From: Brevibacterium sp. JSBI002
GTDB taxonomy: Bacteria; Actinomycetota; Actinomycetes; Actinomycetales; Brevibacteriaceae
Reading direction: 5' to 3'
DNA: 64,000 bases
Assembly: GCF_026013965.1 (NCBI RefSeq)
Contig: NZ_CP110341.1
Location: 1,922,001 to 1,986,000 of the forward strand
The stretch's first letter is position 1, and the number at the start of each line of letters is the position of its first letter. The position numbers and the translations under genes were made by a program. The notes under the pieces are model-generated. The model was not told where the DNA came from. It saw only the letters and a program-made list of their open reading frames with translations, and searched no databases. Shown in pieces: positions 1-64,000 of the stretch.

Positions 1-919
1 GTCGCAGGTAGTCGGTGGTCAGTTCCGCGGGAGTGTGATCATCGGAGCGTTCGATGATCCAGCCGCGTTGGCCGCGGATACGACCCTGGCGCACGTGGAA
101 GACCTGGACGGAGGCTTCGAGCTCCTCGGTGACAAGGGCGAAGATATCGCAGTCGGCGCTCACCGATAGGACGACGGCGGATTTGTCGAGGACTTTCTGC
201 AGGGCGGAGATCTCGTCGCGCAGACCGGCCGCGCGTTCGTAGTCGAGTTCGGCCGCGGCTTTGGCCATCTCCTTCTGCCGGTGGCTGATGAACCGGCCGG
301 TGTTTCCGGACATGAAGTCGGAGATGCTGCGGGCCAAGTCCTTGTGATCGTCCTTGCTGATCTGACCGACGCAGGGAGCAGCGCATTTGTCGATATAGCC
401 GAGCAGGCAGGGCCTGCCGCTGCGTTCGGCCCGCCGGTAGACCCCTGCTGTGCAGGTGCGCATCGGGAAGGCCTTGAGCAGCAGGTCGAGGGTGTCCTTG
501 ATCGCCCACACCTGAGCGAAGGGACCGAAGTACTTCACGCCCTTGCGTCGTTTTCCCCGGGTGATGAAGGCCCGAGGCACCTCGTCATTCATCGTAATCG
601 CGAGGTAGGGGTAGGACTTGTCGTCGCGGAACATGACGTTGAACCGCGGGTTGAACTCATTGATCCACGTCCATTCGAGCTGCAGAGCTTCGACCTCGGT
701 GTCGACGACGGTCCATTCCACCGAGCTCGCGGTGTGGACCATCGTCGAGGTGCGGGGGTGCAGCTGGGCAGGGTTGGCGAAGTACGAATTGAGTCGGTTG
801 CGGAGGTTCTTCGCCTTTCCGACATAGATCACCCGCCGGTCGGGGTCACGGAATTTGTAGACCCCGGCCGATGTGGGGATCGACCCGGTGGCCGGACGGT
901 AGGTGGATGGATCAGGCAT
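1..919 (-). CDS. uvrC: Excinuclease ABC subunit C (5' part; cut by window edge)
   Basis: UvrC makes the dual incision during nucleotide excision repair, recruited by UvrB at the lesion. About 306 N-terminal residues are visible. The GIY-YIG nuclease domain is at the start (GVYKF near residue 20, then [14 protein letters not shown]). The UVR motif that contacts UvrB is near residues 225-240 ([16 protein letters not shown]). A cysteine pattern follows the nuclease domain ([23 protein letters not shown]). The C-terminal RNase H-like and HhH parts lie outside the window. The ATG start at 919 lies 5 nt downstream of the uvrA stop, so uvrA and uvrC are very probably co-transcribed. Confidence 0.95.
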
Positions 920-924
920 TCGGA

Positions 925-3798
925 TCAGGACTTGAGCATCGGCTTGAGGAACCGTCCGGTGTGCGATTCGGCCACCTCGGCGACCTCTTCGGGAGTGCCC
1001 TGGGCGATGATCTGCCCACCGCCGCGGCCGCCCTCGGGTCCGAGGTCGATGATGTGATCGGCATTGCCGATGACATCGAGGTTGTGTTCGATGACGATAA
1101 CCGTATTGCCTTTGTCGACGAGTCCCTGGAGGACCATGAGCAGCTTCGAGATGTCCTCGAAGTGCAGACCGGTCGTCGGTTCGTCGAGCACGTAGACGGT
1201 GCGACCGCGGGAGCGCTTCTGCAGTTCGGCTGCGAGCTTGACACGCTGAGCCTCACCGCCGGAGAGCGTCGTGGCCGGTTGGCCGAGTCGGACATAGCCG
1301 AGCCCCACCTCCACGAGGGTCTTGAGGTGTCGCGAGATCGCGGGAATCGCGGCGAAGAAGTCGTTGGCCTCCTCGATGGGCATGTCGAGGACCTCGGCGA
1401 TGTTCTTGCCCTTGAACGTGACTTCCAGGGTCTCCCGGTTGTACCGGGCGCCCTGGCAGACCTCACAGGGGACGTAGACATCGGGCAGAAAGTTCATCTC
1501 GATCTTGATCGTGCCGTCGCCGCTGCAGTTCTCGCAGCGTCCGCCCTTGACGTTGAAGGAGAACCGACCGGGCAGATAACCGCGGACCTTCGCCGATTCG
1601 GTTTCGGCGAACAGTCGGCGCACATGGTCGAAGACCCCGGTGTAGGTCGCGGGATTCGACCGCGGCGTGCGACCGATCGGCGACTGGTCGACGTGAACGA
1701 CCTTGTCGAGATTGTCCAGGCCGGTCACGCGCTTGTGCCGTCCCGGCACCCGCGAGGCGCCGTTGAGGACGTTGGCCATCTGTGTGTAGAGGATCTCGTT
1801 GACGAGAGTCGATTTGCCCGAACCGGACACGCCGGTGACGGCGGTGAGCACACCGAGGGGGAAGGACACCGTGACGTCGCGCAGGTTGTTCTCCACGGCC
1901 TTCTCGACGGTGACCATCCGGTCCTTGTCGACGGGGCGGCGGGTCGGCGGGATCTGGATCGCCCGCCGGCCGGAGAGGTAGTCGCCGGTGATCGATCCTT
2001 CGGCATCCCTGAGGCCGGTGACGGGACCGGAATAGACGACCTCTCCCCCGTGCTCGCCGGCGCCGGGTCCGATATCGACGATCCAGTCGGCGGATTCGAT
2101 GGTGTCCTCATCGTGTTCGACGACGATGAGGGTGTTGCCGAGATCCTTGAGCTTGTTGAGTGTTTCGATGAGTCGGCGGTTGTCTCGCTGGTGCAGTCCG
2201 ATCGAGGGCTCGTCGAGGACGTAGAGGACGCCGACGAGGCCGGAGCCGATCTGCGTGGCCAGGCGGATGCGCTGGGCCTCGCCGCCGGAGAGCGTACCGG
2301 CTGCCCGGTTGAGGCTGAGGTAGTCGAGGCCGACGTCGAGGAGGAACCCGAGTCGGGCGTTGATCTCCTTCATCACCTGCGCCGCCACGGCGGCATCGCG
2401 GGAGCTCAGCTCGAGGGAGCCGAGGAAGGAAGCCGCTTCATCGAGGGCGAGTTCGGAGACCTCGGCGATGGACCTGTCTCCGACCTTGACGGCGAGGATC
2501 TCCGGTTTGAGGCGCGTACCGTCACAGCTGGCACACGGGATCTCGCGCATATAGGACTCGTAGCGTTCCCGCGACCACTCGGATTCTGTTTCCTCGTGCT
2601 TGCGCTGAATGTATTGGTAGACGCCTTCGAAGCCCGTCGAGTACGTGCGTTCACGCCCGAAGCGGTTCTTGTACTTGACGTGGACCTTGTAGTCCTTGCC
2701 CGTGAGAATCGCGGTCTTCGCGGATTTCGGCAGCTTCTTCCACGGCGTCTTCATATCGAAGCCGAGTTCGTCGCCGAGCCCCTTGAGCAGACGGTTGAAG
2801 TACTTCGAGACCTGTTTGCCTCCCGACCAGGGGGCGATGGCCCCGGAGCCGAGGCTGAGATCCTCGTCGGGGACGACGAGATCTTCGTCGACCTGCAGAC
2901 GGGTGCCGATGCCGTCGCAGGTGGGGCAGGCGCCGAAGGGCGAGTTGAAGGAGAATGAGCGGGGTTCGATCTCGTCGATCGTCAGCGGGTGCTCGTTGGG
3001 GCACGACATGTGCTCGGAGAATGTGCGGGTCGTGCCTGCGTCGACGAGTTCGATGTCGATGCGTCCGTCGGCGAGTCCCAGGGCGGTCTCGACGGAGTCG
3101 GTCAGCCGCGGGCGCATTCCCGATTTGGCGACGAGGCGGTCGACGACCACGGAGATCGTGTGCTTGTACTGCTTCTCCAAGGTCGGCGGTTCGCTCAGGC
3201 TGATCTGCTCGCCGTCGACGATGGCCCTGGAGAAGCCCTTGGACTGCAGGTCGGTGAAGAGGTCGACGAATTCGCCCTTGCGGGACCGGACGACGGGAGC
3301 GAGGACGAGGAACTTCGTCCGCTCCTCGAGTTCGAGCAGCTGGTCGACGATCTGCTGCGGGGTCTGCTTCGTGATGACCTCACCGCAGACGGGGCAGTGC
3401 GGGATGCCGATCCGCGCCCACAGCAGGCGGAGGAAGTCATAGACCTCGGTGATCGTGCCGACGGTCGAACGCGGATTGCGCGATGTCGACTTCTGGTCGA
3501 TCGACACCGCCGGAGACAACCCTTCGATGAAGTCGACGTCGGGTTTGTCCATCTGCCCGAGGAACATCCGGGCATAAGAGGACAGGGATTCGACGTAACG
3601 TCGCTGTCCCTCGGCGAAGATCGTGTCGAAGGCCAGCGAGGATTTGCCGGAACCGGACAAGCCGGTGAACACGACCATCGAGTCGCGCGGCAGCGCGATC
3701 TCGACGTTCTTGAGATTGTGTGCTCGCGCTCCCTTGACCCACAGGGTGTCGAGATGGGAGACGCCTGTCACTTGCTCACCGTTATTGGTTTTCATCAC
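925..3798 (-). CDS. uvrA: Excinuclease ABC subunit A
   Basis: UvrA is the ATP-dependent damage sensor of nucleotide excision repair; it dimerises and loads UvrB. The 957-residue length is typical. Two ABC modules are visible: Walker [10 protein letters not shown] near residue 46 and GVSGSGKST in the second half, two LSGGEAQR signatures, and LDEPSIGLH and LDEPTTGLH Walker B/D-loops. The zinc-binding cysteines are present (HCPVCGE near 134, ACPTCDG, and CENC with CEVC in the C-terminal half). GTG 3798 is followed directly by ATG 3795. A TACAGT hexamer lies exactly 6 nt before the GTG and there is no Shine-Dalgarno sequence, so a leaderless start at GTG 3798 is favoured. uvrC follows 5 nt downstream. 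Confidence 0.97.
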
Positions 3799-3804
3799 CT
3801 GACC

Positions 3805-3810
3805 ACTGTA
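3805..3810 (-). promoter_or_regulatory. uvrA -10 hexamer (leaderless arrangement)
   Basis: TACAGT on the minus strand lies 6 nt before GTG 3798. No -35 match and no ribosome binding site is seen. The placement would put the transcription start at or next to the start codon. No LexA-like box (TCGAAC-N4-GTTCGA type) is visible here. Confidence 0.45.
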
Positions 3811-3852
3811 TTACTCGGCACTGACATTGCTGCATTCGCAGCGGTTTCCGGC

Positions 3853-6348
3853 TCATCCGCCGATCTCTCCGACGGAGAGGATGCGGAGCACGATATCTCC
3901 GGATTCGTCGCTGGCGGCCACATCCACCTCGGCGTCGATGGCCCAGTCCCGGTTGTCATCGGGATCGGCGAGGATCTGTCGGACGCTCCATGTGTCTGAA
4001 CCGGGAGTGATATCGATATATTCCCCACCGCGGGCCTTCTGGTCGACGATGAGCTCCCCGTATTCGTCGTAGAAGTCCTCGATCGCGTCTTCCCAGGCAC
4101 GGGAGTCGAAACCGGATTCGGCGTCGAGACGGCCTAGCTCGATGTAGTTCGCACGTTCGGCCAGCAGCACTCGGTGGAACAGGGCATTGCGGACCTCTGC
4201 GGTGAACACCTTCGTATTCTCGGAGAAGCGGCGGTCGAGCGCCGGCAGCTCGTCGGAGGCTTCGGTGGGGTCGAGTCCCTGCAGGGTGCGCCATTCGTCG
4301 AGCAGCGACGAATCCGTCCGGGCAATGGTCTCACCACACCATTCGATGATGGTCTCGAGCTCCTCGGTCCGATTCTCCGCGGGGACGTTGTGGAGCAGCG
4401 CACGGTAGACGTCGGTGAGGTAGCGCAGCAGGCTGCCCTCGGCCCGGGCGAGGCTGTAGTAGCCGACGAACTGGGTGAAGCCCATGGCCTGCTCGATCAT
4501 GTCGCGGACGACGGATTTGGGTTCGAAGCCGCCTCGGTGGAGCCAGGGATGGGTCTCGACGAAGTGGTCGAAGGCCGGGTCGAGCATCTCGGCCAGAGGT
4601 GCGGGGCTTTCGATCTCGTCGAGGATCGCCATGCGTTCGGCGTATTCGACGCCTTCTGCCTTGAGCTCGGCCAGGGTCTCTCCCTTGATCCGGTCGAGCT
4701 GGCCCTTCAGGATCTGGAACGGCACCGAGGTGGTCGCCTCGACGATGGATACGACGTCGAGGGCGTAGGTGTCGTCGTCCTCGTCGAGAAGCTCCAGTGC
4801 GGCGAGCACGAAGGGAGCCAGGGGCTGGTTGAGCGCGAACTGGGGGCCGAGGTCCTGGGTGGCGATGAGTTCGCTGCCGCGGACCTCGATGAGTCCGGCG
4901 TCGATGAGGGAGCGTCCGATGCTGATCGCGGTGAGTTTGAGGTCGAGCCGGCGTTCCCTTGTCTCATGCGTCTTGTCGATGAAGTCGCTGATGGTCGACA
5001 CATCGGAGCCGGGACGGGCGACGAGGTTGAGGATCGTCGAGTGGTCGATCTTCATCCGCGGCCGCAGGGTCTCGGATTCGCCTTCGATGAGTTTTGCGAA
5101 GGTCTCTTCGGACCAGCCCACGAAGCCGACCGGAGCGGCCTTCTTCTTGACCTTCTTCTTTTTCTTCTTGTCATCGTTGGCCGCTTTGGCTTCTGCCTTG
5201 AGGTTGTCGATGACGTGTTCGGGGGCTTGGGCGATGACGTAGCCGCGGGTGTCGAATCCGGCGCGGCCGGCACGTCCGGCGAGCTGTTGGAATTCGCGGA
5301 CGCTGAGTCTGCGCATCTTCCGCCCGTCGAACTTCGTCAGTCCGGTCAGCAGCACGGAGCGGATGGGCACATTGATGCCCACGCCGAGGGTGTCGGTGCC
5401 GGAGATGACGAGCAGCAGTCCCTTCAGCGCGAGCTGTTCGATGAGACGGCGGTACTTCGGCAGCATTCCGGCGTGGTGGACGCCGACGCCGTGCAGCAGC
5501 AGTTTGCGCAGGCTGGTCCCGAATCCCTTGCCGAAGGTGAAGCCCTTGATGGCTGCGGCGATCGCGGCCTTCTGTTCCTTGGAGGCGAGATCCACCGAGA
5601 GCAGGTTGGTGGCGAGGTCGATGGCACCGTTCTGAGAGTAGGAGACGACGTAGACCGGGGCTTTGTCGTTGCGGACGAGGCCTCGGAGAGTGTCCGAGAG
5701 CGTCTCCGTCGAATATTCGTAGTCGAGCGGGACCGGCCTGGTCGCCGAGGTGACCACGGAGGAGTCGCGTCCGGTCGTCTCCGTCATCGTCCGTCGGATG
5801 TCGGTGGTGTCGCCCAAGGTGGCGGACATGAGGACGAACTGGGTCTGCGGCATCTCGAGGAGGGGCACCTGCCAGGCCCAACCGCGGGAGGGGTCTGCGA
5901 CGTAGTGGAATTCGTCCATGACGACCATTCCGGCGTCGAGCATTCCGCCTTCGCGCAGCGCCTGATTGGCCAGGATCTCCGCCGTGGCGCAGATGACGGG
6001 TGCCTCCGGGTTGACGGTGGAGTCGCCGGTGATCATCCCGACGTTCTCGGCACCGAAGGCGTCGATGAGGGAGAAGAACTTCTCGCTCACCAGGGCCTTG
6101 AGCGGGGCCGTGTAGTACGACCGGATCCCGCGGGTGAAGGACTGGTAGAGAGCGAACAGAGCGACGAGTGACTTCCCCGAGCCGGTCGGGGTCGCCATGA
6201 TCGTATTGTCTCCGGCGAGGATCGTGAGGAACGCCTCGTCCTGAGCCGGGTAAGGCTCGACACCGATCTCTCGGCAGTATTCGCCGAAGGACTCATAGAT
6301 CGTGTCGTCGTCAGCGAATTCCGCTGGGATCTCCTGCAATCTGGCCAC
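3853..6348 (-). CDS. DEAD/DEAH-box (Ski2-like) helicase with DUF3516 C-terminus
   Basis: This is a superfamily 2 RNA/DNA helicase of the type common in Actinobacteria. Motif I is ATPTGSGKS near residue 50, the DExH box is DEFHYVAD, motif III is LMSATLGDT, and motif VI is QLAGRAGRAGFDTRGYV. A lysine-rich linker (DDKKKKKKVKKKAA) separates the helicase core from a roughly 400-residue C-terminal region that matches DUF3516 in position and character. GTG 6348 is preferred because it lies downstream of a plausible -10 (TAGGAT, 6384-6389). A GTG at 6411 would add 21 residues but would overlap the divergent promoter region. The natural substrate is unknown. Confidence 0.85.
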   Translation of the reverse strand: MARLQEIPAEFADDDTIYESFGEYCREIGVEPYPAQDEAFLTILAGDNTIMATPTGSGKSLVALFALYQSFTRGIRSYYTAPLKALVSEKFFSLIDAFGAENVGMITGDSTVNPEAPVICATAEILANQALREGGMLDAGMVVMDEFHYVADPSRGWAWQVPLLEMPQTQFVLMSATLGDTTDIRRTMTETTGRDSSVVTSATRPVPLDYEYSTETLSDTLRGLVRNDKAPVYVVSYSQNGAIDLATNLLSVDLASKEQKAAIAAAIKGFTFGKGFGTSLRKLLLHGVGVHHAGMLPKYRRLIEQLALKGLLLVISGTDTLGVGINVPIRSVLLTGLTKFDGRKMRRLSVREFQQLAGRAGRAGFDTRGYVIAQAPEHVIDNLKAEAKAANDDKKKKKKVKKKAAPVGFVGWSEETFAKLIEGESETLRPRMKIDHSTILNLVARPGSDVSTISDFIDKTHETRERRLDLKLTAISIGRSLIDAGLIEVRGSELIATQDLGPQFALNQPLAPFVLAALELLDEDDDTYALDVVSIVEATTSVPFQILKGQLDRIKGETLAELKAEGVEYAERMAILDEIESPAPLAEMLDPAFDHFVETHPWLHRGGFEPKSVVRDMIEQAMGFTQFVGYYSLARAEGSLLRYLTDVYRALLHNVPAENRTEELETIIEWCGETIARTDSSLLDEWRTLQGLDPTEASDELPALDRRFSENTKVFTAEVRNALFHRVLLAERANYIELGRLDAESGFDSRAWEDAIEDFYDEYGELIVDQKARGGEYIDITPGSDTWSVRQILADPDDNRDWAIDAEVDVAASDESGDIVLRILSVGEIGG

Positions 6349-6371
6349 GCTGATGCACAGACCTTTCCGAT

Positions 6372-6389
6372 TAGACTGATTCCATCCTA
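6372..6389. promoter_or_regulatory. Divergent -10 elements between the helicase and yciI-like genes
   Basis: TAGACT (6372-6377) on the plus strand and TAGGAT (revcomp of 6384-6389) on the minus strand both fit TANNNT. The plus-strand element gives a leader of about 30 nt with an AGGAG site before ATG 6414. The minus-strand element gives a leader of about 30 nt before GTG 6348. No clear -35 boxes are seen. Confidence 0.35.
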
Positions 6390-6413
6390 TTGCTCGACAC
6401 CGAGGAGTCACAT

Positions 6414-6704
6414 ATGCCGGTCTTCGCCGTCACCTACCACTATGGTCCCGATACGGATACGCGGATGGAACACCGCCCCGCGCATCGCCGCTGGCAGGCG
6501 GAGCTGAATGAGGCCGGGACGATCCTCGCCTCCGGCCCCTTGGACAACGATCCGCAGCCGGGAGGGCTGCTGATCCTCAACGCCGCCGACCGTGCGGAGG
6601 TCGAAGGCCACCTCGCCGCCGATCCCTATGCTTCCCTCGGTGTCACCGAGTCGACGGACATCCGCGAATGGACTCCCGTGTTCGGCCCCTTCGCCCAGGG
6701 CTGA
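6414..6704 (+). CDS. YciI family protein
   Basis: A 96-residue single-domain protein of the YCII (ferredoxin-like, dimeric alpha+beta barrel) family. The N-terminal strand (MPVFAVTYHYG), the HR-containing helix (RPAHRRWQAEL) and the C-terminal IREWTPVFGPFA are all typical. Family members keep a His-Asp pair proposed as catalytic, but no substrate is established. AGGAG sits 6 nt before ATG 6414, which fixes the start against an upstream in-frame TTG. It is one of three protein genes on the plus strand and is divergent from the helicase. It ends before a strong bidirectional hairpin. Confidence 0.8.
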   Translation: MPVFAVTYHYGPDTDTRMEHRPAHRRWQAELNEAGTILASGPLDNDPQPGGLLILNAADRAEVEGHLAADPYASLGVTESTDIREWTPVFGPFAQG

Positions 6705-6745
6705 GGGCCGCTCTGCCGGTCCGGGTCTGCCCCGACAGGGAAGAC

Positions 6746-6789
6746 GCGAGCGGGGTCCGTCTCGAGAGATCGAGACGGACCCCGCTCGC
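6746..6789. terminator. Bidirectional terminator between yciI-like and terC
   Basis: A perfect 19-bp inverted repeat (6746-6764 with 6771-6789) and a 6-nt loop, between convergent genes. It would form a very stable hairpin in both transcripts. Neither side has a strong U tract. Confidence 0.8.
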
Positions 6790-6836
6790 TCTGAGCCGAC
6801 ACCGAGGAGGTGCCGGCGCGACCGGGTCCGATCGGC

Positions 6837-7895
6837 TCAGGCCTCTTCGGATTCGTTCGAGCTGACGTCCTTGAAGGAGATGCCGTCCTTCTTCATCTTC
6901 ACGAGTGAGGCGATGGTGGCCACCACCATGGCGAGGACGATGACGGTCAGGGACAGCCACGTCGGCACCTCGGGGATCGAATGACCCCACGAGAGGAACT
7001 CCCAACCACTCGAATGCAGAGCGTGGATGATGAGCTTGACGCCGATGAAGCCGAGGATCGCGGCGATTCCGTAGTGGAGGTAGACGAGCTTGTCGACGAG
7101 TCCTCCGAGCAGGAAGTACAGCTGACGCAGACCCATGAGGGCGAACACGTTCGCGGTGAACACGAGGAACGCGTTCTGAGTGACGCCGAAGATCGCGGGA
7201 ATCGAGTCGAGAGCGAACATCACGTCGGTCGAGCCGATGGCGATGAACACGATGAACATCGGGGTCCAGTACTTCTTGTTGTCGTCGAGGGTCACCCTCA
7301 GCTTGTTGCCGTGGTATTCGTCGACGACGTTGATGCGCTTGCGCAGGAACCGGATGAGGCCGTTCTCGCCGTCCCCTTCGTCTTCGGAGCTGAAGGCCTG
7401 CCGGTAGGCGACGATGAGGAGGAAGATGCCGAAGATGAAGAAGACTTCGACGAAGGCGCTGATGATCGCCGCACCCGCGAGGATGAAGATGCCGCGGAAG
7501 ACGATGGCGATGATGATGCCGACCATGAGCACTTCCTGCTGGTACTTCCGCGGTACCGAGAAGCTGCCCATGATGATGATGAAGACGAACAGGTTGTCGA
7601 TGCTCAAGGAGTACTCGAGCAGCCAACCGGTGAGGAACTCGCTGCCGTGCTGGGCATCGCCGATGGCGAAGAGCGCGCCGGCGAAGACCAGCGCCAGGGC
7701 GACGTAGAAGGCGACCCAGATGCTCGCTTCCCGCATCGACGGAGTATGTGGTCGCTTGACGACCAGCAGGAGGTCGAAGACGAGGATCGCAACGACGATG
7801 ATTCCCGAGGTGATCATGAACCAGACGGGGATCGGAGATTCGCTCGCAGCAGCTGCGTTGCCGCCGGCCGCGAGCGTGGAGGACAGGATATCCAT
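6837..7895 (-). CDS. TerC family integral membrane protein (likely Mn2+ exporter)
   Basis: A 352-residue polytopic membrane protein. Hallmarks of TerC are the acidic membrane motifs DNLFVFIIIMG and ALDSIPAIFG, with VGIIIAIVFRGIFIL between them. About eight or nine hydrophobic segments are seen. Family members such as Alx, YkoY and MeeY are linked to manganese efflux and metalation of exported enzymes. ATG 7895 has an AAAGG site 5 nt upstream; the longer reading to 8036 would run through the leader. The leader holds a candidate yybP-ykoY riboswitch, which supports a role in Mn2+ homeostasis. The tellurite-resistance label is historical. Confidence 0.9.
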   Translation of the reverse strand: MDILSSTLAAGGNAAAASESPIPVWFMITSGIIVVAILVFDLLLVVKRPHTPSMREASIWVAFYVALALVFAGALFAIGDAQHGSEFLTGWLLEYSLSIDNLFVFIIIMGSFSVPRKYQQEVLMVGIIIAIVFRGIFILAGAAIISAFVEVFFIFGIFLLIVAYRQAFSSEDEGDGENGLIRFLRKRINVVDEYHGNKLRVTLDDNKKYWTPMFIVFIAIGSTDVMFALDSIPAIFGVTQNAFLVFTANVFALMGLRQLYFLLGGLVDKLVYLHYGIAAILGFIGVKLIIHALHSSGWEFLSWGHSIPEVPTWLSLTVIVLAMVVATIASLVKMKKDGISFKDVSSNESEEA

Positions 7896-7931
7896 GGATG
7901 CCTTTCGTGGTGAACAGGATGTATCCAGGTC

Positions 7932-8029
7932 GAAAGTCTCTCCCACGCGGTGAATCTGCGTGCGCTCCGCGTCCGGACCCTTTGTAGGGTCGTGGTGACG
8001 ACCGCGGATGGACGGGATACTCCCTTTCG
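7932..8029 (-). promoter_or_regulatory. Candidate yybP-ykoY (Mn2+) riboswitch upstream of terC
   Basis: The 98-nt stretch begins with CGAAAGGGAGTA and ends with GAGACTTTCG. Its ends pair as P1 (CGAAAG at 8029-8024 with CUUUCG at 7937-7932). This matches the known yybP-ykoY layout: AAAGGGGAGUA at the 5' end, AAGACCUUU at the 3' end, about 100 nt, upstream of TerC or Mn exporters. Inside are CGTCC/GGACG enclosing a GGTCGT/ACGACC hairpin, then an ACGCGG/CCGCGT hairpin. The copy CGAAAGG at 7907-7901 is the terC ribosome binding site and could compete for the 3' P1 strand. The assignment rests on motif resemblance; no covariance model was run. Confidence 0.6.
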
Positions 8030-8039
8030 CCAGCACACC

Positions 8040-8045
8040 AGTATA
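8040..8045 (-). promoter_or_regulatory. terC -10 element
   Basis: TATACT on the minus strand. The predicted start near 8033 falls just before the 5' strand of riboswitch P1, so the aptamer would lie at the very 5' end of the transcript. No good -35 is present. Confidence 0.5.
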
Positions 8046-8081
8046 AACACGCGAGCATCACTCCCGCGTCACCGGTGCGGA

Positions 8082-10214
8082 TCAGGCGTGCCCGGCCTCC
8101 TTCATCTGGCGCAGCTCCTGCTTGAGGTCGGAGAGCTCATCGCGGAGTCGTGCGGCGAGCTCGAACTGCAGCTCCGCGGCGGCCGAATGCATCTGCGAGG
8201 TCAGCGATTCGATGAGTTCTGTGAGGTCAGCCGCCGGCGGGCGCAGCGAACCGGGCTTGCCGGCGGCTTCCCTCTGTTCGTCGGTCAGGGTCGAGTTGTA
8301 GCCGCGCTTGCCCTTGCCGTAGTCGAATTCGGTGAGCAGCTCTCGAGTGTCCTCGTCCTCACGCTGCAGTCGTTCGGTGATGTCTGCGATCCGCTTGACC
8401 AGCGGCGCCGGATCGATTCCGTGCTCTTCGTTGTAGGCGATCTGGATGGCGCGCCTGCGGTCGGTCTCGTCGATGGCGGTGCGCATCGAATCCGTGATCG
8501 TATCGGCGTACATGTGCACCTGGCCGTTGAGGTTACGTGCGGCACGACCGATCGTCTGGATGAGCGATGTCGACGACCGGAGGAAGCCTTCCTTGTCGGC
8601 ATCGAGGATCGCCACGAGCGAGACCTCGGGAAGGTCGAGGCCCTCACGCAGGAGGTTGATGCCGACCAGCACATCGAATTCACCCGCGCGCAGCTCTGTG
8701 AGCAGCTCCACACGTCGCAGAGTGTCGACGTCGGAGTGGAGGTACTGGACGCGGATATCGTGTTCGAGCAGATAGTCGGTGAGATCTTCGGCCATCTTCT
8801 TCGTCAGAGTCGTCACGAGCACACGCTCATTCGCGTCGACACGGGTCTTGATCTCGTCGAGCAGGTCGTCGATCTGCCCCTTCGTCGGCTTGACCTTGAT
8901 CTCGGGGTCGACGAGTCCGGTGGGGCGGATGATCTGTTGGACGTATCCGTTGGCGTTGCCGAGTTCGAAGTTGCCGGGTGTGGCCGACAGGTACACGCTC
9001 TGTCCCACGCGCTCCCGGAACTCGTCGAACTTCAGCGGCCGGTTGTCCATGGCACTGGGCAGACGGAAACCGTGCTCGACGAGGGTGCGCTTGCGAGACA
9101 TATCGCCTTCGTACATTCCGCCGATCTGCGGGACCGTGACATGGGATTCGTCGATGACGAGCAGGAAGTCCTCGGGGAAGTAGTCGAGCAGGCAGTTCGG
9201 TGCCGAACCGGGATCGCGGCCGTCGATGTGCCGGGAGTAGTTCTCGATGCCGGAGGTGAAGCCCATCGACTCCATCATCTCGAGGTCGTAGGTCGTGCGC
9301 ATCTTCAGCCGTTGGGCTTCCAGCAGCTTGTTCTGCGATTCGAACTCGCTCAGCCGCTTCTGCAGCTCGTCCTCGATGCCGCTGATCGCGGTGGCCATCC
9401 GGTTCTCACCGGCGACGTAGTGGCTGGCCGGGAACACGTGGATGGTGTCCTCGTCGCGGACGATCTCGCCCGTCAGCGGGTGGAGGGTCTGCAGCGATTC
9501 GATCTCGTCGCCGAAGAATTCGATCCGCAGCGCGAGCTCCTCGTACTGCGGGATGATCTCGACGGTGTCTCCTCGCACGCGGAAGGTCCCGCGGGTGAAA
9601 GCCATATCATTGCGGGCGTACTGCATCGACACGAAGCGTTTGAGCAGTTCGTCCCGATCGCATTCGTCGCCCTTGTGAAGGGTGACCATCCGGTCGACGT
9701 ACTCCTCAGGAGTGCCGAGACCGTAGATGCATGACACCGTCGAGACCACGACGACGTCGCGTCTGGTGAGCAGCGAGTTCGTGGCCGAGTGCCGGAGACG
9801 TTCGACTTCGTCGTTGATCGAGGAGTCCTTCTCGATGAACGTGTCCGTCTGCGGCACATAGGCTTCCGGCTGGTAGTAGTCGTAGTAGGAGACGAAGTAC
9901 TCGACCGCGTTGTTGGGCAGAAGCTGTCGGAACTCGTTCGCCAGCTGCGCGGCGAGAGTTTTGTTCGGCGCCATGATCAGGGTCGGTCTCTGCACCTGCT
10001 CGATGAGCCATGCCGTCGTCGCAGACTTGCCTGTGCCGGTGGCACCGAGGAGGACGATGTCCCGCTCTCCTGCATCGAGCCGGTCGGAGATCTCTCGGAT
10101 CGCCGTCGGTTGGTCGCCGGAGGGAGAGTACTCGGAGACGACCTCGAAGGGCGCCACTTCACGGGTGACGTCGGGGCGGTGGCCGATCGCTGGCAGGGGG
10201 CGTTCTGAGCTCAT
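8082..10214 (-). CDS. uvrB: Excinuclease ABC subunit B
   Basis: UvrB is the damage-verifying helicase of nucleotide excision repair. The 710 residues show Walker A GATGTGKS (57-64) and the beta-hairpin with [16 protein letters not shown] (about 111-126). They also show the DESH motif VIDESHVT, motif [11 protein letters not shown], and a C-terminal UVR coiled coil ([12 protein letters not shown]) that binds UvrC. The first ATG at 10214 has no Shine-Dalgarno site, but TAAGGT lies exactly 6 nt upstream, suggesting a leaderless mRNA. uvrA and uvrC lie about 4 kb further along the same strand but are separated from uvrB by a plus-strand gene and terminator, so they are not in one operon. Confidence 0.97.
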
Positions 10215-10220
10215 AATCCA

Positions 10221-10226
10221 ACCTTA
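10221..10226 (-). promoter_or_regulatory. uvrB -10 hexamer (leaderless arrangement)
   Basis: TAAGGT on the minus strand is 6 nt before ATG 10214. No ribosome binding site is visible in the 6-nt gap. Confidence 0.45.
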
Positions 10227-10304
10227 GCCCCCGCCCCTGACATTGGGCAGATCGGAGTCGGAACGACAGCCTCGGCGAAGTGCCTGCCGACATGTGTCAG
10301 CGTG

Positions 10305-11480
10305 TCAGTCGAAGCTGTCGGGCACCAGTCGGCGGCGCATCTGCAGGAAATACGGTTCCTTCGATTCCGCATATGTTCTTATCATCTGCCCGTTCGTGCC
10401 GCCCGCAGCCTTGGCTTCGGCCACACGGTCTCTCTTCAACTCGAGGTAACGGTCCCGCTCCCCCGTGTCCGCGATGAGCAGGTCACGGAATGCGCGGGCG
10501 AAGCGCACACCGACCGAGTCCGCGGTGCGCACATGCAGATTGACGGCGCGGCCGGGGTCCGTGTTCGCGTGGAACCATTTCCCCTCGGTCGACTCTTCGC
10601 CGAGGTGGTCGCTCATCTCGGCTCCCGGATAACCGAGTTCGGCCAGTCGGGGTGCCAGCTCCCTGGCGGCGGTGAGATCGAGGACGAGGAGCTGCAGATC
10701 GATGACGTCCTTGGCGGGCAGTCCCGGCACAGAGGTGGAGCCGATATGTTCGACGGCGAACTTCTCGCCCGTGCCGTGTCGCAGCTTTCTGATCGCTCTC
10801 TGCGCGTCACCGATCCAGTCGGCATCCGCGGGATCGACGAGTTCGAGGGCTGCCTTCGGTGCCCACTGCCCGGACGAGAGATTGGCGGCGAAGGGGCGGA
10901 TCCGGGATTCGATGAGCCGGGCGACCGCGGCCCTCGTCTCTTCGACGGGACCGGAGTTGTCGATGGTGACATCGCAGGCTGCTCGGCGGGTGTCGTCATC
11001 GGCTTGGCGGGAGATCCGTGCGGCGGCGTCGTCGCGGCCCATTCCGCGGGAGTCCATGAGCCGCTGCAGGCGCACCTCGGCGGGCACGTCGACGAGGAGA
11101 TTGAGGTGGTAGGCCGGTGTCATGTCGTTCTCGACGAGCAGCGGAACGTCGTGGACGACGATCTCGGCGTCGGCGTGTCTGGCGAAGTGTTCGGCGGTGC
11201 GGTCGCGGATCGCCGGATGCATCAGGCCGTTGAGCCGTGCTGTGTGGTCGGAATCGACGAAGGCTGCCGCGGCCAGTGCCGGCCGGTCGAGCGAACCGTC
11301 GGAGTGCAGCACTTGCGGCCCGAAGGCCTCGGCCAGTTTCTCGAGCAGCGGCTGTCCGGGTTCGACGACTTCGCGGGCGATCCTGTCGGCGTCGACGAGC
11401 ACTGCCCCGTGTTCGACGAGCATTGCGGACACCGTTGACTTTCCGGCGCCGATTCCGCCGGTGAGACCGATTCTCAGCAT
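10305..11480 (-). CDS. coaE: Dephospho-CoA kinase fused to a GrpB-like (UPF0157) domain
   Basis: The N-terminal half (about 1-195) is dephospho-CoA kinase, the last step of CoA synthesis: P-loop GGIGAGKST (residues 8-16), VDADRIAREV, and HDVPLLVEN. The C-terminal half (about 205-391) is a GrpB/UPF0157 nucleotidyltransferase-like domain with EHIGSTSVPGLPAKDVID. The same fusion is known in Mycobacterium CoaE. The 391-residue length is therefore normal for Actinobacteria, not an artefact. ATG 11480 has TAAGAT 6 nt upstream, overlapping the stop of the preceding membrane-protein gene, so coaE can be transcribed on its own from a leaderless start. Confidence 0.95.
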   Translation of the reverse strand: MLRIGLTGGIGAGKSTVSAMLVEHGAVLVDADRIAREVVEPGQPLLEKLAEAFGPQVLHSDGSLDRPALAAAAFVDSDHTARLNGLMHPAIRDRTAEHFARHADAEIVVHDVPLLVENDMTPAYHLNLLVDVPAEVRLQRLMDSRGMGRDDAAARISRQADDDTRRAACDVTIDNSGPVEETRAAVARLIESRIRPFAANLSSGQWAPKAALELVDPADADWIGDAQRAIRKLRHGTGEKFAVEHIGSTSVPGLPAKDVIDLQLLVLDLTAARELAPRLAELGYPGAEMSDHLGEESTEGKWFHANTDPGRAVNLHVRTADSVGVRFARAFRDLLIADTGERDRYLELKRDRVAEAKAAGGTNGQMIRTYAESKEPYFLQMRRRLVPDSFD

Positions 11481-11486
11481 GGGATC

Positions 11487-11492
11487 ATCTTA
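11487..11492 (-). promoter_or_regulatory. coaE -10 hexamer overlapping the upstream stop codon
   Basis: TAAGAT on the minus strand lies 6 nt before ATG 11480. Its first three bases are the TAA stop of the upstream membrane-protein gene. Confidence 0.4.
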
Positions 11493-13316
11493 CTGATCCA
11501 GTCGGTACACCCGCACTCCCTCCTCGGCGAAGATCGGATCTCCGACGGCGGCATCGAGGAATTCCGCATAGTCTCCGTCACCTCCCGGCAGGAGCGGAGC
11601 TTCGGGGGCGAGGACGATGAAGTCGACCCCGGTCTCCCTCAGTTCGGCGATCGCCGACGCGACTTCCGGGCTGTCCGCGCGCGGCATGGGCTCACCGTCG
11701 AAGACGGAGCCGTGCAGGAGTTCGTCGAGGGCATCCTCGGGGGCGGAATAGGTCACCGGCGATTCAGGGCTCGAACCGATGAAGTAGCCGCCGGTCTCGC
11801 GGTAGCGAAATCCGCTGACCGACTGCCACACCATGGCTTCGTCGGCGTGGGGCTCAGCCCATGCCAGGGGGCGGGGGAAGGTCTTGACGACGGATCCGGC
11901 GGGGACCACCTCGGCGATGGAGTGCTCGTAGAAGTCCGGAACTGTCACCTCATGGGCGGTCTGCGGAGCGGGGAGGATGGCAGCGGCGGCGAGGACGAGC
12001 AGGATGAGGAGGGCGCGGGCGCGAAGCAGCTTCCGGTGGTTCAGCGCCCACTGGAGGCCGATTCCGAGCACGGCGAAGAGCGCGATCGTCGAGTGGAGGA
12101 CGAGCCGCATGGGCAGGATGTTGTTGAGTACGGGGATGGCTTCGATGAGCGCGAACGGACCGGTCTCGAGGGCGATTCGGCCGCCGAGGAGAATCGGTGA
12201 GCCGAGTGCCAGCAGGCCGACGAGGATGCCGGTTGCCGCGGCGATGCGCACCGGCACCTCGTGTGCGGACCGTTGGGCGAGGCCGAGAACGATGAGCACA
12301 GCCGCCGCCAGTGCTGGTGCGCCGACGTAGGCGCCGAGTTCGGCGGGGTCGATCTCCATGATTCGGGGCAGAGGAGGCACTCCGGAACTCAGCCAGGCCG
12401 GGGCAGCGGGCAGGATCGGGTCGAGCAGGTCGGTGTTCCATACTCCGTGTGGGCGGATCGCGCCCTGTGGGGCGTTCGGTCCGGACATGGTCACCAGCAG
12501 CGGTATCGCACACAGCATGGCGATGCAGCCGGCGACTGCGGAACCGAGTCCGAGGGCGACCCATGACCGGGCGCGGTAGAGGCGGAGTCCGAAGACGGCG
12601 AGGCTGGCCAGGAAGCAGAGTGCGGCGAGGAAGGTTCCGGCCAGAACTTCGGTGGAAACGTAGAACTGGAAGCCGAGGAGGAGCCCGAAGCCTCCTCCGA
12701 TCAGCCACAGGCGACGGCTGCGCAGCAGTGAACGGCCGGGATCCGCCTGTATCGCTCGGCCGAGGTCGAGGAGCGCGAGGATCGCCCAGGCGGTCAGGGG
12801 CGGAGTGACGATATAGGCGAGGTTCGGATGGCCGCCGAGCTGGGCGATGACATAGCTGGAGAAGCCGACTCCGGCAGCGGCCATGAAAGCGGGCAGGCGG
12901 GCGAGGAAGCGGCGGAAGAGCACGGCTGCGGCCAGGCTGCCGAACACCGGGAAGGCAAGGATGAGGAGGTTGTAGCTCACGATGGGGCCGGCCACCCACG
13001 TCACAGGAGCGAGCAGGATCGCAAACCCTGCGAGCGAGGTGTTCCAGGCTCCGTTGACTCCCCCGCCGAGGGCGTTCATCGATTCCGTGTACAGCAGCCT
13101 CCCGGTCTGCCCCGGTCCGAATCCGAGGGCGTCGGCGAGCACCTGTGCACCGTGTCCGAGCCACCAGATGAACAGGGAGGTGTCATCGTTGGAGGCGACG
13201 ACGCTGCCGCCGGGATCGGCGGCGACGGAGCCGAAGACGGTGAGGCTGCCGACGCAGAGGATGAGGGTGTACCACAGCCAGGGGCGCAGGCGCGCCCTGA
13301 TTGCGGGGGCATACAC
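11490..13316 (-). CDS. Large polytopic membrane protein, GT-C glycosyltransferase-like
   Basis: About 608 residues with 11-13 hydrophobic segments and a soluble C-terminal region of about 140 residues. The N-terminal layout (NDDTSLFIWWLGHG near residue 47, then a loop with NGAWNTS and LLAPVTWVAGPIVSYNLL) resembles actinobacterial GT-C-fold transferases, where an acidic residue in the first external loop is catalytic. The donor and acceptor are unknown. The start is uncertain. GTG 13316 is preceded by GGGAG, but both lie inside the rpsA terminator hairpin. Longer readings would overlap rpsA. The gene is followed by coaE with a 9-nt gap. Confidence 0.65.
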   Translation of the reverse strand: MYAPAIRARLRPWLWYTLILCVGSLTVFGSVAADPGGSVVASNDDTSLFIWWLGHGAQVLADALGFGPGQTGRLLYTESMNALGGGVNGAWNTSLAGFAILLAPVTWVAGPIVSYNLLILAFPVFGSLAAAVLFRRFLARLPAFMAAAGVGFSSYVIAQLGGHPNLAYIVTPPLTAWAILALLDLGRAIQADPGRSLLRSRRLWLIGGGFGLLLGFQFYVSTEVLAGTFLAALCFLASLAVFGLRLYRARSWVALGLGSAVAGCIAMLCAIPLLVTMSGPNAPQGAIRPHGVWNTDLLDPILPAAPAWLSSGVPPLPRIMEIDPAELGAYVGAPALAAAVLIVLGLAQRSAHEVPVRIAAATGILVGLLALGSPILLGGRIALETGPFALIEAIPVLNNILPMRLVLHSTIALFAVLGIGLQWALNHRKLLRARALLILLVLAAAAILPAPQTAHEVTVPDFYEHSIAEVVPAGSVVKTFPRPLAWAEPHADEAMVWQSVSGFRYRETGGYFIGSSPESPVTYSAPEDALDELLHGSVFDGEPMPRADSPEVASAIAELRETGVDFIVLAPEAPLLPGGDGDYAEFLDAAVGDPIFAEEGVRVYRLDQ

Positions 13317-13317
13317 A

Positions 13318-13349
13318 AAGGGCTCCCGGCCTTCCGACCGGGAGCCCTT
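13318..13349 (-). terminator. rpsA terminator
   Basis: A 12-bp perfect stem (13318-13329 with 13338-13349) and 8-nt loop, 13 nt after the rpsA stop. It is followed on the minus strand by TTTGTGT. The stem carries the GGGAG that would serve the next gene. Confidence 0.8.
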
Positions 13350-13362
13350 GTGGGAGCTGTTA

Positions 13363-14847
13363 TCAGCTGCCTGCAAGCTTCTCACGCAGAGCCGCGAGAG
13401 CTTCGTCGCTGGCCAGGGTGCCCTCGTCGTTCGCCTCTTCGGAGGAGAACGATCCGGTGGCCGGAGCGGCTTCGGCAGAGCCGACGGCATCGGCTGCGGA
13501 AGCCTCGGCGTCCGCTGCGATGGCCTTGGCGACCTGCTTCTTGTGCTCTTCCCAGCGTTCCTGAGCGGCGGCGTACTGCTGCTCCCAGGTCTCGCGCTGA
13601 GCCTCGTAGCCCTCGACCCATTCGTTGGTCTCGGGGTCGAAGCCCTCGGGGTACTTGTAGTTGCCGTCCTCGTCGTACTCCTGCGGCATGCCGTAGAGAG
13701 CGGGGTCGAGGAACTCTTCGGCCTCGGGGTCGACGCCTTCGTTCGCCTGCTTCAGCGACAGCGAGATGCGGCGGCGTTCGAGGTCGATGTCGATGACCTT
13801 GACGTAGATGGTCTCGTCGACCGAGACGACCTGCTCCGGCAGATCCACGTGGCGCACGGCCAGCTCGGAGATGTGGACGAGGCCTTCGATGCCGTCTTCG
13901 ACGCGCACGAACGCACCGAAGGGAACGAGCTTGGTGACCTTGCCCGGCACGATCTGACCGATGACGTGCGTGCGAGCGAAGTGCTGCCAAGGATCTTCCT
14001 GGGTGGCCTTGAGCGACAGCGAAACGCGCTCACGGTCCATGTCGACGTCGAGGACCTCGACGGTGACCTCGTCACCCACGGTGACGACCTCACCCGGGTG
14101 ATCGATGTGCTTCCAGGACAGTTCGGAGACGTGGACGAGTCCGTCGACACCACCGAGGTCGACGAACGCACCGAAGTTGACGATGGAGGACACGACACCA
14201 GGACGGACCTGGCCCTTCTGCAGGGTCTGCAGGAAGTCGTGGCGGACGGCCGACTGGGTCTGCTCGAGCCAGGCGCGGCGCGACAGGACCACGTTGTTGC
14301 GGTTCTTGTCGAGCTCGATGATCTTGGCTTCGACCTGCTGGCCGATGTAGGGAGCGAGGTCGCGGACGCGGCGCATCTCGACCAGGGACGCGGGCAGGAA
14401 GCCGCGCAGTCCGATGTCGACGATCAGGCCGCCCTTGACAACCTCGATGACGGTGCCGGTGACAACGCCGTCGTCTTCCTTGATCTTCTCGATGTCGCCC
14501 CAGGCGCGCTCGTACTGAGCACGCTTCTTGGACAGCATGAGACGACCCTCTTTGTCTTCCTTCTGAAGGACGAGGGCTTCGATGTCGTCCCCGACCTCGA
14601 CGACTTCGCCGGGATCGACATCGTGCTTGATGGAAAGCTCACGCGCGAGGATGACGCCTTCCGTCTTGTATCCGATGTCGACGAGGACTTCGTCACGGTC
14701 GACCTTGACGACTTCGCCCTCAACGATGTCGCCATCGTTGAAGTACTTGATGGTCTCATCGACGGCGGCGAGGAAATCCTCAGCGGTTCCGATGTCGTTG
14801 ACAGCGACCTGCTTCGGCTGCACCGATTCCGGCGTGGTGGTGGTCAT
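13363..14847 (-). CDS. rpsA: 30S ribosomal protein S1
   Basis: S1 binds mRNA leaders and helps load them on the 30S subunit. The 494 residues contain four S1 (OB-fold) repeats: KVDRDEVLVDIG near 45, EVVKGGLIVDIG near 130, SIVNFGAFVDLGGVDGLVHVSEL near 215, and LVPFGAFVRVEDGIEGLVHISEL near 300. An acidic, low-complexity tail follows. Actinobacterial S1 normally has four repeats rather than the six of E. coli. The start is ATG 14847 (MTTTTPESVQ), with GGAG 11 nt upstream; the longer reading has no S1 similarity. A strong promoter is visible about 100 nt upstream and a terminator follows. Confidence 0.95.
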   Translation of the reverse strand: MTTTTPESVQPKQVAVNDIGTAEDFLAAVDETIKYFNDGDIVEGEVVKVDRDEVLVDIGYKTEGVILARELSIKHDVDPGEVVEVGDDIEALVLQKEDKEGRLMLSKKRAQYERAWGDIEKIKEDDGVVTGTVIEVVKGGLIVDIGLRGFLPASLVEMRRVRDLAPYIGQQVEAKIIELDKNRNNVVLSRRAWLEQTQSAVRHDFLQTLQKGQVRPGVVSSIVNFGAFVDLGGVDGLVHVSELSWKHIDHPGEVVTVGDEVTVEVLDVDMDRERVSLSLKATQEDPWQHFARTHVIGQIVPGKVTKLVPFGAFVRVEDGIEGLVHISELAVRHVDLPEQVVSVDETIYVKVIDIDLERRRISLSLKQANEGVDPEAEEFLDPALYGMPQEYDEDGNYKYPEGFDPETNEWVEGYEAQRETWEQQYAAAQERWEEHKKQVAKAIAADAEASAADAVGSAEAAPATGSFSSEEANDEGTLASDEALAALREKLAGS

Positions 14848-14946
14848 ATAGGTAGGGACTCCGATGGAATATTGGTCCAGATCCGGTACCCTGGCGGCAG
14901 GTCGTGTAAGTTGCCGCAAGAACCGAATCCGGTCTCGATTGCGAAT

Positions 14947-14975
14947 TTGGACTTGTATGCACAGGCGCATACGGT
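14947..14975 (+). promoter_or_regulatory. Candidate methyltransferase-gene promoter overlapping the rpsA promoter
   Basis: TTGGAC (14947-14952) and TACGGT (14970-14975), spacing 17 bp, on the plus strand. It occupies the same 30 bp as the rpsA promoter on the other strand, so RNA polymerase could not sit on both at once. Confidence 0.4.
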
Positions 14976-14981
14976 TGTCAA
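14952..14981 (-). promoter_or_regulatory. rpsA promoter
   Basis: On the minus strand a perfect -35 TTGACA (14981-14976) and -10 TACAAG (14957-14952) are separated by 18 bp. This gives a leader of about 100 nt. It is the best sigma70-type promoter in the window, fitting a highly expressed ribosomal gene. Confidence 0.7.
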
Positions 14982-15053
14982 TGCTAGCACCTTTTCAGGC
15001 GTGAATGCACGCCGCAGAGTCGAATTATCACCACCTGGGGCCACGGAGGAACC

Positions 15054-15893
15054 ATGAGCGAAGGAACTGACGGAGCCGAGGTCATCAGCGGTGGCTATCT
15101 CCCCATCGACGAAGAGGCTTCAGTCCGGGCCAATCGCAGCTATTGGGACAACTCTGCCGAGGAGTATCTGGCCGAACACGGCACGTTCCTCGGCGCTTCG
15201 GATTTCATCTGGTGTCCGGAGGGAATTCACGAATCCGATGTCCGCCTCCTCGGCGACGTCGACCGGAAGCAGGTGCTCGAGGTCGGCTGCGGTGCCGGTC
15301 AGTGCTCTCGGTGGCTGGCCGAGCAGGGCGCGATCACCACAGGTGTCGACGTCTCCGCCGGAATGCTCGAGCAGGCCTCGCGTCTGCAGCGCGAACATCC
15401 CCTGAGCACCGAGGCGACTCCCCCGACGTTCCTCCTCGCCGATGCCCGACAGCTGCCGTTCGCGTCGAACAGCTTCGACGGCGCGTTCTCCTCCTATGGG
15501 GCCCTGCCCTTCGTCAAGGACGCCGAAGTCGTCTTCGCCGAGGTGGCCAGGGTGCTGCGCAGCGGCGGGCAGTGGGTCTTCTCGACGACGCACCCGATGC
15601 GGTGGATGTTCCCCGACGTCCCCGGTGAGGCCGGGCTGACCGTCGAGTATTCGTATTTCGATCGCACTCCGTACGTCGAGCTGTCCTCGGACGGTCAGCC
15701 GGTCTACGCCGAGCATCACCGGACGATGAGCGACTGGGTCAGCCTCCTCGTCGAGGCCGGCTTCACGATCGATTCGGTGACCGAACCCGAATGGCCCGAG
15801 GAGAATCGGACCGCTTGGGGCGGCTGGTCGCCGCTGCGCGGGGCGCTCATGCCCGGCACCGTGATCTTCTCCACCACTCTGAACAAGGACTGA
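15054..15893 (+). CDS. Class I SAM-dependent methyltransferase
   Basis: A 279-residue Rossmann-fold methyltransferase. SAM motif I is VLEVGCGAGQCSRWL near residue 75, an acidic residue ends strand 2 (GVDVSAGML), motif II is LLADARQLPF, and SSYGALPFV follows (UbiE/Methyltransf_11 type). The C-terminal region has two tryptophan-rich stretches (HPMRWMFPDV and AWGGWSP). The substrate cannot be told. GGAGG sits 7 nt before ATG 15054. The gene is divergent from rpsA and convergent with polA. Confidence 0.85.
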   Translation: MSEGTDGAEVISGGYLPIDEEASVRANRSYWDNSAEEYLAEHGTFLGASDFIWCPEGIHESDVRLLGDVDRKQVLEVGCGAGQCSRWLAEQGAITTGVDVSAGMLEQASRLQREHPLSTEATPPTFLLADARQLPFASNSFDGAFSSYGALPFVKDAEVVFAEVARVLRSGGQWVFSTTHPMRWMFPDVPGEAGLTVEYSYFDRTPYVELSSDGQPVYAEHHRTMSDWVSLLVEAGFTIDSVTEPEWPEENRTAWGGWSPLRGALMPGTVIFSTTLNKD

Positions 15894-15952
15894 GGTGCCG
15901 CCCAGCCGAGCACTGAGGCGAACGCTCGGTCAAGCAGCGCCGCGCGCAGCAA

Positions 15953-16061
15953 CCTCGTTCAAGCGCCAGCTCGAATTTTGATAGGTACACGCCGCGATAA
16001 GTGGGCGCGGCCTTGATCGAGCACGGGCAGCATCGATTTCTGCGCTGGCCCTTGAACGAGG
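15953..16061. repeat. Nested inverted-repeat element between convergent genes
   Basis: A 109-bp element bounded by 17-bp inverted repeats (15953-15969 and 16045-16061) matching at 16 of 17 positions. Inside are a 6-bp pair (15969-15974 with 16017-16022) and a central 6-bp pair (15991-15996 with 16006-16011). It sits between the ends of the methyltransferase gene (+) and polA (-). It may act as a bidirectional terminator, or be a REP/MITE-like dispersed element. No coding content is seen. Confidence 0.55.
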
Positions 16062-16082
16062 AACGCTATAGCGCTCAGCCGG

Positions 16083-18746
16083 TCAGTGGGCGGCGGCGTG
16101 CCAGGAGCGGCCGGTGCCGACGTTGACGTCCAGCGGAACATCGAGTTCGAACGCCGATCCCATCTCCTCCGTGACGATCGTCTTCACCTCATCGATCTCG
16201 TCCGGACGAACGTCGACGATGATCTCGTCATGGACCTGCAGCAGCATCGGCGAGTGGAGATCCTTCAGCCGCGCGGCCACCTTGAGCATGGCGATCTTCA
16301 TGATGTCGGCTGCCGAACCCTGGATCGGAGCGTTGAGTGCGGCGCGTTCAGCCATGTCCCGCAGCTGCCGACGGTCGCTGTGCAGCGCCGGCAGATAACG
16401 GCGACGCCCCATGATGGTCTCCGTGAACCCCTTTGCCCTAGCCTGCTCGACGATGTCGTCGAGGTAGTCCTTGACGGCACCGAAGCGCTCGAAGTACTGG
16501 TCCATCAGCCCCTTGGCCTCGTCGACGCCGATCGCCAGCTGCCGGGAGAGTCCGTAGGCGGAGAGCCCGTAGACCAGCCCGTAGGACATGGCCTTGACCT
16601 TCGAACGCATCTCGGAGTCCACCTCGTCGATGCCGACGCCGAAGACCTTCGAGCCGACATAGGAGTGGAGGTCCTCGCCGTCCTTGAACGCCTGGATGAG
16701 CGCGGCATCGCCGGACAGATGAGCCATGATCCGCATTTCGATCTGCGAGTAGTCGGCGGTGAGCAGAGTCCCCTCGGCCACCTCGGGGTCGGCGATGAAG
16801 ATGCCACGGATGCGCCGACCCGATTCGGTCCGCACCGGGATGTTCTGCAGGTTCGGGTCCAAGGACGAGAGCCGTCCGGTGGCGGCCACGGTCTGCTGGT
16901 AGGTGGTGTGGATGCGGCCGTCGTCGGCAACGGTCTTGAGAAGTCCGACGACGGTCTGCTTGAGCTTCGTCGAATCCCGATAGGCCAGCAGGTGCTGGAG
17001 GAAGGGGTGTTCGGTCTTGACGAACAGTTCGGCCAGGGCGTCTGCGTCGGTCGTATAGCCGGTCTTCGTCCGCTTGGTCTTGGGCATATCGAGTTCGTCG
17101 AAGAGCACGGTCTGCAGCTGTTTGGGAGAACCGAGGTTCACCTCGTGGCCGATCGCGTCATAGGCCTCCTGCGCACTGGCTTCGGCCTGTTTCGTGAATT
17201 CGTCGATGAGGTTCGACAGTCCGGTCTCGTCGACGGCGATCCCGGTCGCTTCCATGCGCGCGAGCACGGGCACGAGCGGCAGTTCTATCTCGCGGTACAC
17301 CTGCGTCATGTTCGCGTCCTCGACGGCCTTCGCGAGCACCTCGTGGACCTCGAGCAGCGCGGCGGCGCGTTGGCCGAGCGTGGTCACGGCCGCATCGGAG
17401 TCGAGGTCGAGGGCGAGCTGTCCAGAATCGGCCTCGGGTTCGCTGAGATCGATTCCGGCACGGTCGGCGGCGATCTGGCCGAGTTCGTAGGACCGGGCAT
17501 CGGGAACGAGGAGGTAGGCAGCCAGGGCTGTGTCCCCGGCGATGTCCGTCACGGACAGTCCCATCGACTCCCAGGCTTTGATCTGCAGCTTCGAGCTGTG
17601 GAGGATGAGCGAATGCCCACCCAGGGCGGAACCGAGCGCACCGACGGCTTTCTGCCCCGCCTCGGCGAGGTCGACGACCCAGGCCTGGCCAGGTTCGGCG
17701 GAGACCGCCAGGGTCCGTGCCTGACCGTGGCCGAGTTCGAAGGAGGCGTCGGAATCGAGCGCCAGCACATCGTGGCCGGAGATCTTCGTCAGCAGAGCGT
17801 CGATGTCGACGGTTTCGATATTCGTCTCGCGTGCCGGTGCCGGCTCGGATTCGGCTCCGGCCTCGGGGAAGATCGCGGCCAGACGCTTGCCGAGCGCCTG
17901 GAACTCGAGTTGGTCGAACAGGCTCGACAGCTCGGCCGGGTCCCCTTCGCCCCAGACCAGGTCGTCGAACTTCAGTCCCAGGTCGACGTCGTCGAGGAGG
18001 CGGTTGAGTCGGTAGTTCCGCTCCACCTCGGTGATATGGTCGCGCAGCTTCTCCCCGACCTTGCCGCCGATCTTGTCGGCGTTGTCCAGCACGCCTGGCA
18101 GGTCGCCGTGGGCGGTGAGCCATTTCGCGGCGGTCTTGTCGCCGACTCCGGGCACGCCGGGCAGATTGTCGGCCTTCTCACCGACGAGTGCAGCCAGACC
18201 CCGGTAGTTCGCGGGGCTCACCCCGTATTTCTCCTCGACCGCGGCCGGCGTCATCCGGTTGAGATCGCTGACTCCGCGTTTCGGGTAGAGGATCGTCACC
18301 CGGTCGGAGGCGAGTTGGAACGAATCCTTGTCTCCGCTCATCACCTGGACGAACGAGCCGGCGTCCGTGCCCATCTTCGCCATCGTCGCCAGAGCGTCAT
18401 CGGCTTCGAACCCCTCCTTCGTCACGACCCGGATGCCCATCGCCGTGACGATGTCCTTGATGAGGTCGATCTGCGGGTGGAACTCGGGCGGAGTCTTCGC
18501 TCGGCCGGCCTTGTACTCGGGGTACTCCTCGAGACGGAACGTCTGGCGTCCGAGGTCGAAGGCCACGGCCACGTGGCTGGGCTCTTCATCGCGGAGGACG
18601 TTGATGAGCATGGAGATGAAGCCGTAGATGGCGTTCGTCGTCTGGCCGGTGCTGGTGGAGAAGTTCTCGACCGGCAGGGCGTGGAATGCCCGATAGGCCA
18701 GGGAGTGTCCGTCGATGAGCAGGAGGGATTCGTTTGAGTGACTCAC
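16083..18746 (-). CDS. polA: DNA polymerase I
   Basis: DNA polymerase I fills gaps in repair and Okazaki-fragment maturation. The 887 residues comprise a 5'-3' exonuclease domain (1-300; LLIDGHSLAYRAFHALP, FEADDALAT, GDKDSFQL, LPGVPGVGDKTA), a degenerate 3'-5' exonuclease-like domain (about 310-500), and the polymerase domain. The polymerase shows motif A TADYSQIEMRI, motif B KAMSYGLVYGLSAYGLSR, and motif C QVHDEIIVD (about 836-844). The proofreading region reads LALDSDASFELG where the catalytic DxE should be, so proofreading is probably absent, as in other Actinobacteria. GTG 18746 has TAGGCT 7 nt upstream. Confidence 0.96.
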   Translation of the reverse strand: MSHSNESLLLIDGHSLAYRAFHALPVENFSTSTGQTTNAIYGFISMLINVLRDEEPSHVAVAFDLGRQTFRLEEYPEYKAGRAKTPPEFHPQIDLIKDIVTAMGIRVVTKEGFEADDALATMAKMGTDAGSFVQVMSGDKDSFQLASDRVTILYPKRGVSDLNRMTPAAVEEKYGVSPANYRGLAALVGEKADNLPGVPGVGDKTAAKWLTAHGDLPGVLDNADKIGGKVGEKLRDHITEVERNYRLNRLLDDVDLGLKFDDLVWGEGDPAELSSLFDQLEFQALGKRLAAIFPEAGAESEPAPARETNIETVDIDALLTKISGHDVLALDSDASFELGHGQARTLAVSAEPGQAWVVDLAEAGQKAVGALGSALGGHSLILHSSKLQIKAWESMGLSVTDIAGDTALAAYLLVPDARSYELGQIAADRAGIDLSEPEADSGQLALDLDSDAAVTTLGQRAAALLEVHEVLAKAVEDANMTQVYREIELPLVPVLARMEATGIAVDETGLSNLIDEFTKQAEASAQEAYDAIGHEVNLGSPKQLQTVLFDELDMPKTKRTKTGYTTDADALAELFVKTEHPFLQHLLAYRDSTKLKQTVVGLLKTVADDGRIHTTYQQTVAATGRLSSLDPNLQNIPVRTESGRRIRGIFIADPEVAEGTLLTADYSQIEMRIMAHLSGDAALIQAFKDGEDLHSYVGSKVFGVGIDEVDSEMRSKVKAMSYGLVYGLSAYGLSRQLAIGVDEAKGLMDQYFERFGAVKDYLDDIVEQARAKGFTETIMGRRRYLPALHSDRRQLRDMAERAALNAPIQGSAADIMKIAMLKVAARLKDLHSPMLLQVHDEIIVDVRPDEIDEVKTIVTEEMGSAFELDVPLDVNVGTGRSWHAAAH

Positions 18747-18752
18747 ATGGCA

Positions 18753-18759
18753 TAGCCTA
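18753..18759. promoter_or_regulatory. Shared symmetric -10 element, polA / thioesterase
   Basis: TAGCCTA reads as TAGCCT on the plus strand and TAGGCT on the minus strand, both TANNNT. The minus reading is 7 nt before polA GTG 18746. The plus reading is 30 nt before ATG 18789, leaving room for its GGAG site. Confidence 0.45.
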
Positions 18760-18788
18760 GCGTTCGAAGCTGACTTGAAGGAGAACCG

Positions 18789-19250
18789 ATGCTGCGTCCC
18801 GACGTGTCCCTGACCGCTCACACCACACCCGAGGAGATCGACACGCTGCTCGGGCAGCTGCGCACACCGGGGTCAGGGGGTGAGCTGGCCGAGAGGATGG
18901 GAATCGAGTTCGTCGAGCTCGCCCATGATCATGTCGTGGCCACCGCTCCCGTCGTCGGCAATCGGCAGCCGATGGGTCTCTTCCACGGAGGCGGCCACGT
19001 CGTTCTCGCCGAATCCCTGGCATCGATGCATTCCTATCTGCTCTCCGGCGGCAAGAACGTCGTCGGAGTCGATCTCAACGCCACTCACCTGCGCGCCGCG
19101 CGTGAGGGCGTGGTGACCGGTCGCGCCGAGGTGCTCCACCAGGGACGCACGATCGTCTCCCATGAGGTGAAGATGACCGATGAGGCGGGGCGCCTGCTCT
19201 CGATCGTGCGGATCACGAATATGATCCTGAAGACCGCGCCGAAGGGCTGA
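18789..19250 (+). CDS. Hotdog-fold thioesterase (PaaI / MenI-like)
   Basis: A 153-residue single hotdog domain. The central motif GLFHGGGHVVLAESLAS (about 59-75) matches the HGG...AE active-site helix of PaaI, YdiI and EntH-type acyl-CoA thioesterases. GVDLNATHLRAAREG and a final strand pair also fit. It probably hydrolyses an aromatic or 1,4-dihydroxy-2-naphthoyl-type CoA thioester, but the substrate is not fixed by sequence. The start has AAGGAG 7 nt upstream. It shares a 42-bp divergent region with polA and is convergent with the response regulator. Confidence 0.85.
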   Translation: MLRPDVSLTAHTTPEEIDTLLGQLRTPGSGGELAERMGIEFVELAHDHVVATAPVVGNRQPMGLFHGGGHVVLAESLASMHSYLLSGGKNVVGVDLNATHLRAAREGVVTGRAEVLHQGRTIVSHEVKMTDEAGRLLSIVRITNMILKTAPKG

Positions 19251-19272
19251 GGCACAGCGCCTCCTCGGCGAA

Positions 19273-19326
19273 AGTCCACGGCGAAAGCAGAGTCCACGGC
19301 GAAAGCAGAGTCCACAGTGAAAGCAG
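19273..19326. repeat. 18-bp tandem repeat, three copies
   Basis: Copies at 19273-19290, 19291-19308 (identical) and 19309-19326 (two transitions) of a unit AGTCCACGGCGAAAGCAG. A partial copy precedes them. It lies between the thioesterase stop and the terminator hairpin. No protein or CRISPR context. Confidence 0.8.
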
Positions 19327-19327
19327 A

Positions 19328-19361
19328 GGGCCGGCGAATCCTTTTCGGGATCCGCCGGCCC
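19328..19361. terminator. Bidirectional terminator, thioesterase / response regulator
   Basis: A 14-bp stem with one mismatch (19328-19341 with 19348-19361) and a short T-rich loop, between convergent genes. Confidence 0.75.
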
Positions 19362-19403
19362 TCCCGGGTTCCGGGTCCGGACCGTGACCGGTCCGGGAGG
19401 TGA

Positions 19404-20024
19404 TTACTTCTTCGTGCCGATCTGCTTGAGCACGGTCTCAGCGACCTCGCGCATCGTCAGGCGACGGTCCATCGACGTCTTCTGGATCCAGCGGAAGGCT
19501 TCGGGCTCGCTGAGTCCCATTGAGGTCTGCAGCAGGCTCTTGGCGCGCTCGACGAGTTTGCGGGTCTCGAAGCGTTCGGTGAGATCGGAGATCTCGGACT
19601 CGAGCGAGCTGATCTCGGCATGGCGCGAGAGCGCGATCTCCAGGGCCGGGATGAGGTCGGCCGAGGTGAACGGCTTGACGACATAGGCCATGGCACCGGC
19701 ATCGCGGGCCCGCTCGACGAGCTCCTTCTGCGAGAAGGCGGTGAGCAGCACCACGGGGGCGATGCGGGCCCGGGCGATGCGCTCGGCGGCGGAGATTCCG
19801 TCGAGGATGGGCATCTTGATGTCCATGACGACGAGGTCCGGGCGCAGCTCCTCGGCCAGACGGATGGCGGATTCGCCGTCCGCAGCCTCACCGACGACGT
19901 CGTAGCCGACCTCGCGGAGCATTTCTACGATATCGAGACGAATCACGGCCTCGTCTTCGGCCACGACTACGCGGCGGACCGGCACGGACTCATCTGAAGT
20001 TGATTCTTCGCTGTTTGAAAGCAC
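19404..20024 (-). CDS. pdtaR: ANTAR-domain response regulator (PdtaR type)
   Basis: A 206-residue two-domain regulator. The receiver domain (about 17-135) has the acidic pocket AEDEA, the phosphoacceptor D68 in VVMDIKMPILDG, the conserved T in LLTAF and K in VVKPF. A coiled linker (ISSLESEISDLTERF) leads to an ANTAR RNA-binding domain (about 150-200). ANTAR regulators bind paired hairpins in target mRNAs and antiterminate. In Mycobacterium, PdtaR pairs with the kinase PdtaS; no kinase gene is next to it here. GTG 20024 has TAGACT 6 nt upstream and no Shine-Dalgarno site, so a leaderless start is likely. Confidence 0.9.
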   Translation of the reverse strand: MLSNSEESTSDESVPVRRVVVAEDEAVIRLDIVEMLREVGYDVVGEAADGESAIRLAEELRPDLVVMDIKMPILDGISAAERIARARIAPVVLLTAFSQKELVERARDAGAMAYVVKPFTSADLIPALEIALSRHAEISSLESEISDLTERFETRKLVERAKSLLQTSMGLSEPEAFRWIQKTSMDRRLTMREVAETVLKQIGTKK

Positions 20025-20030
20025 GGCACC

Positions 20031-20036
20031 AGTCTA
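20031..20036 (-). promoter_or_regulatory. pdtaR -10 hexamer (leaderless arrangement)
   Basis: TAGACT on the minus strand, 6 nt before GTG 20024. Confidence 0.4.
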
Positions 20037-20087
20037 GACCAGGCGCTCAGCGTCATGGCCAGCGGACCCGGAAGTTTATTCTGTGAG

Positions 20088-20116
20088 GGTGGCCACGGGC
20101 GGTGATAGTGGCCACC
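20088..20116. repeat. Inverted repeat between pdtaR and tRNA-Leu
   Basis: A perfect 9-bp palindromic pair GGTGGCCAC / GTGGCCACC (20088-20096, 20108-20116) with an 11-nt loop. It lies upstream of both divergent transcription units, so it may be an operator rather than a terminator. Function unknown. Confidence 0.5.
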
Positions 20117-20141
20117 GGAGGGCATCCTCGGCGGGTGGCGA

Positions 20142-20172
20142 TTGTGCAATCGGTCCGCGCGCGCAGTAGAAT
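20142..20172 (+). promoter_or_regulatory. Candidate tRNA-Leu promoter
   Basis: TTGTGC (20142-20147) and TAGAAT (20167-20172), with a long 19-bp spacer, end 44 nt before the mature tRNA. Confidence 0.4.
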
Positions 20173-20216
20173 CGTCCCCGTTGCACAGGCGGTCCGCAAG
20201 GGACTGCTCGTGACGA

Positions 20217-20298
20217 GCCGGATTGGCGGAATCGGTAGACGCGGTGCACTCAAAATGCATTGTCGAAAGACGTGCGGGTTCGAGTCCCGCATCCGGTA
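20217..20298 (+). tRNA. tRNA-Leu (CAA anticodon)
   Basis: A full cloverleaf with long variable arm (82 nt without CCA). The 7-bp acceptor stem starts GCCGGAT and ends ATCCGGT, and D-arm GCG/CGC follows. The anticodon loop is CTCAAAA with anticodon CAA, reading UUG. The variable arm is GTC-GAAA-GAC, and the T-arm GCGGG-TTCGAGT-CCCGC. The first acceptor pair is G-U. CCA is not encoded, as is common in Actinobacteria. Confidence 0.95.
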
Positions 20299-20303
20299 CG
20301 GAC

Positions 20304-20339
20304 GAAGGCACTGTCGAATGTGATGTCGACAGTGCCTTC
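20304..20339 (+). terminator. tRNA-Leu terminator
   Basis: A perfect 14-bp stem (20304-20317 with 20326-20339), 8-nt loop, starting 5 nt after the tRNA. Confidence 0.8.
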
Positions 20340-20373
20340 TGCATTTCCCCGGGAGCCGATCGGCGACCGAATA

Positions 20374-20910
20374 TCAGCGACCTGCGCGCAGGTCGAGGGA
20401 GTGCAGCAGCGTGTCGTACCGCTTCTCCCCCACCGCCACGAAGTCCGGAAGTCGTCCGTATCGGGTGAAGCCGAGGGATTCGTAGAGCCCGTTGGCGGCC
20501 ACATTGTCTCCGCGCAGATCGAGAGTGACGACCTCAGTCCCGTGGAGACGCGCCGCCCGAATGAGCGCCTCCATCAGCTTCCTGCCCACGCCCTGACTTT
20601 GAGCATCCGGGGCGACAGCCACCTTTTCGATGTCGACATGTGGGCGGAACGTCGGGCGAGCGTACCGATTCCGGTACGCGAAGCCGGTGACCTCGGTTCC
20701 CGTGCGAGCGATTGCCGCAGCGGATTCCCCGTTGTCAGTGCCCGCGGCCAGGCGGCCGACGAGATCCGCGATCTCCACGACAGACGGAGCTGAGACCCAA
20801 CCGAGCGCGGCACCTGCCTCGACGAGGCGGCCGAGCAGTGACGTCACTTGCCCGACATCGTGCTCGGCCAGCCCCTCGGCCGGAAGGAGATCAACTCTGG
20901 CTGCGGGCAT
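20374..20910 (-). CDS. GNAT family N-acetyltransferase
   Basis: A 178-residue GNAT protein. Acetyl-CoA motif A is VAVAPDAQSQGVGRKLMEAL (Q-x-x-G-x-G), followed by LDLRGDNVAANGLYESLGF, typical of motif B. The acceptor is unknown. ATG 20910 gives a protein that begins MPAARVDLLP and overlaps the end of the upstream symporter gene by 20 bp, suggesting coupled translation. Longer readings lie entirely inside the symporter gene. Confidence 0.85.
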   Translation of the reverse strand: MPAARVDLLPAEGLAEHDVGQVTSLLGRLVEAGAALGWVSAPSVVEIADLVGRLAAGTDNGESAAAIARTGTEVTGFAYRNRYARPTFRPHVDIEKVAVAPDAQSQGVGRKLMEALIRAARLHGTEVVTLDLRGDNVAANGLYESLGFTRYGRLPDFVAVGEKRYDTLLHSLDLRAGR

Positions 20911-22264
20911 CCTCGGTGCGGGCCTCGTCGACATCTGCATCCTCCTCGGTCGGAACGTAGCCGTTGATGCGCGGGGCATCGTAGCGTTCGACGTCCAGGA
21001 TCTCATGCCGCTTGGCCACGATGGCCGGGACGAGCGCCTGACCGGAGACGTTGAGCGCGGTGCGGCCCATGTCCACGATCGGCTCGATGGCCAGCAGCAG
21101 TCCGACGCCCTCGAGGGGCAGACCCAGGGTCGACAGGGTCAGGGTGAGCATCACGGTCGCACCCGTCGTGCCGGCCGTTGCGGCCGAGCCGATGACGGCG
21201 ACGAAGATGATGAGCAGGTACTGGATGAGGGAGAGATTGATGCCGAAGAACTGGGCGACGAACACGGCGGCGATGGCCGGATAGATCGCAGCGCAGCCGT
21301 CCATCTTCGTCGTCGCACCGAAGGGCACGGCGAAGGCGGCGTAGGAGTGGGGCACTCCGAAGTTGTCGGTGGCGACCTTCTGCGTCACGGGCATGGTGCC
21401 GATCGACGACCGGGAGACGAAGCCCATCTGAGTGGCCGGCCAGACACCGGAGAAGTACTGGCGCACCGAGAGTCCGTTGGCGCGAGCCAGGGCCGGATAG
21501 ACGATGAAGAACACGATCGCGAGGCCGATGTAGACGGCGACGACGAACCACAGCAGCGAGCCCATCGTCGACCAGCCGTAGGAGTTCACGGCGTTGCCGA
21601 TGAGGCCGAGCGTGCCGATCGGGGCGATGCGCACGATCCACCAGACGACCTTCTGGACCACGGCCAGGGCCGCCTCGGTGAACTGGAGGAACGGCTCTGC
21701 GGCCTTGCCGACCTTGACCGCGGCGATGCCGATGGCACCGGAGACGATGATGAGCTGGAGGATGTTGAAGTTGACCTCGGAGGTCATGACTCCGGCGTCA
21801 TCGGGTGCGGTGGCCACCTCGAGCCCGAGGAAGTTCACTGGGATCAGTCCGGTGAGGAAGCCCAGCCAGCTACCCTGGGAGTCGGGTGCACCGGCGTTGA
21901 GCGAAGTGGCATCGGCGTGGGCACCGGGTTGCATGACGATGCCGATGATGAGTCCGAGGACGACGGCGATGAGAGCGGTGAGGGCGAACCACAGCAGGGT
22001 CGACATCGCCAGCCTGGCGGCGTTGGTGACCTTGCGCAGGTTGCCGATGCTCGCGATGATCGCGGTGATGACCAGTGGGACGACGGCAGCCTTGAGCAGT
22101 GTGACATACGACGAGCCGATGGTGTCCAGGGTCTGGCCGAGCCAGTTGTCAGTGGTGTCGCTGACCGGTCCCCATGAGCGGGCGATGAGCCCGAGGATGA
22201 CACCGGCGATGAGTGCGATAGTCACCTGCACCCCGAAGGACTTGCTCCACGCGGGCAGTCTCAT
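20891..22264 (-). CDS. Dicarboxylate/amino acid:cation symporter (DAACS family)
   Basis: A 457-residue transporter of the GltP/DctA/GltPh fold with eight transmembrane segments and two re-entrant hairpins. The serine-rich HP1 (SRSSIGTMP), the TM7 motif as TKMDGC in place of NMDGT, and the TM8 motif DMGRTALNVSGQ are visible. The substrate-binding D and R of TM8 are kept. The Na1-site Asp (GltPh D405) is Gln here, hinting at altered or proton coupling. Substrate is probably a dicarboxylate or acidic/neutral amino acid. ATG 22264 follows a strong AGGAG site. GNAT follows with overlap. Confidence 0.9.
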   Translation of the reverse strand: MRLPAWSKSFGVQVTIALIAGVILGLIARSWGPVSDTTDNWLGQTLDTIGSSYVTLLKAAVVPLVITAIIASIGNLRKVTNAARLAMSTLLWFALTALIAVVLGLIIGIVMQPGAHADATSLNAGAPDSQGSWLGFLTGLIPVNFLGLEVATAPDDAGVMTSEVNFNILQLIIVSGAIGIAAVKVGKAAEPFLQFTEAALAVVQKVVWWIVRIAPIGTLGLIGNAVNSYGWSTMGSLLWFVVAVYIGLAIVFFIVYPALARANGLSVRQYFSGVWPATQMGFVSRSSIGTMPVTQKVATDNFGVPHSYAAFAVPFGATTKMDGCAAIYPAIAAVFVAQFFGINLSLIQYLLIIFVAVIGSAATAGTTGATVMLTLTLSTLGLPLEGVGLLLAIEPIVDMGRTALNVSGQALVPAIVAKRHEILDVERYDAPRINGYVPTEEDADVDEARTEDARSQS

Positions 22265-22420
22265 TGAATTCCTCTCCTAGCAGGTCCTCCCCTCTGAGAT
22301 CCGCAGGGAGGATTGGGCAACAGAGAGCACAACTGTTGAGCAATTTGCAAAATTCCCTGGCGATTTGTGATCTGTCCCGCAGTTTGGACTCGGTCCACGC
22401 TCGGTCCCGGACACAGAGAC

Positions 22421-22464
22421 GCCGACGGCGCCTGCCCCGTGGTCATGGGGCAGGCACCGCCGGC
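22421..22464 (-). terminator. pyk terminator
   Basis: An 18-bp stem with two mismatches (22421-22438 with 22447-22464) and 8-nt loop, 18 nt past the pyk stop. Confidence 0.75.
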
Positions 22465-22482
22465 GTTTGAGCCTGGTGGCGG

Positions 22483-24030
22483 TCAGTGTCGGGGCGAGTG
22501 CCCCTCGCGCACAATCGGCACCTCACGGGTGATAGGCGCTTCGGCCACGACTCCGTATCCGGCCAGTGGGTCCTCCTCGGAGTCCGAGGCGTCCTGGTAG
22601 GCGGCAGCCACACCCTTGGCGGCATCACCGATGGTGTGGATTCGCAGAGCGTTCGTCGAGCCGGGGATCCCAGGAGGCGAACCGGCCACGAGGATGCTCT
22701 GATCGCCTTCGCGGGCGGTGCCGTCGGCGAGCAGAACGGCGTCGACCTGGCGCGCCATCTGGTCGGTGTGGCGCACGGTCTTCACGAGGTACGGCCGGAC
22801 TCCCCAAGTCAGCGCCAACTGGTGACGGACCTGCGGGTCGGGCGTGAAGCCGAGGATCGGCCAAGCCGGACGCAGACGCGACATGCGCCGCACGGAATCG
22901 CCGGTCTGCGAGAAAGTGCACAGAAGATCGATATCCAGCTGCCGAGCAATCTGCACGGCCGCGGCGGTGACGGCTCCGCCCTTCGTGTGCGGGACGGTGC
23001 CCAGCGCCGGAATCCGTTCGAGACCGTGCTCTTCGGTGGAGCCGATGATCCGGCTCATCGTCCGGATCGCCTCGACCCAGTGGGCGCCCACCGAGGTCTC
23101 GCCGGAGAGCATGAGCGCATCGGCGCCGTCGAGGACGGCGTTCGCGCAGTCGCTGGCCTCGGCACGGGTAGGTCGCGGAGCGTCGATCATCGTCTCGAGC
23201 ATCTGTGTGGCCACGATGACGGGCTTGGCCTGCTGGCGGGCGATCTCGACGGCCCGCTTCTGCACGATCGGCACCTGCTCGAGCGGCAGCTCGACGCCGA
23301 GGTCGCCGCGGGCGACCATGATTCCGTCGAAGGCGTCGATGATCTCATCGAGCTGGTCGACCGCCTGCGGCTTCTCGAGCTTGGCGATGACAGGAGCCGT
23401 GATGCCGACCTCGTCCATGACCGCGCGCACATCGTTCATGTCCTCGGGGCTGCGGACGAAGGACAGCGCCACCCAGTCGAAGCCGAGCTGAAGCCCCCAT
23501 TTGAGATCGTCGATGTCCTTCTCCGACAGGGCGGGGACGGAGACCGGAACGCCGGGGAGGTTGATGCCCTTGTGGTTGGAGATGGTTCCGCCGATCTCGA
23601 CTTCGGTGACCACATCGGTGGCGGTCACCTCGGTGGCGCGCAGGCGCAGGCGCCCGTCGTCGATGAGCAGCGGGTCTCCCACGGAGACGTCTTCGGCCAG
23701 GGTCGGCAGGGTCGTGGATACGAGCTCTGCCGTGCCGGGGACGTCACGGCTGGTGATGGTGAAGGCGGCCCCTTCGACGAGCTCTTCCTTCCCGTTTGCG
23801 AAGGTGCCGACGCGGATCTTCGGACCCTGCAGGTCCAACAGGACGGCGACGGGGCGTCCGGTGTCGAGGGCGGCCTGGCGGACCCAGGCGAACTTCTCTT
23901 CGTGCTCTTCTCGTTTTCCGTGGCTCAGATTGAATCGGGCGACATCGACGCCTTCATCGACGAGCTCGCGGATCTCTTCATAGGAGTTCTGGTTCGGACC
24001 TAAAGTTGCGACTATCTTTGCACGCCTCAT
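22483..24030 (-). CDS. pyk: Pyruvate kinase
   Basis: Converts phosphoenolpyruvate and ADP to pyruvate and ATP, the last step of glycolysis. The length is 515 residues, slightly over the usual 470-480 because of a C-terminal tail. Visible are the N-terminal MRRAKIVATLGP, FNLSHG, LDLQGPKIRVG, the active-site lysine in IAKLEKPQAV, MVARGDLGVELP, the signature around ATQMLETM, and ALMLSGETSVG. ATG 24030 is preceded by GGTGGAG and also by TAGGGT 7 nt upstream, so it may be translated with or without a leader. Confidence 0.96.
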   Translation of the reverse strand: MRRAKIVATLGPNQNSYEEIRELVDEGVDVARFNLSHGKREEHEEKFAWVRQAALDTGRPVAVLLDLQGPKIRVGTFANGKEELVEGAAFTITSRDVPGTAELVSTTLPTLAEDVSVGDPLLIDDGRLRLRATEVTATDVVTEVEIGGTISNHKGINLPGVPVSVPALSEKDIDDLKWGLQLGFDWVALSFVRSPEDMNDVRAVMDEVGITAPVIAKLEKPQAVDQLDEIIDAFDGIMVARGDLGVELPLEQVPIVQKRAVEIARQQAKPVIVATQMLETMIDAPRPTRAEASDCANAVLDGADALMLSGETSVGAHWVEAIRTMSRIIGSTEEHGLERIPALGTVPHTKGGAVTAAAVQIARQLDIDLLCTFSQTGDSVRRMSRLRPAWPILGFTPDPQVRHQLALTWGVRPYLVKTVRHTDQMARQVDAVLLADGTAREGDQSILVAGSPPGIPGSTNALRIHTIGDAAKGVAAAYQDASDSEEDPLAGYGVVAEAPITREVPIVREGHSPRH

Positions 24031-24037
24031 ACGCTCC

Positions 24038-24043
24038 ACCCTA
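24038..24043 (-). promoter_or_regulatory. pyk -10 hexamer
   Basis: TAGGGT on the minus strand, 7 nt before ATG 24030. Confidence 0.3.
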
Positions 24044-24087
24044 CCTAAAGTCTCAGCGGGCGGTTTCCACCGCTCTACGCTGGTCAC

Positions 24088-24130
24088 GGGCGGTGAGAGT
24101 GCGGCACTTCGCTGTGCCGCCCCACCGCCC
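24088..24130 (-). terminator. Composite hairpin after gltD
   Basis: An outer 8-bp pair (24088-24095 with 24123-24130) encloses an inner perfect 7-bp hairpin (24101-24107 with 24114-24120). It is 26 nt past the gltD stop and lies between gltD and pyk. No U tract follows, so a role in the pyk leader or RNA stability is also possible. Confidence 0.55.
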
Positions 24131-24156
24131 TTTCTCAATGGCTGACATGCATTATC

Positions 24157-25605
24157 TTAGCATTTGAACCCTTCGTCGGTGGGCCGCACGGGTGCCGGCA
24201 GTCGCGTCGACCCGGTCAGGAACCGGTCGACTTCCGCGGCCGCGGCACGGCCTTCCGCAATGGCCCAGACGATGAGCGACTGTCCGCGTCCGGCATCGCC
24301 GGCGACGAAGACTCCCGGCTGCGCCGCATAGTCCTCAGCCCGGTCGAATGCCCCACCTGCACCGGCTTCGAGATCGATCTGCGCGGTCTCCGGTCCGCTG
24401 AAACCCAGTGCCAGCAGCACGAGATCGGCGGGGACGACGTGCTCGGTGCCCGGTGTCGGGATACGGCGGCCGTCGGCGAACTGCGTCTGTGCGACCTCGA
24501 TTCCGCACACCTTGCCCGCATCGTCTCCGACGAACCGCGTCGTCGAGGCCAGATACCGCCTGGTTCCGCCCTCCTCGTGTGAGGATTGGACCTCGAAGAT
24601 CCGCGGCACCGTCGGCCACGGCGAGTCGGCACCGCGGTCGACCGGCGGCTGGGCGCCGATGGCCAGGGTCGTCACCGAGGCGGCTCCCTGGCGCAGAGCC
24701 GTGCCCAGGCAGTCCGCTCCGGTGTCGCCGCCGCCGATGATGACGACGTGCTTGCCGGCCGCATCGATGAACTGTGCCGAGTCGGCCTCCGAGGACGCCT
24801 GTGCCCGGTTGGACGGGACGAGGTAGTCCATCGCGAATTCGATTCCGTCGAGTCCGCGCCCCGGCAGCTCCATATCGCGCGGCACGGTGGCACCGGTCGC
24901 CACCAGCACCGCGTCGAAGCGAGTCTGCAGTGCGGCGAAGTCGATGTCGCGGCCGATCTCGACTCCGGTTTCGAACCGAGTGCCTTCGGCACGCATCTGG
25001 GTCAGTCGGCGGTCGATATGGTGCTTCTCGAGTTTGAAGTCCGGGATGCCGTAGCGCAGCAGTCCGCCGAGGCGGTCCTCGCGTTCGAAGACGACGACCG
25101 TGTGCCCGGCTCGGGTCAACTGCTGAGCGGCGGCGAGTCCGGCCGGTCCGGAGCCGATGACGGCGACGGTGTGCCCGGTGATCCGGTCGGGGACGACGGG
25201 GGTGATGAGTCCGGCCGCGAAACCGTCGTCGACGATGGAGACTTCGACCTGCTTGATCGTCACGGCGGGTTGGTTGATGCCGAGCACGCAGGCGTTCTCA
25301 CACGGTGCCGGGCAGGCCCGGCCGGTGAATTCGGGGAAGTTGTTCGTCGCGTGGAGCAGTTCCACGGCGCGGGAGAGCTCCCCGCGATACATGGCGTCAT
25401 TGAACTCCGGAATGAGGTTGCCCAGCGGGCATCCTTGGTGGCAGAAGGGCACTCCGCAGTCCATGCAGCGGGAAGCCTGTCGGCGCAGCTGTGCCGGATC
25501 GCCCTTCTCGTAGACCTCGGAGTAGTCCATGAGCCGGATCGGCACGGGCCTGCGGGCAGGGAGTTCGCGTTCGGTGGTGGTGAGGAATCCTCGCGGATCA
25601 GCCAT
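24157..25605 (-). CDS. gltD: Glutamate synthase small subunit
   Basis: The beta subunit passes electrons from NADPH via FAD and 4Fe-4S clusters to GltB. The 482 residues show the N-terminal cysteine clusters CMDCGVPFCHQGCPLGN (about 44-60) and CPAPCENAC. They also show the FAD Rossmann motif VIGSGPAGLAAA, the NADPH motif IIGGGDTGADC, and the C-terminal GDAGRGQSLIVWA. ATG 25605 overlaps the gltB stop by 8 bp, so the two subunits are co-translated. The longer reading to 25833 lies inside gltB. Confidence 0.96.
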   Translation of the reverse strand: MADPRGFLTTTERELPARRPVPIRLMDYSEVYEKGDPAQLRRQASRCMDCGVPFCHQGCPLGNLIPEFNDAMYRGELSRAVELLHATNNFPEFTGRACPAPCENACVLGINQPAVTIKQVEVSIVDDGFAAGLITPVVPDRITGHTVAVIGSGPAGLAAAQQLTRAGHTVVVFEREDRLGGLLRYGIPDFKLEKHHIDRRLTQMRAEGTRFETGVEIGRDIDFAALQTRFDAVLVATGATVPRDMELPGRGLDGIEFAMDYLVPSNRAQASSEADSAQFIDAAGKHVVIIGGGDTGADCLGTALRQGAASVTTLAIGAQPPVDRGADSPWPTVPRIFEVQSSHEEGGTRRYLASTTRFVGDDAGKVCGIEVAQTQFADGRRIPTPGTEHVVPADLVLLALGFSGPETAQIDLEAGAGGAFDRAEDYAAQPGVFVAGDAGRGQSLIVWAIAEGRAAAAEVDRFLTGSTRLPAPVRPTDEGFKC

Positions 25606-28600
25606 GTGCGGCCTCCAGAATCGTCTGCCAGGAGTTCTCGGAATCGGCGGTTTCGCCGCTGTTCTCGAGTTCTTCCTGGATGTCTTTGATGCGCGCATAG
25701 GCGACGGGAATGATCTTGGTGAAACGGGACAGGATGTCCTGGCCGCGGTCGAGCCCGGCCAGCAGTTCGCCGGCCAGCGGAGAACCGGTCGCCGCGACAT
25801 GGTCGCTGAGCAGTCTCTGCAGGATCGGCACATCGGAGTCTCCGATGCCGCCGAATCTGAAGACGCCAGCGGCTCGTTCCTTCGGGTTGAGTCGACTGGG
25901 GTTGAAGTCGAGGACGAAGGCCGTTCCTCCGGACATTCCGGCCGCGAAGTTGCGTCCGGTGGGTCCGAGGATGACCGCCACTCCCCCGGTCATGTATTCG
26001 AGTCCGTGGTCTCCGATGCCTTCGACGACGGCTTCGACGCCTGAGTTGCGCACGAGGAATCTCTCGCCGACCGTTCCGGACAGGAATATCGACCCGGACG
26101 TCGCTCCGTAGCCGATGACGTTGCCGGCGATGACGTTGTGTTCCGGTCGGGTGGAGTTCTCCGGGCGAGGCGCGACGCTGATCGTGCCGCCCGACAGTCC
26201 CTTCCCGACGTAGTCATTGGCGTCGCCGCGCAGATCGATGCTCACACCGCGCGGCATGAAGGCGCCCAGGGACTGGCCGGCTGTGCCGTTCAGGGTTACG
26301 CGCACGGTTCCCGAGGGCAGCCCGTCCGCGCCGTGGGCCTGAGTCACTCGGTGGCCCAACAGGGTGCCGACCGACCGGTCCGTATTCTCCACCTCGGCGT
26401 TCAGGTGCACCGGGGAGCCGGTTGCGACAGCCGCTCCTGCCTGCTCCAGCAGTCGAACGTCGAGTTCGCCCGCGAAGTCACGTGGAGGGCGCGTCTGGCT
26501 CACCCTCGCCGAGGCGGGAGCGCCGTCGAGATCGGTCGGAACCGTCAGGATCGGGGTCAGGTCGAGATCCAGTCCCGAGGCGGCCGCCCGATCTGCGTCG
26601 ATGCGCAGACGTTCGACGGCTCCGATCGCCTCGTCGAGGCTGCGCAGTCCCAGCTGTGCGAGGTAGCCGCGGACCTCCTCGGCGATGAAGGTGAAGAAGT
26701 TCACGACATGGTCGGCCTGACCGTGGAACCGTTCGCGCAGCTTCGGGTTCTGCGTGGCCACGCCGACCGGGCAGGTGTCCTGGTGGCAGACCCGCATCAT
26801 GATGCATCCGGAGACGACGAGCGCGGTGGTGGCGAAGCCGAACTCCTCGGCCCCGAGCAGGGCGGCGATGATGACGTCGCGACCGGTCTTCAGCTGCCCG
26901 TCGACCTGGACGCTGATCCGTTCGCGCAGACCGTTGAGCACAAGGGTCTGCTGGGCTTCGGCCAGTCCGAGCTCCCACGGGGTTCCGGCGTGTTTGAGCG
27001 AATTGAGCGGGCTGGCGCCCGTGCCCCCGTCATGGCCGGAGATGAGCACGACATCGGCTCCGGCCTTCGCCACTCCGGCGGCCACCGTGCCTACTCCGAT
27101 TCCGGAGACGAGTTTGACGTGGACGCGGGCGGCCGCATTGGCCCGACCGAGGTCGTGGATGAGCTGAGCGAGGTCTTCGATGGAATAGATGTCGTGGTGC
27201 GGCGGCGGCGAGATGAGGCCGACTCCGGGAGTGGCGTGGCGGGTCTTCGCGATCCACGGGTACACCTTCTCCCCCGGCAGCTGACCGCCTTCACCGGGTT
27301 TGGCACCTTGGGCCATCTTGATCTGCAGGTCGTCGGCGGCAGTAAGGTAGTGGCTGGTGACGCCGAACCGACCGGAGGCGATCTGCTTGATCGCCGACCG
27401 ACGTTCCGGGTCGAGCAGACGTTCGGTGTCCTCGCCGCCTTCTCCCGTATTCGACTTTCCGCCGATCCGGTTCATCGCGATCGCCAGCGTCTCGTGCGCT
27501 TCGGCCGACAGCGAGCCGTAGCTCATGGCTCCGGTGGAGAACCGGCGCATGATGGCTTCGGCGGGTTCGACCTCGGAGATGTCGATCGGCCCCGATTCGG
27601 TCGGGACCAGGTCGAAGAGCCCGCGCAGAGTCATCAGCTCGGCGGACTGTTCGTCGACGGCACGCGTGTACTGCCGGAAGATGTCGAAGCGACCGGTGGC
27701 CGTCGAGTGCTGCAGCTTGAAGATCGTCTCCGGGTTGAACAGGTGCCCCGGGCCTTCCCTCCGCCACTGGAATTCGCCGCCGACGAGCAGATTCCGGTGC
27801 GCCGGACGCGGATGGTCCTCACGATAGGCATCGGCGTGCCGCGCCGTCGTCTCGGCCGCGATGTCGTCCAGCGTCTTGCCGCCGAGCTGATGCGGCGTCG
27901 AGGTGAAGTGCTCATCGATGACCGAATCCGCCAGTCCGAGAGCCTCGAAGGTCTGTGCTCCGTGGTAGGACTGGACGGTCGAGATGCCCATCTTCGACAT
28001 GATCTTCAGCAGTCCCTTATTCAGCGCCGTGAGCACATTGGCCACGGCCGCCTCGGCGCTGATGCCTCGGATCCGTTCGGACCTGACAAGATCCTCGGCC
28101 GATTCCATGAGCAGGTACGGGTTGACCGCCGAGGCGCCGAAGGACACGAGCGTGGCCGCATGGTGGACCTCGCGGACGTCTCCGGCCTCGACGATGATGC
28201 TCACCTGCGTGCGGCTGCGCTCGCGGACGAGGTGGTGGTGCAGGGCGGAGGTGAGAAGCAGCGACGGGATCGGCGCGTATTCCGAGTTCGACTCCCGGTC
28301 CGTAAGGATGAGGAACACTGCGCCCTCGGCGATCGCGGCACTCGCCTCCGCACACAGGTCGGCGAGGCGAGAAGCCATCGCGTCCTCACCGGCGCCGACC
28401 GGGTACAGACCCGACAGCGTCACCGAGGGGCGGGTGATTCCCTCGCCGAGGTGGCTGCCGGACAGGTGCGCGATCGCCGTGAGCTCGTCGTTGTCGATCA
28501 CCGGCCGCTCGAGCAGGATATGTGCGGAGTCCGGCCCGGTGGAGCACAGCAGGTTGCCTTCGCGGCCGATTCCGGCCGACATGCTCGTGACGATGTCCTC

Positions 28601-30292
28601 GCGGATGGAGTCCAGCGGCGGGTTCGTCACTTGAGCGAAGTTCTGGTGGAAGTGGTCGAAGAGCAGCCGGGGGCGGGTACTCAGCGCCGCGATCGCGGTG
28701 TCGCTGCCCATCGCGCCCAGCGGCTCGGCCCCGGTTTCGGCCATCGGGGCGATGAGTACACGCAGCTCTTCCTCCGTGTATCCGAAGGTCCGCTGTCGTC
28801 TCCGAACCGAGGCGCCGGGGTGACTGACGTGGACGCGGGTGGGCAGTTCGGCCAGTCGGGTGGCCGAGGCGTCGACCCATTCCCGGTAGGGATGTTCGGT
28901 GGCGAGACTGTTCTTGATTTCCGTGTCGGAGATGATGCGTCCGGCCTCCACATCGACGAGGAACATCCTGCCGGGGGTCAGTCGTCCGCGGGCGGTGACT
29001 TCGGCTTCGGGCAGGTCGACGACTCCGGATTCGCTGGCAAGCACGACGGTGTCCTCGGTCATGATGTACCGGGCCGGGCGCAGGCCGTTGCGGTCGAGCA
29101 CGGCTCCGGCGAGTCGGCCGTCGGTGAAGGCGACGCAGGCCGGCCCGTCCCAGGGCTCCATGAGCAGCGAGTGGTATTCGTAGAAGGCCCGCCGCTCCTC
29201 GGACATGGCCGGGTTGTTCTCCCAGGCTTCGGGAATCATCATCAGCATGGCCTGCGGCAGCGACCGGCCGGAGGCGACCATGAGTTCGAGGACCGAGTTG
29301 AAAGAGGCGGAGTCCGAGGCTCCGGCAGGAATGATCGGGAAGATCCGCTCGAGTCCCTTGGACGTCCCTGCGACCGGAGATTCAAGGAGGTCGCTGGCCA
29401 GGGCGGATTCGCGTGCCTGCATCCAGTTCCGGTTGCCGCGCACCGTGTTGATCTCGCCGTTGTGGGCGATCGTGCCGAACGGCTGTGCCAGCTGCCAGGA
29501 GGGAAAGGTGTTCGTGGAGAACCGGGAGTGGACGAGAGCGATCGCCGAGGTGAGGCGTTCGTCACCGAGTTCGGTGAAGAAGCGGTCGAGCTGGGCGGTG
29601 GAGAGCATTCCTTTGAACGTCAGCGTCGTCGGCGACAGCGACGGGAAGTAGAGGCCGGCGTTGTCGAGTCGCTTCCGCACGATGAACGACCGGCGAGCGA
29701 GATCGTTCTCATCACGGGCGGGATGGTTCTCATCACAGCTGAAGAACACGTAGCGCATGGACGGCATGGTCTCGGCGGCGATCCGACCGAGCACTCCGGG
29801 GTCGACAGCCGCGGATTCCACGTGGAGGACCTGCAGTCCTTCTTCCGCGGCGATCCTGGACACGAGTGCGTCCTGGTCGACGCCTGCGGCGTCAACGCTG
29901 AAAGAGGGCTGCGTCTCCTTGGTCAGCGGAGCGGTGGCGGCGTTGAGATCGGCGGCGTAGTCCTGCGCGAAGAAGCCGATGCCCATGGCATAGCTGCCCG
30001 GCGCAGGAAGAGAGATTCCGGATTCGCCGAGAACCGCGGCGAAATAGTCGTGCGGGATCTGGATGGTCAGTCCGGCACCGTCTCCGGTCCCATCGTCGGA
30101 ACCGATTCCGCCGCGGTGTTCGAGCCTGCGCAGAGCGTCGAGGGCCTGGGTAATGACCGTGTGGTCGGCTCCGCCCCTGTAACGGGCGATGAGGGCCAGG
30201 CCGCAGTTGTCATGTTCGAGCGCCGGATCGTAGAGCCCGATGCGGCCAGGTGGGGCCGTGGTCTTGGGGGTCGACTGAGCGCTGTGGTTCAT
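25598..30292 (-). CDS. gltB: Glutamate synthase large subunit
   Basis: GltB transfers the amide of glutamine to 2-oxoglutarate. The 1564 residues include a short propeptide ending before the nucleophile C30 (EHDNC|GLALIA context), a class II amidotransferase domain (1-430), and a central domain. The FMN-binding synthase domain follows (RFGVTSHYL, GAKPGEGGQLPG, SGHDGGTGASP). The 3Fe-4S cysteines are C-IMMRV-C-HQDT-C near 1147-1158. The C-terminal beta-helix is GXGXG-rich. Length is normal. It is the first gene of gltBD and is separated from the his-trp cluster by a 175-bp leader. Confidence 0.97.
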   Translation of the reverse strand: MNHSAQSTPKTTAPPGRIGLYDPALEHDNCGLALIARYRGGADHTVITQALDALRRLEHRGGIGSDDGTGDGAGLTIQIPHDYFAAVLGESGISLPAPGSYAMGIGFFAQDYAADLNAATAPLTKETQPSFSVDAAGVDQDALVSRIAAEEGLQVLHVESAAVDPGVLGRIAAETMPSMRYVFFSCDENHPARDENDLARRSFIVRKRLDNAGLYFPSLSPTTLTFKGMLSTAQLDRFFTELGDERLTSAIALVHSRFSTNTFPSWQLAQPFGTIAHNGEINTVRGNRNWMQARESALASDLLESPVAGTSKGLERIFPIIPAGASDSASFNSVLELMVASGRSLPQAMLMMIPEAWENNPAMSEERRAFYEYHSLLMEPWDGPACVAFTDGRLAGAVLDRNGLRPARYIMTEDTVVLASESGVVDLPEAEVTARGRLTPGRMFLVDVEAGRIISDTEIKNSLATEHPYREWVDASATRLAELPTRVHVSHPGASVRRRQRTFGYTEEELRVLIAPMAETGAEPLGAMGSDTAIAALSTRPRLLFDHFHQNFAQVTNPPLDSIREDIVTSMSAGIGREGNLLCSTGPDSAHILLERPVIDNDELTAIAHLSGSHLGEGITRPSVTLSGLYPVGAGEDAMASRLADLCAEASAAIAEGAVFLILTDRESNSEYAPIPSLLLTSALHHHLVRERSRTQVSIIVEAGDVREVHHAATLVSFGASAVNPYLLMESAEDLVRSERIRGISAEAAVANVLTALNKGLLKIMSKMGISTVQSYHGAQTFEALGLADSVIDEHFTSTPHQLGGKTLDDIAAETTARHADAYREDHPRPAHRNLLVGGEFQWRREGPGHLFNPETIFKLQHSTATGRFDIFRQYTRAVDEQSAELMTLRGLFDLVPTESGPIDISEVEPAEAIMRRFSTGAMSYGSLSAEAHETLAIAMNRIGGKSNTGEGGEDTERLLDPERRSAIKQIASGRFGVTSHYLTAADDLQIKMAQGAKPGEGGQLPGEKVYPWIAKTRHATPGVGLISPPPHHDIYSIEDLAQLIHDLGRANAAARVHVKLVSGIGVGTVAAGVAKAGADVVLISGHDGGTGASPLNSLKHAGTPWELGLAEAQQTLVLNGLRERISVQVDGQLKTGRDVIIAALLGAEEFGFATTALVVSGCIMMRVCHQDTCPVGVATQNPKLRERFHGQADHVVNFFTFIAEEVRGYLAQLGLRSLDEAIGAVERLRIDADRAAASGLDLDLTPILTVPTDLDGAPASARVSQTRPPRDFAGELDVRLLEQAGAAVATGSPVHLNAEVENTDRSVGTLLGHRVTQAHGADGLPSGTVRVTLNGTAGQSLGAFMPRGVSIDLRGDANDYVGKGLSGGTISVAPRPENSTRPEHNVIAGNVIGYGATSGSIFLSGTVGERFLVRNSGVEAVVEGIGDHGLEYMTGGVAVILGPTGRNFAAGMSGGTAFVLDFNPSRLNPKERAAGVFRFGGIGDSDVPILQRLLSDHVAATGSPLAGELLAGLDRGQDILSRFTKIIPVAYARIKDIQEELENSGETADSENSWQTILEAAHG

Positions 30293-30379
30293 ATGCTGCC
30301 TTCTCGGTGTTGAGTGCTTCCCGAAAAGACGGCGCTGTCCTCTGCGGTTTGGACGAGACCGGAAAGGGTGTTCCCGGAC

Positions 30380-30407
30380 CCGGCTGTGAGATGACTCTCA
30401 CAGCCGG
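30380..30407 (-). promoter_or_regulatory. Hairpin in the gltB leader / after the lgt-like gene
   Basis: A perfect 11-bp stem (30380-30390 with 30397-30407), 6-nt loop. It lies 61 nt after the lgt-like stop and 88 nt before gltB. T-rich tracts precede rather than follow it, so it is an atypical terminator and could instead regulate gltBD. Confidence 0.5.
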
Positions 30408-30467
30408 AGTATCAACTTACACCATGTGCAATTAGAGAAAAAGCAGAAAAAGGAACGAAGTGCGAAC

Positions 30468-31643
30468 CTATTTGTCTTGAGTATCGGACGTTCGAGGTTC
30501 TACGTCGTGCGCTGCGGGGGCTGATTTCCCGCGCACATCCGGCACGATCGAGATCGCCGAGGTGACCGCCCCGAAGAATCCGAAGCTGTGGCGACCGCTG
30601 AGATCGATTCCGGATTCGTCCTCAGGCTCCGAGTCGTCCGGGTCGGCGCCAGTCGTGGTGCTGTCCCCTGTCGCAGACGCCGCATCGTCGACGTCTGCAC
30701 GGCTCGCAGAAGCATCGGCAGTCAAGTCGGAAGCCGAGGCGGGGGACGCTGTCACGGTCGAGCGCCGTGATGTCGGTGCCCCGCCTCCGTTGTGACCGTG
30801 CTGATCGTCCGGATCGGCCACCCGCGCTACCGAAGGCAACGGGGCTCCGGAGGCTCCGGCCGCCTCGGCGATATTGGGTGCATTGATCTCGAAGGTGTGC
30901 TTTCCGCGGCGATGGCGGCGCAGCAGGGTCCGAGACCCGTGCATGTAGACACCGGTCTCGTAGGTGCGGTGACGCAGGCGGGAGACGATGAGCCAGCCGA
31001 GGCCGATGAGCAGGGCGAGGATGGCCGTCCACACGTTGAACGGCAGTCCGAGGAGCAGGCGCGCGTCCTCGGCGGCGGGGGTGCCGATCCGCAGGGCCTC
31101 GAGCAGAATGCGGCCGAGGCCGAACAGGCACAGATACAGGGCGAAGACCTGTCCGTAGCCGAGCCGGAGGCGTTTGGACACGATGATGAGCACAACACAG
31201 GCGATGAGGTTCCACGCCGATTCGGTGAGCACCGTGACCAGTTCCAGGCGACCGTCGAACCAGTCGCTGAAGGCTCCGGCGACGTGGCCGAGGATGAGCC
31301 CCGGTGCGACCGAGTCGAGCAGCGGTCGGAACCTGATGCCTTGGATGCGGGTGAGCACCCAGACGGAGAGGAAGCCGAGGATGGTGGCGCCCCAGAAGCT
31401 GAATCCGCCGTCCCAGATCGCCAGCGCCCGCAGCAAGCTTCCGTCGGGGCCGAAGTAGGTGTCCGGCGCCGAGAGCAGATGTCCAAGGCGTCCGCCTATG
31501 ACTGCCGCAGGCAGACCGACGACCGTGATGGCCCAGAGGTCTCCCTTATGGCCGCCGCGGGCGCGCCATTGGATGCCTGTCATCCACAGCGCGAGTCCGA
31601 TGCCGAGGACGGTGAATACGACCCATGCAGGGCTGAAGCTCAT
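30468..31643 (-). CDS. Lgt-like (prolipoprotein diacylglyceryl transferase family) protein, signature lost
   Basis: Lgt attaches diacylglycerol to lipoprotein cysteines. This 391-residue protein keeps the fold (about seven hydrophobic segments, GGRLGHLL near 53, IWDGGFSFWGA near 78, GRILLEALRIG near 179, FNVWTAILA) and the classic trpA-lgt position. But the signature G-R-x-G-N-F-x-N-x-E reads GAFSDWFDGR, losing the Arg, both Asn and the Glu, and the catalytic His of the HGG segment is Asp. A 145-residue acidic, Ser/Asp/Ala-rich tail follows. It may be an inactive or repurposed paralogue. ATG 31643 overlaps the trpA stop as ATGA. Confidence 0.75.
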   Translation of the reverse strand: MSFSPAWVVFTVLGIGLALWMTGIQWRARGGHKGDLWAITVVGLPAAVIGGRLGHLLSAPDTYFGPDGSLLRALAIWDGGFSFWGATILGFLSVWVLTRIQGIRFRPLLDSVAPGLILGHVAGAFSDWFDGRLELVTVLTESAWNLIACVVLIIVSKRLRLGYGQVFALYLCLFGLGRILLEALRIGTPAAEDARLLLGLPFNVWTAILALLIGLGWLIVSRLRHRTYETGVYMHGSRTLLRRHRRGKHTFEINAPNIAEAAGASGAPLPSVARVADPDDQHGHNGGGAPTSRRSTVTASPASASDLTADASASRADVDDAASATGDSTTTGADPDDSEPEDESGIDLSGRHSFGFFGAVTSAISIVPDVRGKSAPAAHDVEPRTSDTQDK

Positions 31644-32431
31644 GCACACCCTTCTGCGAGCTCGGCGGCGAGTCGACCGACTCCGGCCACTCCGTCAGAG
31701 TCCAGCGCCCGAACGAGGGCGGAGCCGACGATGACTCCATCGGCGTATTCGGCGACCTCGGCCGCCTGTTCGCGGTTCGACACGCCGAGGCCGACGCACG
31801 CGCGCTCGGCTCCGGCTTCCTTCAGCCGGGCGACGAGATCGCGGGCATGGTTGTCGACTTCGGAGCGGACACCCGTGACGCCCATGGTCGAGGCGGCGTA
31901 GACGAACCCGGAGCTGTGCTCGACGATGCGGGCGAGTCGCTCGGGCGTCGACGAGGGCGCGGCGAGGAAGATGCGGTCGAGGTGGTGCTTCTCGGAGGCT
32001 GCCAGCCACGGTGCCGCCTCATCGGGGATGAGGTCGGGAGTGACGATTCCGCCGCCTCCGGCCGAGGCCAGGTCGCGGGCGAAGCTGTCGACGCCGTACT
32101 GGAGCACGAGGTTCCAGTAGCTCATGACGACGGCGGTGCCGCCGGCTTCGGCGATGGCCTCGACTGCGGTGAAGACATCGGAGGTGCGCACACCGTTGTC
32201 CAATGCAGCCTCACCGGCGCGCTGGATGACGGGGCCGTCCATTCCGGGGTCGGAGTACGGCAGACCGACCTCGATGATGTCGACGCCGTTGCGGACGAGT
32301 TCGACCATCGCCTCTGTCGAACCGGCCACGGTCGGGAAGCCGACGGGCAGGTAGGCGATGAGTGCGGCCTTGCGGCCCGCCTCGACGACGGCGTCGAGGG
32401 TGGTTCCTGTGCGTGGACCTGAGTGCGTCAT
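31640..32431 (-). CDS. trpA: Tryptophan synthase alpha chain
   Basis: Cleaves indole-3-glycerol phosphate to indole and glyceraldehyde 3-phosphate, passing indole to TrpB. The 263 residues match family length. The catalytic Glu and Asp are in [16 protein letters not shown] (about 45-60), and [13 protein letters not shown] and GVSNREQA form the phosphate-binding face. ATG 32431 overlaps the trpB stop as ATGA; the ORF extension upstream lies in trpB. Confidence 0.96.
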
Positions 32432-33642
32432 ACCTGCACCGCTCCTTCGTCGATGTAGTCGAACCATTTCGCGGCGGTCGTCATATCCTTGTCGCCGCGG
32501 CCGGAGAGATTGACCAGCAGGACCGCATCGGGTCCGAGCTCACGGCCGACGCGCATGGCTCCGGCCAGGGCGTGAGCGGATTCGATGGCGGGGATGATGC
32601 CCTCCGTGCGGGAGAGCAGTCGCATGGCCTCCATCGCCTCCTCATCGACGACGGGTTCGTACGTCACACGTCCGGTGTCGTGGAGGTGGGAGTGCTCGGG
32701 GCCGACCGATGGGTAGTCGAGCCCGGCGGAGACCGAGTGGGAGGCCTGGGTCTGTCCGTCGGCGTCCTGGAGGATGTAGGTGGCGGAGCCGTGGAGGACC
32801 CCAGGGCGTCCGCCGGAGAACCGGGCGGCGTGATGGCCGGAGTCGACGCCTTCGCCGCCGGCCTCGAAGCCGAAGATCTTCACGTCCGCGTCGCCGAGGA
32901 AGGCGGCGAAGAGTCCCATCGCGTTCGATCCGCCGCCGACGCACGCGCAGACGGCGTCGGGCAGGCGCCCGACCATGTCCTGGATCTGTTCGCGGGCTTC
33001 GACCCCGATGACGTTCTGGAAGGAGCGGACCATCGCCGGGAACGGGTGAGGACCGGCGACCGTGCCGATGACATAGTGGGTGTCGTCGACGTTAGCCACC
33101 CAATCGCGCATGGCCTCGTTCATCGCGTCCTTGAGGGTGCGGGTGCCGTTGGTCACGGCGTTGACCGTGGCTCCGAGCAGGCGCATGCGCGCGACATTGA
33201 GGGCCTGACGCTGAGTGTCCTCTTCGCCCATGTAGACCACGCAGGACATGTCGAGCAGCGCCGCGGCGGTCGCCGTGGCGACTCCGTGCTGACCGGCTCC
33301 GGTCTCAGCGATGAGACGGGTCTTGCCCATCCGCTTGGCCAGCAGAGCCTGTGCCAGCGCGTTGTTGATCTTGTGGCTGCCCGTGTGGTTGAGGTCTTCG
33401 CGTTTGAGGAACACTCGAGCACCGCCGCAGTGCTCGGCGAAGCGAGTTGCCTCGGTGAGCAGAGAGGGCCGGCCGATGTAGCTGCGCTGCAGAGTGAGGA
33501 GTTCGTCGGTGAAGGCCGGATCCACCTGGGATTTGCGCCAGGTCTCTTCGATCTCGTCGAGTGCCGGGATCAGCGCTTCGGGGATGAACCTGCCTCCGAA
33601 CTCGCCGAAGTACGGTCCGGTCTCCTCGCTCAAATCGGTCAT
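32428..33642 (-). CDS. trpB: Tryptophan synthase beta chain
   Basis: A PLP enzyme condensing indole with serine. The 404 residues contain the PLP lysine in [10 protein letters not shown] (about residue 95), [13 protein letters not shown], the catalytic Glu region, the phosphate-binding GGGSNAMG, and the C-terminal [13 protein letters not shown] lies 8 nt before ATG 33642. A 127-nt gap separates it from trpC, the largest inside the trp cluster; a small CGGAG/CTCCG hairpin (33686-33698) is all that is seen there. Confidence 0.97.
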
Positions 33643-33769
33643 TGCGGTCCTTCTCGATCTCCTCGTGGCGCCGGCCTGTGGGACGGAGGGACTCCGCCTC
33701 ACCGGACGCCGGAATGGGTGCAGTGTCAGCCCATCGTCGGTCACGTGCAGCGGCCGACACGGGCGGGGT

Positions 33770-34567
33770 TCAGGATGCGGACAGGGAGCGGCGTTCCCGG
33801 CCGAGTGCGGTGTACTCCTCGACTGCGGCCTGCGGACGGCCGCCGGTGACGAGGGCTTCGCCGACGAGCACGAGGTCGGCTCCGGCGTCAGCGTACTTCG
33901 ACACCTCGGCGGCTCCGGCGACGCCGGACTCGGCCACGAGGGTGCACCCGGCGGGAGCGAGTTCGGCCAGGGGCGCGAACCGGTCGGTGTCGACGCTGAG
34001 ATCCTTGAGGTTGCGGGTGTTGACGCCGATGAGTTCGGCACCGAGCTCCGTCGCGATCTCCAGCTCTTCGCGGTTGTGGGTCTCGACGAGCGCTGTCATC
34101 CCCAGTTCCGTGGCCAGGGCGTGGAATTCGGCCAGCTGCACGGGATCGAGGGCCGCGACGATGAGCAGAACGATATCGGCACCGTGGGCACGGGCCTCAT
34201 GGAACTGGTATTCGTCGACCATGAAGTCCTTGCGCAGGACCGGGATGTCCACGGCAGCGCGCACCGAGTCGAGGTCGGCGAGGCTGCCATTGAAGCGGCG
34301 GGATTCCGTGAGCACGCTGATGGCCTGCGCTCCCCCGGCGGCGTAAAGACCGGCGAGAGTGCCAGGATCGGGGATCTCGGCTAGGTCACCACGGGAGGGC
34401 GACTTCCGCTTGACCTCGGCGATGACGCCGAAGGCAGCGGACAGGTCGAAGGGGCGGACCGGTTCGGCCGCCGCAGCACGCGCCGTGATCTCGCTCAGCG
34501 GAACCTCGCTCCGGCGTGCCTGCAGATCTTCCCGCACGCCGGAGATGATGTCGGTGAGGACTGTCAT
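33770..34567 (-). CDS. trpC: Indole-3-glycerol phosphate synthase
   Basis: Closes the indole ring from 1-(2-carboxyphenylamino)-1-deoxyribulose 5-phosphate. The 265-residue (beta/alpha)8 barrel has the catalytic lysine in [12 protein letters not shown] (about 49-60), [28 protein letters not shown], and VLVGEALV. It is monofunctional, without a PRAI domain. ATG 34567 overlaps the stop of the preceding small gene as ATGA. trpD and trpG are not in the window. Confidence 0.96.
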
Positions 34568-34833
34568 TTCTTCTTCGGCTTGTTGCCCAGTCCGACGGCG
34601 CGCAGGATCAGGCCGACGACGACGCCGAGGGCGACGATGCCGATGGAGATGTAGGTGATCGTGGGGTTGTGGATCGTGAAGCCCACACAGCCGACCGTGA
34701 CGCCGATGAGCATGATGATGACTCCGGTCCATCCCGCCACCGAGTTGCCGTGACCGGGATCGGCGATCGCTGCGTAGTCGATCGTGGATTTGTCGAGATC
34801 TGCGGCTCCGTTGCGGGCGAGGGACTGCGACAT
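34564..34833 (-). CDS. HGxxP-type small membrane protein next to trpC
   Basis: An 89-residue protein with DPGHGNSVAGW followed by two hydrophobic segments (about 36-55 and 60-82) and a basic end GNKPKKK. It fits the actinobacterial family of small two-TM proteins named for HGxxPAAW and usually encoded beside trpC. The motif here is HGNSVAGW, with Val in place of Pro. Function is unknown. AAGGAG sits 5 nt before ATG 34833, and the stop overlaps trpC. Confidence 0.8.
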   Translation of the reverse strand: MSQSLARNGAADLDKSTIDYAAIADPGHGNSVAGWTGVIIMLIGVTVGCVGFTIHNPTITYISIGIVALGVVVGLILRAVGLGNKPKKK

Positions 34834-34929
34834 GGCGCTCCTTTGTGTGAGTGCGTGACACGCGTGTGGAATCTTTCCTCCATTGTGTCACGCTTCTTCG
34901 GCTGACCGGACACCGACCCGGTCACAAGG

Positions 34930-35478
34930 TCATTTCGAATCCGGGTCGGCATCCGGGTCGGACGACGTTTTGTCGTCGGGTGCGTCTTCGACGTCCTCTC
35001 CGCGGGACAGAGCGTCCCAGGTCGCGGCAGAATCGAATTCCCCGGAGGCGGATTCGGCGGTGCGGGCGTAGCGGTTGGAGTTCGTCCACCCGTTCGAGGC
35101 GACGGCGACCCAGACGATGCCGATGACGCCGACGCCAGCGGCCACTGCAGCGATGATCGCCCAGGAGGTGGCTCCCGGAGCCGAGGCGGCGCTCAGTGCG
35201 GTGATCCCGTAGCCGATTCCGGCGATGCCGGCCAGTCCCAGGACGACGAAGCGGCCGATCCGTCCGAGCATCGCGGCGAGCAGTCCCGAAACCGCGATGA
35301 TCGCCACACACGCGGTGGCCACGGGTGAGGTCTGGGAGCTCGCATCCTCGGTGACCTTCGCCACTCCGCTGGGTCCGAGCGTGTCGCCTCCGGCACCGGC
35401 CTGCCAGGCGGAGATCGTCAGCGTCCACAGGGCAGCGGCGATGACGAGGATGATGAGGACGCCGCGTGATTTCGTCAT
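34930..35478 (-). CDS. Trp biosynthesis-associated membrane protein
   Basis: A 182-residue protein of the actinobacterial trp-operon-associated family (Trp_oprn_chp). It has an N-terminal signal-anchor-like segment (GVLIILVIAAALWTLTI), then an extracytoplasmic loop. Two or three further hydrophobic segments and an acidic C-terminal tail follow. Role unknown; its constant place after trpE suggests transport or membrane association of the pathway. ATG 35478 is 4 nt after the trpE stop. Confidence 0.8.
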   Translation of the reverse strand: MTKSRGVLIILVIAAALWTLTISAWQAGAGGDTLGPSGVAKVTEDASSQTSPVATACVAIIAVSGLLAAMLGRIGRFVVLGLAGIAGIGYGITALSAASAPGATSWAIIAAVAAGVGVIGIVWVAVASNGWTNSNRYARTAESASGEFDSAATWDALSRGEDVEDAPDDKTSSDPDADPDSK

Positions 35479-35482
35479 GGCC

Positions 35483-37036
35483 TCACCTCTGACTTCCCTC
35501 CGCCGCGTCCAATGCGTCGGCTGCGGCGGCGGCACGCAGCACCGCTGCGGCCTTGTTCTCGGATTCCTGGTACTCGGTCTCGGGCACGGAGTCGGCGACG
35601 AGTCCGCCTCCGGCGTAGACGCTCATCGTGCCGTTCCGGAGCACCCCGGTGCGGATGGCGATGGCGAGGTCGAGGTCGCCGGTGAAGGACATATAGCCGA
35701 CCACTCCCCCGTAGAGTCCGCGTCCGACGGGTTCGAGTTCGTCGATGATCTGCAGCGCCCGGGGTTTGGGCGCACCCGACAGCGTGCCGGCGGGGAACGT
35801 CGCCCGCAGCACATCGATGGCGGTGGTTCCGGATTCGAGTTCGCCGCGCACGGTCGAGCTGATGTGCATGATGTGGCTGTAGCGGACGATGTCCATGAAC
35901 TCGCTGACGTCGATAGTTCCGGCCGCGCAGACCTTCGCCAGGTCGTTGCGGGCGAGGTCGACGAGCATGAGGTGCTCGGCTCGTTCCTTCTCATCGGCCA
36001 GGAGCTCTCGGGCCAGGGAGTCATCGGCTTCCGGTGTGGTCCCGCGAGGGCGGGAACCCGCGATCGGGTGCGTGACCACCTCTCCCGACCGGACGGTCAC
36101 GAGTGCTTCGGGTGAGGAGCCGATGATGCTCACCGGTTCCCCTCCGTCGTCATGGAGGTTGAGCAGGTACATGAAGGGGCTCGGGTTCGCATGCCGCAGC
36201 ATCCGGTACACGCTCAGCGCATCAGCCTCGCACGGTGTGTCGAAGCGCTGGCCGATGACGACCTGGAAGATCTCACCGTCGACGATCTTCTGCTTCGCCG
36301 TCTCCACACCGTCGAGGTACACCTGTGGCTGGGTGCGGGTGGACACCTCGGGGTCGGCCTTCCGGGGGCGCAGGACATCTGCCGGGCTGGGCTGCTGCAG
36401 ACGCTCGCACATCGCGGCGATGCGGGCGACTCCCGAGGCGTGGGCGTCGTCGATCCCGGTATCGGCGCCGTTGACGTTGAATACGTTGGCCACGAGGGTG
36501 ACCATTCCCGAATAGTGGTCGAAGACGGCGATGTCGCCGGGGATCATCAGCTGCACAGTCGGCAGGTGGTGTTCGTTGGGCCGCGGCGGCCCGAGCTTCT
36601 CGAAGCGACGGACGATGTCCCAACCGAAGTAGCCGACGAAGCTGGAGACCATGGGCGGCAGCTCCGATTCCGCCTCGGCCACGGCGAGGAGGTCGAGAGT
36701 GGCGGTGACCGCGTCGAGGACGTCGCCATCGGTGGGGACGCCGACCGGTGGGGTGCCGGTCCAGTGCAATCCGTCTGCGGTCGAGATGAGGGTGGCCACG
36801 GGCGCCGAGCCGATGAAGGAGTACCTGGCCCAGGATCCGGCGACGGCGGATTCGAAGAGGAAGCTGCCCGGTCCGCCGTCGGTGAGTTTGCGGTAGAGGC
36901 TCAGCGGGGTCTCCGAGTCCGCAAGCACCTGGGTGTGGACCGGCACCAGGCGATGGTCGGCGCCGAGGGCGCGGAACTCGTCGAGGCTGGGTCGGATCGG
37001 CAGGTCGGTGGGGTTCGCCGCTGGGTCAGTCGACAC
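35483..37036 (-). CDS. trpE: Anthranilate synthase component I
   Basis: Converts chorismate (with ammonia from TrpG) to anthranilate. The 517 residues carry the N-terminal tryptophan-feedback site region ([22 protein letters not shown]-type), [45 protein letters not shown], and [12 protein letters not shown] 37036 has GGAAGG 8 nt upstream and overlaps the hisI end by 11 bp, leaving no room for a trp leader peptide or attenuator. trpG is elsewhere. Confidence 0.96.
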
Positions 37037-37382
37037 TGATGGTCCTTCCGGTGAAGCAGGTCGGGGTGTTCGTATGGCAGGCGGGTCCGGTCTGGTCGAC
37101 GAGCATGAGCAGGGCGTCGGCATCACAGTCGAGACTGAGCGAGCGGACGTGCTGGACATGACCCGAGGTCTCCCCCTTCACCCAGTATTCCTGCCGGGAT
37201 CGGGACCAGTAGGTGGCCCGGTTCGTCTCCAGTGTGCGGGAGACGGCTTCGACGTCCATCCACGCGAGCATGAGCACCTCTGCGCTCGTGGCCTCTTGGA
37301 CGATGACAGGGATGAGCCCGTCGGCGTTCGTTCGGATGATCTCCCGCCAGTTCTCCGGAGTCGCGTCGATGTCCCTGCTCAT
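37026..37382 (-). CDS. hisI: Phosphoribosyl-AMP cyclohydrolase
   Basis: Opens the purine ring of PR-AMP in histidine synthesis. The 118 residues match the monofunctional HisI type. Metal-binding residues are in LDCDADALL (about 87-95) and [10 protein letters not shown] (about 102-111), and MLAWMD is conserved. ATG 37382 overlaps the hisF stop as ATGA, and the 3' end overlaps trpE. Confidence 0.96.
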
Positions 37383-38143
37383 CGGACGTCGATTCCCTCC
37401 GCGCGCAGGGCGTCCTTCACCTCGGCGATGCTCAGGGTGCCGAAGTGGAAGACGCTGGCAGCCAACAGGGCGTCGGCTCCGGCTTCCACTGCTGGAGCGA
37501 AGTGTTCGACCTTTCCGGCGCCGCCCGAGGCGATGAGCGGTACGTCGACGGCGGCGCGGGCGGCGCGGATGAGTTCGAGGTCGAACCCCTCACGTGTGCC
37601 ATCGGCGTCGATGGAGTTGAGCAGGATCTCGCCGACCCCGCGGTCGGCGGCTTCCCGGATCCAGTCGATGGCGCAGCGGCCCGTGCCTTCGCGGCCGCCG
37701 CGAGTGGTGACCTCGAAGCCGGATTCCGTACTCGCGCCCTGAGCGCGGCGGGCATCGAGAGAGAGGACGAGGACCTGGTTGCCGAAGTGTCGGGATATCT
37801 CGCTGATGAGTTCCGGGTTCTTCACCGCCGAGGTGTTGACCGAGACCTTGTCGGCTCCGTCGCGCAGCAGCCGGTCGACGTCGGCGACGCTGCGGATCCC
37901 TCCGCCGACGGTGAGCGGGATGAAGACCTCTTCGGCGCAGGCGCGGACGACGTCGTGGACGGTCTCCCGGTCACCGCTGCTGGCCGTGACGTCGAGGAAA
38001 GTGAGTTCGTCGGCTCCGGACTCGCCGTAGCGGCGGGCGAGCTCGACGGGATCGCCGGCGTCCCTGAGGTCGGCGAACTTCACTCCCTTGACGACGCGTC
38101 CGCCGTCCACGTCCAGACAGGGGATGACTCTGACAGCTACCAC
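37379..38143 (-). CDS. hisF: Imidazole glycerol phosphate synthase cyclase subunit
   Basis: Forms imidazole glycerol phosphate and AICAR from PRFAR and ammonia. The 254-residue barrel shows the catalytic Asp in [12 protein letters not shown] (about residue 11) and LSLDARR (about 129), TVGGGIRS, and [13 protein letters not shown] 38143 has AGGAGG 5 nt upstream, a strong site. hisH, hisA, hisB, hisC and hisD are not in the window. Confidence 0.96.
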
Positions 38144-38152
38144 GCAGTCCTC

Positions 38153-39654
38153 CTAGATTCCCAGGCCCCGGTAGCGATCCATTCGGCGGGCCAGGCGCCT
38201 GGCCGAAGGTTCGCGCATGAGCGAGATGAGTTCGTATTCGAGTGTCTCACCGACCCTGGCGACGAAGTCGAGCGGTTCGTCGCTGGCGTCGGAATGTTCA
38301 GCGATGATTCGGTCGACGACTCCGTTGGCCTGCAGCATGGGAGCGTGCACGCCCTGGCTCTGAGCCATCTCGGCGGCTCTCTCGGTCGTGCGGTGCACGA
38401 TCGCCGAGGCGCCTTCGGGCGGCAGGGGCGAGAGCCAGCCGTGTTCGGCGCTGAGCACCCGATCGGTCGGGATGAGGGCCAGTGCTCCGCCCCCGGATCC
38501 CTCACCGAGGATGAGCGAGACGGACGGAGCGTCGAGGTTGGCGAGGTCGGCGAGGCTGCGGGCGATCTCGCCGGCGATGCCGCCTTCTTCGGCTTCCTTC
38601 GACAGAGCCGCGCCGGGGGTGTCGATGACGGTCACGAGCGGCAGGTGCAGCTCCGCGGCCAATCGCATTCCGCGTCTGGCCTCACGCAGGGCCGCCGGGC
38701 CCATCGGTTCGCGGGAGTCCTGCCGGAATCGGTCCTGGCCGAGAACGATGCACGGTGCGGAACCGAACTTCGCGAGGGCCAGCAGCAGTCCGGGGTCCTT
38801 CTCCCCTTCGCCGGTGCCGTTGAGCGGCAGCACGGTGTTCGCTGCGGTGCGCAGCAGATCACGGACCCCGGGTCGTTCGGGGCGACGCGAGCTGGTGATA
38901 GCGGCCCAGGCATCGGAGTTCGGGTCGACGCTGTCCGGGGCCGTGTCCGGGTCCGGCACCGAGCTGGGAACCTCCTTGGCGCCCATGAGCACGTCGAGGA
39001 CGCGGGAGACCGTGCCGGCGATGCGTTCGGGTCCGATGACGGCGTCGACGATGCCCATCTTGTGCAGGTTCTCCCCGGTCTGCACGTTCTCCGGAAACTT
39101 CTCTCCGTAGATGGCCTCGAATACTCGAGGGCCTAGGAATCCGATGAGGGATCCGGGTTCGGCAACGGTGACGTGCCCCAGCGATCCCCAGGAGGCGAAG
39201 ACTCCTCCGGTGGTGGGATGGCGCAGGTAGACGAGGTAGGGCAGTCCGGCCTTGCGATGGGCGATGACGGCGTTCGTGATCTTCACCATCGACAGGAAGG
39301 CGATGGTGCCCTCCTGCATGCGGGTGCCGCCAGAGGCGGGACCGGCCAGCAGGGGCAGCCCTTCGAGGGTCGCACGTTCGATGGCATCGACGAGGCGTTC
39401 GGCCGCGGCCACGCCGATCGACCCGGCGAGGAAGCGGAATTCGCCGGCGATCACGGCCACGCGACGGCCGGCGATGGTGCCTTCGCCGGTGATGATGGAT
39501 TCGTCGACTCCGGACTTCTGCGCCGCGGCTTCGAGTTCAGCAGCATAGGCGTCAGAGATCCCGCCGGCGGCTGGACGGGAGTGGTGTCCCAGGACAGATA
39601 GGATCCTTCGTCGAGGACGATGTCGACGAGCTCGAGTGCGTTGAGACGCGTCAT
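38153..39654 (-). CDS. Acyl-CoA carboxylase carboxyltransferase (AccD/AccA type), apparent frameshift
   Basis: A fused carboxyltransferase transferring carboxyl from biotin to an acyl-CoA. Typical blocks are GEFRFLAGSIGVAAAERLV, GPASGGTRMQEG, YLRHPTTGGVFASWGSLGH, EPGSLIGFLGPRV in the first half and GIAGEIARSLADL, GEGSGGGALAL in the second. The natural N-terminus, MTRLNALELVDIVLDEGSY from ATG 39654, is in a different frame from the rest. One extra base in the run at 39560-39562 would restore an uninterrupted frame of 500 residues. No start codon exists early in the downstream frame. It is either a one-base deletion, making it a pseudogene, or a sequence error. Confidence 0.75.
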
Positions 39655-39665
39655 GGCGTTTCCGT

Positions 39666-40865
39666 TCAGTTTCCGTCGGCGAGCCACGCCACGATGGATT
39701 CCGCGTCTTCGTCGAGCAGCGGCGGGGCATCGTGAGCGGTGCGGGTGGTTTCGACCTCACCGGAGGAATCGGAGTCGAAGAAGCGCAGCGGCGGTCCGGG
39801 CAGGTCGATGTCGCCGAGCACGGGGTGGTCGACCGAGACCTTGAGTCCCTGGCTGAGTGCCTGCTCCCACTGGTAGACCTCGGGCAGGGTGCGCACCGTG
39901 CCGGACGGGATTCCCGCCTCGGTGAGCCTGTTCAGCAGATCGGCTGCGTCGTAGGCGGAGAAGCGGTCTTCGATGAGTTCGATGACGGCGGCCCGGTTGT
40001 CCACGCGCTCGGAGTTGACGGCCATGCCCTCGGCGGCGGGATCGATGTCGAAGGCAGTGCAGAACTTCTGCCACAGGTTCTCGTTGCCCACGGAGATCTG
40101 CACGGCGCCGTCGCGGCAGTTGAAGAGTCCGTAGGGCGACAGCGACGGGTGGTGGTTGCCGCCGGGCTGCGGTTCCTGACCGGCGACCGTGGCCCGGGTG
40201 CCCTGGAAGGCGTGGACGCCGACCATTCCCGCGATGAGCGAGGTGCGCACGACCTTGCCCTTGCCGGTGCGTTCGCGTTCGAGCAGGGCCGCCAGCACGC
40301 CGTATGAGCCGTAGATTCCGGCCAGCAGGTCAGCGATCGGCACGCCCACGCGCTGCATATCATCGGGTCCCGAGCCGGTCAGCGACATCAGCCCGGCTTC
40401 GCCCTGGGCGATCTGGTCATAGCCGGCGCGGGAGGCTTCCGGACCGTCGTGGCCGAATCCGGTGATGGACAGGATGACCAGGCGCGGGTTGATCTCCATG
40501 CAGCGGGCGGTGGAGAAGCCGAGTCGGTCGAGGACACCGGAGCGGAAGTTCTCGATGAGAACATCGGCGCGTGCGATGAGTCCGGTCAGGGTGTCCTTGC
40601 CCGTGTCGGATTTGAGGTCGAGGGCGATGGATTCCTTGTTGCGGTTGCACGAGAAGAAGTAGGTGGCCTGAGGATTGTCCGCAGGCCCGACGAAGGGAGG
40701 TCCCCACGACCGCGAATCATCGCCCTTGCCGGGGTTCTCGACCTTGATCACCCGCGCGCCGAGATCGCCGAACATCATTCCTGCATGAGGGCCGGCCAGG
40801 GCACGAGAGAGATCGACGACGGTGTATCCGGTCAGGGGGCCTGCCTCGGGTGTCTCGTTCGCCAT
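39666..40865 (-). CDS. CaiB/BaiF family CoA transferase
   Basis: A 399-residue family III CoA transferase, which moves CoA between acids via an aspartyl-CoA anhydride. VVDLSRALAGPHAGMMFGDLGARVIKVE is the expected N-terminus, and the catalytic Asp is in SRAGYDQIAQGEAG (about residue 164). A C-terminal GIPSGTVRTLPEV follows. The substrate is unknown; members act on formyl-, carnitinyl-, succinyl- or methylmalyl-type CoAs. A strong AAGGAGG lies 7 nt before ATG 40865. It sits 11 nt before the carboxyltransferase gene, so the two may form one acyl-CoA pathway embedded in the his cluster. Confidence 0.9.
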   Translation of the reverse strand: MANETPEAGPLTGYTVVDLSRALAGPHAGMMFGDLGARVIKVENPGKGDDSRSWGPPFVGPADNPQATYFFSCNRNKESIALDLKSDTGKDTLTGLIARADVLIENFRSGVLDRLGFSTARCMEINPRLVILSITGFGHDGPEASRAGYDQIAQGEAGLMSLTGSGPDDMQRVGVPIADLLAGIYGSYGVLAALLERERTGKGKVVRTSLIAGMVGVHAFQGTRATVAGQEPQPGGNHHPSLSPYGLFNCRDGAVQISVGNENLWQKFCTAFDIDPAAEGMAVNSERVDNRAAVIELIEDRFSAYDAADLLNRLTEAGIPSGTVRTLPEVYQWEQALSQGLKVSVDHPVLGDIDLPGPPLRFFDSDSSGEVETTRTAHDAPPLLDEDAESIVAWLADGN

Positions 40866-40867
40866 TC

Positions 40868-41329
40868 CTAATCCTCCTTGAAGTGGGTGCGTCTCTTGAT
40901 GAGCATACGCAATCGTGCGACCTCCGCATGGGCGCGGCGACCGTCTGCGTGCTGGATCGCCATCACCGCGCAGGTGGTGCCGTCCGTGAGGTCCAACAGG
41001 GGCCACGGATCATCGCCCTCGGGTGAGAACGTCACACCGAGGATCTGTCCCCATTCGAACCGACGGGTGCGCACCATGTTCTTGACCACCAGACCGTCCT
41101 CGGTGGGCCGGGCCTGGATATCGGAGATGCGCAGCAGGGCGGCTCCGAAGAGAATGCCCAGCAGGTTCATCCATATCATGTCGAGCACTGTCCACGGTTC
41201 CCAGTCCACGACGAACAGCGCCACGGACAGGACCGCGAACCCAGCGGTCACGGCAACGGCACCGACGATGCTGACGACGCGCACCTGGCGGGGCCGGAAC
41301 ACGGCCAGATCAGATTCGGCAGGCGCCAA
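40868..41329 (-). CDS. PH-domain membrane protein
   Basis: A 153-residue protein with two N-terminal hydrophobic segments (about 17-40 and 45-66). A short bacterial PH-like domain follows (TEDGLVVKNMVRTRRFEWGQILGVTF), ending in a basic tail. Such proteins are often encoded between hisG and neighbouring genes in Actinobacteria; no function is known. The start is weakly supported: TTG 41329 overlaps hisG by 20 bp, and GTG 41302 is an alternative. Neither has a clear Shine-Dalgarno site. Confidence 0.7.
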   Translation of the reverse strand: MAPAESDLAVFRPRQVRVVSIVGAVAVTAGFAVLSVALFVVDWEPWTVLDMIWMNLLGILFGAALLRISDIQARPTEDGLVVKNMVRTRRFEWGQILGVTFSPEGDDPWPLLDLTDGTTCAVMAIQHADGRRAHAEVARLRMLIKRRTHFKED

Positions 41330-42149
41330 TGTTCGTCACCAGAATCGCACGCGCCCCGACTCCGTAGAGCCGGTCCATGACGTTGTTGACTTCCTTCGCT
41401 TCGACCATGACGCGCACAGCGACCCACCCGGTCTCCTGCAGCGGGGACACGGTCGGGGATTCGAGCCCCGGGGTCAGCGAGATCGCCTCGGGAACCAGGC
41501 GCTGTTCGATGTTGTAGTCGACGAGCACATACTGGCGGGCGACCATGACCGATTCGAGGCGGCGTTTGAGCACGCCGATGCGGGATTCGGCTCCGTCGCG
41601 CTGGATGAGCACACCTTCTGATTCGAGCAGCGGCTCGCCGAAGGTTTCGAGTCCCGCGGCGCGCAGCGTGGAGCCGGTCTCGACGACATCGGCGATGGCG
41701 TCGGCGACTCCGAGCTGGATGGAGACCTCGATCGCTCCGTCGAGCTGCACAGTCGTCGCTTCGATTCCGCGTCGCTGCAGGTCGGCTTCCACGAGGTTCG
41801 GGAAGCTCGTGGCGATGCGGGCACCGGCCAGCTGCTCGGCCGAAGTGAAGGAGCCGACGGTGCCGGCGTAGAAGAACCGCGAGGCGCCGAATCCGAGTCC
41901 GAGCACCTCATCGGCCTCGGCCTGTGACTCGAGCAGAAGATCACGACCGGTGATTCCGGCGTCGAGGATGCCCGAGCCGACGTAGATGGCGATGTCGCGG
42001 GGACGCAGGTAGAAGAATTCGACTCCGTTGACCTCGTCCTGATGGACCAGGGTCTTGGTTCCGCGTCGAGTGGAGTATCCGGCCTCGCTGAGCATGTCGG
42101 AGGCGGCTTCGGACAGTGCGCCCTTGTTGGGCACGGCTACACGCAGCAT
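41310..42149 (-). CDS. hisG: ATP phosphoribosyltransferase
   Basis: First, feedback-inhibited step of histidine synthesis. The 279 residues make this the long, HisZ-independent form, with a C-terminal ACT-like regulatory domain (about 205-279). MLRVAVPNKGALSE, the PRPP loop region DVVETGSTLRAAGL, and SGILDAGITGRD are present. ATG 42149 has AAAGGGA 5 nt upstream. hisE lies 53 nt upstream. Confidence 0.96.
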   Translation of the reverse strand: MLRVAVPNKGALSEAASDMLSEAGYSTRRGTKTLVHQDEVNGVEFFYLRPRDIAIYVGSGILDAGITGRDLLLESQAEADEVLGLGFGASRFFYAGTVGSFTSAEQLAGARIATSFPNLVEADLQRRGIEATTVQLDGAIEVSIQLGVADAIADVVETGSTLRAAGLETFGEPLLESEGVLIQRDGAESRIGVLKRRLESVMVARQYVLVDYNIEQRLVPEAISLTPGLESPTVSPLQETGWVAVRVMVEAKEVNNVMDRLYGVGARAILVTNIGACRI

Positions 42150-42202
42150 GGGGTCCCTTTGGAGTTCGATGGCGTCGGGTCGGTCAGGTTCGTGGGAGGG
42201 TC

Positions 42203-42466
42203 TTACAGGTGGGTGTTGACGTCGTCGAGGGTCAGTCCCTTGGCGATCATCATCACCTGTACGTGGTAGAGCAGCTGCGAGATCTCCTCGGCGAGCTCTT
42301 CCTTGGTTTCGTATTCGGCGGCCATCCACACTTCGGCGGCCTCTTCCACGACCTTCTTGCCGATCGCATGGACTCCGGCGTCGAGTTCGGCCACGGTCTT
42401 CGAACCGGTGGGGCGATCGAGGGATTTCTGCTGGAGTTCGGCGTAGAGAGTCTCAAAGGTCTTCAC
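42203..42466 (-). CDS. hisE: Phosphoribosyl-ATP pyrophosphatase
   Basis: Hydrolyses PR-ATP to PR-AMP. The 87-residue MazG-like helical protein has [12 protein letters not shown] and the second-helix [14 protein letters not shown]. It is monofunctional, with HisI encoded separately about 5 kb downstream. GTG 42466 is directly preceded by GGAGAA and, before that, TAGGCT 6 nt upstream. It is a candidate first gene of the his-trp cluster, since pnuC stops 100 nt upstream. Confidence 0.94.
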
Positions 42467-42472
42467 TTCTCC

Positions 42473-42478
42473 AGCCTA
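42473..42478 (-). promoter_or_regulatory. hisE -10 hexamer (possible his-trp cluster promoter)
   Basis: TAGGCT on the minus strand, 6 nt before GTG 42466. No -35 match. Confidence 0.35.
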
Positions 42479-42565
42479 ATGCATCCGCATCGGCCGCAGC
42501 ATTCGGGGTCTCATGTTCTAAAACGCGGCGGACCCGGGTCTCACCGGTGCGACCGGAGGCTGACC

Positions 42566-43231
42566 TCAGTCCTCGGGGTCGCGGCCGATGTCGGTTGCCG
42601 GACGGTGAGGCGCAGAGATCGTCTGTCGTGACCGCTTCGACCAGTCGACGAGTCCGAGGATGACCATGACGAGGAAGAACAGGTACACGGCACCGGAGAA
42701 GACGAGTCCGCCGGAGATCGCCAACGGGATGCCGACGAGGTCGACGGCGAGCCAGACGAACCAGAATTCGACGATGGCCCGGCCCTGGGCGTACATGGCC
42801 ACGATCGAACCGATGAAGATATAGGCATCGGGGTAGGGGTTCCAGGACCATCCGCCCAGGGCGAGGACCCAGCCGAAGACTCCGGTGCCGATGACGAGAG
42901 CTGCGAGCAGGATCGCCCGTTCCTTCCAGCTCGCCCAGCGGACGAGGACTTCACCGGCTGCGGCCTTGGACTTCTTCCATTGCGTCCATCCCCAGACCGC
43001 GGCGACGATGATGACGACCTGCCGAGAGGCGTTGCCGCCGAGGCCGGCGGAGAGGCTGGCGGAGAAGAGGAGGATGGAGCCGAGGATCTGCACCGGCCAG
43101 GACAGGATGTTCCGGCGCAGCGCCAGGACGACCGTGGCCAGCGCACAGATGTTGCCGAAAAGGTCGGAGTACGGCACAGGCTTGCCCAGCAGTTCGAATG
43201 CCGGGGTGTTCAACCAGTCGAACAGGTCCAT
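42566..43231 (-). CDS. pnuC: Nicotinamide riboside transporter PnuC family protein
   Basis: A 221-residue membrane protein with seven or eight hydrophobic segments. Family features are the N-terminal region with ALATVVLALRRNILSWPVQILGS, the WGWTQW substrate-site motif (W-x-x-W, about 80-86), and the final helices with EFWFVWLAVDLV. It takes up nicotinamide riboside by facilitated diffusion coupled to phosphorylation inside the cell. No NAD riboswitch is visible in the 50-nt gap before it. Confidence 0.9.
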   Translation of the reverse strand: MDLFDWLNTPAFELLGKPVPYSDLFGNICALATVVLALRRNILSWPVQILGSILLFSASLSAGLGGNASRQVVIIVAAVWGWTQWKKSKAAAGEVLVRWASWKERAILLAALVIGTGVFGWVLALGGWSWNPYPDAYIFIGSIVAMYAQGRAIVEFWFVWLAVDLVGIPLAISGGLVFSGAVYLFFLVMVILGLVDWSKRSRQTISAPHRPATDIGRDPED

Positions 43232-43251
43232 CGCAGGCTCTCTTCAGGTGT

Positions 43252-43274
43252 GGGCCGTAAGCATAGTCCGGCCC
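43252..43274 (-). terminator. Weak hairpin after rpe
   Basis: GGGCCG / CGGCCC, a perfect 6-bp stem with 11-nt loop, 7 nt past the rpe stop and 20 nt before pnuC. It may partly separate the two genes. Confidence 0.4.
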
Positions 43275-43281
43275 GGTTCGG

Positions 43282-43944
43282 TCAGTGGGTGTGTGCGGCG
43301 GCGAGGGTGCGGAGTTCGCTGATGGCGGCTGCCGCATCGTCGGCACCGTAGACGGCGGAGCCGGCGACGAGGACGTCGGCGCCGGCGTCGACGACACGGT
43401 CGATCGTCGCCGCGGAGACTCCCCCGTCGACCTGCAGCTTGATCTCGAGTCCGGCAGCAGAGATCGCTTCGCGGGTCCGCGTGATCTTCGGCAGGCACAC
43501 GTCGAGGAACTTCTGACCGCCGAATCCGGGTTCGACGGTCATGATGAGGATCTGGTCGAATTCGCCGAGGAGGTCGATGAAGGGTTCGATCGGGGTGGCA
43601 GGCTTGAGGGCGAGGCTGGCCTTGGCCCCGAGACGGCGCAGTTCCCGAGCGAGACGGACGGGGGCGGCAGCCGCCTCGGCGTGGAAGGTCACCGAGGCGC
43701 AGCCGATCTCCGCGTACACGGGAGCATTGCGGTCGGCATCGGCGATCATCAGGTGGGCGTCGAGCGGGATCGGTGAGATCGCCTGGATGCGTTCGACGAC
43801 GGGCGGGCCGAAGGTGAGGTTCGGCACGAAATGGTTGTCCATGACGTCGATATGGGCCATATCGGCGGTGCTGATCTTGGTAAGCTCACCGCGCAGATCG
43901 GAGAAGTCCGAGGACAGGATGGAGGGGTTGATATCGATCGACAT
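43282..43944 (-). CDS. rpe: Ribulose-phosphate 3-epimerase
   Basis: Interconverts ribulose 5-phosphate and xylulose 5-phosphate in the pentose phosphate pathway. The 220-residue barrel has [10 protein letters not shown], the metal and catalytic residues in [29 protein letters not shown], and LQVDGGV. ATG 43944 is 3 nt after the rsmB stop. Confidence 0.96.
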
Positions 43945-43947
43945 GGG

Positions 43948-45411
43948 TCATTTCGCCTTTCGCAGGAGAGCCAGGAACATTCCGTCGCTGTTGTGGACAT
44001 GGGGCCAGAGCTGGGCGTATCGCCCGCCTTCACGGTTCACCGACGCGAACGACTCCGACTCGCTGCCGGTGATCGCCGACAGCACGGCCGGGGTGTCGAG
44101 GATCTCGATGTCCGCACTTCCCGCTTTGGCTCGCAGGCGCAGAACCTCGTCGACGATGAGCACGGTCTCGGCGTAATGCGGTGAGCACGTCGAGTAGGCG
44201 ACCACTCCCCCTGGTGCGCAGGCGTCGAGGGCGGCAGAGAGCAGTTCGCGCTGGAGTCCGGTCAGTGCCGTGATGTCGTCGGGCGACCTGCGGTAGCGGG
44301 CTTCGGGGCGGCGGCGCAGGGCGCCGAGTCCGGAGCAGGGCACGTCGACGAGGATCTTCGAGTAGGGTCCGCGAGCGTCGCGGCCGTCGCGGACGGCGGC
44401 GGTGACATTGGTCAGCGCCTTGGTGGAGTCGCGGACGAGGTCGACACGGTGCTCGCTGGAGTCGAAGGCCTCCAAGGTCGTCGATTCGCCCGCGGCTCTG
44501 GCTGCGAGGACGGCTGCCTTGCCTCCGGGTCCTGCGCACAGATCGGCCCAGGTTCCGATGGGTGCGTCGATATCGGCCAGAGCGAGGGCGACGAGCGCGG
44601 AACCTTCGTCCTGGACGCGGGCGCGTCCGTCGGCCACGGCTGCCACGTCTCGGGGCACTGCGGTCTCCAGGGTGACGCCGATCGGCGACAGCGGAGTGGG
44701 TTCACCCGGCAGTTCGGCGCGATCGATGAGTCCGGGCAGGGCGGTCACGCCGACCTTTGCGGGAGCGTTGTCGGCTTCGAGGAGGGCTTCGAGCTCGGCG
44801 GCATCGCGGCCGTGTCCCTTGAGCGCCTGGTTCAGTGCACGGACGACCCATTCGGGATGGGAGTGTTCGATCGCGAGTCGGGTGGTCTCGTCGGCCTCGG
44901 CGGTGACGCGGTCGAGCCACTCGGCGGGTTCGGCTTCCGAGATGCGGCGGAGCACGGCATTGACGAATCCGGCGGTCTTCGCCGCCGATCGTTTGACCAC
45001 GGCCACGGTTTCGGACAGTGCAGCATGGTTGGGCACCCGCATCGACAGCAGCTGGTGGGCGCCGAGCCGCATTGCGGCCAGGGGTTCGGGATCGATCTTG
45101 TCGACGGCTCGGGACGAGGCGATTTCGATGACCGCATCGTAGAACTTCTGCCGACGCAGGGTACCGTAGGTGAGCTCGGTGGTGAAGGCAGCGTCCTGAG
45201 CGCCCATATGGGTGCGGGAGAGTTTGGCCGGCAGCAGCAGGTTCGCGTAGGCGTCTTTCGTCGCCACGTCGAGGAGGACTTCCCAGGCGATGCGCCGCGG
45301 CAGGTTCTTACCCGCTCGCTCTGCATTTCGGGGGCCGCCTCGGCGCTGCCCGCGATTGCCGTCGTTGCCGCGGCTGCCGCCTCGGCGGTCTCTGCCTGCT
45401 GACTCAGCCAT
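43948..45411 (-). CDS. rsmB: 16S rRNA (cytosine-967-C5)-methyltransferase family
   Basis: The 487 residues comprise a basic, Arg/Gly-rich N-terminus (about 1-35), a NusB-like RNA-binding domain (about 40-170), and the SAM methyltransferase domain. The latter has DLCAGPGGKAAVLA, VDVPCSGLGALRR (the PCS cysteine) and YSTCSP (the nucleophile TC). The methylated base is inferred from E. coli RsmB. It is 5 nt downstream of fmt, a common pairing. Confidence 0.94.
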   Translation of the reverse strand: MAESAGRDRRGGSRGNDGNRGQRRGGPRNAERAGKNLPRRIAWEVLLDVATKDAYANLLLPAKLSRTHMGAQDAAFTTELTYGTLRRQKFYDAVIEIASSRAVDKIDPEPLAAMRLGAHQLLSMRVPNHAALSETVAVVKRSAAKTAGFVNAVLRRISEAEPAEWLDRVTAEADETTRLAIEHSHPEWVVRALNQALKGHGRDAAELEALLEADNAPAKVGVTALPGLIDRAELPGEPTPLSPIGVTLETAVPRDVAAVADGRARVQDEGSALVALALADIDAPIGTWADLCAGPGGKAAVLAARAAGESTTLEAFDSSEHRVDLVRDSTKALTNVTAAVRDGRDARGPYSKILVDVPCSGLGALRRRPEARYRRSPDDITALTGLQRELLSAALDACAPGGVVAYSTCSPHYAETVLIVDEVLRLRAKAGSADIEILDTPAVLSAITGSESESFASVNREGGRYAQLWPHVHNSDGMFLALLRKAK

Positions 45412-45416
45412 GGCTC

Positions 45417-46349
45417 TTATGCCTGCCTCTCGGTATAGGGGTCGAAGGTCACGTCTCCGCGGCCGCGCAGGAAGTCGGCAGTGGCCATCCGGGCCTTGCC
45501 GAAGGGCTGGATCTGCTCGACTCGGACCCAGCCGTCACCGCAGCGCAGCACCGGCTGCCGCTGCCAGGTGGTCAGTTGCCCGACAGTGCCGGGGGTCGTC
45601 ACTTCTGGTGCGGGTGAAAGTCCGAAGAGCTTCGTCCTCTTTCCGTCGAGTTCCACCCACGGTCCCGGTGCGGGACTGGTTCCGCGGGCCCGGTCGATGA
45701 CCCGGGCGGCCGGAGCGGACAGATCGAGGTGGGCGTCGACGACGGTGATCTTCTCGGCATGGCTGGACTCACCGGTCTGCGGGATCGGGGCGGCGGTGCC
45801 GGCGGCGAGATCGTCGAAGGCGGCGACGAGTTCGGGGGCGCCGCGGCGTGCATAGTCCTCAAGAGCCTCGGCGACGTCGGAGTGGTCGAGCGGCAGTTCG
45901 AGTCGGCGCAGCACGGGGCCGGTGTCCATACCTTCGTCGATGCGGAACACGCTGATCCCGCTGGTGGTCTCGCCGCCTATGAGTGCGCGTTGGACAGGGG
46001 CGGCGCCGCGATAGGCCGGCAGCAGCGAGAAGTGGAGGTTGAACCAGCCGAGTCGGGCGGTGGCCAGTGCGGCGGGTCCCGCGATGGCGCCGAAGGCGAC
46101 GACGGCGACGGCGTCGACATCGAGTGCCTGCAGCTGGGAGATGACCTCGCCGCGCAGACGACCGGCTTCGATGACGGGCAGTCCGAGTTCGAGAGCGCGA
46201 GTCTTCACCGGTGACGGGGTGAGGACTCTCTTCCTTCCGACGGGCGCATCGGGTCGGGTGAGCACCGCACGGATGCGGTGGCTCGACTCGGCTAAGGCCT
46301 CGAGGGCGGGAACTGCGACATCAGGGGTGCCGGCGAAGACGATATCCAC
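45417..46349 (-). CDS. fmt: Methionyl-tRNA formyltransferase
   Basis: Formylates initiator Met-tRNA using 10-formyl-THF. The 310 residues show VDIVFAGTPDVAVP at the start, the formyl-THF-binding NLHFSLLPAYRGAAP with its catalytic His (about 108-122), and a C-terminal OB-type domain. GTG 46349 is chosen because TAGAAT lies 7 nt upstream and homologues begin here. A GTG at 46382 overlapping the priA stop (GTGA) would add 11 residues and cannot be excluded. Confidence 0.95.
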   Translation of the reverse strand: MDIVFAGTPDVAVPALEALAESSHRIRAVLTRPDAPVGRKRVLTPSPVKTRALELGLPVIEAGRLRGEVISQLQALDVDAVAVVAFGAIAGPAALATARLGWFNLHFSLLPAYRGAAPVQRALIGGETTSGISVFRIDEGMDTGPVLRRLELPLDHSDVAEALEDYARRGAPELVAAFDDLAAGTAAPIPQTGESSHAEKITVVDAHLDLSAPAARVIDRARGTSPAPGPWVELDGKRTKLFGLSPAPEVTTPGTVGQLTTWQRQPVLRCGDGWVRVEQIQPFGKARMATADFLRGRGDVTFDPYTERQA

Positions 46350-46356
46350 GTGGGGA

Positions 46357-46362
46357 ATTCTA
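46357..46362 (-). promoter_or_regulatory. fmt -10 hexamer (leaderless arrangement)
   Basis: TAGAAT on the minus strand, 7 nt before GTG 46349, in the priA-fmt gap. Confidence 0.4.
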
Positions 46363-46378
46363 CTGGTTCGCCGCGCCG

Positions 46379-48433
46379 TCACAGCGACCGGGGATCATCG
46401 ATGCGCACGCGCACCTGTCGCTGCTTCTTGGCGGACCGGGAGGCGATGATCTCGGCCGCTCTCGTCCCGACGCAGTCTCCGGCGGAGAACGGGTAGGCGC
46501 TGACGCTGCGCTGGCCGTCCTCGGCGTCTTCGCGCAGGAGTTCCTCGACCTCGCCGATCTGTTCCCGCACCTCGTCGATGTCGGCACCCGCTCCCGTGAG
46601 TTCGAGGATCCGTCGGTAGGGCGGGAAGCCGAGGGACTTCCGGTCGCTCAGCTGTCGTGACATGAAGGTCGTGGGATCGAAGGCGGTCAGGGTCTGCCGG
46701 ATGAGTTCGTCCTCGTCTCCGAGGTAGACGGCTCCTCCGTCAACGCGGGATCGCACGAGTGAGGCGGCTCGCAGTCGACGTGCCACACTTTCGTCGATCG
46801 AGCGCATCCAGGGTCCCGGCCACAGCGAATCCAGAAGGATCGCCGCGGCATAGCCGCCGAGCACATAGGGTTCGGCTCCGGTGGTGGCGACCACGAGCCG
46901 CGGGGTCTCGTCGAGGGCAGTGGAGATGTGGTCGCCTCCGGATTCGACGATCTCGATGTCGGGCAGCGCCCGGGCGAGCTCTTCGACGGTGCGGGCCCGG
47001 CCGCGCACGATCGATCGCACACGGTTCGAATGGCAGCGCAGGCAGCTGAACGTCTCCGAGTGGTAGCCGCAGGACCGGCAGGCGAAGGGACCGACCTCGG
47101 ACTGTGTGGTCAGCGTCGCCTGACATTGCGGGCAGCGGGCGACTTCCTGGCAGCGGGCACAGGCGAAGACGGGATAGTAGCCGGAGCGCGGCACCTGCAC
47201 GAGCACCGGGCCGGGCACTCCGCCGTCCCGGGGACGCGGACGCAGCGCCGTTCGCATGATCTGCCAGGCGCGGCTGGGAATGCGCTGCCACGCGAAGGGA
47301 TCCCGCTCCTCATCGGGGACGAAGACGACCGGCGCGGCATGCCGCCGGGCCGGACCGACCGGTGTGACGTCGGCCAGCCAGCCGATCTCGACGAGACGCT
47401 GCACCTCGGCGCTGCGGTCAGTGGAGACGAAGAGCAGCTCGGTGTCCTCGATCGTCGACCGCAGCAGGCAGACTTCTCGGGCGTGCGGGTACGGGGCGTG
47501 CTGATCGAGATAGTTGAGGTTCGCGTCATCGGTGCAGATGATGAGCCCGAGGTCCGCGACCGGGGCGAAAGCCGCCGCACGCGTGCCGATCGTGATCCGC
47601 GTGTGTCCGAGCAGTCCGCGCAGCCAGGCCTGCCACCGCAGCTCCGGTGACTGGTCGGCGCTGAGCACCGAGACCTCCGCGATCCCGGCTTGAGCGAGGG
47701 TCGACTGGAGCACGGCGAGTTCGCGATGATCGGGCACGAGCCAGAGCACGGACCGGCCGGCCTCGAGACTCGCCCGTGCGGCATCGAGTCCGGCACGGAT
47801 CCAGCTCAGCCCCGGCGTCGGCCCGGGTGTGCACGCCACGGCCCTGCGCCGAGGCGACGCCGAGGCATCGTCGGCCGTGGGCTGGTCCCCCGCCGCGAGA
47901 ACCCATTCGGCTAGGCGGTTCAGCAGCTGCGGATCATCCGCCGGTCCGGCGTTCGGCCCGGTCGCTGGGTCCGCCGCGTCCGCATCGGTCTGCGCGCCCG
48001 GATCTCCCGCCTTCTCCGCCTTGAGCACGGCTTTCTCGCCGCGGGCATGACGCGGTGGGATGGCCAGGCGCAACACATCGGCGAGGGTGCCGCCGTAGCG
48101 ACGGGCGACGGCTTCGCTCAGGGCGAGCAGATCGTCATTCAGCACCTGAATTGGGCCGCTGATGCGTTGGATCGTCGCGAGAGGACCGACGTGGTCCGAT
48201 GTCTCGACGCGTTCGAGCACATAGCCGTCGCGCAGCTTCCCAGCGAACTTCACCCGCACCCGCACACCGGGCAGGGCAGCCTCGGCGAGCTTCTCCGGCA
48301 CCGCATAGTCGAACGTCCGCGCCAGGTGCGGGACGGGATGGTCGATGAGCACTCGGGCGACCGGTTCGGTCGGGGCCAGGGGAACCTGGCCCTCGGCCGA
48401 GGTGCCGGTGTCGATCGGGAGGGGTTCGTCCAC
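46379..48433 (-). CDS. priA: Primosomal protein N' PriA, helicase-motif-deficient
   Basis: PriA recognises stalled forks for replication restart. The 684 residues keep the N-terminal fork-binding domain (RVLIDHPVPHLARTFDYAVPE) and the zinc-binding cysteine set (CARCQEVARCPQCQ, CRSCG, CLRCHSNR near 430-475). The region that should hold Walker A reads LEAGRSVLWLVPDHRE and the DEAH box reads CTDDANLNY. It therefore lacks ATPase motifs, as annotated for other actinobacterial PriA proteins, and probably acts as a scaffold. GTG 48433 starts 12 nt after metK. Confidence 0.9.
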   Translation of the reverse strand: MDEPLPIDTGTSAEGQVPLAPTEPVARVLIDHPVPHLARTFDYAVPEKLAEAALPGVRVRVKFAGKLRDGYVLERVETSDHVGPLATIQRISGPIQVLNDDLLALSEAVARRYGGTLADVLRLAIPPRHARGEKAVLKAEKAGDPGAQTDADAADPATGPNAGPADDPQLLNRLAEWVLAAGDQPTADDASASPRRRAVACTPGPTPGLSWIRAGLDAARASLEAGRSVLWLVPDHRELAVLQSTLAQAGIAEVSVLSADQSPELRWQAWLRGLLGHTRITIGTRAAAFAPVADLGLIICTDDANLNYLDQHAPYPHAREVCLLRSTIEDTELLFVSTDRSAEVQRLVEIGWLADVTPVGPARRHAAPVVFVPDEERDPFAWQRIPSRAWQIMRTALRPRPRDGGVPGPVLVQVPRSGYYPVFACARCQEVARCPQCQATLTTQSEVGPFACRSCGYHSETFSCLRCHSNRVRSIVRGRARTVEELARALPDIEIVESGGDHISTALDETPRLVVATTGAEPYVLGGYAAAILLDSLWPGPWMRSIDESVARRLRAASLVRSRVDGGAVYLGDEDELIRQTLTAFDPTTFMSRQLSDRKSLGFPPYRRILELTGAGADIDEVREQIGEVEELLREDAEDGQRSVSAYPFSAGDCVGTRAAEIIASRSAKKQRQVRVRIDDPRSL

Positions 48434-48445
48434 GCCGACGGCAGA

Positions 48446-49651
48446 CTAGTTGGAGGACACGGCGCGCAGCAGGTCCTCGGCGCGGTCCGTGACCTCCCAG
48501 GTGAAATCGGGCAGTTCACGGCCGAAGTGGCCGTAGGTCGAGGTCTGCGAGTAGATCGGGCGCAGCAGGTCGAGTTCCTGGATGATCATCGCGGGGCGGA
48601 GGTCGAAGACCTCGCGGATGGCGGCCGAGATGGCTGCCGGGTCCGCCTTCTCCGTGCCGAAGGTCTCGACGTAGAGCCCCATCGGATCGACTCGGCCGAT
48701 CGCATAGGATACCTGCACCTCGGCGCGGTCCGCGAGACCGGCGGCGACGACGTTCTTCGCGACCCAGCGCATCGCGTAGGCCGCCGAACGGTCGACCTTC
48801 GACGGGTCCTTGCCGGAGAACGCACCGCCGCCGTGGCGGGAGAACCCGCCGTAGGTGTCGACGATGATCTTCCGACCGGTCAGACCGGCATCGCCCATCG
48901 GTCCGCCCGTGACGAAGGGACCGGCCGGGTTGATGTGGATGTTCGCTCCCGAGGTGTCGAGACCGGAGTCGGCGATCACCGGATCGATGACGAGTTCCTT
49001 GATCTCCGTGTGCAGCTGGGACTGGCTGGTGTCCGCCGAATGCTGGGTGGAGACGACGACATTCTCGATCGAGACTGCCTCGTCGCCGTCGTAGCCCAAC
49101 GTCAGCTGCGTCTTGCCATCGGGACGCAGGTAGTCGAGCCGGCCGGACTTGCGCACCTCAGAGAGCTGCTCGGCCATCCGGGAAGCCAGGTGGATGGGCA
49201 GCGGCATGAGCACATCGGTGGAGTTGTCGGCATAGCCGAACATCAGTCCCTGATCTCCGGCGCCGAGGCTGGTGCCGTGGTCTGAGGATTCGACGGCTTC
49301 GCGGAAGTCCAGCGGATTCGTCACACCGGAGTGGATGTCCGTGGACTGGCTGCCGATGGACACGGAGACTCCGCAGGAGTGTCCGTCGAAGCCGGTGTCC
49401 GAGGAGTCGTAGCCGATGCCCGTGATGAGGCTGCGCACGATTCCGGCGACATCGGCGTAGGCGGCCGTATTCACCTCACCGGCGACGTGGACGAGGCCGG
49501 TGGTGACCATGGTCTCCACGGCCACTTTGGCGTTGGGGTCCTGCCGGAGCAGGTCGTCGAGCACCGCATCGCTGATCTGGTCGCAGATCTTGTCGGGATG
49601 TCCCTCGGTGACGGACTCGGATGAGAAGAAACGCAGATTTGTGTGTGTCAC
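48446..49651 (-). CDS. metK: S-adenosylmethionine synthetase
   Basis: Makes SAM from methionine and ATP. The 401 residues show [20 protein letters not shown] (about 11-30), [12 protein letters not shown] (the methionine/ATP loop), and [22 protein letters not shown] 49651 overlaps the coaBC stop as GTGA and has TAGAAT 7 nt upstream inside coaBC, so it could be both coupled and separately transcribed. No SAM riboswitch can fit. Confidence 0.97.
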
Positions 49652-50928
49652 GTTGTCGATTCTACGTGGGTGATTCGGTCGGAGACGGCCGCGATGACCT
49701 TTTGTGAAACATGGTCCTTCGACCCGTGGAATTCCTCACCGACGACGATCTCGCCGCGGTCGGAGGAGATGATCTGGACCATGGTGTCATCGTGGCCGAA
49801 GGCGCGGTCGTCCGAGACGTCGTTGAATACGAGCAGGTCGACGCCTTTGCGCTGGAACTTGGCTCGAGCGAAGTCGAGGGCGGCGGTGGCGGCGTCCCCG
49901 GTCTCGGCGGCGAATCCGACGATGATCTGGTGGCGCAGTCTGGTCTCACGGCTGCGCTCGTCGACGAGTCCGCGGAGGATGTCCGGGTTCTGCACGAGAC
50001 GCAGAGTCAGACCGGCGTCTCCGGACTTCTTCATCTTCGAGTCCGTCGTCTCGGCCGGCCGGTAATCGGCGACGGCAGCGGCCATGATGATGGCATCTGC
50101 GCGCGTCTGGGCGCTATGCATCGCCGACTGCAGCTCCAGAGTGGATTCGACCGGAGTGATCGTGATGCCCGCAGGCAGTCCCGTCAGCAGACCGGTGTCG
50201 ATGTTCGCGGCGACGAGCTCGACTGCTGCGCCCGCGGCATACGCGGCCTTGGCCAGCGCAATGCCCTGCTTGCCCGAGGAGCGGTTGCCGAGGAAGCGCA
50301 CGGGGTCGAGTGCTTCCCTGGTGCCGCCGGCGCTGATCACGATGCGGCGACCGGACAGAGCACCGCTGGGGTCGGCGGGTGCGTCTGCCGAGCCGCCGGC
50401 TGTGCCGTCCTTGACCGAGAGCGCGAAGTCGACGATCTCTTCGGGTTCGGGGAGTCGTCCGGGACCGGAATCGGGGCCGGTGAGGCGTCCGACTGCAGGG
50501 TCGAGGACATGGACGCCGCGGGAGCGCAGGGTCGCGATGTTGGCGACCGTCGCGGGGTTGAGCCACATCTCGGTGTGCATGGCCGGGGCCACGACCACCT
50601 CGGCGGTGGTGGTGAGCACGGAGGCGGTGAGCAGGTCATCGGCTCGTCCGGCTGCGATCTTCGCGATCAGATCGGCGGTCGCCGGGGCGATGATGACGAG
50701 TTCGGCTTCCTGTCCGATGCGCACATGATTGACGGTGTCGATCTCGTCGAAGACATTGGTGGTCACGGTCTGGCCGGACAGGGCCTCAAGAGTGGGGGCA
50801 CCGATGAATTTCAGTGCGTTGGCCGTAGGAACGACCTTGACGCTGTGGTCGAGCTCCCGGAGTCGCCGGATGATGTGTGCCGCTTTGTAGGCGGCGATCC
50901 CACCGGCGACGCCGAGTACGATTCTCAC
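49648..50928 (-). CDS. coaBC: Phosphopantothenoylcysteine decarboxylase / PPC synthetase
   Basis: Bifunctional CoA-pathway enzyme of 426 residues. CoaC (1-185) has [12 protein letters not shown], the active-site region [10 protein letters not shown], and [11 protein letters not shown]. CoaB (about 195-426) has [25 protein letters not shown] and AAAVADYRP. The CoaC flexible flap that carries Cys158 in E. coli reads [11 protein letters not shown], with no Cys. GTG 50928 overlaps the rpoZ stop as GTGA. Confidence 0.95.
49659..49664 (-). promoter_or_regulatory. metK -10 hexamer inside coaBC
   Basis: TAGAAT on the minus strand, 7 nt before GTG 49651. Confidence 0.4.
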
Positions 50929-51272
50929 TGGTCGCTGAAGTCGATCGCGCCGTCGTCGCTCACAGGAGCGGTGGCTTCGGCCTCGGGTGCGGCCTGGATG
51001 AAGTCGGCTTCGGAGACCTCGCGGGCGACGATCTTCGACTCGTTGACCTCACGCAGAGCGATCGACAGAGGCTTCTCGTTGGTGCCCGGAGTGACGAGCG
51101 GACCGACGTTCTCGAGCAGTCCCTCCTGCAGCTGGGCGTAGTACGAGTTGATCTGACGGGCGCGCTTTGCCGCGATCGAGACCAGTTCGTACTTCGAACC
51201 GGTGACGTTGAGCAGATCGTCGATCGGAGGGTTGGTGATGCCTTCAGGCTGTGCGGGCAAGGAGATTCCCAT
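50925..51272 (-). CDS. rpoZ: DNA-directed RNA polymerase omega subunit
   Basis: Omega helps assemble RNA polymerase around beta'. The 115 residues contain INPP-like [10 protein letters not shown], the conserved [17 protein letters not shown] (about 26-42), and [10 protein letters not shown], with an acidic tail. ATG 51272 abuts the gmk stop (TAGATG). Confidence 0.94.
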
Positions 51273-51836
51273 CTAATCGGAAGTGGATATACCCATCAAT
51301 GATAGGAGTTCTTCGGCCGCAGTGCGAACGTGGTCGTTCACAATGGTCACGTCGAACTCCGATTCGGCGGCCAATTCGCGTTTCGCGGTGGCCAGTCGTC
51401 GCTCCTGCTCCTCCTCCGTTTCGGTGCCCCGACCGGTCAATCGGGAGACGAGTTCCTCCCAGCTGGGCGGGGCGAGGAAGACGAAGCGGGCATCGGGCAT
51501 CTTCTCTTTGACCTGGCGAGCTCCCTGCAGATCGATCTCCAGCAGCGCGGGAATCCCCTGGTCGAGCTTCTCCTCCACCGGAGCCGAAGGCGTGCCGTAG
51601 CGGTGGCGTCCGTGGACGACGGCGTATTCGAGCAGCCGATCCTCGGCGATGAGGGTGTCGAAGGCGTCGTCGGTGAGGAAGTGATAATGGACACCATCGA
51701 TCTCACCGGGTCGCCTGGGGCGGGTCGTGGCCGACACGGAGAACCACACCTCGGGGTGATTCTGCCGAATATAGGTGCTGATGGTGCCTTTTCCGACGGC
51801 GGTCGGACCCGCGAGAACGGTGAGTCGATTATTCAC
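51273..51836 (-). CDS. gmk: Guanylate kinase
   Basis: Phosphorylates GMP to GDP. The 187 residues show P-loop [13 protein letters not shown] (about 8-20), [19 protein letters not shown], and LEIDLQGA. The P-loop Thr/Val context GPTAVGKG is typical of Actinobacteria. GTG 51836 follows the mihF stop by 19 nt with no clear ribosome binding site. Confidence 0.95.
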
Positions 51837-51855
51837 AGATCTGAGGTTGTCACAC

Positions 51856-52167
51856 TCAGGAATATTTCTCCAACAGGGCGGACTTCTGGTGCACGCCCAG
51901 ACCTTTGATCCGACGGGAGGTGGCGATGCCGACCTCTTCCATGGCGGCTTCGGCGCGCCGGTCGCCGACTCCGGGCAGAGCTCTGAGCAGATCGAGCACA
52001 CGCATCTTCGCCAGTGCTTCGTCGTCTGCTGCCTTCTTGAGCACGGCCGCGAGATCGGTATCGCCGGTCTTCAGCGCCGACTTCACTTCGGCTCGTGCCT
52101 GACGTGCCTTGAACGCTTTGTCCAACGCAGCGGAACGCTGTTGCGGGGTCAACGGTTCGAGTGCCAC
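51856..52167 (-). CDS. mihF: Actinobacterial integration host factor
   Basis: A 103-residue nucleoid-associated protein, unrelated to enterobacterial IHF. A helical N-terminus with [19 protein letters not shown] is followed by the helix-two-turns-helix DNA-binding part [22 protein letters not shown] (split at about 62-83). The start is GTG 52167 with AGAGGAG 6 nt upstream; longer readings enter the intergenic region. It heads the mihF-gmk-rpoZ-coaBC-metK-priA-fmt-rsmB-rpe run. Confidence 0.94.
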
Positions 52168-52213
52168 TTTGTCTCCTCTGTCACCATGAACGGGCAGGTA
52201 GGGAAGTTGTCTC

Positions 52214-52219
52214 AGTCTA
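52214..52219 (-). promoter_or_regulatory. mihF -10 element
   Basis: TAGACT on the minus strand inside the small palindrome GTCTTAGACTGAGAC, giving a leader of about 40 nt. No -35 match. Confidence 0.4.
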
Positions 52220-52302
52220 AGACAAAATCCCTGCCGAGAGGCGATATGAGCAGAAATTTGTGGTGTGGCGAGCCGGAATCCGCCGTCGACGGAGCACCGA
52301 AT

Positions 52303-52338
52303 CCGGTGTTCGGACCGCCCCCGCGATCCGAACACCGG
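52303..52338 (-). terminator. Pyrimidine operon terminator
   Basis: A perfect 12-bp stem (52303-52314 with 52327-52338), 12-nt C-rich loop, 3 nt after the pyrF stop. Confidence 0.8.
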
Positions 52339-52341
52339 TGT

Positions 52342-53186
52342 TCAGTCGGTGATCGTCAGCGCACGATTGAGAGCGGCGGCGGTTTCGGCGAGACCGTCGG
52401 GTCCAGCGCCGAGCACCGCCCGGGAGGCGGTGGCGAGCACCTGTCCCGATTTCAGCGCCCGGTCGCCGAAGACGGCACGCAGCTCGGTCAGGCCCGCGCC
52501 CTGTGCGCCGACGCCCGGGGCGAGGATCGGTCCCCCGCAGTCACCGGGATCGAATCCCAGATCGCGCGCGGCGGTGCCGATGGTCGCGCCGACGACGAGT
52601 CCGAAAGGACCGAGCTCGTCGGATGACCCCACCGCCCGAGCATTGCGCTGCCGCACTCGGGACACGATCGATCCGGCCACCGATTCGCGGTCTTTCTCGG
52701 CATGCTGGACCTCTGCCCCTTCCGGGTTCGAGGTCAGTGCCAGGACGAACACGCCCTTTCCGTGAGCGGCAGCGAGTTCGAAGGCGGGCTCCAGGGCACC
52801 GAATCCGAGGTAGGGCGAGACCGTGATCGAGTCCGCGGCCAGCGCCGAGGCGGGGTCGAGGTAGGCCTTCGCGTAGGCACCCATGGTCGACCCGATGTCA
52901 CCGCGTTTGATGTCGAGGACGGTGAGCAGTCCGGCGTCCCGGGCCGCGGCCAGCGTCTCTTCGAGAGCAGCGATTCCGGCGGAGCCGAACTGTTCGAAGA
53001 ACGCGGACTGCGGTTTGACGGCGGCCACCGAGCCTTTGAGCTCGGAGACCGTGCGGAGGGCGAACTCCCGTACGCCTGCGGCGCTGGCAGGCAGCCCCCA
53101 GGAGGCGAGGAGATGCTCGTGCGGGTCGATGCCCACACACAGCGGTCCGTGCTCGTCCATGGCCGCTGCCAGTCGGGTGCCGAACA

Positions 53187-53187
<1 letters not shown>
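52342..53187 (-). CDS. pyrF: Orotidine 5'-phosphate decarboxylase (subfamily 2)
   Basis: Converts OMP to UMP, the last de novo step. The 281 residues carry LCVGIDPHEHLL and the catalytic DIKRGDIGSTMGAYAKAYL (about 92-110), the longer subfamily 2 type usual in Actinobacteria. ATG 53187 overlaps the carB stop by one base (TGATG). Confidence 0.96.
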
Positions 53188-56462
<3,275 letters not shown>

Positions 56463-56474
56463 TGGGTGTTCTCC

Positions 56475-57635
56475 TTAGGCCTGGGCAGCCGAATCGGCCT
56501 GGGAAGCGGACATGAGGTCGACGAAGCGATCGAACAGGTAGCTCGAATCGTGCGGGCCGGCCGCAGCCTCGGGGTGGAATTGGACGGAGAAGGCGGGAAT
56601 GTCGAGGCAGGCGAGTCCCTCGACGACGTCGTCGTTGAGGCACACATGGGAGACGGTCACCCGGCCGTAGTCGGCCTTGTGCGGGGCGGTGGTCTCGCCT
56701 GTCAGCGGAGCGTCGACGGCGAAGCCGTGGTTCTGCGAGGTGATCTCGACCTTCTCCGTGGTCCGGTCCATCACGGGCACGTTGATCCCGCGGTGGCCGA
56801 AGGGCAGCTTGTAGGTGCCGAAGCCCAGGGCCCGACCGAGCAGCTGGTTGCCGAAGCAGATGCCGAAGAACGGGATTCGGGCGTCGAGCACGGCGCGCAG
56901 CAGTTCGACCTGGTCGTCTGCGGTGGCGGGGTCGCCGGGACCGTTCGAGAAGAATACTCCGTCGACGCCCAGGGCCCGGATCTCGTCGAAGCTGATCGTC
57001 GACGGCAGCAGGTGCACGTCGATTCCGCGTTCGCTCAGTCGTTCGGGGGTCATCGATTTGATGCCGAGATCGACGGCGGCGACGCTGAAGCGCTTCTCTC
57101 CGCGGGCGGGGATGAGTCGGGGCTCGGTGATCGAGACCTCGTCGACGAGGTTGGCTCCGGCCATCTGCGGAGACGCCTGGACACGAGCGAGGAGTTCGGA
57201 TTCGGGCGCCTCGGCGGCGGGTCCGGAGAAGATGCCCACGCGCATGGCTCCCTTGTCGCGCAGGTGGCGGGTCAGGGCTCGGGTGTCGACGTCGGAGATG
57301 CCGACGATCCCGGACTCGGTCAGCCAGTCGACCAGGTCGCGTTCGGAGCGCCAGTTCGACGAGATCCGGGAGGCGTCGCGGACGACGTAGCCGGCGGCCC
57401 AGATCTGGGCGGATTCGTCATCGGTGCGGTTGACTCCGGTGTTGCCGATGTGCGGAGCGGCCTGGATGATGATCTGTCGGTGGTAGGACGGGTCTGTCAG
57501 CGTCTCCTGGTAGCCGGACATGGCCGTGACGAACACGGCCTCACCGGTGGTTTCGCCGATGTGTCCGTAGGCGGATCCGTGGAAGGTCCGGCCGTCTTCG
57601 AGGACGAGGACGGCGGGGGTGGTGGAAAAGCTCAT
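56475..57635 (-). CDS. carA: Carbamoyl-phosphate synthase small chain
   Basis: Glutaminase subunit feeding ammonia to CarB. The 386 residues have an N-terminal CarA domain ([16 protein letters not shown]) and a class I amidotransferase. The nucleophile Cys is in [16 protein letters not shown] (about 263) and the His-Glu pair in [14 protein letters not shown] 57635 overlaps the upstream stop as ATGA. Confidence 0.97.
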
Positions 57636-58126
57636 TGTGCCTCTTCGATCATTTCGCGGATGCGGTCGACGGTGGGGGTGGTGGATGCGGCGTAGCGGGC
57701 GCGGAAGCCCGTGTCGACGAGGGTGTCGCCCAGGTGCCAGGTGATGCGGATGATGCCTCCGCGTTCGACGAATTTCCCGATCATCCCGTTCGTGGTGTCT
57801 ACGGAGACGATGTCGCGGCGCGGGATGAGGAAGTCCTCGCGTCCGGCCAGGTCCATGATCACTCCCCCGTCGGTGACGACGAGTTCCCCGGTGGTGCGGA
57901 TGCCCAGACCGTGGACGGCGACGCGTTCGAGCGGATGGCCGGCCTTCGTCGTCGACACATAGGAGCCTTCGACGGGTTCGCCCACGGCCTTGATTCCCAT
58001 ATGGGGCTTCGGCGGGGTGACGACCTCTGACTGGGCCTGTTTGCGTCGGCTCCATCCCCAAGCGATCGCTACGATCACGAGGAGGATGACGGCGGCGACG
58101 ATGAGTGTGCCTACTGTTGTGTCCAT
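57632..58126 (-). CDS. PH-like domain membrane protein of the pyr operon
   Basis: A 164-residue protein with one N-terminal membrane segment ([21 protein letters not shown]) and a PH-like beta domain ([40 protein letters not shown]). The same position between pyrC and carA is filled by an unnamed membrane protein in Mycobacterium (Rv1382). Function unknown. ATG 58126 overlaps the pyrC end by 16 bp and its own stop overlaps carA, so it is translated with the operon. Confidence 0.82.
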
Positions 58127-59424
58127 GTTGCTCCTGCCGGGTGGGGTGTGGTGAGTGCCCCTGCGGCCAAGACCCGGTGGCCGTAGAAGAAGGTGTCGGT
58201 GACCTGAGCGGTGACTTCGACGCCGGCGAAGGGGTTGTTGCGCCCCTTCGTGGCGTGGTCGGCGGGTTCGATGCGGTGCGGTGCGGACGGGTCGACGAGG
58301 ACGATGTTCGCACTCGCCCCGATCTCGAGGCTGCCGTGCCCGGAGGCCCCGGTGATCCGGGCCGGAGCCGAGGACATCACGCGCGCAACATCGCCGAAGT
58401 CGAAGTCGTGGTCGGCCATGGCGGCGACGACGATCGACAGGGCCGATTCCATGCCGACCATGCCCATGGCCGCTGCGGTCCATTCGCTGCATTTGTGTTC
58501 AGCCGTGTGCGGGGCATGGTCGGTGCCGACGACGTCGATCGTGCCGTCTGCCAGCGCTTCACGCAGCGCCTGCACGTCACGGTCGGTGCGCAGCGGCGGG
58601 TTGACCTTGTAGACGGGGTCGAACGTGCGCACGAGTTCGTCGGTGAGCATGAGGTGGTGCGGCGTCACCTCGGCGGTCACGGCGATCCCCCGGGCCTTGG
58701 CCCAGCGGATGAGGTCGACGCTGCCGGCCGTGGAGACGTGGCAGATGTGCAGTCGGGATCCGACGTGTTCGGCCAGGAGCACATCGCGGGCGATGATCGA
58801 CTCCTCGGCCACGGCGGGCCAGCCGGGCAGTCCGAGTTCGGCCGAGACCGTTCCCTCATTCATCTGTGCGCCTTCGGTCAGACGCGGCTCCTGTGCGTGC
58901 TGGGCGATGATCCCGTCGAAGGTCTTGACGTATTCGAGGGCGCGGCGCATGAGAAGCGGATCGGAGACGCAGATTCCGTCGTCGGAGAACATCCGCACGC
59001 GGGCTCCCGAGCGCGCCATGGCTCCCAGCTCGGCGAGCTGCTGTCCCTCGAGTCCGGTGGTCACGGCGCCGACGGGTACGACTTCGGTGAATCCAGCGGC
59101 GCGGCCGAGGCGGTGAACCTGTTCGACGACTCCGGCGGTGTCGGCCACGGGCGCGGTGTTCGCCATGGCGTGGACGCAGGTGAACCCGCCCGAGGCGGCT
59201 GAATGTGATCCGGTGAGCACGGTCTCGGCGTCTTCCTTGCCCGGCTCGCGCAGATGGGTGTGCATGTCGACGAGTCCCGGCAGGGCCACGAGTCCTGCGG
59301 CGTCGACGGTCTCATAGTCGCTTGTGCTCAGCAGCTCGGGGTCGACGATGCGACCGCCCTGGATCGCGATATCGGCGGCTCCGCGTCCGAGCACATCGGC
59401 ACCGCGGATGAGGTAATCAGTCAT
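58111..59424 (-). CDS. pyrC: Dihydroorotase
   Basis: Cyclises carbamoyl aspartate to dihydroorotate. The 437 residues are of the class I type, with zinc-binding [15 protein letters not shown] (about 55-69), [17 protein letters not shown], and the catalytic Asp in [11 protein letters not shown] 59424 overlaps the pyrB stop by 8 bp. Confidence 0.96.
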
Positions 59425-60397
59425 TGGTCTCCTCCTGACCGGTCAGCAGACGGTAGAGGACCGCCATGCGCACGCTCACTCCGTTCTCGACTTGGTCGAG
59501 GACGAGGGCGCGGGGTGAGTCCGCTGCGGCAGCGGAGATTTCGAAACCGCGGTTCATGGGTCCTGGGTGCATGATGAAGCTCGTCTCCGGCAGTTTGGCC
59601 AGACGGGCCGCGCTCAATCCCCACAGGCGGGCGTATTCGCGTTCGTTGGGGAAGAAGGATTCGTGCATCCGCTCGTGCTGGACCCGCAGCATCATCACGG
59701 CTGCGAAGTTCTCGCCGCTCAGCGCCGAATCGAAGTCGTAGTGGATGGTCACCGGCCAGTTCTCCACTCCCCAGGGCAGCAGCGTGGGCGGGGCGATGAG
59801 GTGGACGTCCGCGCCGAGGCGGGCGAGCAGGTGGACGTTCGACCGTGCAACTCGGGAGTGCAGGATGTCTCCGACGATGGCGACCTTCGCTCCGTCGAGT
59901 CCCTGACCGCGCGGTCCCCCTTTCACCGGCCCCGAGGCGGGGACTCCGGCGAGTGCCCGACGCAGGGTGAACGCGTCGAGGAGCGCCTGGGTGGGGTGTT
60001 CGTGGGTGCCGTCGCCGGCGTTGACGACAGGGACGTCGATCCACCCTGTATGGGCGAGGCGGTGGGCGGTACCTGCTCCGGAGTGGCGGACGACGATGGC
60101 ATCGGCACCCATCGCCGAGATCGTCTGGATCGTGTCCTGGAGGCTCTCGCCCTTCGAAACGGAGGAGCCCTTGGCGGAGAAGTTGAGCACATCGGCCGAG
60201 AGGCGTTTGGCTGCGGCTTCGAAGGACAGTCGGGTGCGTGTGGAGTCCTCGAAGAACAGGTTGACGACTGTGCGTCCGCGCAGCACGGGCAGCTTCTTGA
60301 CCTCGCGTTCGGAGACGAGAGTCATCTCCTCGGCGATGTCGAGGATGCCGATGGCGTCGTCCCGGCTCAGCGATGCGGTGTCGAGCAGATGCTTCAT
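59417..60397 (-). CDS. pyrB: Aspartate carbamoyltransferase catalytic subunit
   Basis: Condenses carbamoyl phosphate and aspartate. The 326 residues show [13 protein letters not shown] (about 50-62), the phosphate loop, [10 protein letters not shown] and LRVQHERM, and [11 protein letters not shown]. No pyrI regulatory chain is encoded nearby. ATG 60397 overlaps the pyrR stop as ATGA. Confidence 0.97.
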
Positions 60398-60945
60398 TCG
60401 CGGCCTCCCGAGATGCTCACGGAGTCGTCTCCGTCGGTTTCTATCAGGGAGACGTTGACGCGTTCGCTGCTCGAGGTCGGCAGGTTCTTGCCGACGTGGT
60501 CGGCACGGATCGGCAGGTCCCGGTGGCCGCGGTCGACGAGGACGGCGAGGCGGACCTTGGCGGGCCGACCGACATCGGCAAGGGCGTCGAGGGCGGCGCG
60601 GATGGTGCGTCCGGAGAAGAGCACATCGTCGACGAGGACGACGGTCTTCGCATCGATTCCCGCACTCGGAATGGTGGTGGGTTCGGGGGCCCGGTAGGAG
60701 CCGCCGCGCAGATCATCGCGGTACATCGTGATGTCGAGGCTGCCGGCGAGTTCGCCCGCGGTCTCGGGCCGACCGGAGATGGAGGCGATCGCCTCGGCGA
60801 GTCGGTGGGCGAGCGGGACTCCGCGGCGCGGGATCCCTAAGAGGACGAGGTCGTCGCTGCCCTTGTTGGATTCGATGATCTCGTGCGCGATGCGGGTGAT
60901 CGCCCGCGAGATATCGGGGGCGTCCAGCACTGTTCGCTGTGTCAT
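60394..60945 (-). CDS. pyrR: Pyr operon regulator / uracil phosphoribosyltransferase
   Basis: PyrR binds pyr mRNA when UMP is high and also has weak UPRTase activity. The 183 residues contain [18 protein letters not shown] and the PRPP motif [19 protein letters not shown] (about 101-119). It heads pyrR-pyrB-pyrC-(PH)-carA-carB-pyrF. GGAGAAGGGG lies 4 nt before ATG 60945. The leader contains its own binding loop, suggesting translational autocontrol. Confidence 0.96.
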
Positions 60946-60949
60946 ATTT

Positions 60950-60985
60950 CCCCTTCTCCGCCTCTCTGGACGGTGGTTAAAGGAG
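60950..60985 (-). promoter_or_regulatory. PyrR RNA-binding loop overlapping the pyrR ribosome binding site
   Basis: The minus strand reads CCG-UCCAGAGAGG-CGG (60973-60958), matching the PyrR binding-loop consensus UCCNGNGAGGY. Flanking CUCCUU (60985-60980) can pair with AAGGGG (60955-60950), the Shine-Dalgarno sequence, closing a hairpin with the PyrR loop at its tip. PyrR-UMP binding would then block translation, as described for mycobacteria. Confidence 0.7.
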
Positions 60986-60997
60986 TGGTTCGATTCG

Positions 60998-61003
60998 ATT
61001 GTA
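60998..61003 (-). promoter_or_regulatory. pyrR -10 element
   Basis: TACAAT on the minus strand, giving a leader of about 45 nt that begins just before the PyrR-loop hairpin. An 8-bp perfect palindrome (61007-61014 with 61018-61025) lies immediately upstream, where a -35 would be expected. Confidence 0.5.
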
Positions 61004-61023
61004 GACCCGGTGGGGTGCCCACC

Positions 61024-61055
61024 GGCGGGCGGGTCCGGAGTGCGGACCCGCCGCC
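61024..61055 (-). terminator. nusB terminator
   Basis: A 13-bp stem with one bulged base (61024-61037 with 61043-61055), 5-nt loop, starting at the nusB stop. It separates aroK-aroB-efp-nusB from the pyr operon. Confidence 0.75.
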
Positions 61056-61466
61056 TCAGATGAGTGTCGGTTTGATGTCGAGGATGCGGGAGAGCAACCC
61101 CGAGACGAAGCCGGGAGAGTCATCTGTGGAGAACTGTCTGGCCAGGGACACTGCTTCGTCGATGGCCACTTTGTCGGGTACCTCATCGTTGTACAGCATC
61201 TCCCAGGTCCCGATCTCCAGCAGCGACCGGTCGACGGCCGGCATCCTATCCAGGGTCCAGCCTTCTGAGTAGGTGGAGATGATCTCGTCGATCTCCGCCT
61301 GCTTCTCGGTGATGCCCCTGACGATCTCGACCGCGTATTCCTTCATCGGGTAGTCGGGATCGTTCGACCGCATGGTGACGAGTTCGTCCATGGCCAGTCG
61401 ACGCTGCCCGGCTTCGAAGAGCAGCTCGAGAGCCCGGCGACGGGCTCGGGTACGTGCGGACGCCAC
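61056..61466 (-). CDS. nusB: Transcription antitermination factor NusB
   Basis: NusB with NusE binds boxA in rRNA leaders. The 136-residue helical protein has [27 protein letters not shown], and [15 protein letters not shown] with a final [11 protein letters not shown] 61466 directly abuts the efp stop (TAAGTG), indicating coupled translation. Confidence 0.95.
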
Positions 61467-62027
61467 TTACTTGACGCGACCGAGGTAGTCGCCGCTGCGG
61501 GTGTCGACCTTGACCTTCACGCCTTCTTCGAGGAACAGGGGCACCTGGATCTCGTAGCCGGTCTCGAGGGTCGCGGGCTTCGAACCACCGGTCGAACGGT
61601 CGCCCTGGAGTCCGGGTTCCGTGTGGGTGATGGTCAGTTCCACCGAGGGCGGCAGCTCGACAGAGAGCGGGGTGCCTTCGTGGAAGGAGATCTGCAGCTC
61701 CTGGTTCTCGAGCATGTAGTTCGCGGCGTCGCCGACGAGCTCTGCGGAGATGTTGACCTGGTCGTAGTCCTTGGCATCCATGAATACGTAGTCGGTGCCG
61801 TCATGGTAGAGGTACTGCATATCGCGGCGGTCGACATTCGCGGTCTCGACCTTGGTGCCGGCGTTGAAGGTCTTGTCGATGATCTTGCCGGAGATGACAT
61901 TCTTCAGCTTGGTGCGGACGAAGGCCGGTCCTTTTCCGGGCTTGACGTGCTGGAATTCGAGCACCTGCCACAGCTGGTTGTCGAGGTTGAGCACAAGGCC
62001 GTTCTTCAGGTCGTTCGTTGTCGCCAC
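61467..62027 (-). CDS. efp: Elongation factor P
   Basis: EF-P relieves ribosome stalling at polyproline. The 186 residues form the three-domain tRNA-mimic. The loop tip Lys is K32 in KPGKGPAF, the form with prolines around the lysine found in Actinobacteria, where no EpmA-type modification is expected. The C-terminal [14 protein letters not shown] and RSGDYLGRV are typical. GTG 62027 has AAGGACG 6 nt upstream. Confidence 0.97.
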
Positions 62028-62040
62028 TAATTCGTCCTTC

Positions 62041-62072
62041 TTCGGTTCAGTCCTGATCACCGAATGGTGATC
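62041..62072 (-). promoter_or_regulatory. Overlapping hairpins in the efp leader
   Basis: GATCACC/GGTGATC (62055-62061 with 62066-62072, 4-nt loop) and TTCGGT/ACCGAA (62041-62046 with 62059-62064) share bases 62059-62061, so they cannot form together. The second ends 2-3 nt before the Shine-Dalgarno AAGGAC. Regulatory role is inferred only. Confidence 0.4.
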
Positions 62073-62134
62073 GCAGTCGGCACGACGCGTCGGAGGACCC
62101 CGAGGTGCGGGGTCGACGAACGCGCCACTGGGCA

Positions 62135-62140
62135 AGTCTA
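62135..62140 (-). promoter_or_regulatory. efp extended -10 element
   Basis: TGC-TAGACT on the minus strand gives a leader of about 100 nt. No -35 match. Confidence 0.4.
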
Positions 62141-62174
62141 GCAAGCCCAGCGGGACGCTTCCATCCGGGCGGGG

Positions 62175-63320
62175 TCAGTCGAGGCCGAGGCCGATGCCGA
62201 GGGGAACCGTCGGCGAATCCTCGCCGATCTCCTGGTAGGCGGTGAAGAGGATGGAGGCATCGGGGATCTCGACGGTGCTCGGTTCGCCGATGTCGCTGAG
62301 CAGCACCATCCGCAGCATCGCTCCGCGGGCCTTCTTGTCTCTCTTCATCGTGTCCAGCAGCTGCGGCCACACGTCGGAACGGTAGCCCACCGGCAGTCCG
62401 AGCTTGCCCAGCAATTCACGGTGGAGGTCGACGACTTCGTAGGGCAGGCTCTTGATCATCGACGCCACCTCGGCGGCGAAGACCATACCCACCGATACGG
62501 CGGCACCGTGGCGCCACTGGTAGCGCTCCTTGTGCTCGATCGCATGGCCGAGGGTGTGGCCGTAGTTCAGTATCTCCCGGCGTCCGGACTCCTTGAAGTC
62601 TCCGGAGACGACATCGGCCTTGACCCGGATGGAGCGTTCGATGAGTTCGCGCAGCACGGGGCCGTGCACATCGGCGATCTCGTCCTTCGAATGGTTCGAC
62701 ACGAGGTCGAGGATTGCGGGGTCGGCGATGAATCCGGTCTTGACCACCTCGGCGAGGCCGGTGAACAGTTCGTTCTCCGGCAGGGTCCCGAGCGTGTCGA
62801 GGTCGACGAGGACACCGGCGGGTGCGTGGAAGGAGCCGACGAGGTTCTTGCCTTCGGCGGTGTTGATCCCGGTCTTGCCGCCGACGGAGGCATCGACCAT
62901 GCCGAGCACGGTGGTGGGGATGTGGATGACCTTGATTCCACGCAGCCAGGTGGCGGCCACGAAACCGCCGAGGTCGCTCACCGCTCCCCCGCCGACGGTG
63001 ATGATCGCGTCGGTGCGGGTGAAGTCGGATTGGCCGAGGACCTGCCAGCAGAATGCGGCGACCTGGACGTGTTTGGCCTCTTCGGCGTCGGGGATCTCCG
63101 CGGCCACGGCCTCGAGACCGGCGGCGGCGAGGTCGTCGCGAACGGTCTCACCGGTGGTGCGCAGGGCGCGGGGGTGGATGACGAGGACCTTCTCGACGCG
63201 GTTTCCGAGCAGCTCGGGCAGTTCGCCGAGCAGTCCCTGGCCGACGAGGACGGGGTAGTTCCCGCCGGCGTCCACATTGATGCGTGTGAGGCTCATTCGT
63301 CCGTCTTCCTGATCGTTCAT
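62175..63320 (-). CDS. aroB: 3-dehydroquinate synthase
   Basis: Second step of the shikimate pathway. The 381 residues have the NAD-binding GGGAVSDLGGFVAATWLRG, PTTVLGMVDASVGGKTGIN, and the metal-binding Glu and His residues in AEVVKTGF, LNYGHTLGHAIE and RHGAAVSVG. Either ATG 63320 or ATG 63296 could be the start; both have modest GA-rich sites. A 147-nt gap separates it from aroK. Confidence 0.95.
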   Translation of the reverse strand: MNDQEDGRMSLTRINVDAGGNYPVLVGQGLLGELPELLGNRVEKVLVIHPRALRTTGETVRDDLAAAGLEAVAAEIPDAEEAKHVQVAAFCWQVLGQSDFTRTDAIITVGGGAVSDLGGFVAATWLRGIKVIHIPTTVLGMVDASVGGKTGINTAEGKNLVGSFHAPAGVLVDLDTLGTLPENELFTGLAEVVKTGFIADPAILDLVSNHSKDEIADVHGPVLRELIERSIRVKADVVSGDFKESGRREILNYGHTLGHAIEHKERYQWRHGAAVSVGMVFAAEVASMIKSLPYEVVDLHRELLGKLGLPVGYRSDVWPQLLDTMKRDKKARGAMLRMVLLSDIGEPSTVEIPDASILFTAYQEIGEDSPTVPLGIGLGLD

Positions 63321-63467
63321 CGTCTTCTCTCAAGGTTCGGCCGCCCGGTGGGTACTCGGAGTCGAGGCACCAGTTCCGTGGACCGGATCCAGCCTAGCCC
63401 TCACAGGCTCCCGGCGGCGAAACGGGTGGCCGATGTGGTCGCAGGCGTCTCACCGCCGGGGCTGTGC

Positions 63468-64000
63468 TCAGCGCTGCTGACCGGATCCGGCGTCGTCGGG
63501 ATCGGCGTACTTCGCGTACTCCTCGGCTCGCTGCAGACCGGTGAGGACGTCGACGACCCGGTTGACCACCGTCGACGGCGGTGAGTTCGAGGCCTGGACC
63601 CGGAAGGTCGCGACCTGTTCGTACAGGGGTTCGCGTTCGTTGACCAGGGCCAGCCAGTTCTCCACCGGGCTGCCGGCACCGCGCAGCAACGGTCGGTGCG
63701 GGGCGGTCAGCCGCTGTGCCACGGTGTCGACATCGATATCGATGTGCACGACCTTGATCGCCGGGTGTCGCAGCTGGGCTCGGGTGCCGGGGTTGAGGAT
63801 CGCTCCTCCGCCCAGGGACACGATGCCCGGACGATCGAGCAGACGACGCAGCGCTCTGCGCACGACCTCCCGTTCGATGCGTCGGAAGTGATCTTCGCCG
63901 CGTTCGACGAAGATCTCCGAGATGACCCCGTACTTGTCGACGATGTTCGCGTCCGTGTCCGTCAGCGGCAGGCCGAGCCGGTCGGCCAGCAGCCGACCGA
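63468..64000 (-). CDS. aroK: Shikimate kinase (3' part; cut by window edge)
   Basis: Phosphorylates shikimate. The visible 177 residues start after the P-loop: LGLPLTDTDANIVD (the shikimate-binding Asp), IFVERGEDHFRRIEREV, SLGGGAIL, and RPLLRG lid region, with a C-terminal ATADPDD-like acidic end. The Walker A part lies beyond 64000. It precedes aroB, the usual order. Confidence 0.93.
   Translation of the reverse strand, partial: GRLLADRLGLPLTDTDANIVDKYGVISEIFVERGEDHFRRIEREVVRRALRRLLDRPGIVSLGGGAILNPGTRAQLRHPAIKVVHIDIDVDTVAQRLTAPHRPLLRGAGSPVENWLALVNEREPLYEQVATFRVQASNSPPSTVVNRVVDVLTGLQRAEEYAKYADPDDAGSGQQR

Follow-up and report, generated by a model that had tools for sequence, protein, structure and literature searches.

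A predicted translational Mn2+ riboswitch ahead of terC in Brevibacterium sp. JSBI002, in which one strand could pair with either the aptamer or the Shine-Dalgarno site

The leader of the terC gene in Brevibacterium sp. JSBI002 is very likely a translational ON riboswitch for Mn2+. Comparison of related leaders establishes a predicted yybP-ykoY-type aptamer, the invariant adenine equivalent to the residue that binds Mn2+ in known structures, the P1.1 helix, and a match between the P1.1 3' strand and the Shine-Dalgarno site that is maintained lineage by lineage. These comparisons lend good support to a model in which P1.1 and the Shine-Dalgarno site would compete for the same strand. Mn2+ as the probable ligand and the direction of the response, with Mn2+ presumably turning expression ON, are taken from family members elsewhere.

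The terC leader and its aptamer

We analyzed a stretch of 64,000 nucleotides (the window), in which terC is encoded on the minus strand (6837..7895, ATG at 7895) as a 352-aa TerC-family protein (PF03741, E 3.7e-48) that is 99% identical in B. sediminis, B. permense and B. iodinum. Its leader spans 8045-7895 on the same strand and follows a gene ending at 8082, which we take from its translation to be uvrB. In the direction of transcription, TATACT (8045-8040) is followed by CGAAAGGGAGUAUCCC, which begins at 8029. A structured, GC-rich region leads to GGGAGAGACUUUCG, which ends at 7931, and a spacer of 23 nt then separates this from CGAAAGG (7907-7901) and the AUG. The two CGAAAGG copies (8029-8023 and 7907-7901) and the TATACT box lie where the first-pass annotation had placed them, and it also had the letters of the intervening CUUUCG right, although this element occupies 7936-7931 rather than 7937-7932. 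The TATACT resembles the -10 box of a terC promoter (8040..8045, minus strand) and keeps its spacing to the L1 letters GGGAG in relatives: a TANNNT ending 9-22 nt before GGGAG was present in 87 of 104 leaders, compared with 11.3 expected from shuffles. These 104 are the 106 available rows minus E. coli alx and one row with too little upstream DNA. Transcription would thus start a few bases 5' of the aptamer.

The aptamer itself is predicted at 7930..8033 (minus strand) by R1, a covariance model that we built from 13 Brevibacterium leaders aligned with helices P1.1, P1.2, P3.1, P3.2 and P4. R1 scores the window at 118.9 bits (E 5.2e-27), with the window being one of its training rows. Four loci (L050, L051, L055, L069) were kept out of training because MAFFT alignments misplaced their P3.2 side, and R1 afterwards matched all four. 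R1 contains no E. coli sequence and matches the E. coli alx leader (37.3 bits, E 9.8e-7), which is described as belonging to the Mn2+-regulated yybP-ykoY riboswitches (PMC9603457); it did not match the E. coli mntP leader (L073). Together with the covariation and the invariant adenine described below, these matches bear out the earlier proposal that the leader holds a yybP-ykoY-type Mn2+ aptamer.

Individual elements of the aptamer could be assigned on the minus strand from an alignment of 98 rows. The P1.1 5' strand CGAAAG (8024..8029) faces the 3' strand CUUUCG (7931..7936) in a helix that is 97.1% paired, with double-sided changes at 5/6 pairs. L1 adjoins this helix with the motif GGGAGUA ... 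AGAC, which is present in 97-98 of the 98 rows. On the 5' side of L1 (GGGAGUA, 8018..8024), the first G, which also closes P1.1, occurs in 98/98 rows and the six letters after it in 97/98, the remaining row having a gap; on the 3' side (GAGA, 7937..7940), AGA occurs in 98/98 rows and the leading G in 91. The inner helices are P1.2 (UCCC, 8014..8017, with GGGA, 7941..7944), P3.1 (UCCGCG, 8003..8008, with CGCGGA, 7966..7971), P3.2 (ACCC, 7987..7990, with GGGU, 7977..7980) and P4 (ACGC, 7958..7961, with GCGU, 7945..7948), their 3' strands being placed by covariation. Changes on both sides were found at all pairs of P1.2 (4/4), P3.1 (6/6), P3.2 (4/4) and P4 (4/4), with 87.8% of cells paired in P4. 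L3 comprises CGUCACCACG on its 5' side (7991..8000), which includes A7996, the equivalent of the Mn2+-binding A41/A48 of known aptamers, and CCGG on its 3' side (7973..7976), whose letters are kept in 91, 98, 97 and 98 of 98 rows and recur in alx. With the register set from published L3 letters, the position equivalent to A7996 is A in 98/98 rows.

Over all helices, 94.5% of pair cells are standard and double-sided changes occur at 23/24 pairs. Covariation scores 0.732, compared with 0.210 for shuffles and no more than 0.097 after sliding the partner strand; the alignment was made by R1, is fitted to it and so leans towards it. Helices with such varied letters are unlikely to arise from model fit alone. 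The window aptamer lacks the P2 hairpin, for which there is no room because only 5 nt separate P1.2 from P3.1. Since alx also appears by eye to be without P2, we do not take this hairpin as defining.

The identity of the ligand was approached through known aptamers. For the L. lactis and X. oryzae aptamers, the published L3 letters are UCA41AUUC and ACA48UACU, respectively, and A41/A48 is reported to bind Mn2+ through N7 in crystals (PMC6754395). According to the same source, Mn2+ stabilizes P1.1 of the X. oryzae aptamer, the A48U substitution abolishes this stabilization, and the stabilized P1.1 is modeled to block invasion by a competing strand. The window aptamer resembles both in L1, in an L3 with the invariable adenine and in P1.1 as the putative switch helix (PMC6754395), and differs from their four-way junction in having no room for P2. 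Homology to the published Mn2+ aptamers makes Mn2+ the probable ligand; the downstream gene, terC (PF03741), is itself tied to Mn2+ homeostasis. The likeness extends to alx, whose target is likewise of the TerC family and whose L3 reads CGUCAUUACG where the window has CGUCACCACG, or CGUCAUUACGAU..AUCCGG against UCGUCACCACGACCC..GGGUCCGG when both sides are compared. However, 80 nt lie between the alx aptamer and its start codon, and there the P1.1 3' strand has its partner in a hairpin (CCUUGCC/GGCGAGG, by eye) instead of in the Shine-Dalgarno site itself.

Occurrence in Actinomycetes and detection by RF00080

Within the genus, a simple pattern recovered the aptamer core from 34 leaders (L022-L055), and R1 found the aptamer in 36 of 37 genomes; the same 36 have a terC match and the 37th has none. 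R1 matches were further present in 121/248 genomes of the order (E <= 0.1) and 108/296 genomes of the class (E <= 0.01). Among named relatives, 67/80 loci matched, the 13 misses including four loci from Rathayibacter, one from Clavibacter and four from Aurantimicrobium, and five order-level terC loci (L060, L061, L064, L066, L068) gave no R1 match. We attribute to chance two other R1 matches in the window, one at 52283-52400 (+) with 18.4 bits and E 0.048, the other at 15725-15833 (+) with 14.9 bits and E 0.35. One Kocuria locus (L212) has R1 matches at 588-715 and 2140-2269, on either side of a single terC match, and perhaps contains two Mn2+-controlled genes in tandem.

A match to the Rfam model RF00080 above threshold had been set beforehand as a test of the aptamer, and on this point the leader did not conform: RF00080 had no match in the window or in the whole genome, and 7860-8080 gave none at the gathering score or with the limit relaxed to E <= 10. 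The only Rfam 'evalue' matches of the leader, Guanidine-III (12 bits) and an lncRNA (8 bits), are at chance level. With Infernal's stricter filters, RF00080 passed its cut-off in 0/296 genomes of the class, and weaker matches (E <= 0.1) appeared in 21/296, several of which resembled real aptamers. R1 matched all nine of the 21 weak loci to which it was applied (L001-L008, L010). Across 18 loci searched with Rfam at E <= 1, of which 14 were terC loci from the genus or order and four were weak-match loci, RF00080 was reached in three of the latter (L001, L003, L006), each time below cut-off. Because the current model passes its cut-off in none of the 296 Actinomycete genomes, we consider it insensitive in this class and the test too strict, and membership in the RF00080 family therefore rests on other criteria.

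Mn2+ riboswitches ahead of terC are already known, including one in an Actinobacterium, Corynebacterium glutamicum. Rfam scores of 43.7-49.9 were listed in 2013 for three C. glutamicum leaders, among them that of cg2157 (terC) at 49.1 bits, which was also observed by RNA-seq (PMC3890552). As described there, cg2157 resembles the window locus in being an actinobacterial terC whose transcription start was mapped to the aptamer; it differs in that the passages on this leader do not describe an expression platform (PMC3890552). In our searches, the C. glutamicum genome gave an RF00080 match at E <= 10 and none at E <= 0.1 with the stricter filters, and the present RF00080 model may be less sensitive for Actinomycetes than older Rfam versions.

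Pairing between the P1.1 3' strand and the Shine-Dalgarno site

The P1.1 3' strand CUUUCG can pair with 8029-8024 in the aptamer (ON) or with 7907-7902 (OFF), where CGAAAGG (7901..7907, minus strand) contains the Shine-Dalgarno sequence GAAAGG 5 nt before the ATG. In a fold constrained to the OFF state, the model extends this pairing by an inner helix of UGGAUA (7922..7927) with UGUUCA (7911..7916). The 7-mer CGAAAGG is not rare, with 4 occurrences in the window against 7.0 expected; it is the setting of the copies that exceeds chance, not the 7-mer itself.

The earlier note had expected both CGAAAG copies to persist in relatives. Exact copies do not persist throughout, but the pairing is kept and co-varies, and because it is the pairing and not the 7-mer that is conserved, the demand for identical copies was too strict. 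Among 35 genus leaders (a 36th, L057, falls outside the pattern), CGAAAGG occurs literally in both places in 14. The Shine-Dalgarno sequence is GAAAGG in 34/35 and GAAAGA in one, and the P1.1 5' strand is CGAAAG in 22/35 and UGAAGG, CGAAGG, GGAAGG or CGGAGG in the other 13. Leaders without the double CGAAAGG thus have UGAAAGG or AGAAAGG (once GAAAGA) at the Shine-Dalgarno site or a different P1.1 5' strand, and CUUUC stands opposite GAAAG in 35/35. Further away, the three segments (P1.1 5' strand, P1.1 3' strand, Shine-Dalgarno site) change together, from CGAAAG/CUUUCG/CGAAAGG in the window to CGGAGG/CCUCCGGUAC/GUACCGGAGG, CGAGG/CCUUCGGUAC/GUACCGAAGGAG and, in a further lineage, CAAGG/CCUUGUG/CACAAGG.

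We quantified this relationship as the duplex energy of each P1.1 3' strand with its own Shine-Dalgarno region versus the Shine-Dalgarno regions of other families. For TerC leaders of the order (86 of 89 rows, alx left out), the mean was -10.99 with the own region and -7.79 when swapped, and 0/1000 swaps were as low. With one leader per genus (n = 44), the values were -12.82 and -9.24, 33/44 beat the mean of the others, and again 0/1000 swaps were as low. The class set consists of 145 rows, a chosen part made up of 60 order-list regions and 40 class-list regions, both picked for spread over genera, and 45 earlier loci; L001 was added to it by hand because it missed the E limit. By downstream gene, labeled with phmmer, 115 rows are TerC, 19 are GDT1/UPF0016 and 11 are undetermined, and a script with a preference for Shine-Dalgarno-like sequence chose the start codons. 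After 4/115 TerC rows were dropped (no start, or a start beyond 110 nt), the 111 remaining were reduced to one per genus. In the resulting 65 genera of 29 families, the own duplex averaged -13.38 kcal/mol versus -9.64 kcal/mol swapped, with 0/1000 swaps as low; 50/65 genera beat the mean of the others and 15/65 do not. The duplex reaches -9 or lower in 49/65 genera and is weaker than -7 in 9/65, three of them in family f2. Taken together, these comparisons support the either/or pairing of CUUUCG that was originally proposed, in that the pairing of strand and Shine-Dalgarno site co-varies across lineages.

Leaders that drive GDT1/UPF0016 genes served as a control, with 1/19 rows dropped and 18 reduced to 15 genera. 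Their strand pairs with the Shine-Dalgarno region at -8.15 versus -8.51 when swapped, and 683/1000 swaps were as low. The partner of the strand instead lies 49-77 nt upstream of the start in 14/15 genera (20 nt in L271), so that any effect on the Shine-Dalgarno site would have to pass through a second hairpin. Unlike the terC aptamers with their CGUCA-type L3, GDT1 loci (L123, L133, L145, L267, L273, L283, L289 and others) show a CGACA-type L3 and a relay layout, with an anti-P1.1 hairpin and, in some and as judged by eye, a second hairpin that contains the Shine-Dalgarno site. Of three GDT1-labeled proteins, two were confirmed as GDT1 (PF01169), and the third (L267), taken in a wrong frame, matched no family.

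Two further observations concern the sequences around the switch. In part of family f2 (L112, L132, L136, L144, L157, L163), P1.1 consists of CGUAGG with CUUACG or CUUGCG and the Shine-Dalgarno site is still close to GAAAG, which produces a mismatch in the OFF pairing; these loci may have a weaker switch or one that operates in another way. In other f2 rows (L135, L146, L150) the strand matches the Shine-Dalgarno site well. Many order-level leaders also carry a C-rich tract (ACCCUCC and similar) just 5' of GAAAGG. We considered whether this tract pairs with the P1.1 5' strand and rejected it: the own pairing lay below shuffled in only 4/14 families (f1, f2, f56 and f58; in f2 by 1.5 kcal/mol) and higher in the other 10.

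Single-sequence folding with Vienna finds neither the aptamer nor the OFF state. The aptamer, computed with no tertiary contacts, is at -48.2 kcal/mol and the constrained OFF state at -50.5 kcal/mol, which are close in energy, and the best fold is a third, unrelated one at -52.3. The folding energy of the leader is not unusual (z -1.17). In the same model, the ligand-free leader leaves the first four Shine-Dalgarno letters largely unpaired, and even enforcing the aptamer does not open the last two G's (unpaired 0.03 and 0.04). The computed accessibility thus indicates no freeing of the Shine-Dalgarno site and speaks rather against the switch. Because the strand:Shine-Dalgarno duplex of the window is short and modest (-7.0), the third fold is lowest and the last Shine-Dalgarno G's stay paired, the computed energies neither prove nor exclude the switch model.

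Proposed mechanism, alternatives and significance

In the mechanism that we propose, Mn2+ would bind between L1 and L3, at A7996, and cause the two legs to dock. The docked legs would stabilize P1.1 (8029-8024 with 7936-7931) and hold CUUUCG in the aptamer, which would leave the Shine-Dalgarno sequence GAAAGG free and allow TerC to be made. Without Mn2+, P1.1 would open and CUUUCG could pair with CGAAAG at 7907-7902, closing the ribosome binding site. The 16S rRNA tail, with its anti-Shine-Dalgarno sequence, contains both CUUUC and CCUCC, and the switch strand would therefore act as an internal anti-Shine-Dalgarno that imitates this tail. Regulation through ribosome binding site access is already described in general terms (PMC9334652), as is control of translation initiation for mntP (PMC9603457). 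What differs from the published competing strand is that the alternative partner of the P1.1 3' strand would be the Shine-Dalgarno site itself. A limited literature search, whose scope lay outside the founding yybP-ykoY papers, returned no such direct strand exchange, no Brevibacterium Mn2+ riboswitch and no pairing of L3 type with gene.

The aptamer could also be real and act on transcription, by intrinsic or Rho-dependent termination, with the Shine-Dalgarno match as a by-product of an anti-P1.1 hairpin. There is precedent in the X. oryzae member, which differs from our proposal in being described as a transcriptional switch that works by antitermination (PMC6754395), and a resemblance to the anti-Shine-Dalgarno is to be expected of every P1.1 3' strand that contains CCUCC or CUUUC. 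We nevertheless regard this as improbable. No U-run follows the alternative hairpin, whose end lies 5 nt upstream of the ATG; terC leaders have a median of 33 nt from aptamer to start, compared with 78 nt in GDT1 leaders; and terC leaders match their Shine-Dalgarno regions in a lineage-specific way, which GDT1 leaders do not. Slightly less probable still is that a relative of the Mn2+ aptamer senses another signal, such as a different divalent metal or alkaline pH together with Mn2+. RF00080 misses the leader, the RF00080 consensus has CGUCAACAUACU where L3 here reads CGUCACCACG, and Mn2+ binding by E. coli mntP is reported to be 17- to 22-fold tighter at alkaline pH (PMC9603457), all of which would fit a changed specificity; yet the L3 of the window has the length of that of L. 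lactis and the sequence pattern of alx, the binding adenine is unchanged in 98 rows, and the downstream gene is TerC, of a family that the literature links to Mn2+. That the leader is unstructured and carries two short repeats by chance is scarcely credible, since the missing Rfam match, the z of -1.17 and the commonness of the 7-mer, which would suit coincidence, are contradicted by the covariation, the invariant core letters, the recurrence in 36 genus genomes and the alx match. A translational Mn2+ switch remains the reading that we favor.

A broader arrangement can be put forward tentatively, as one that we hold possible but would not bet on: the Actinomycete Mn2+ riboswitch may comprise two coupled modules. 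The terC module would join an alx-type L3 (CGUCA) to a P1.1 3' strand that aptamer and Shine-Dalgarno site exchange directly, and the module of the exporter GDT1/UPF0016 would join an X. oryzae-type L3 (ACAUACU; CGACA in Actinomycetes) to a relay hairpin. L3 type agrees with the gene by alignment column in 84/84 TerC rows (alx included) and 8/8 GDT1 rows, and by pattern in 131/134 labeled rows. The three pattern exceptions (L090, L118, L272) have the expected type by eye, and L090 and L118 also by column. Both aptamer types, at least one of each, occur in eight of the sampled genomes (G045, G048, G049, G189, G196, G235, G237, G489). If this arrangement holds, such genomes would have two set points for reading Mn2+, serving metalation (TerC) and export (GDT1).

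These results add a large set of predicted Actinomycete Mn2+ switches, mostly missed by RF00080, and indicate that in GC-rich Actinomycetes a missing Rfam match is not to be taken as absence. They also point to a simple expression platform, in which the regulator strand would imitate the anti-Shine-Dalgarno of the ribosome.
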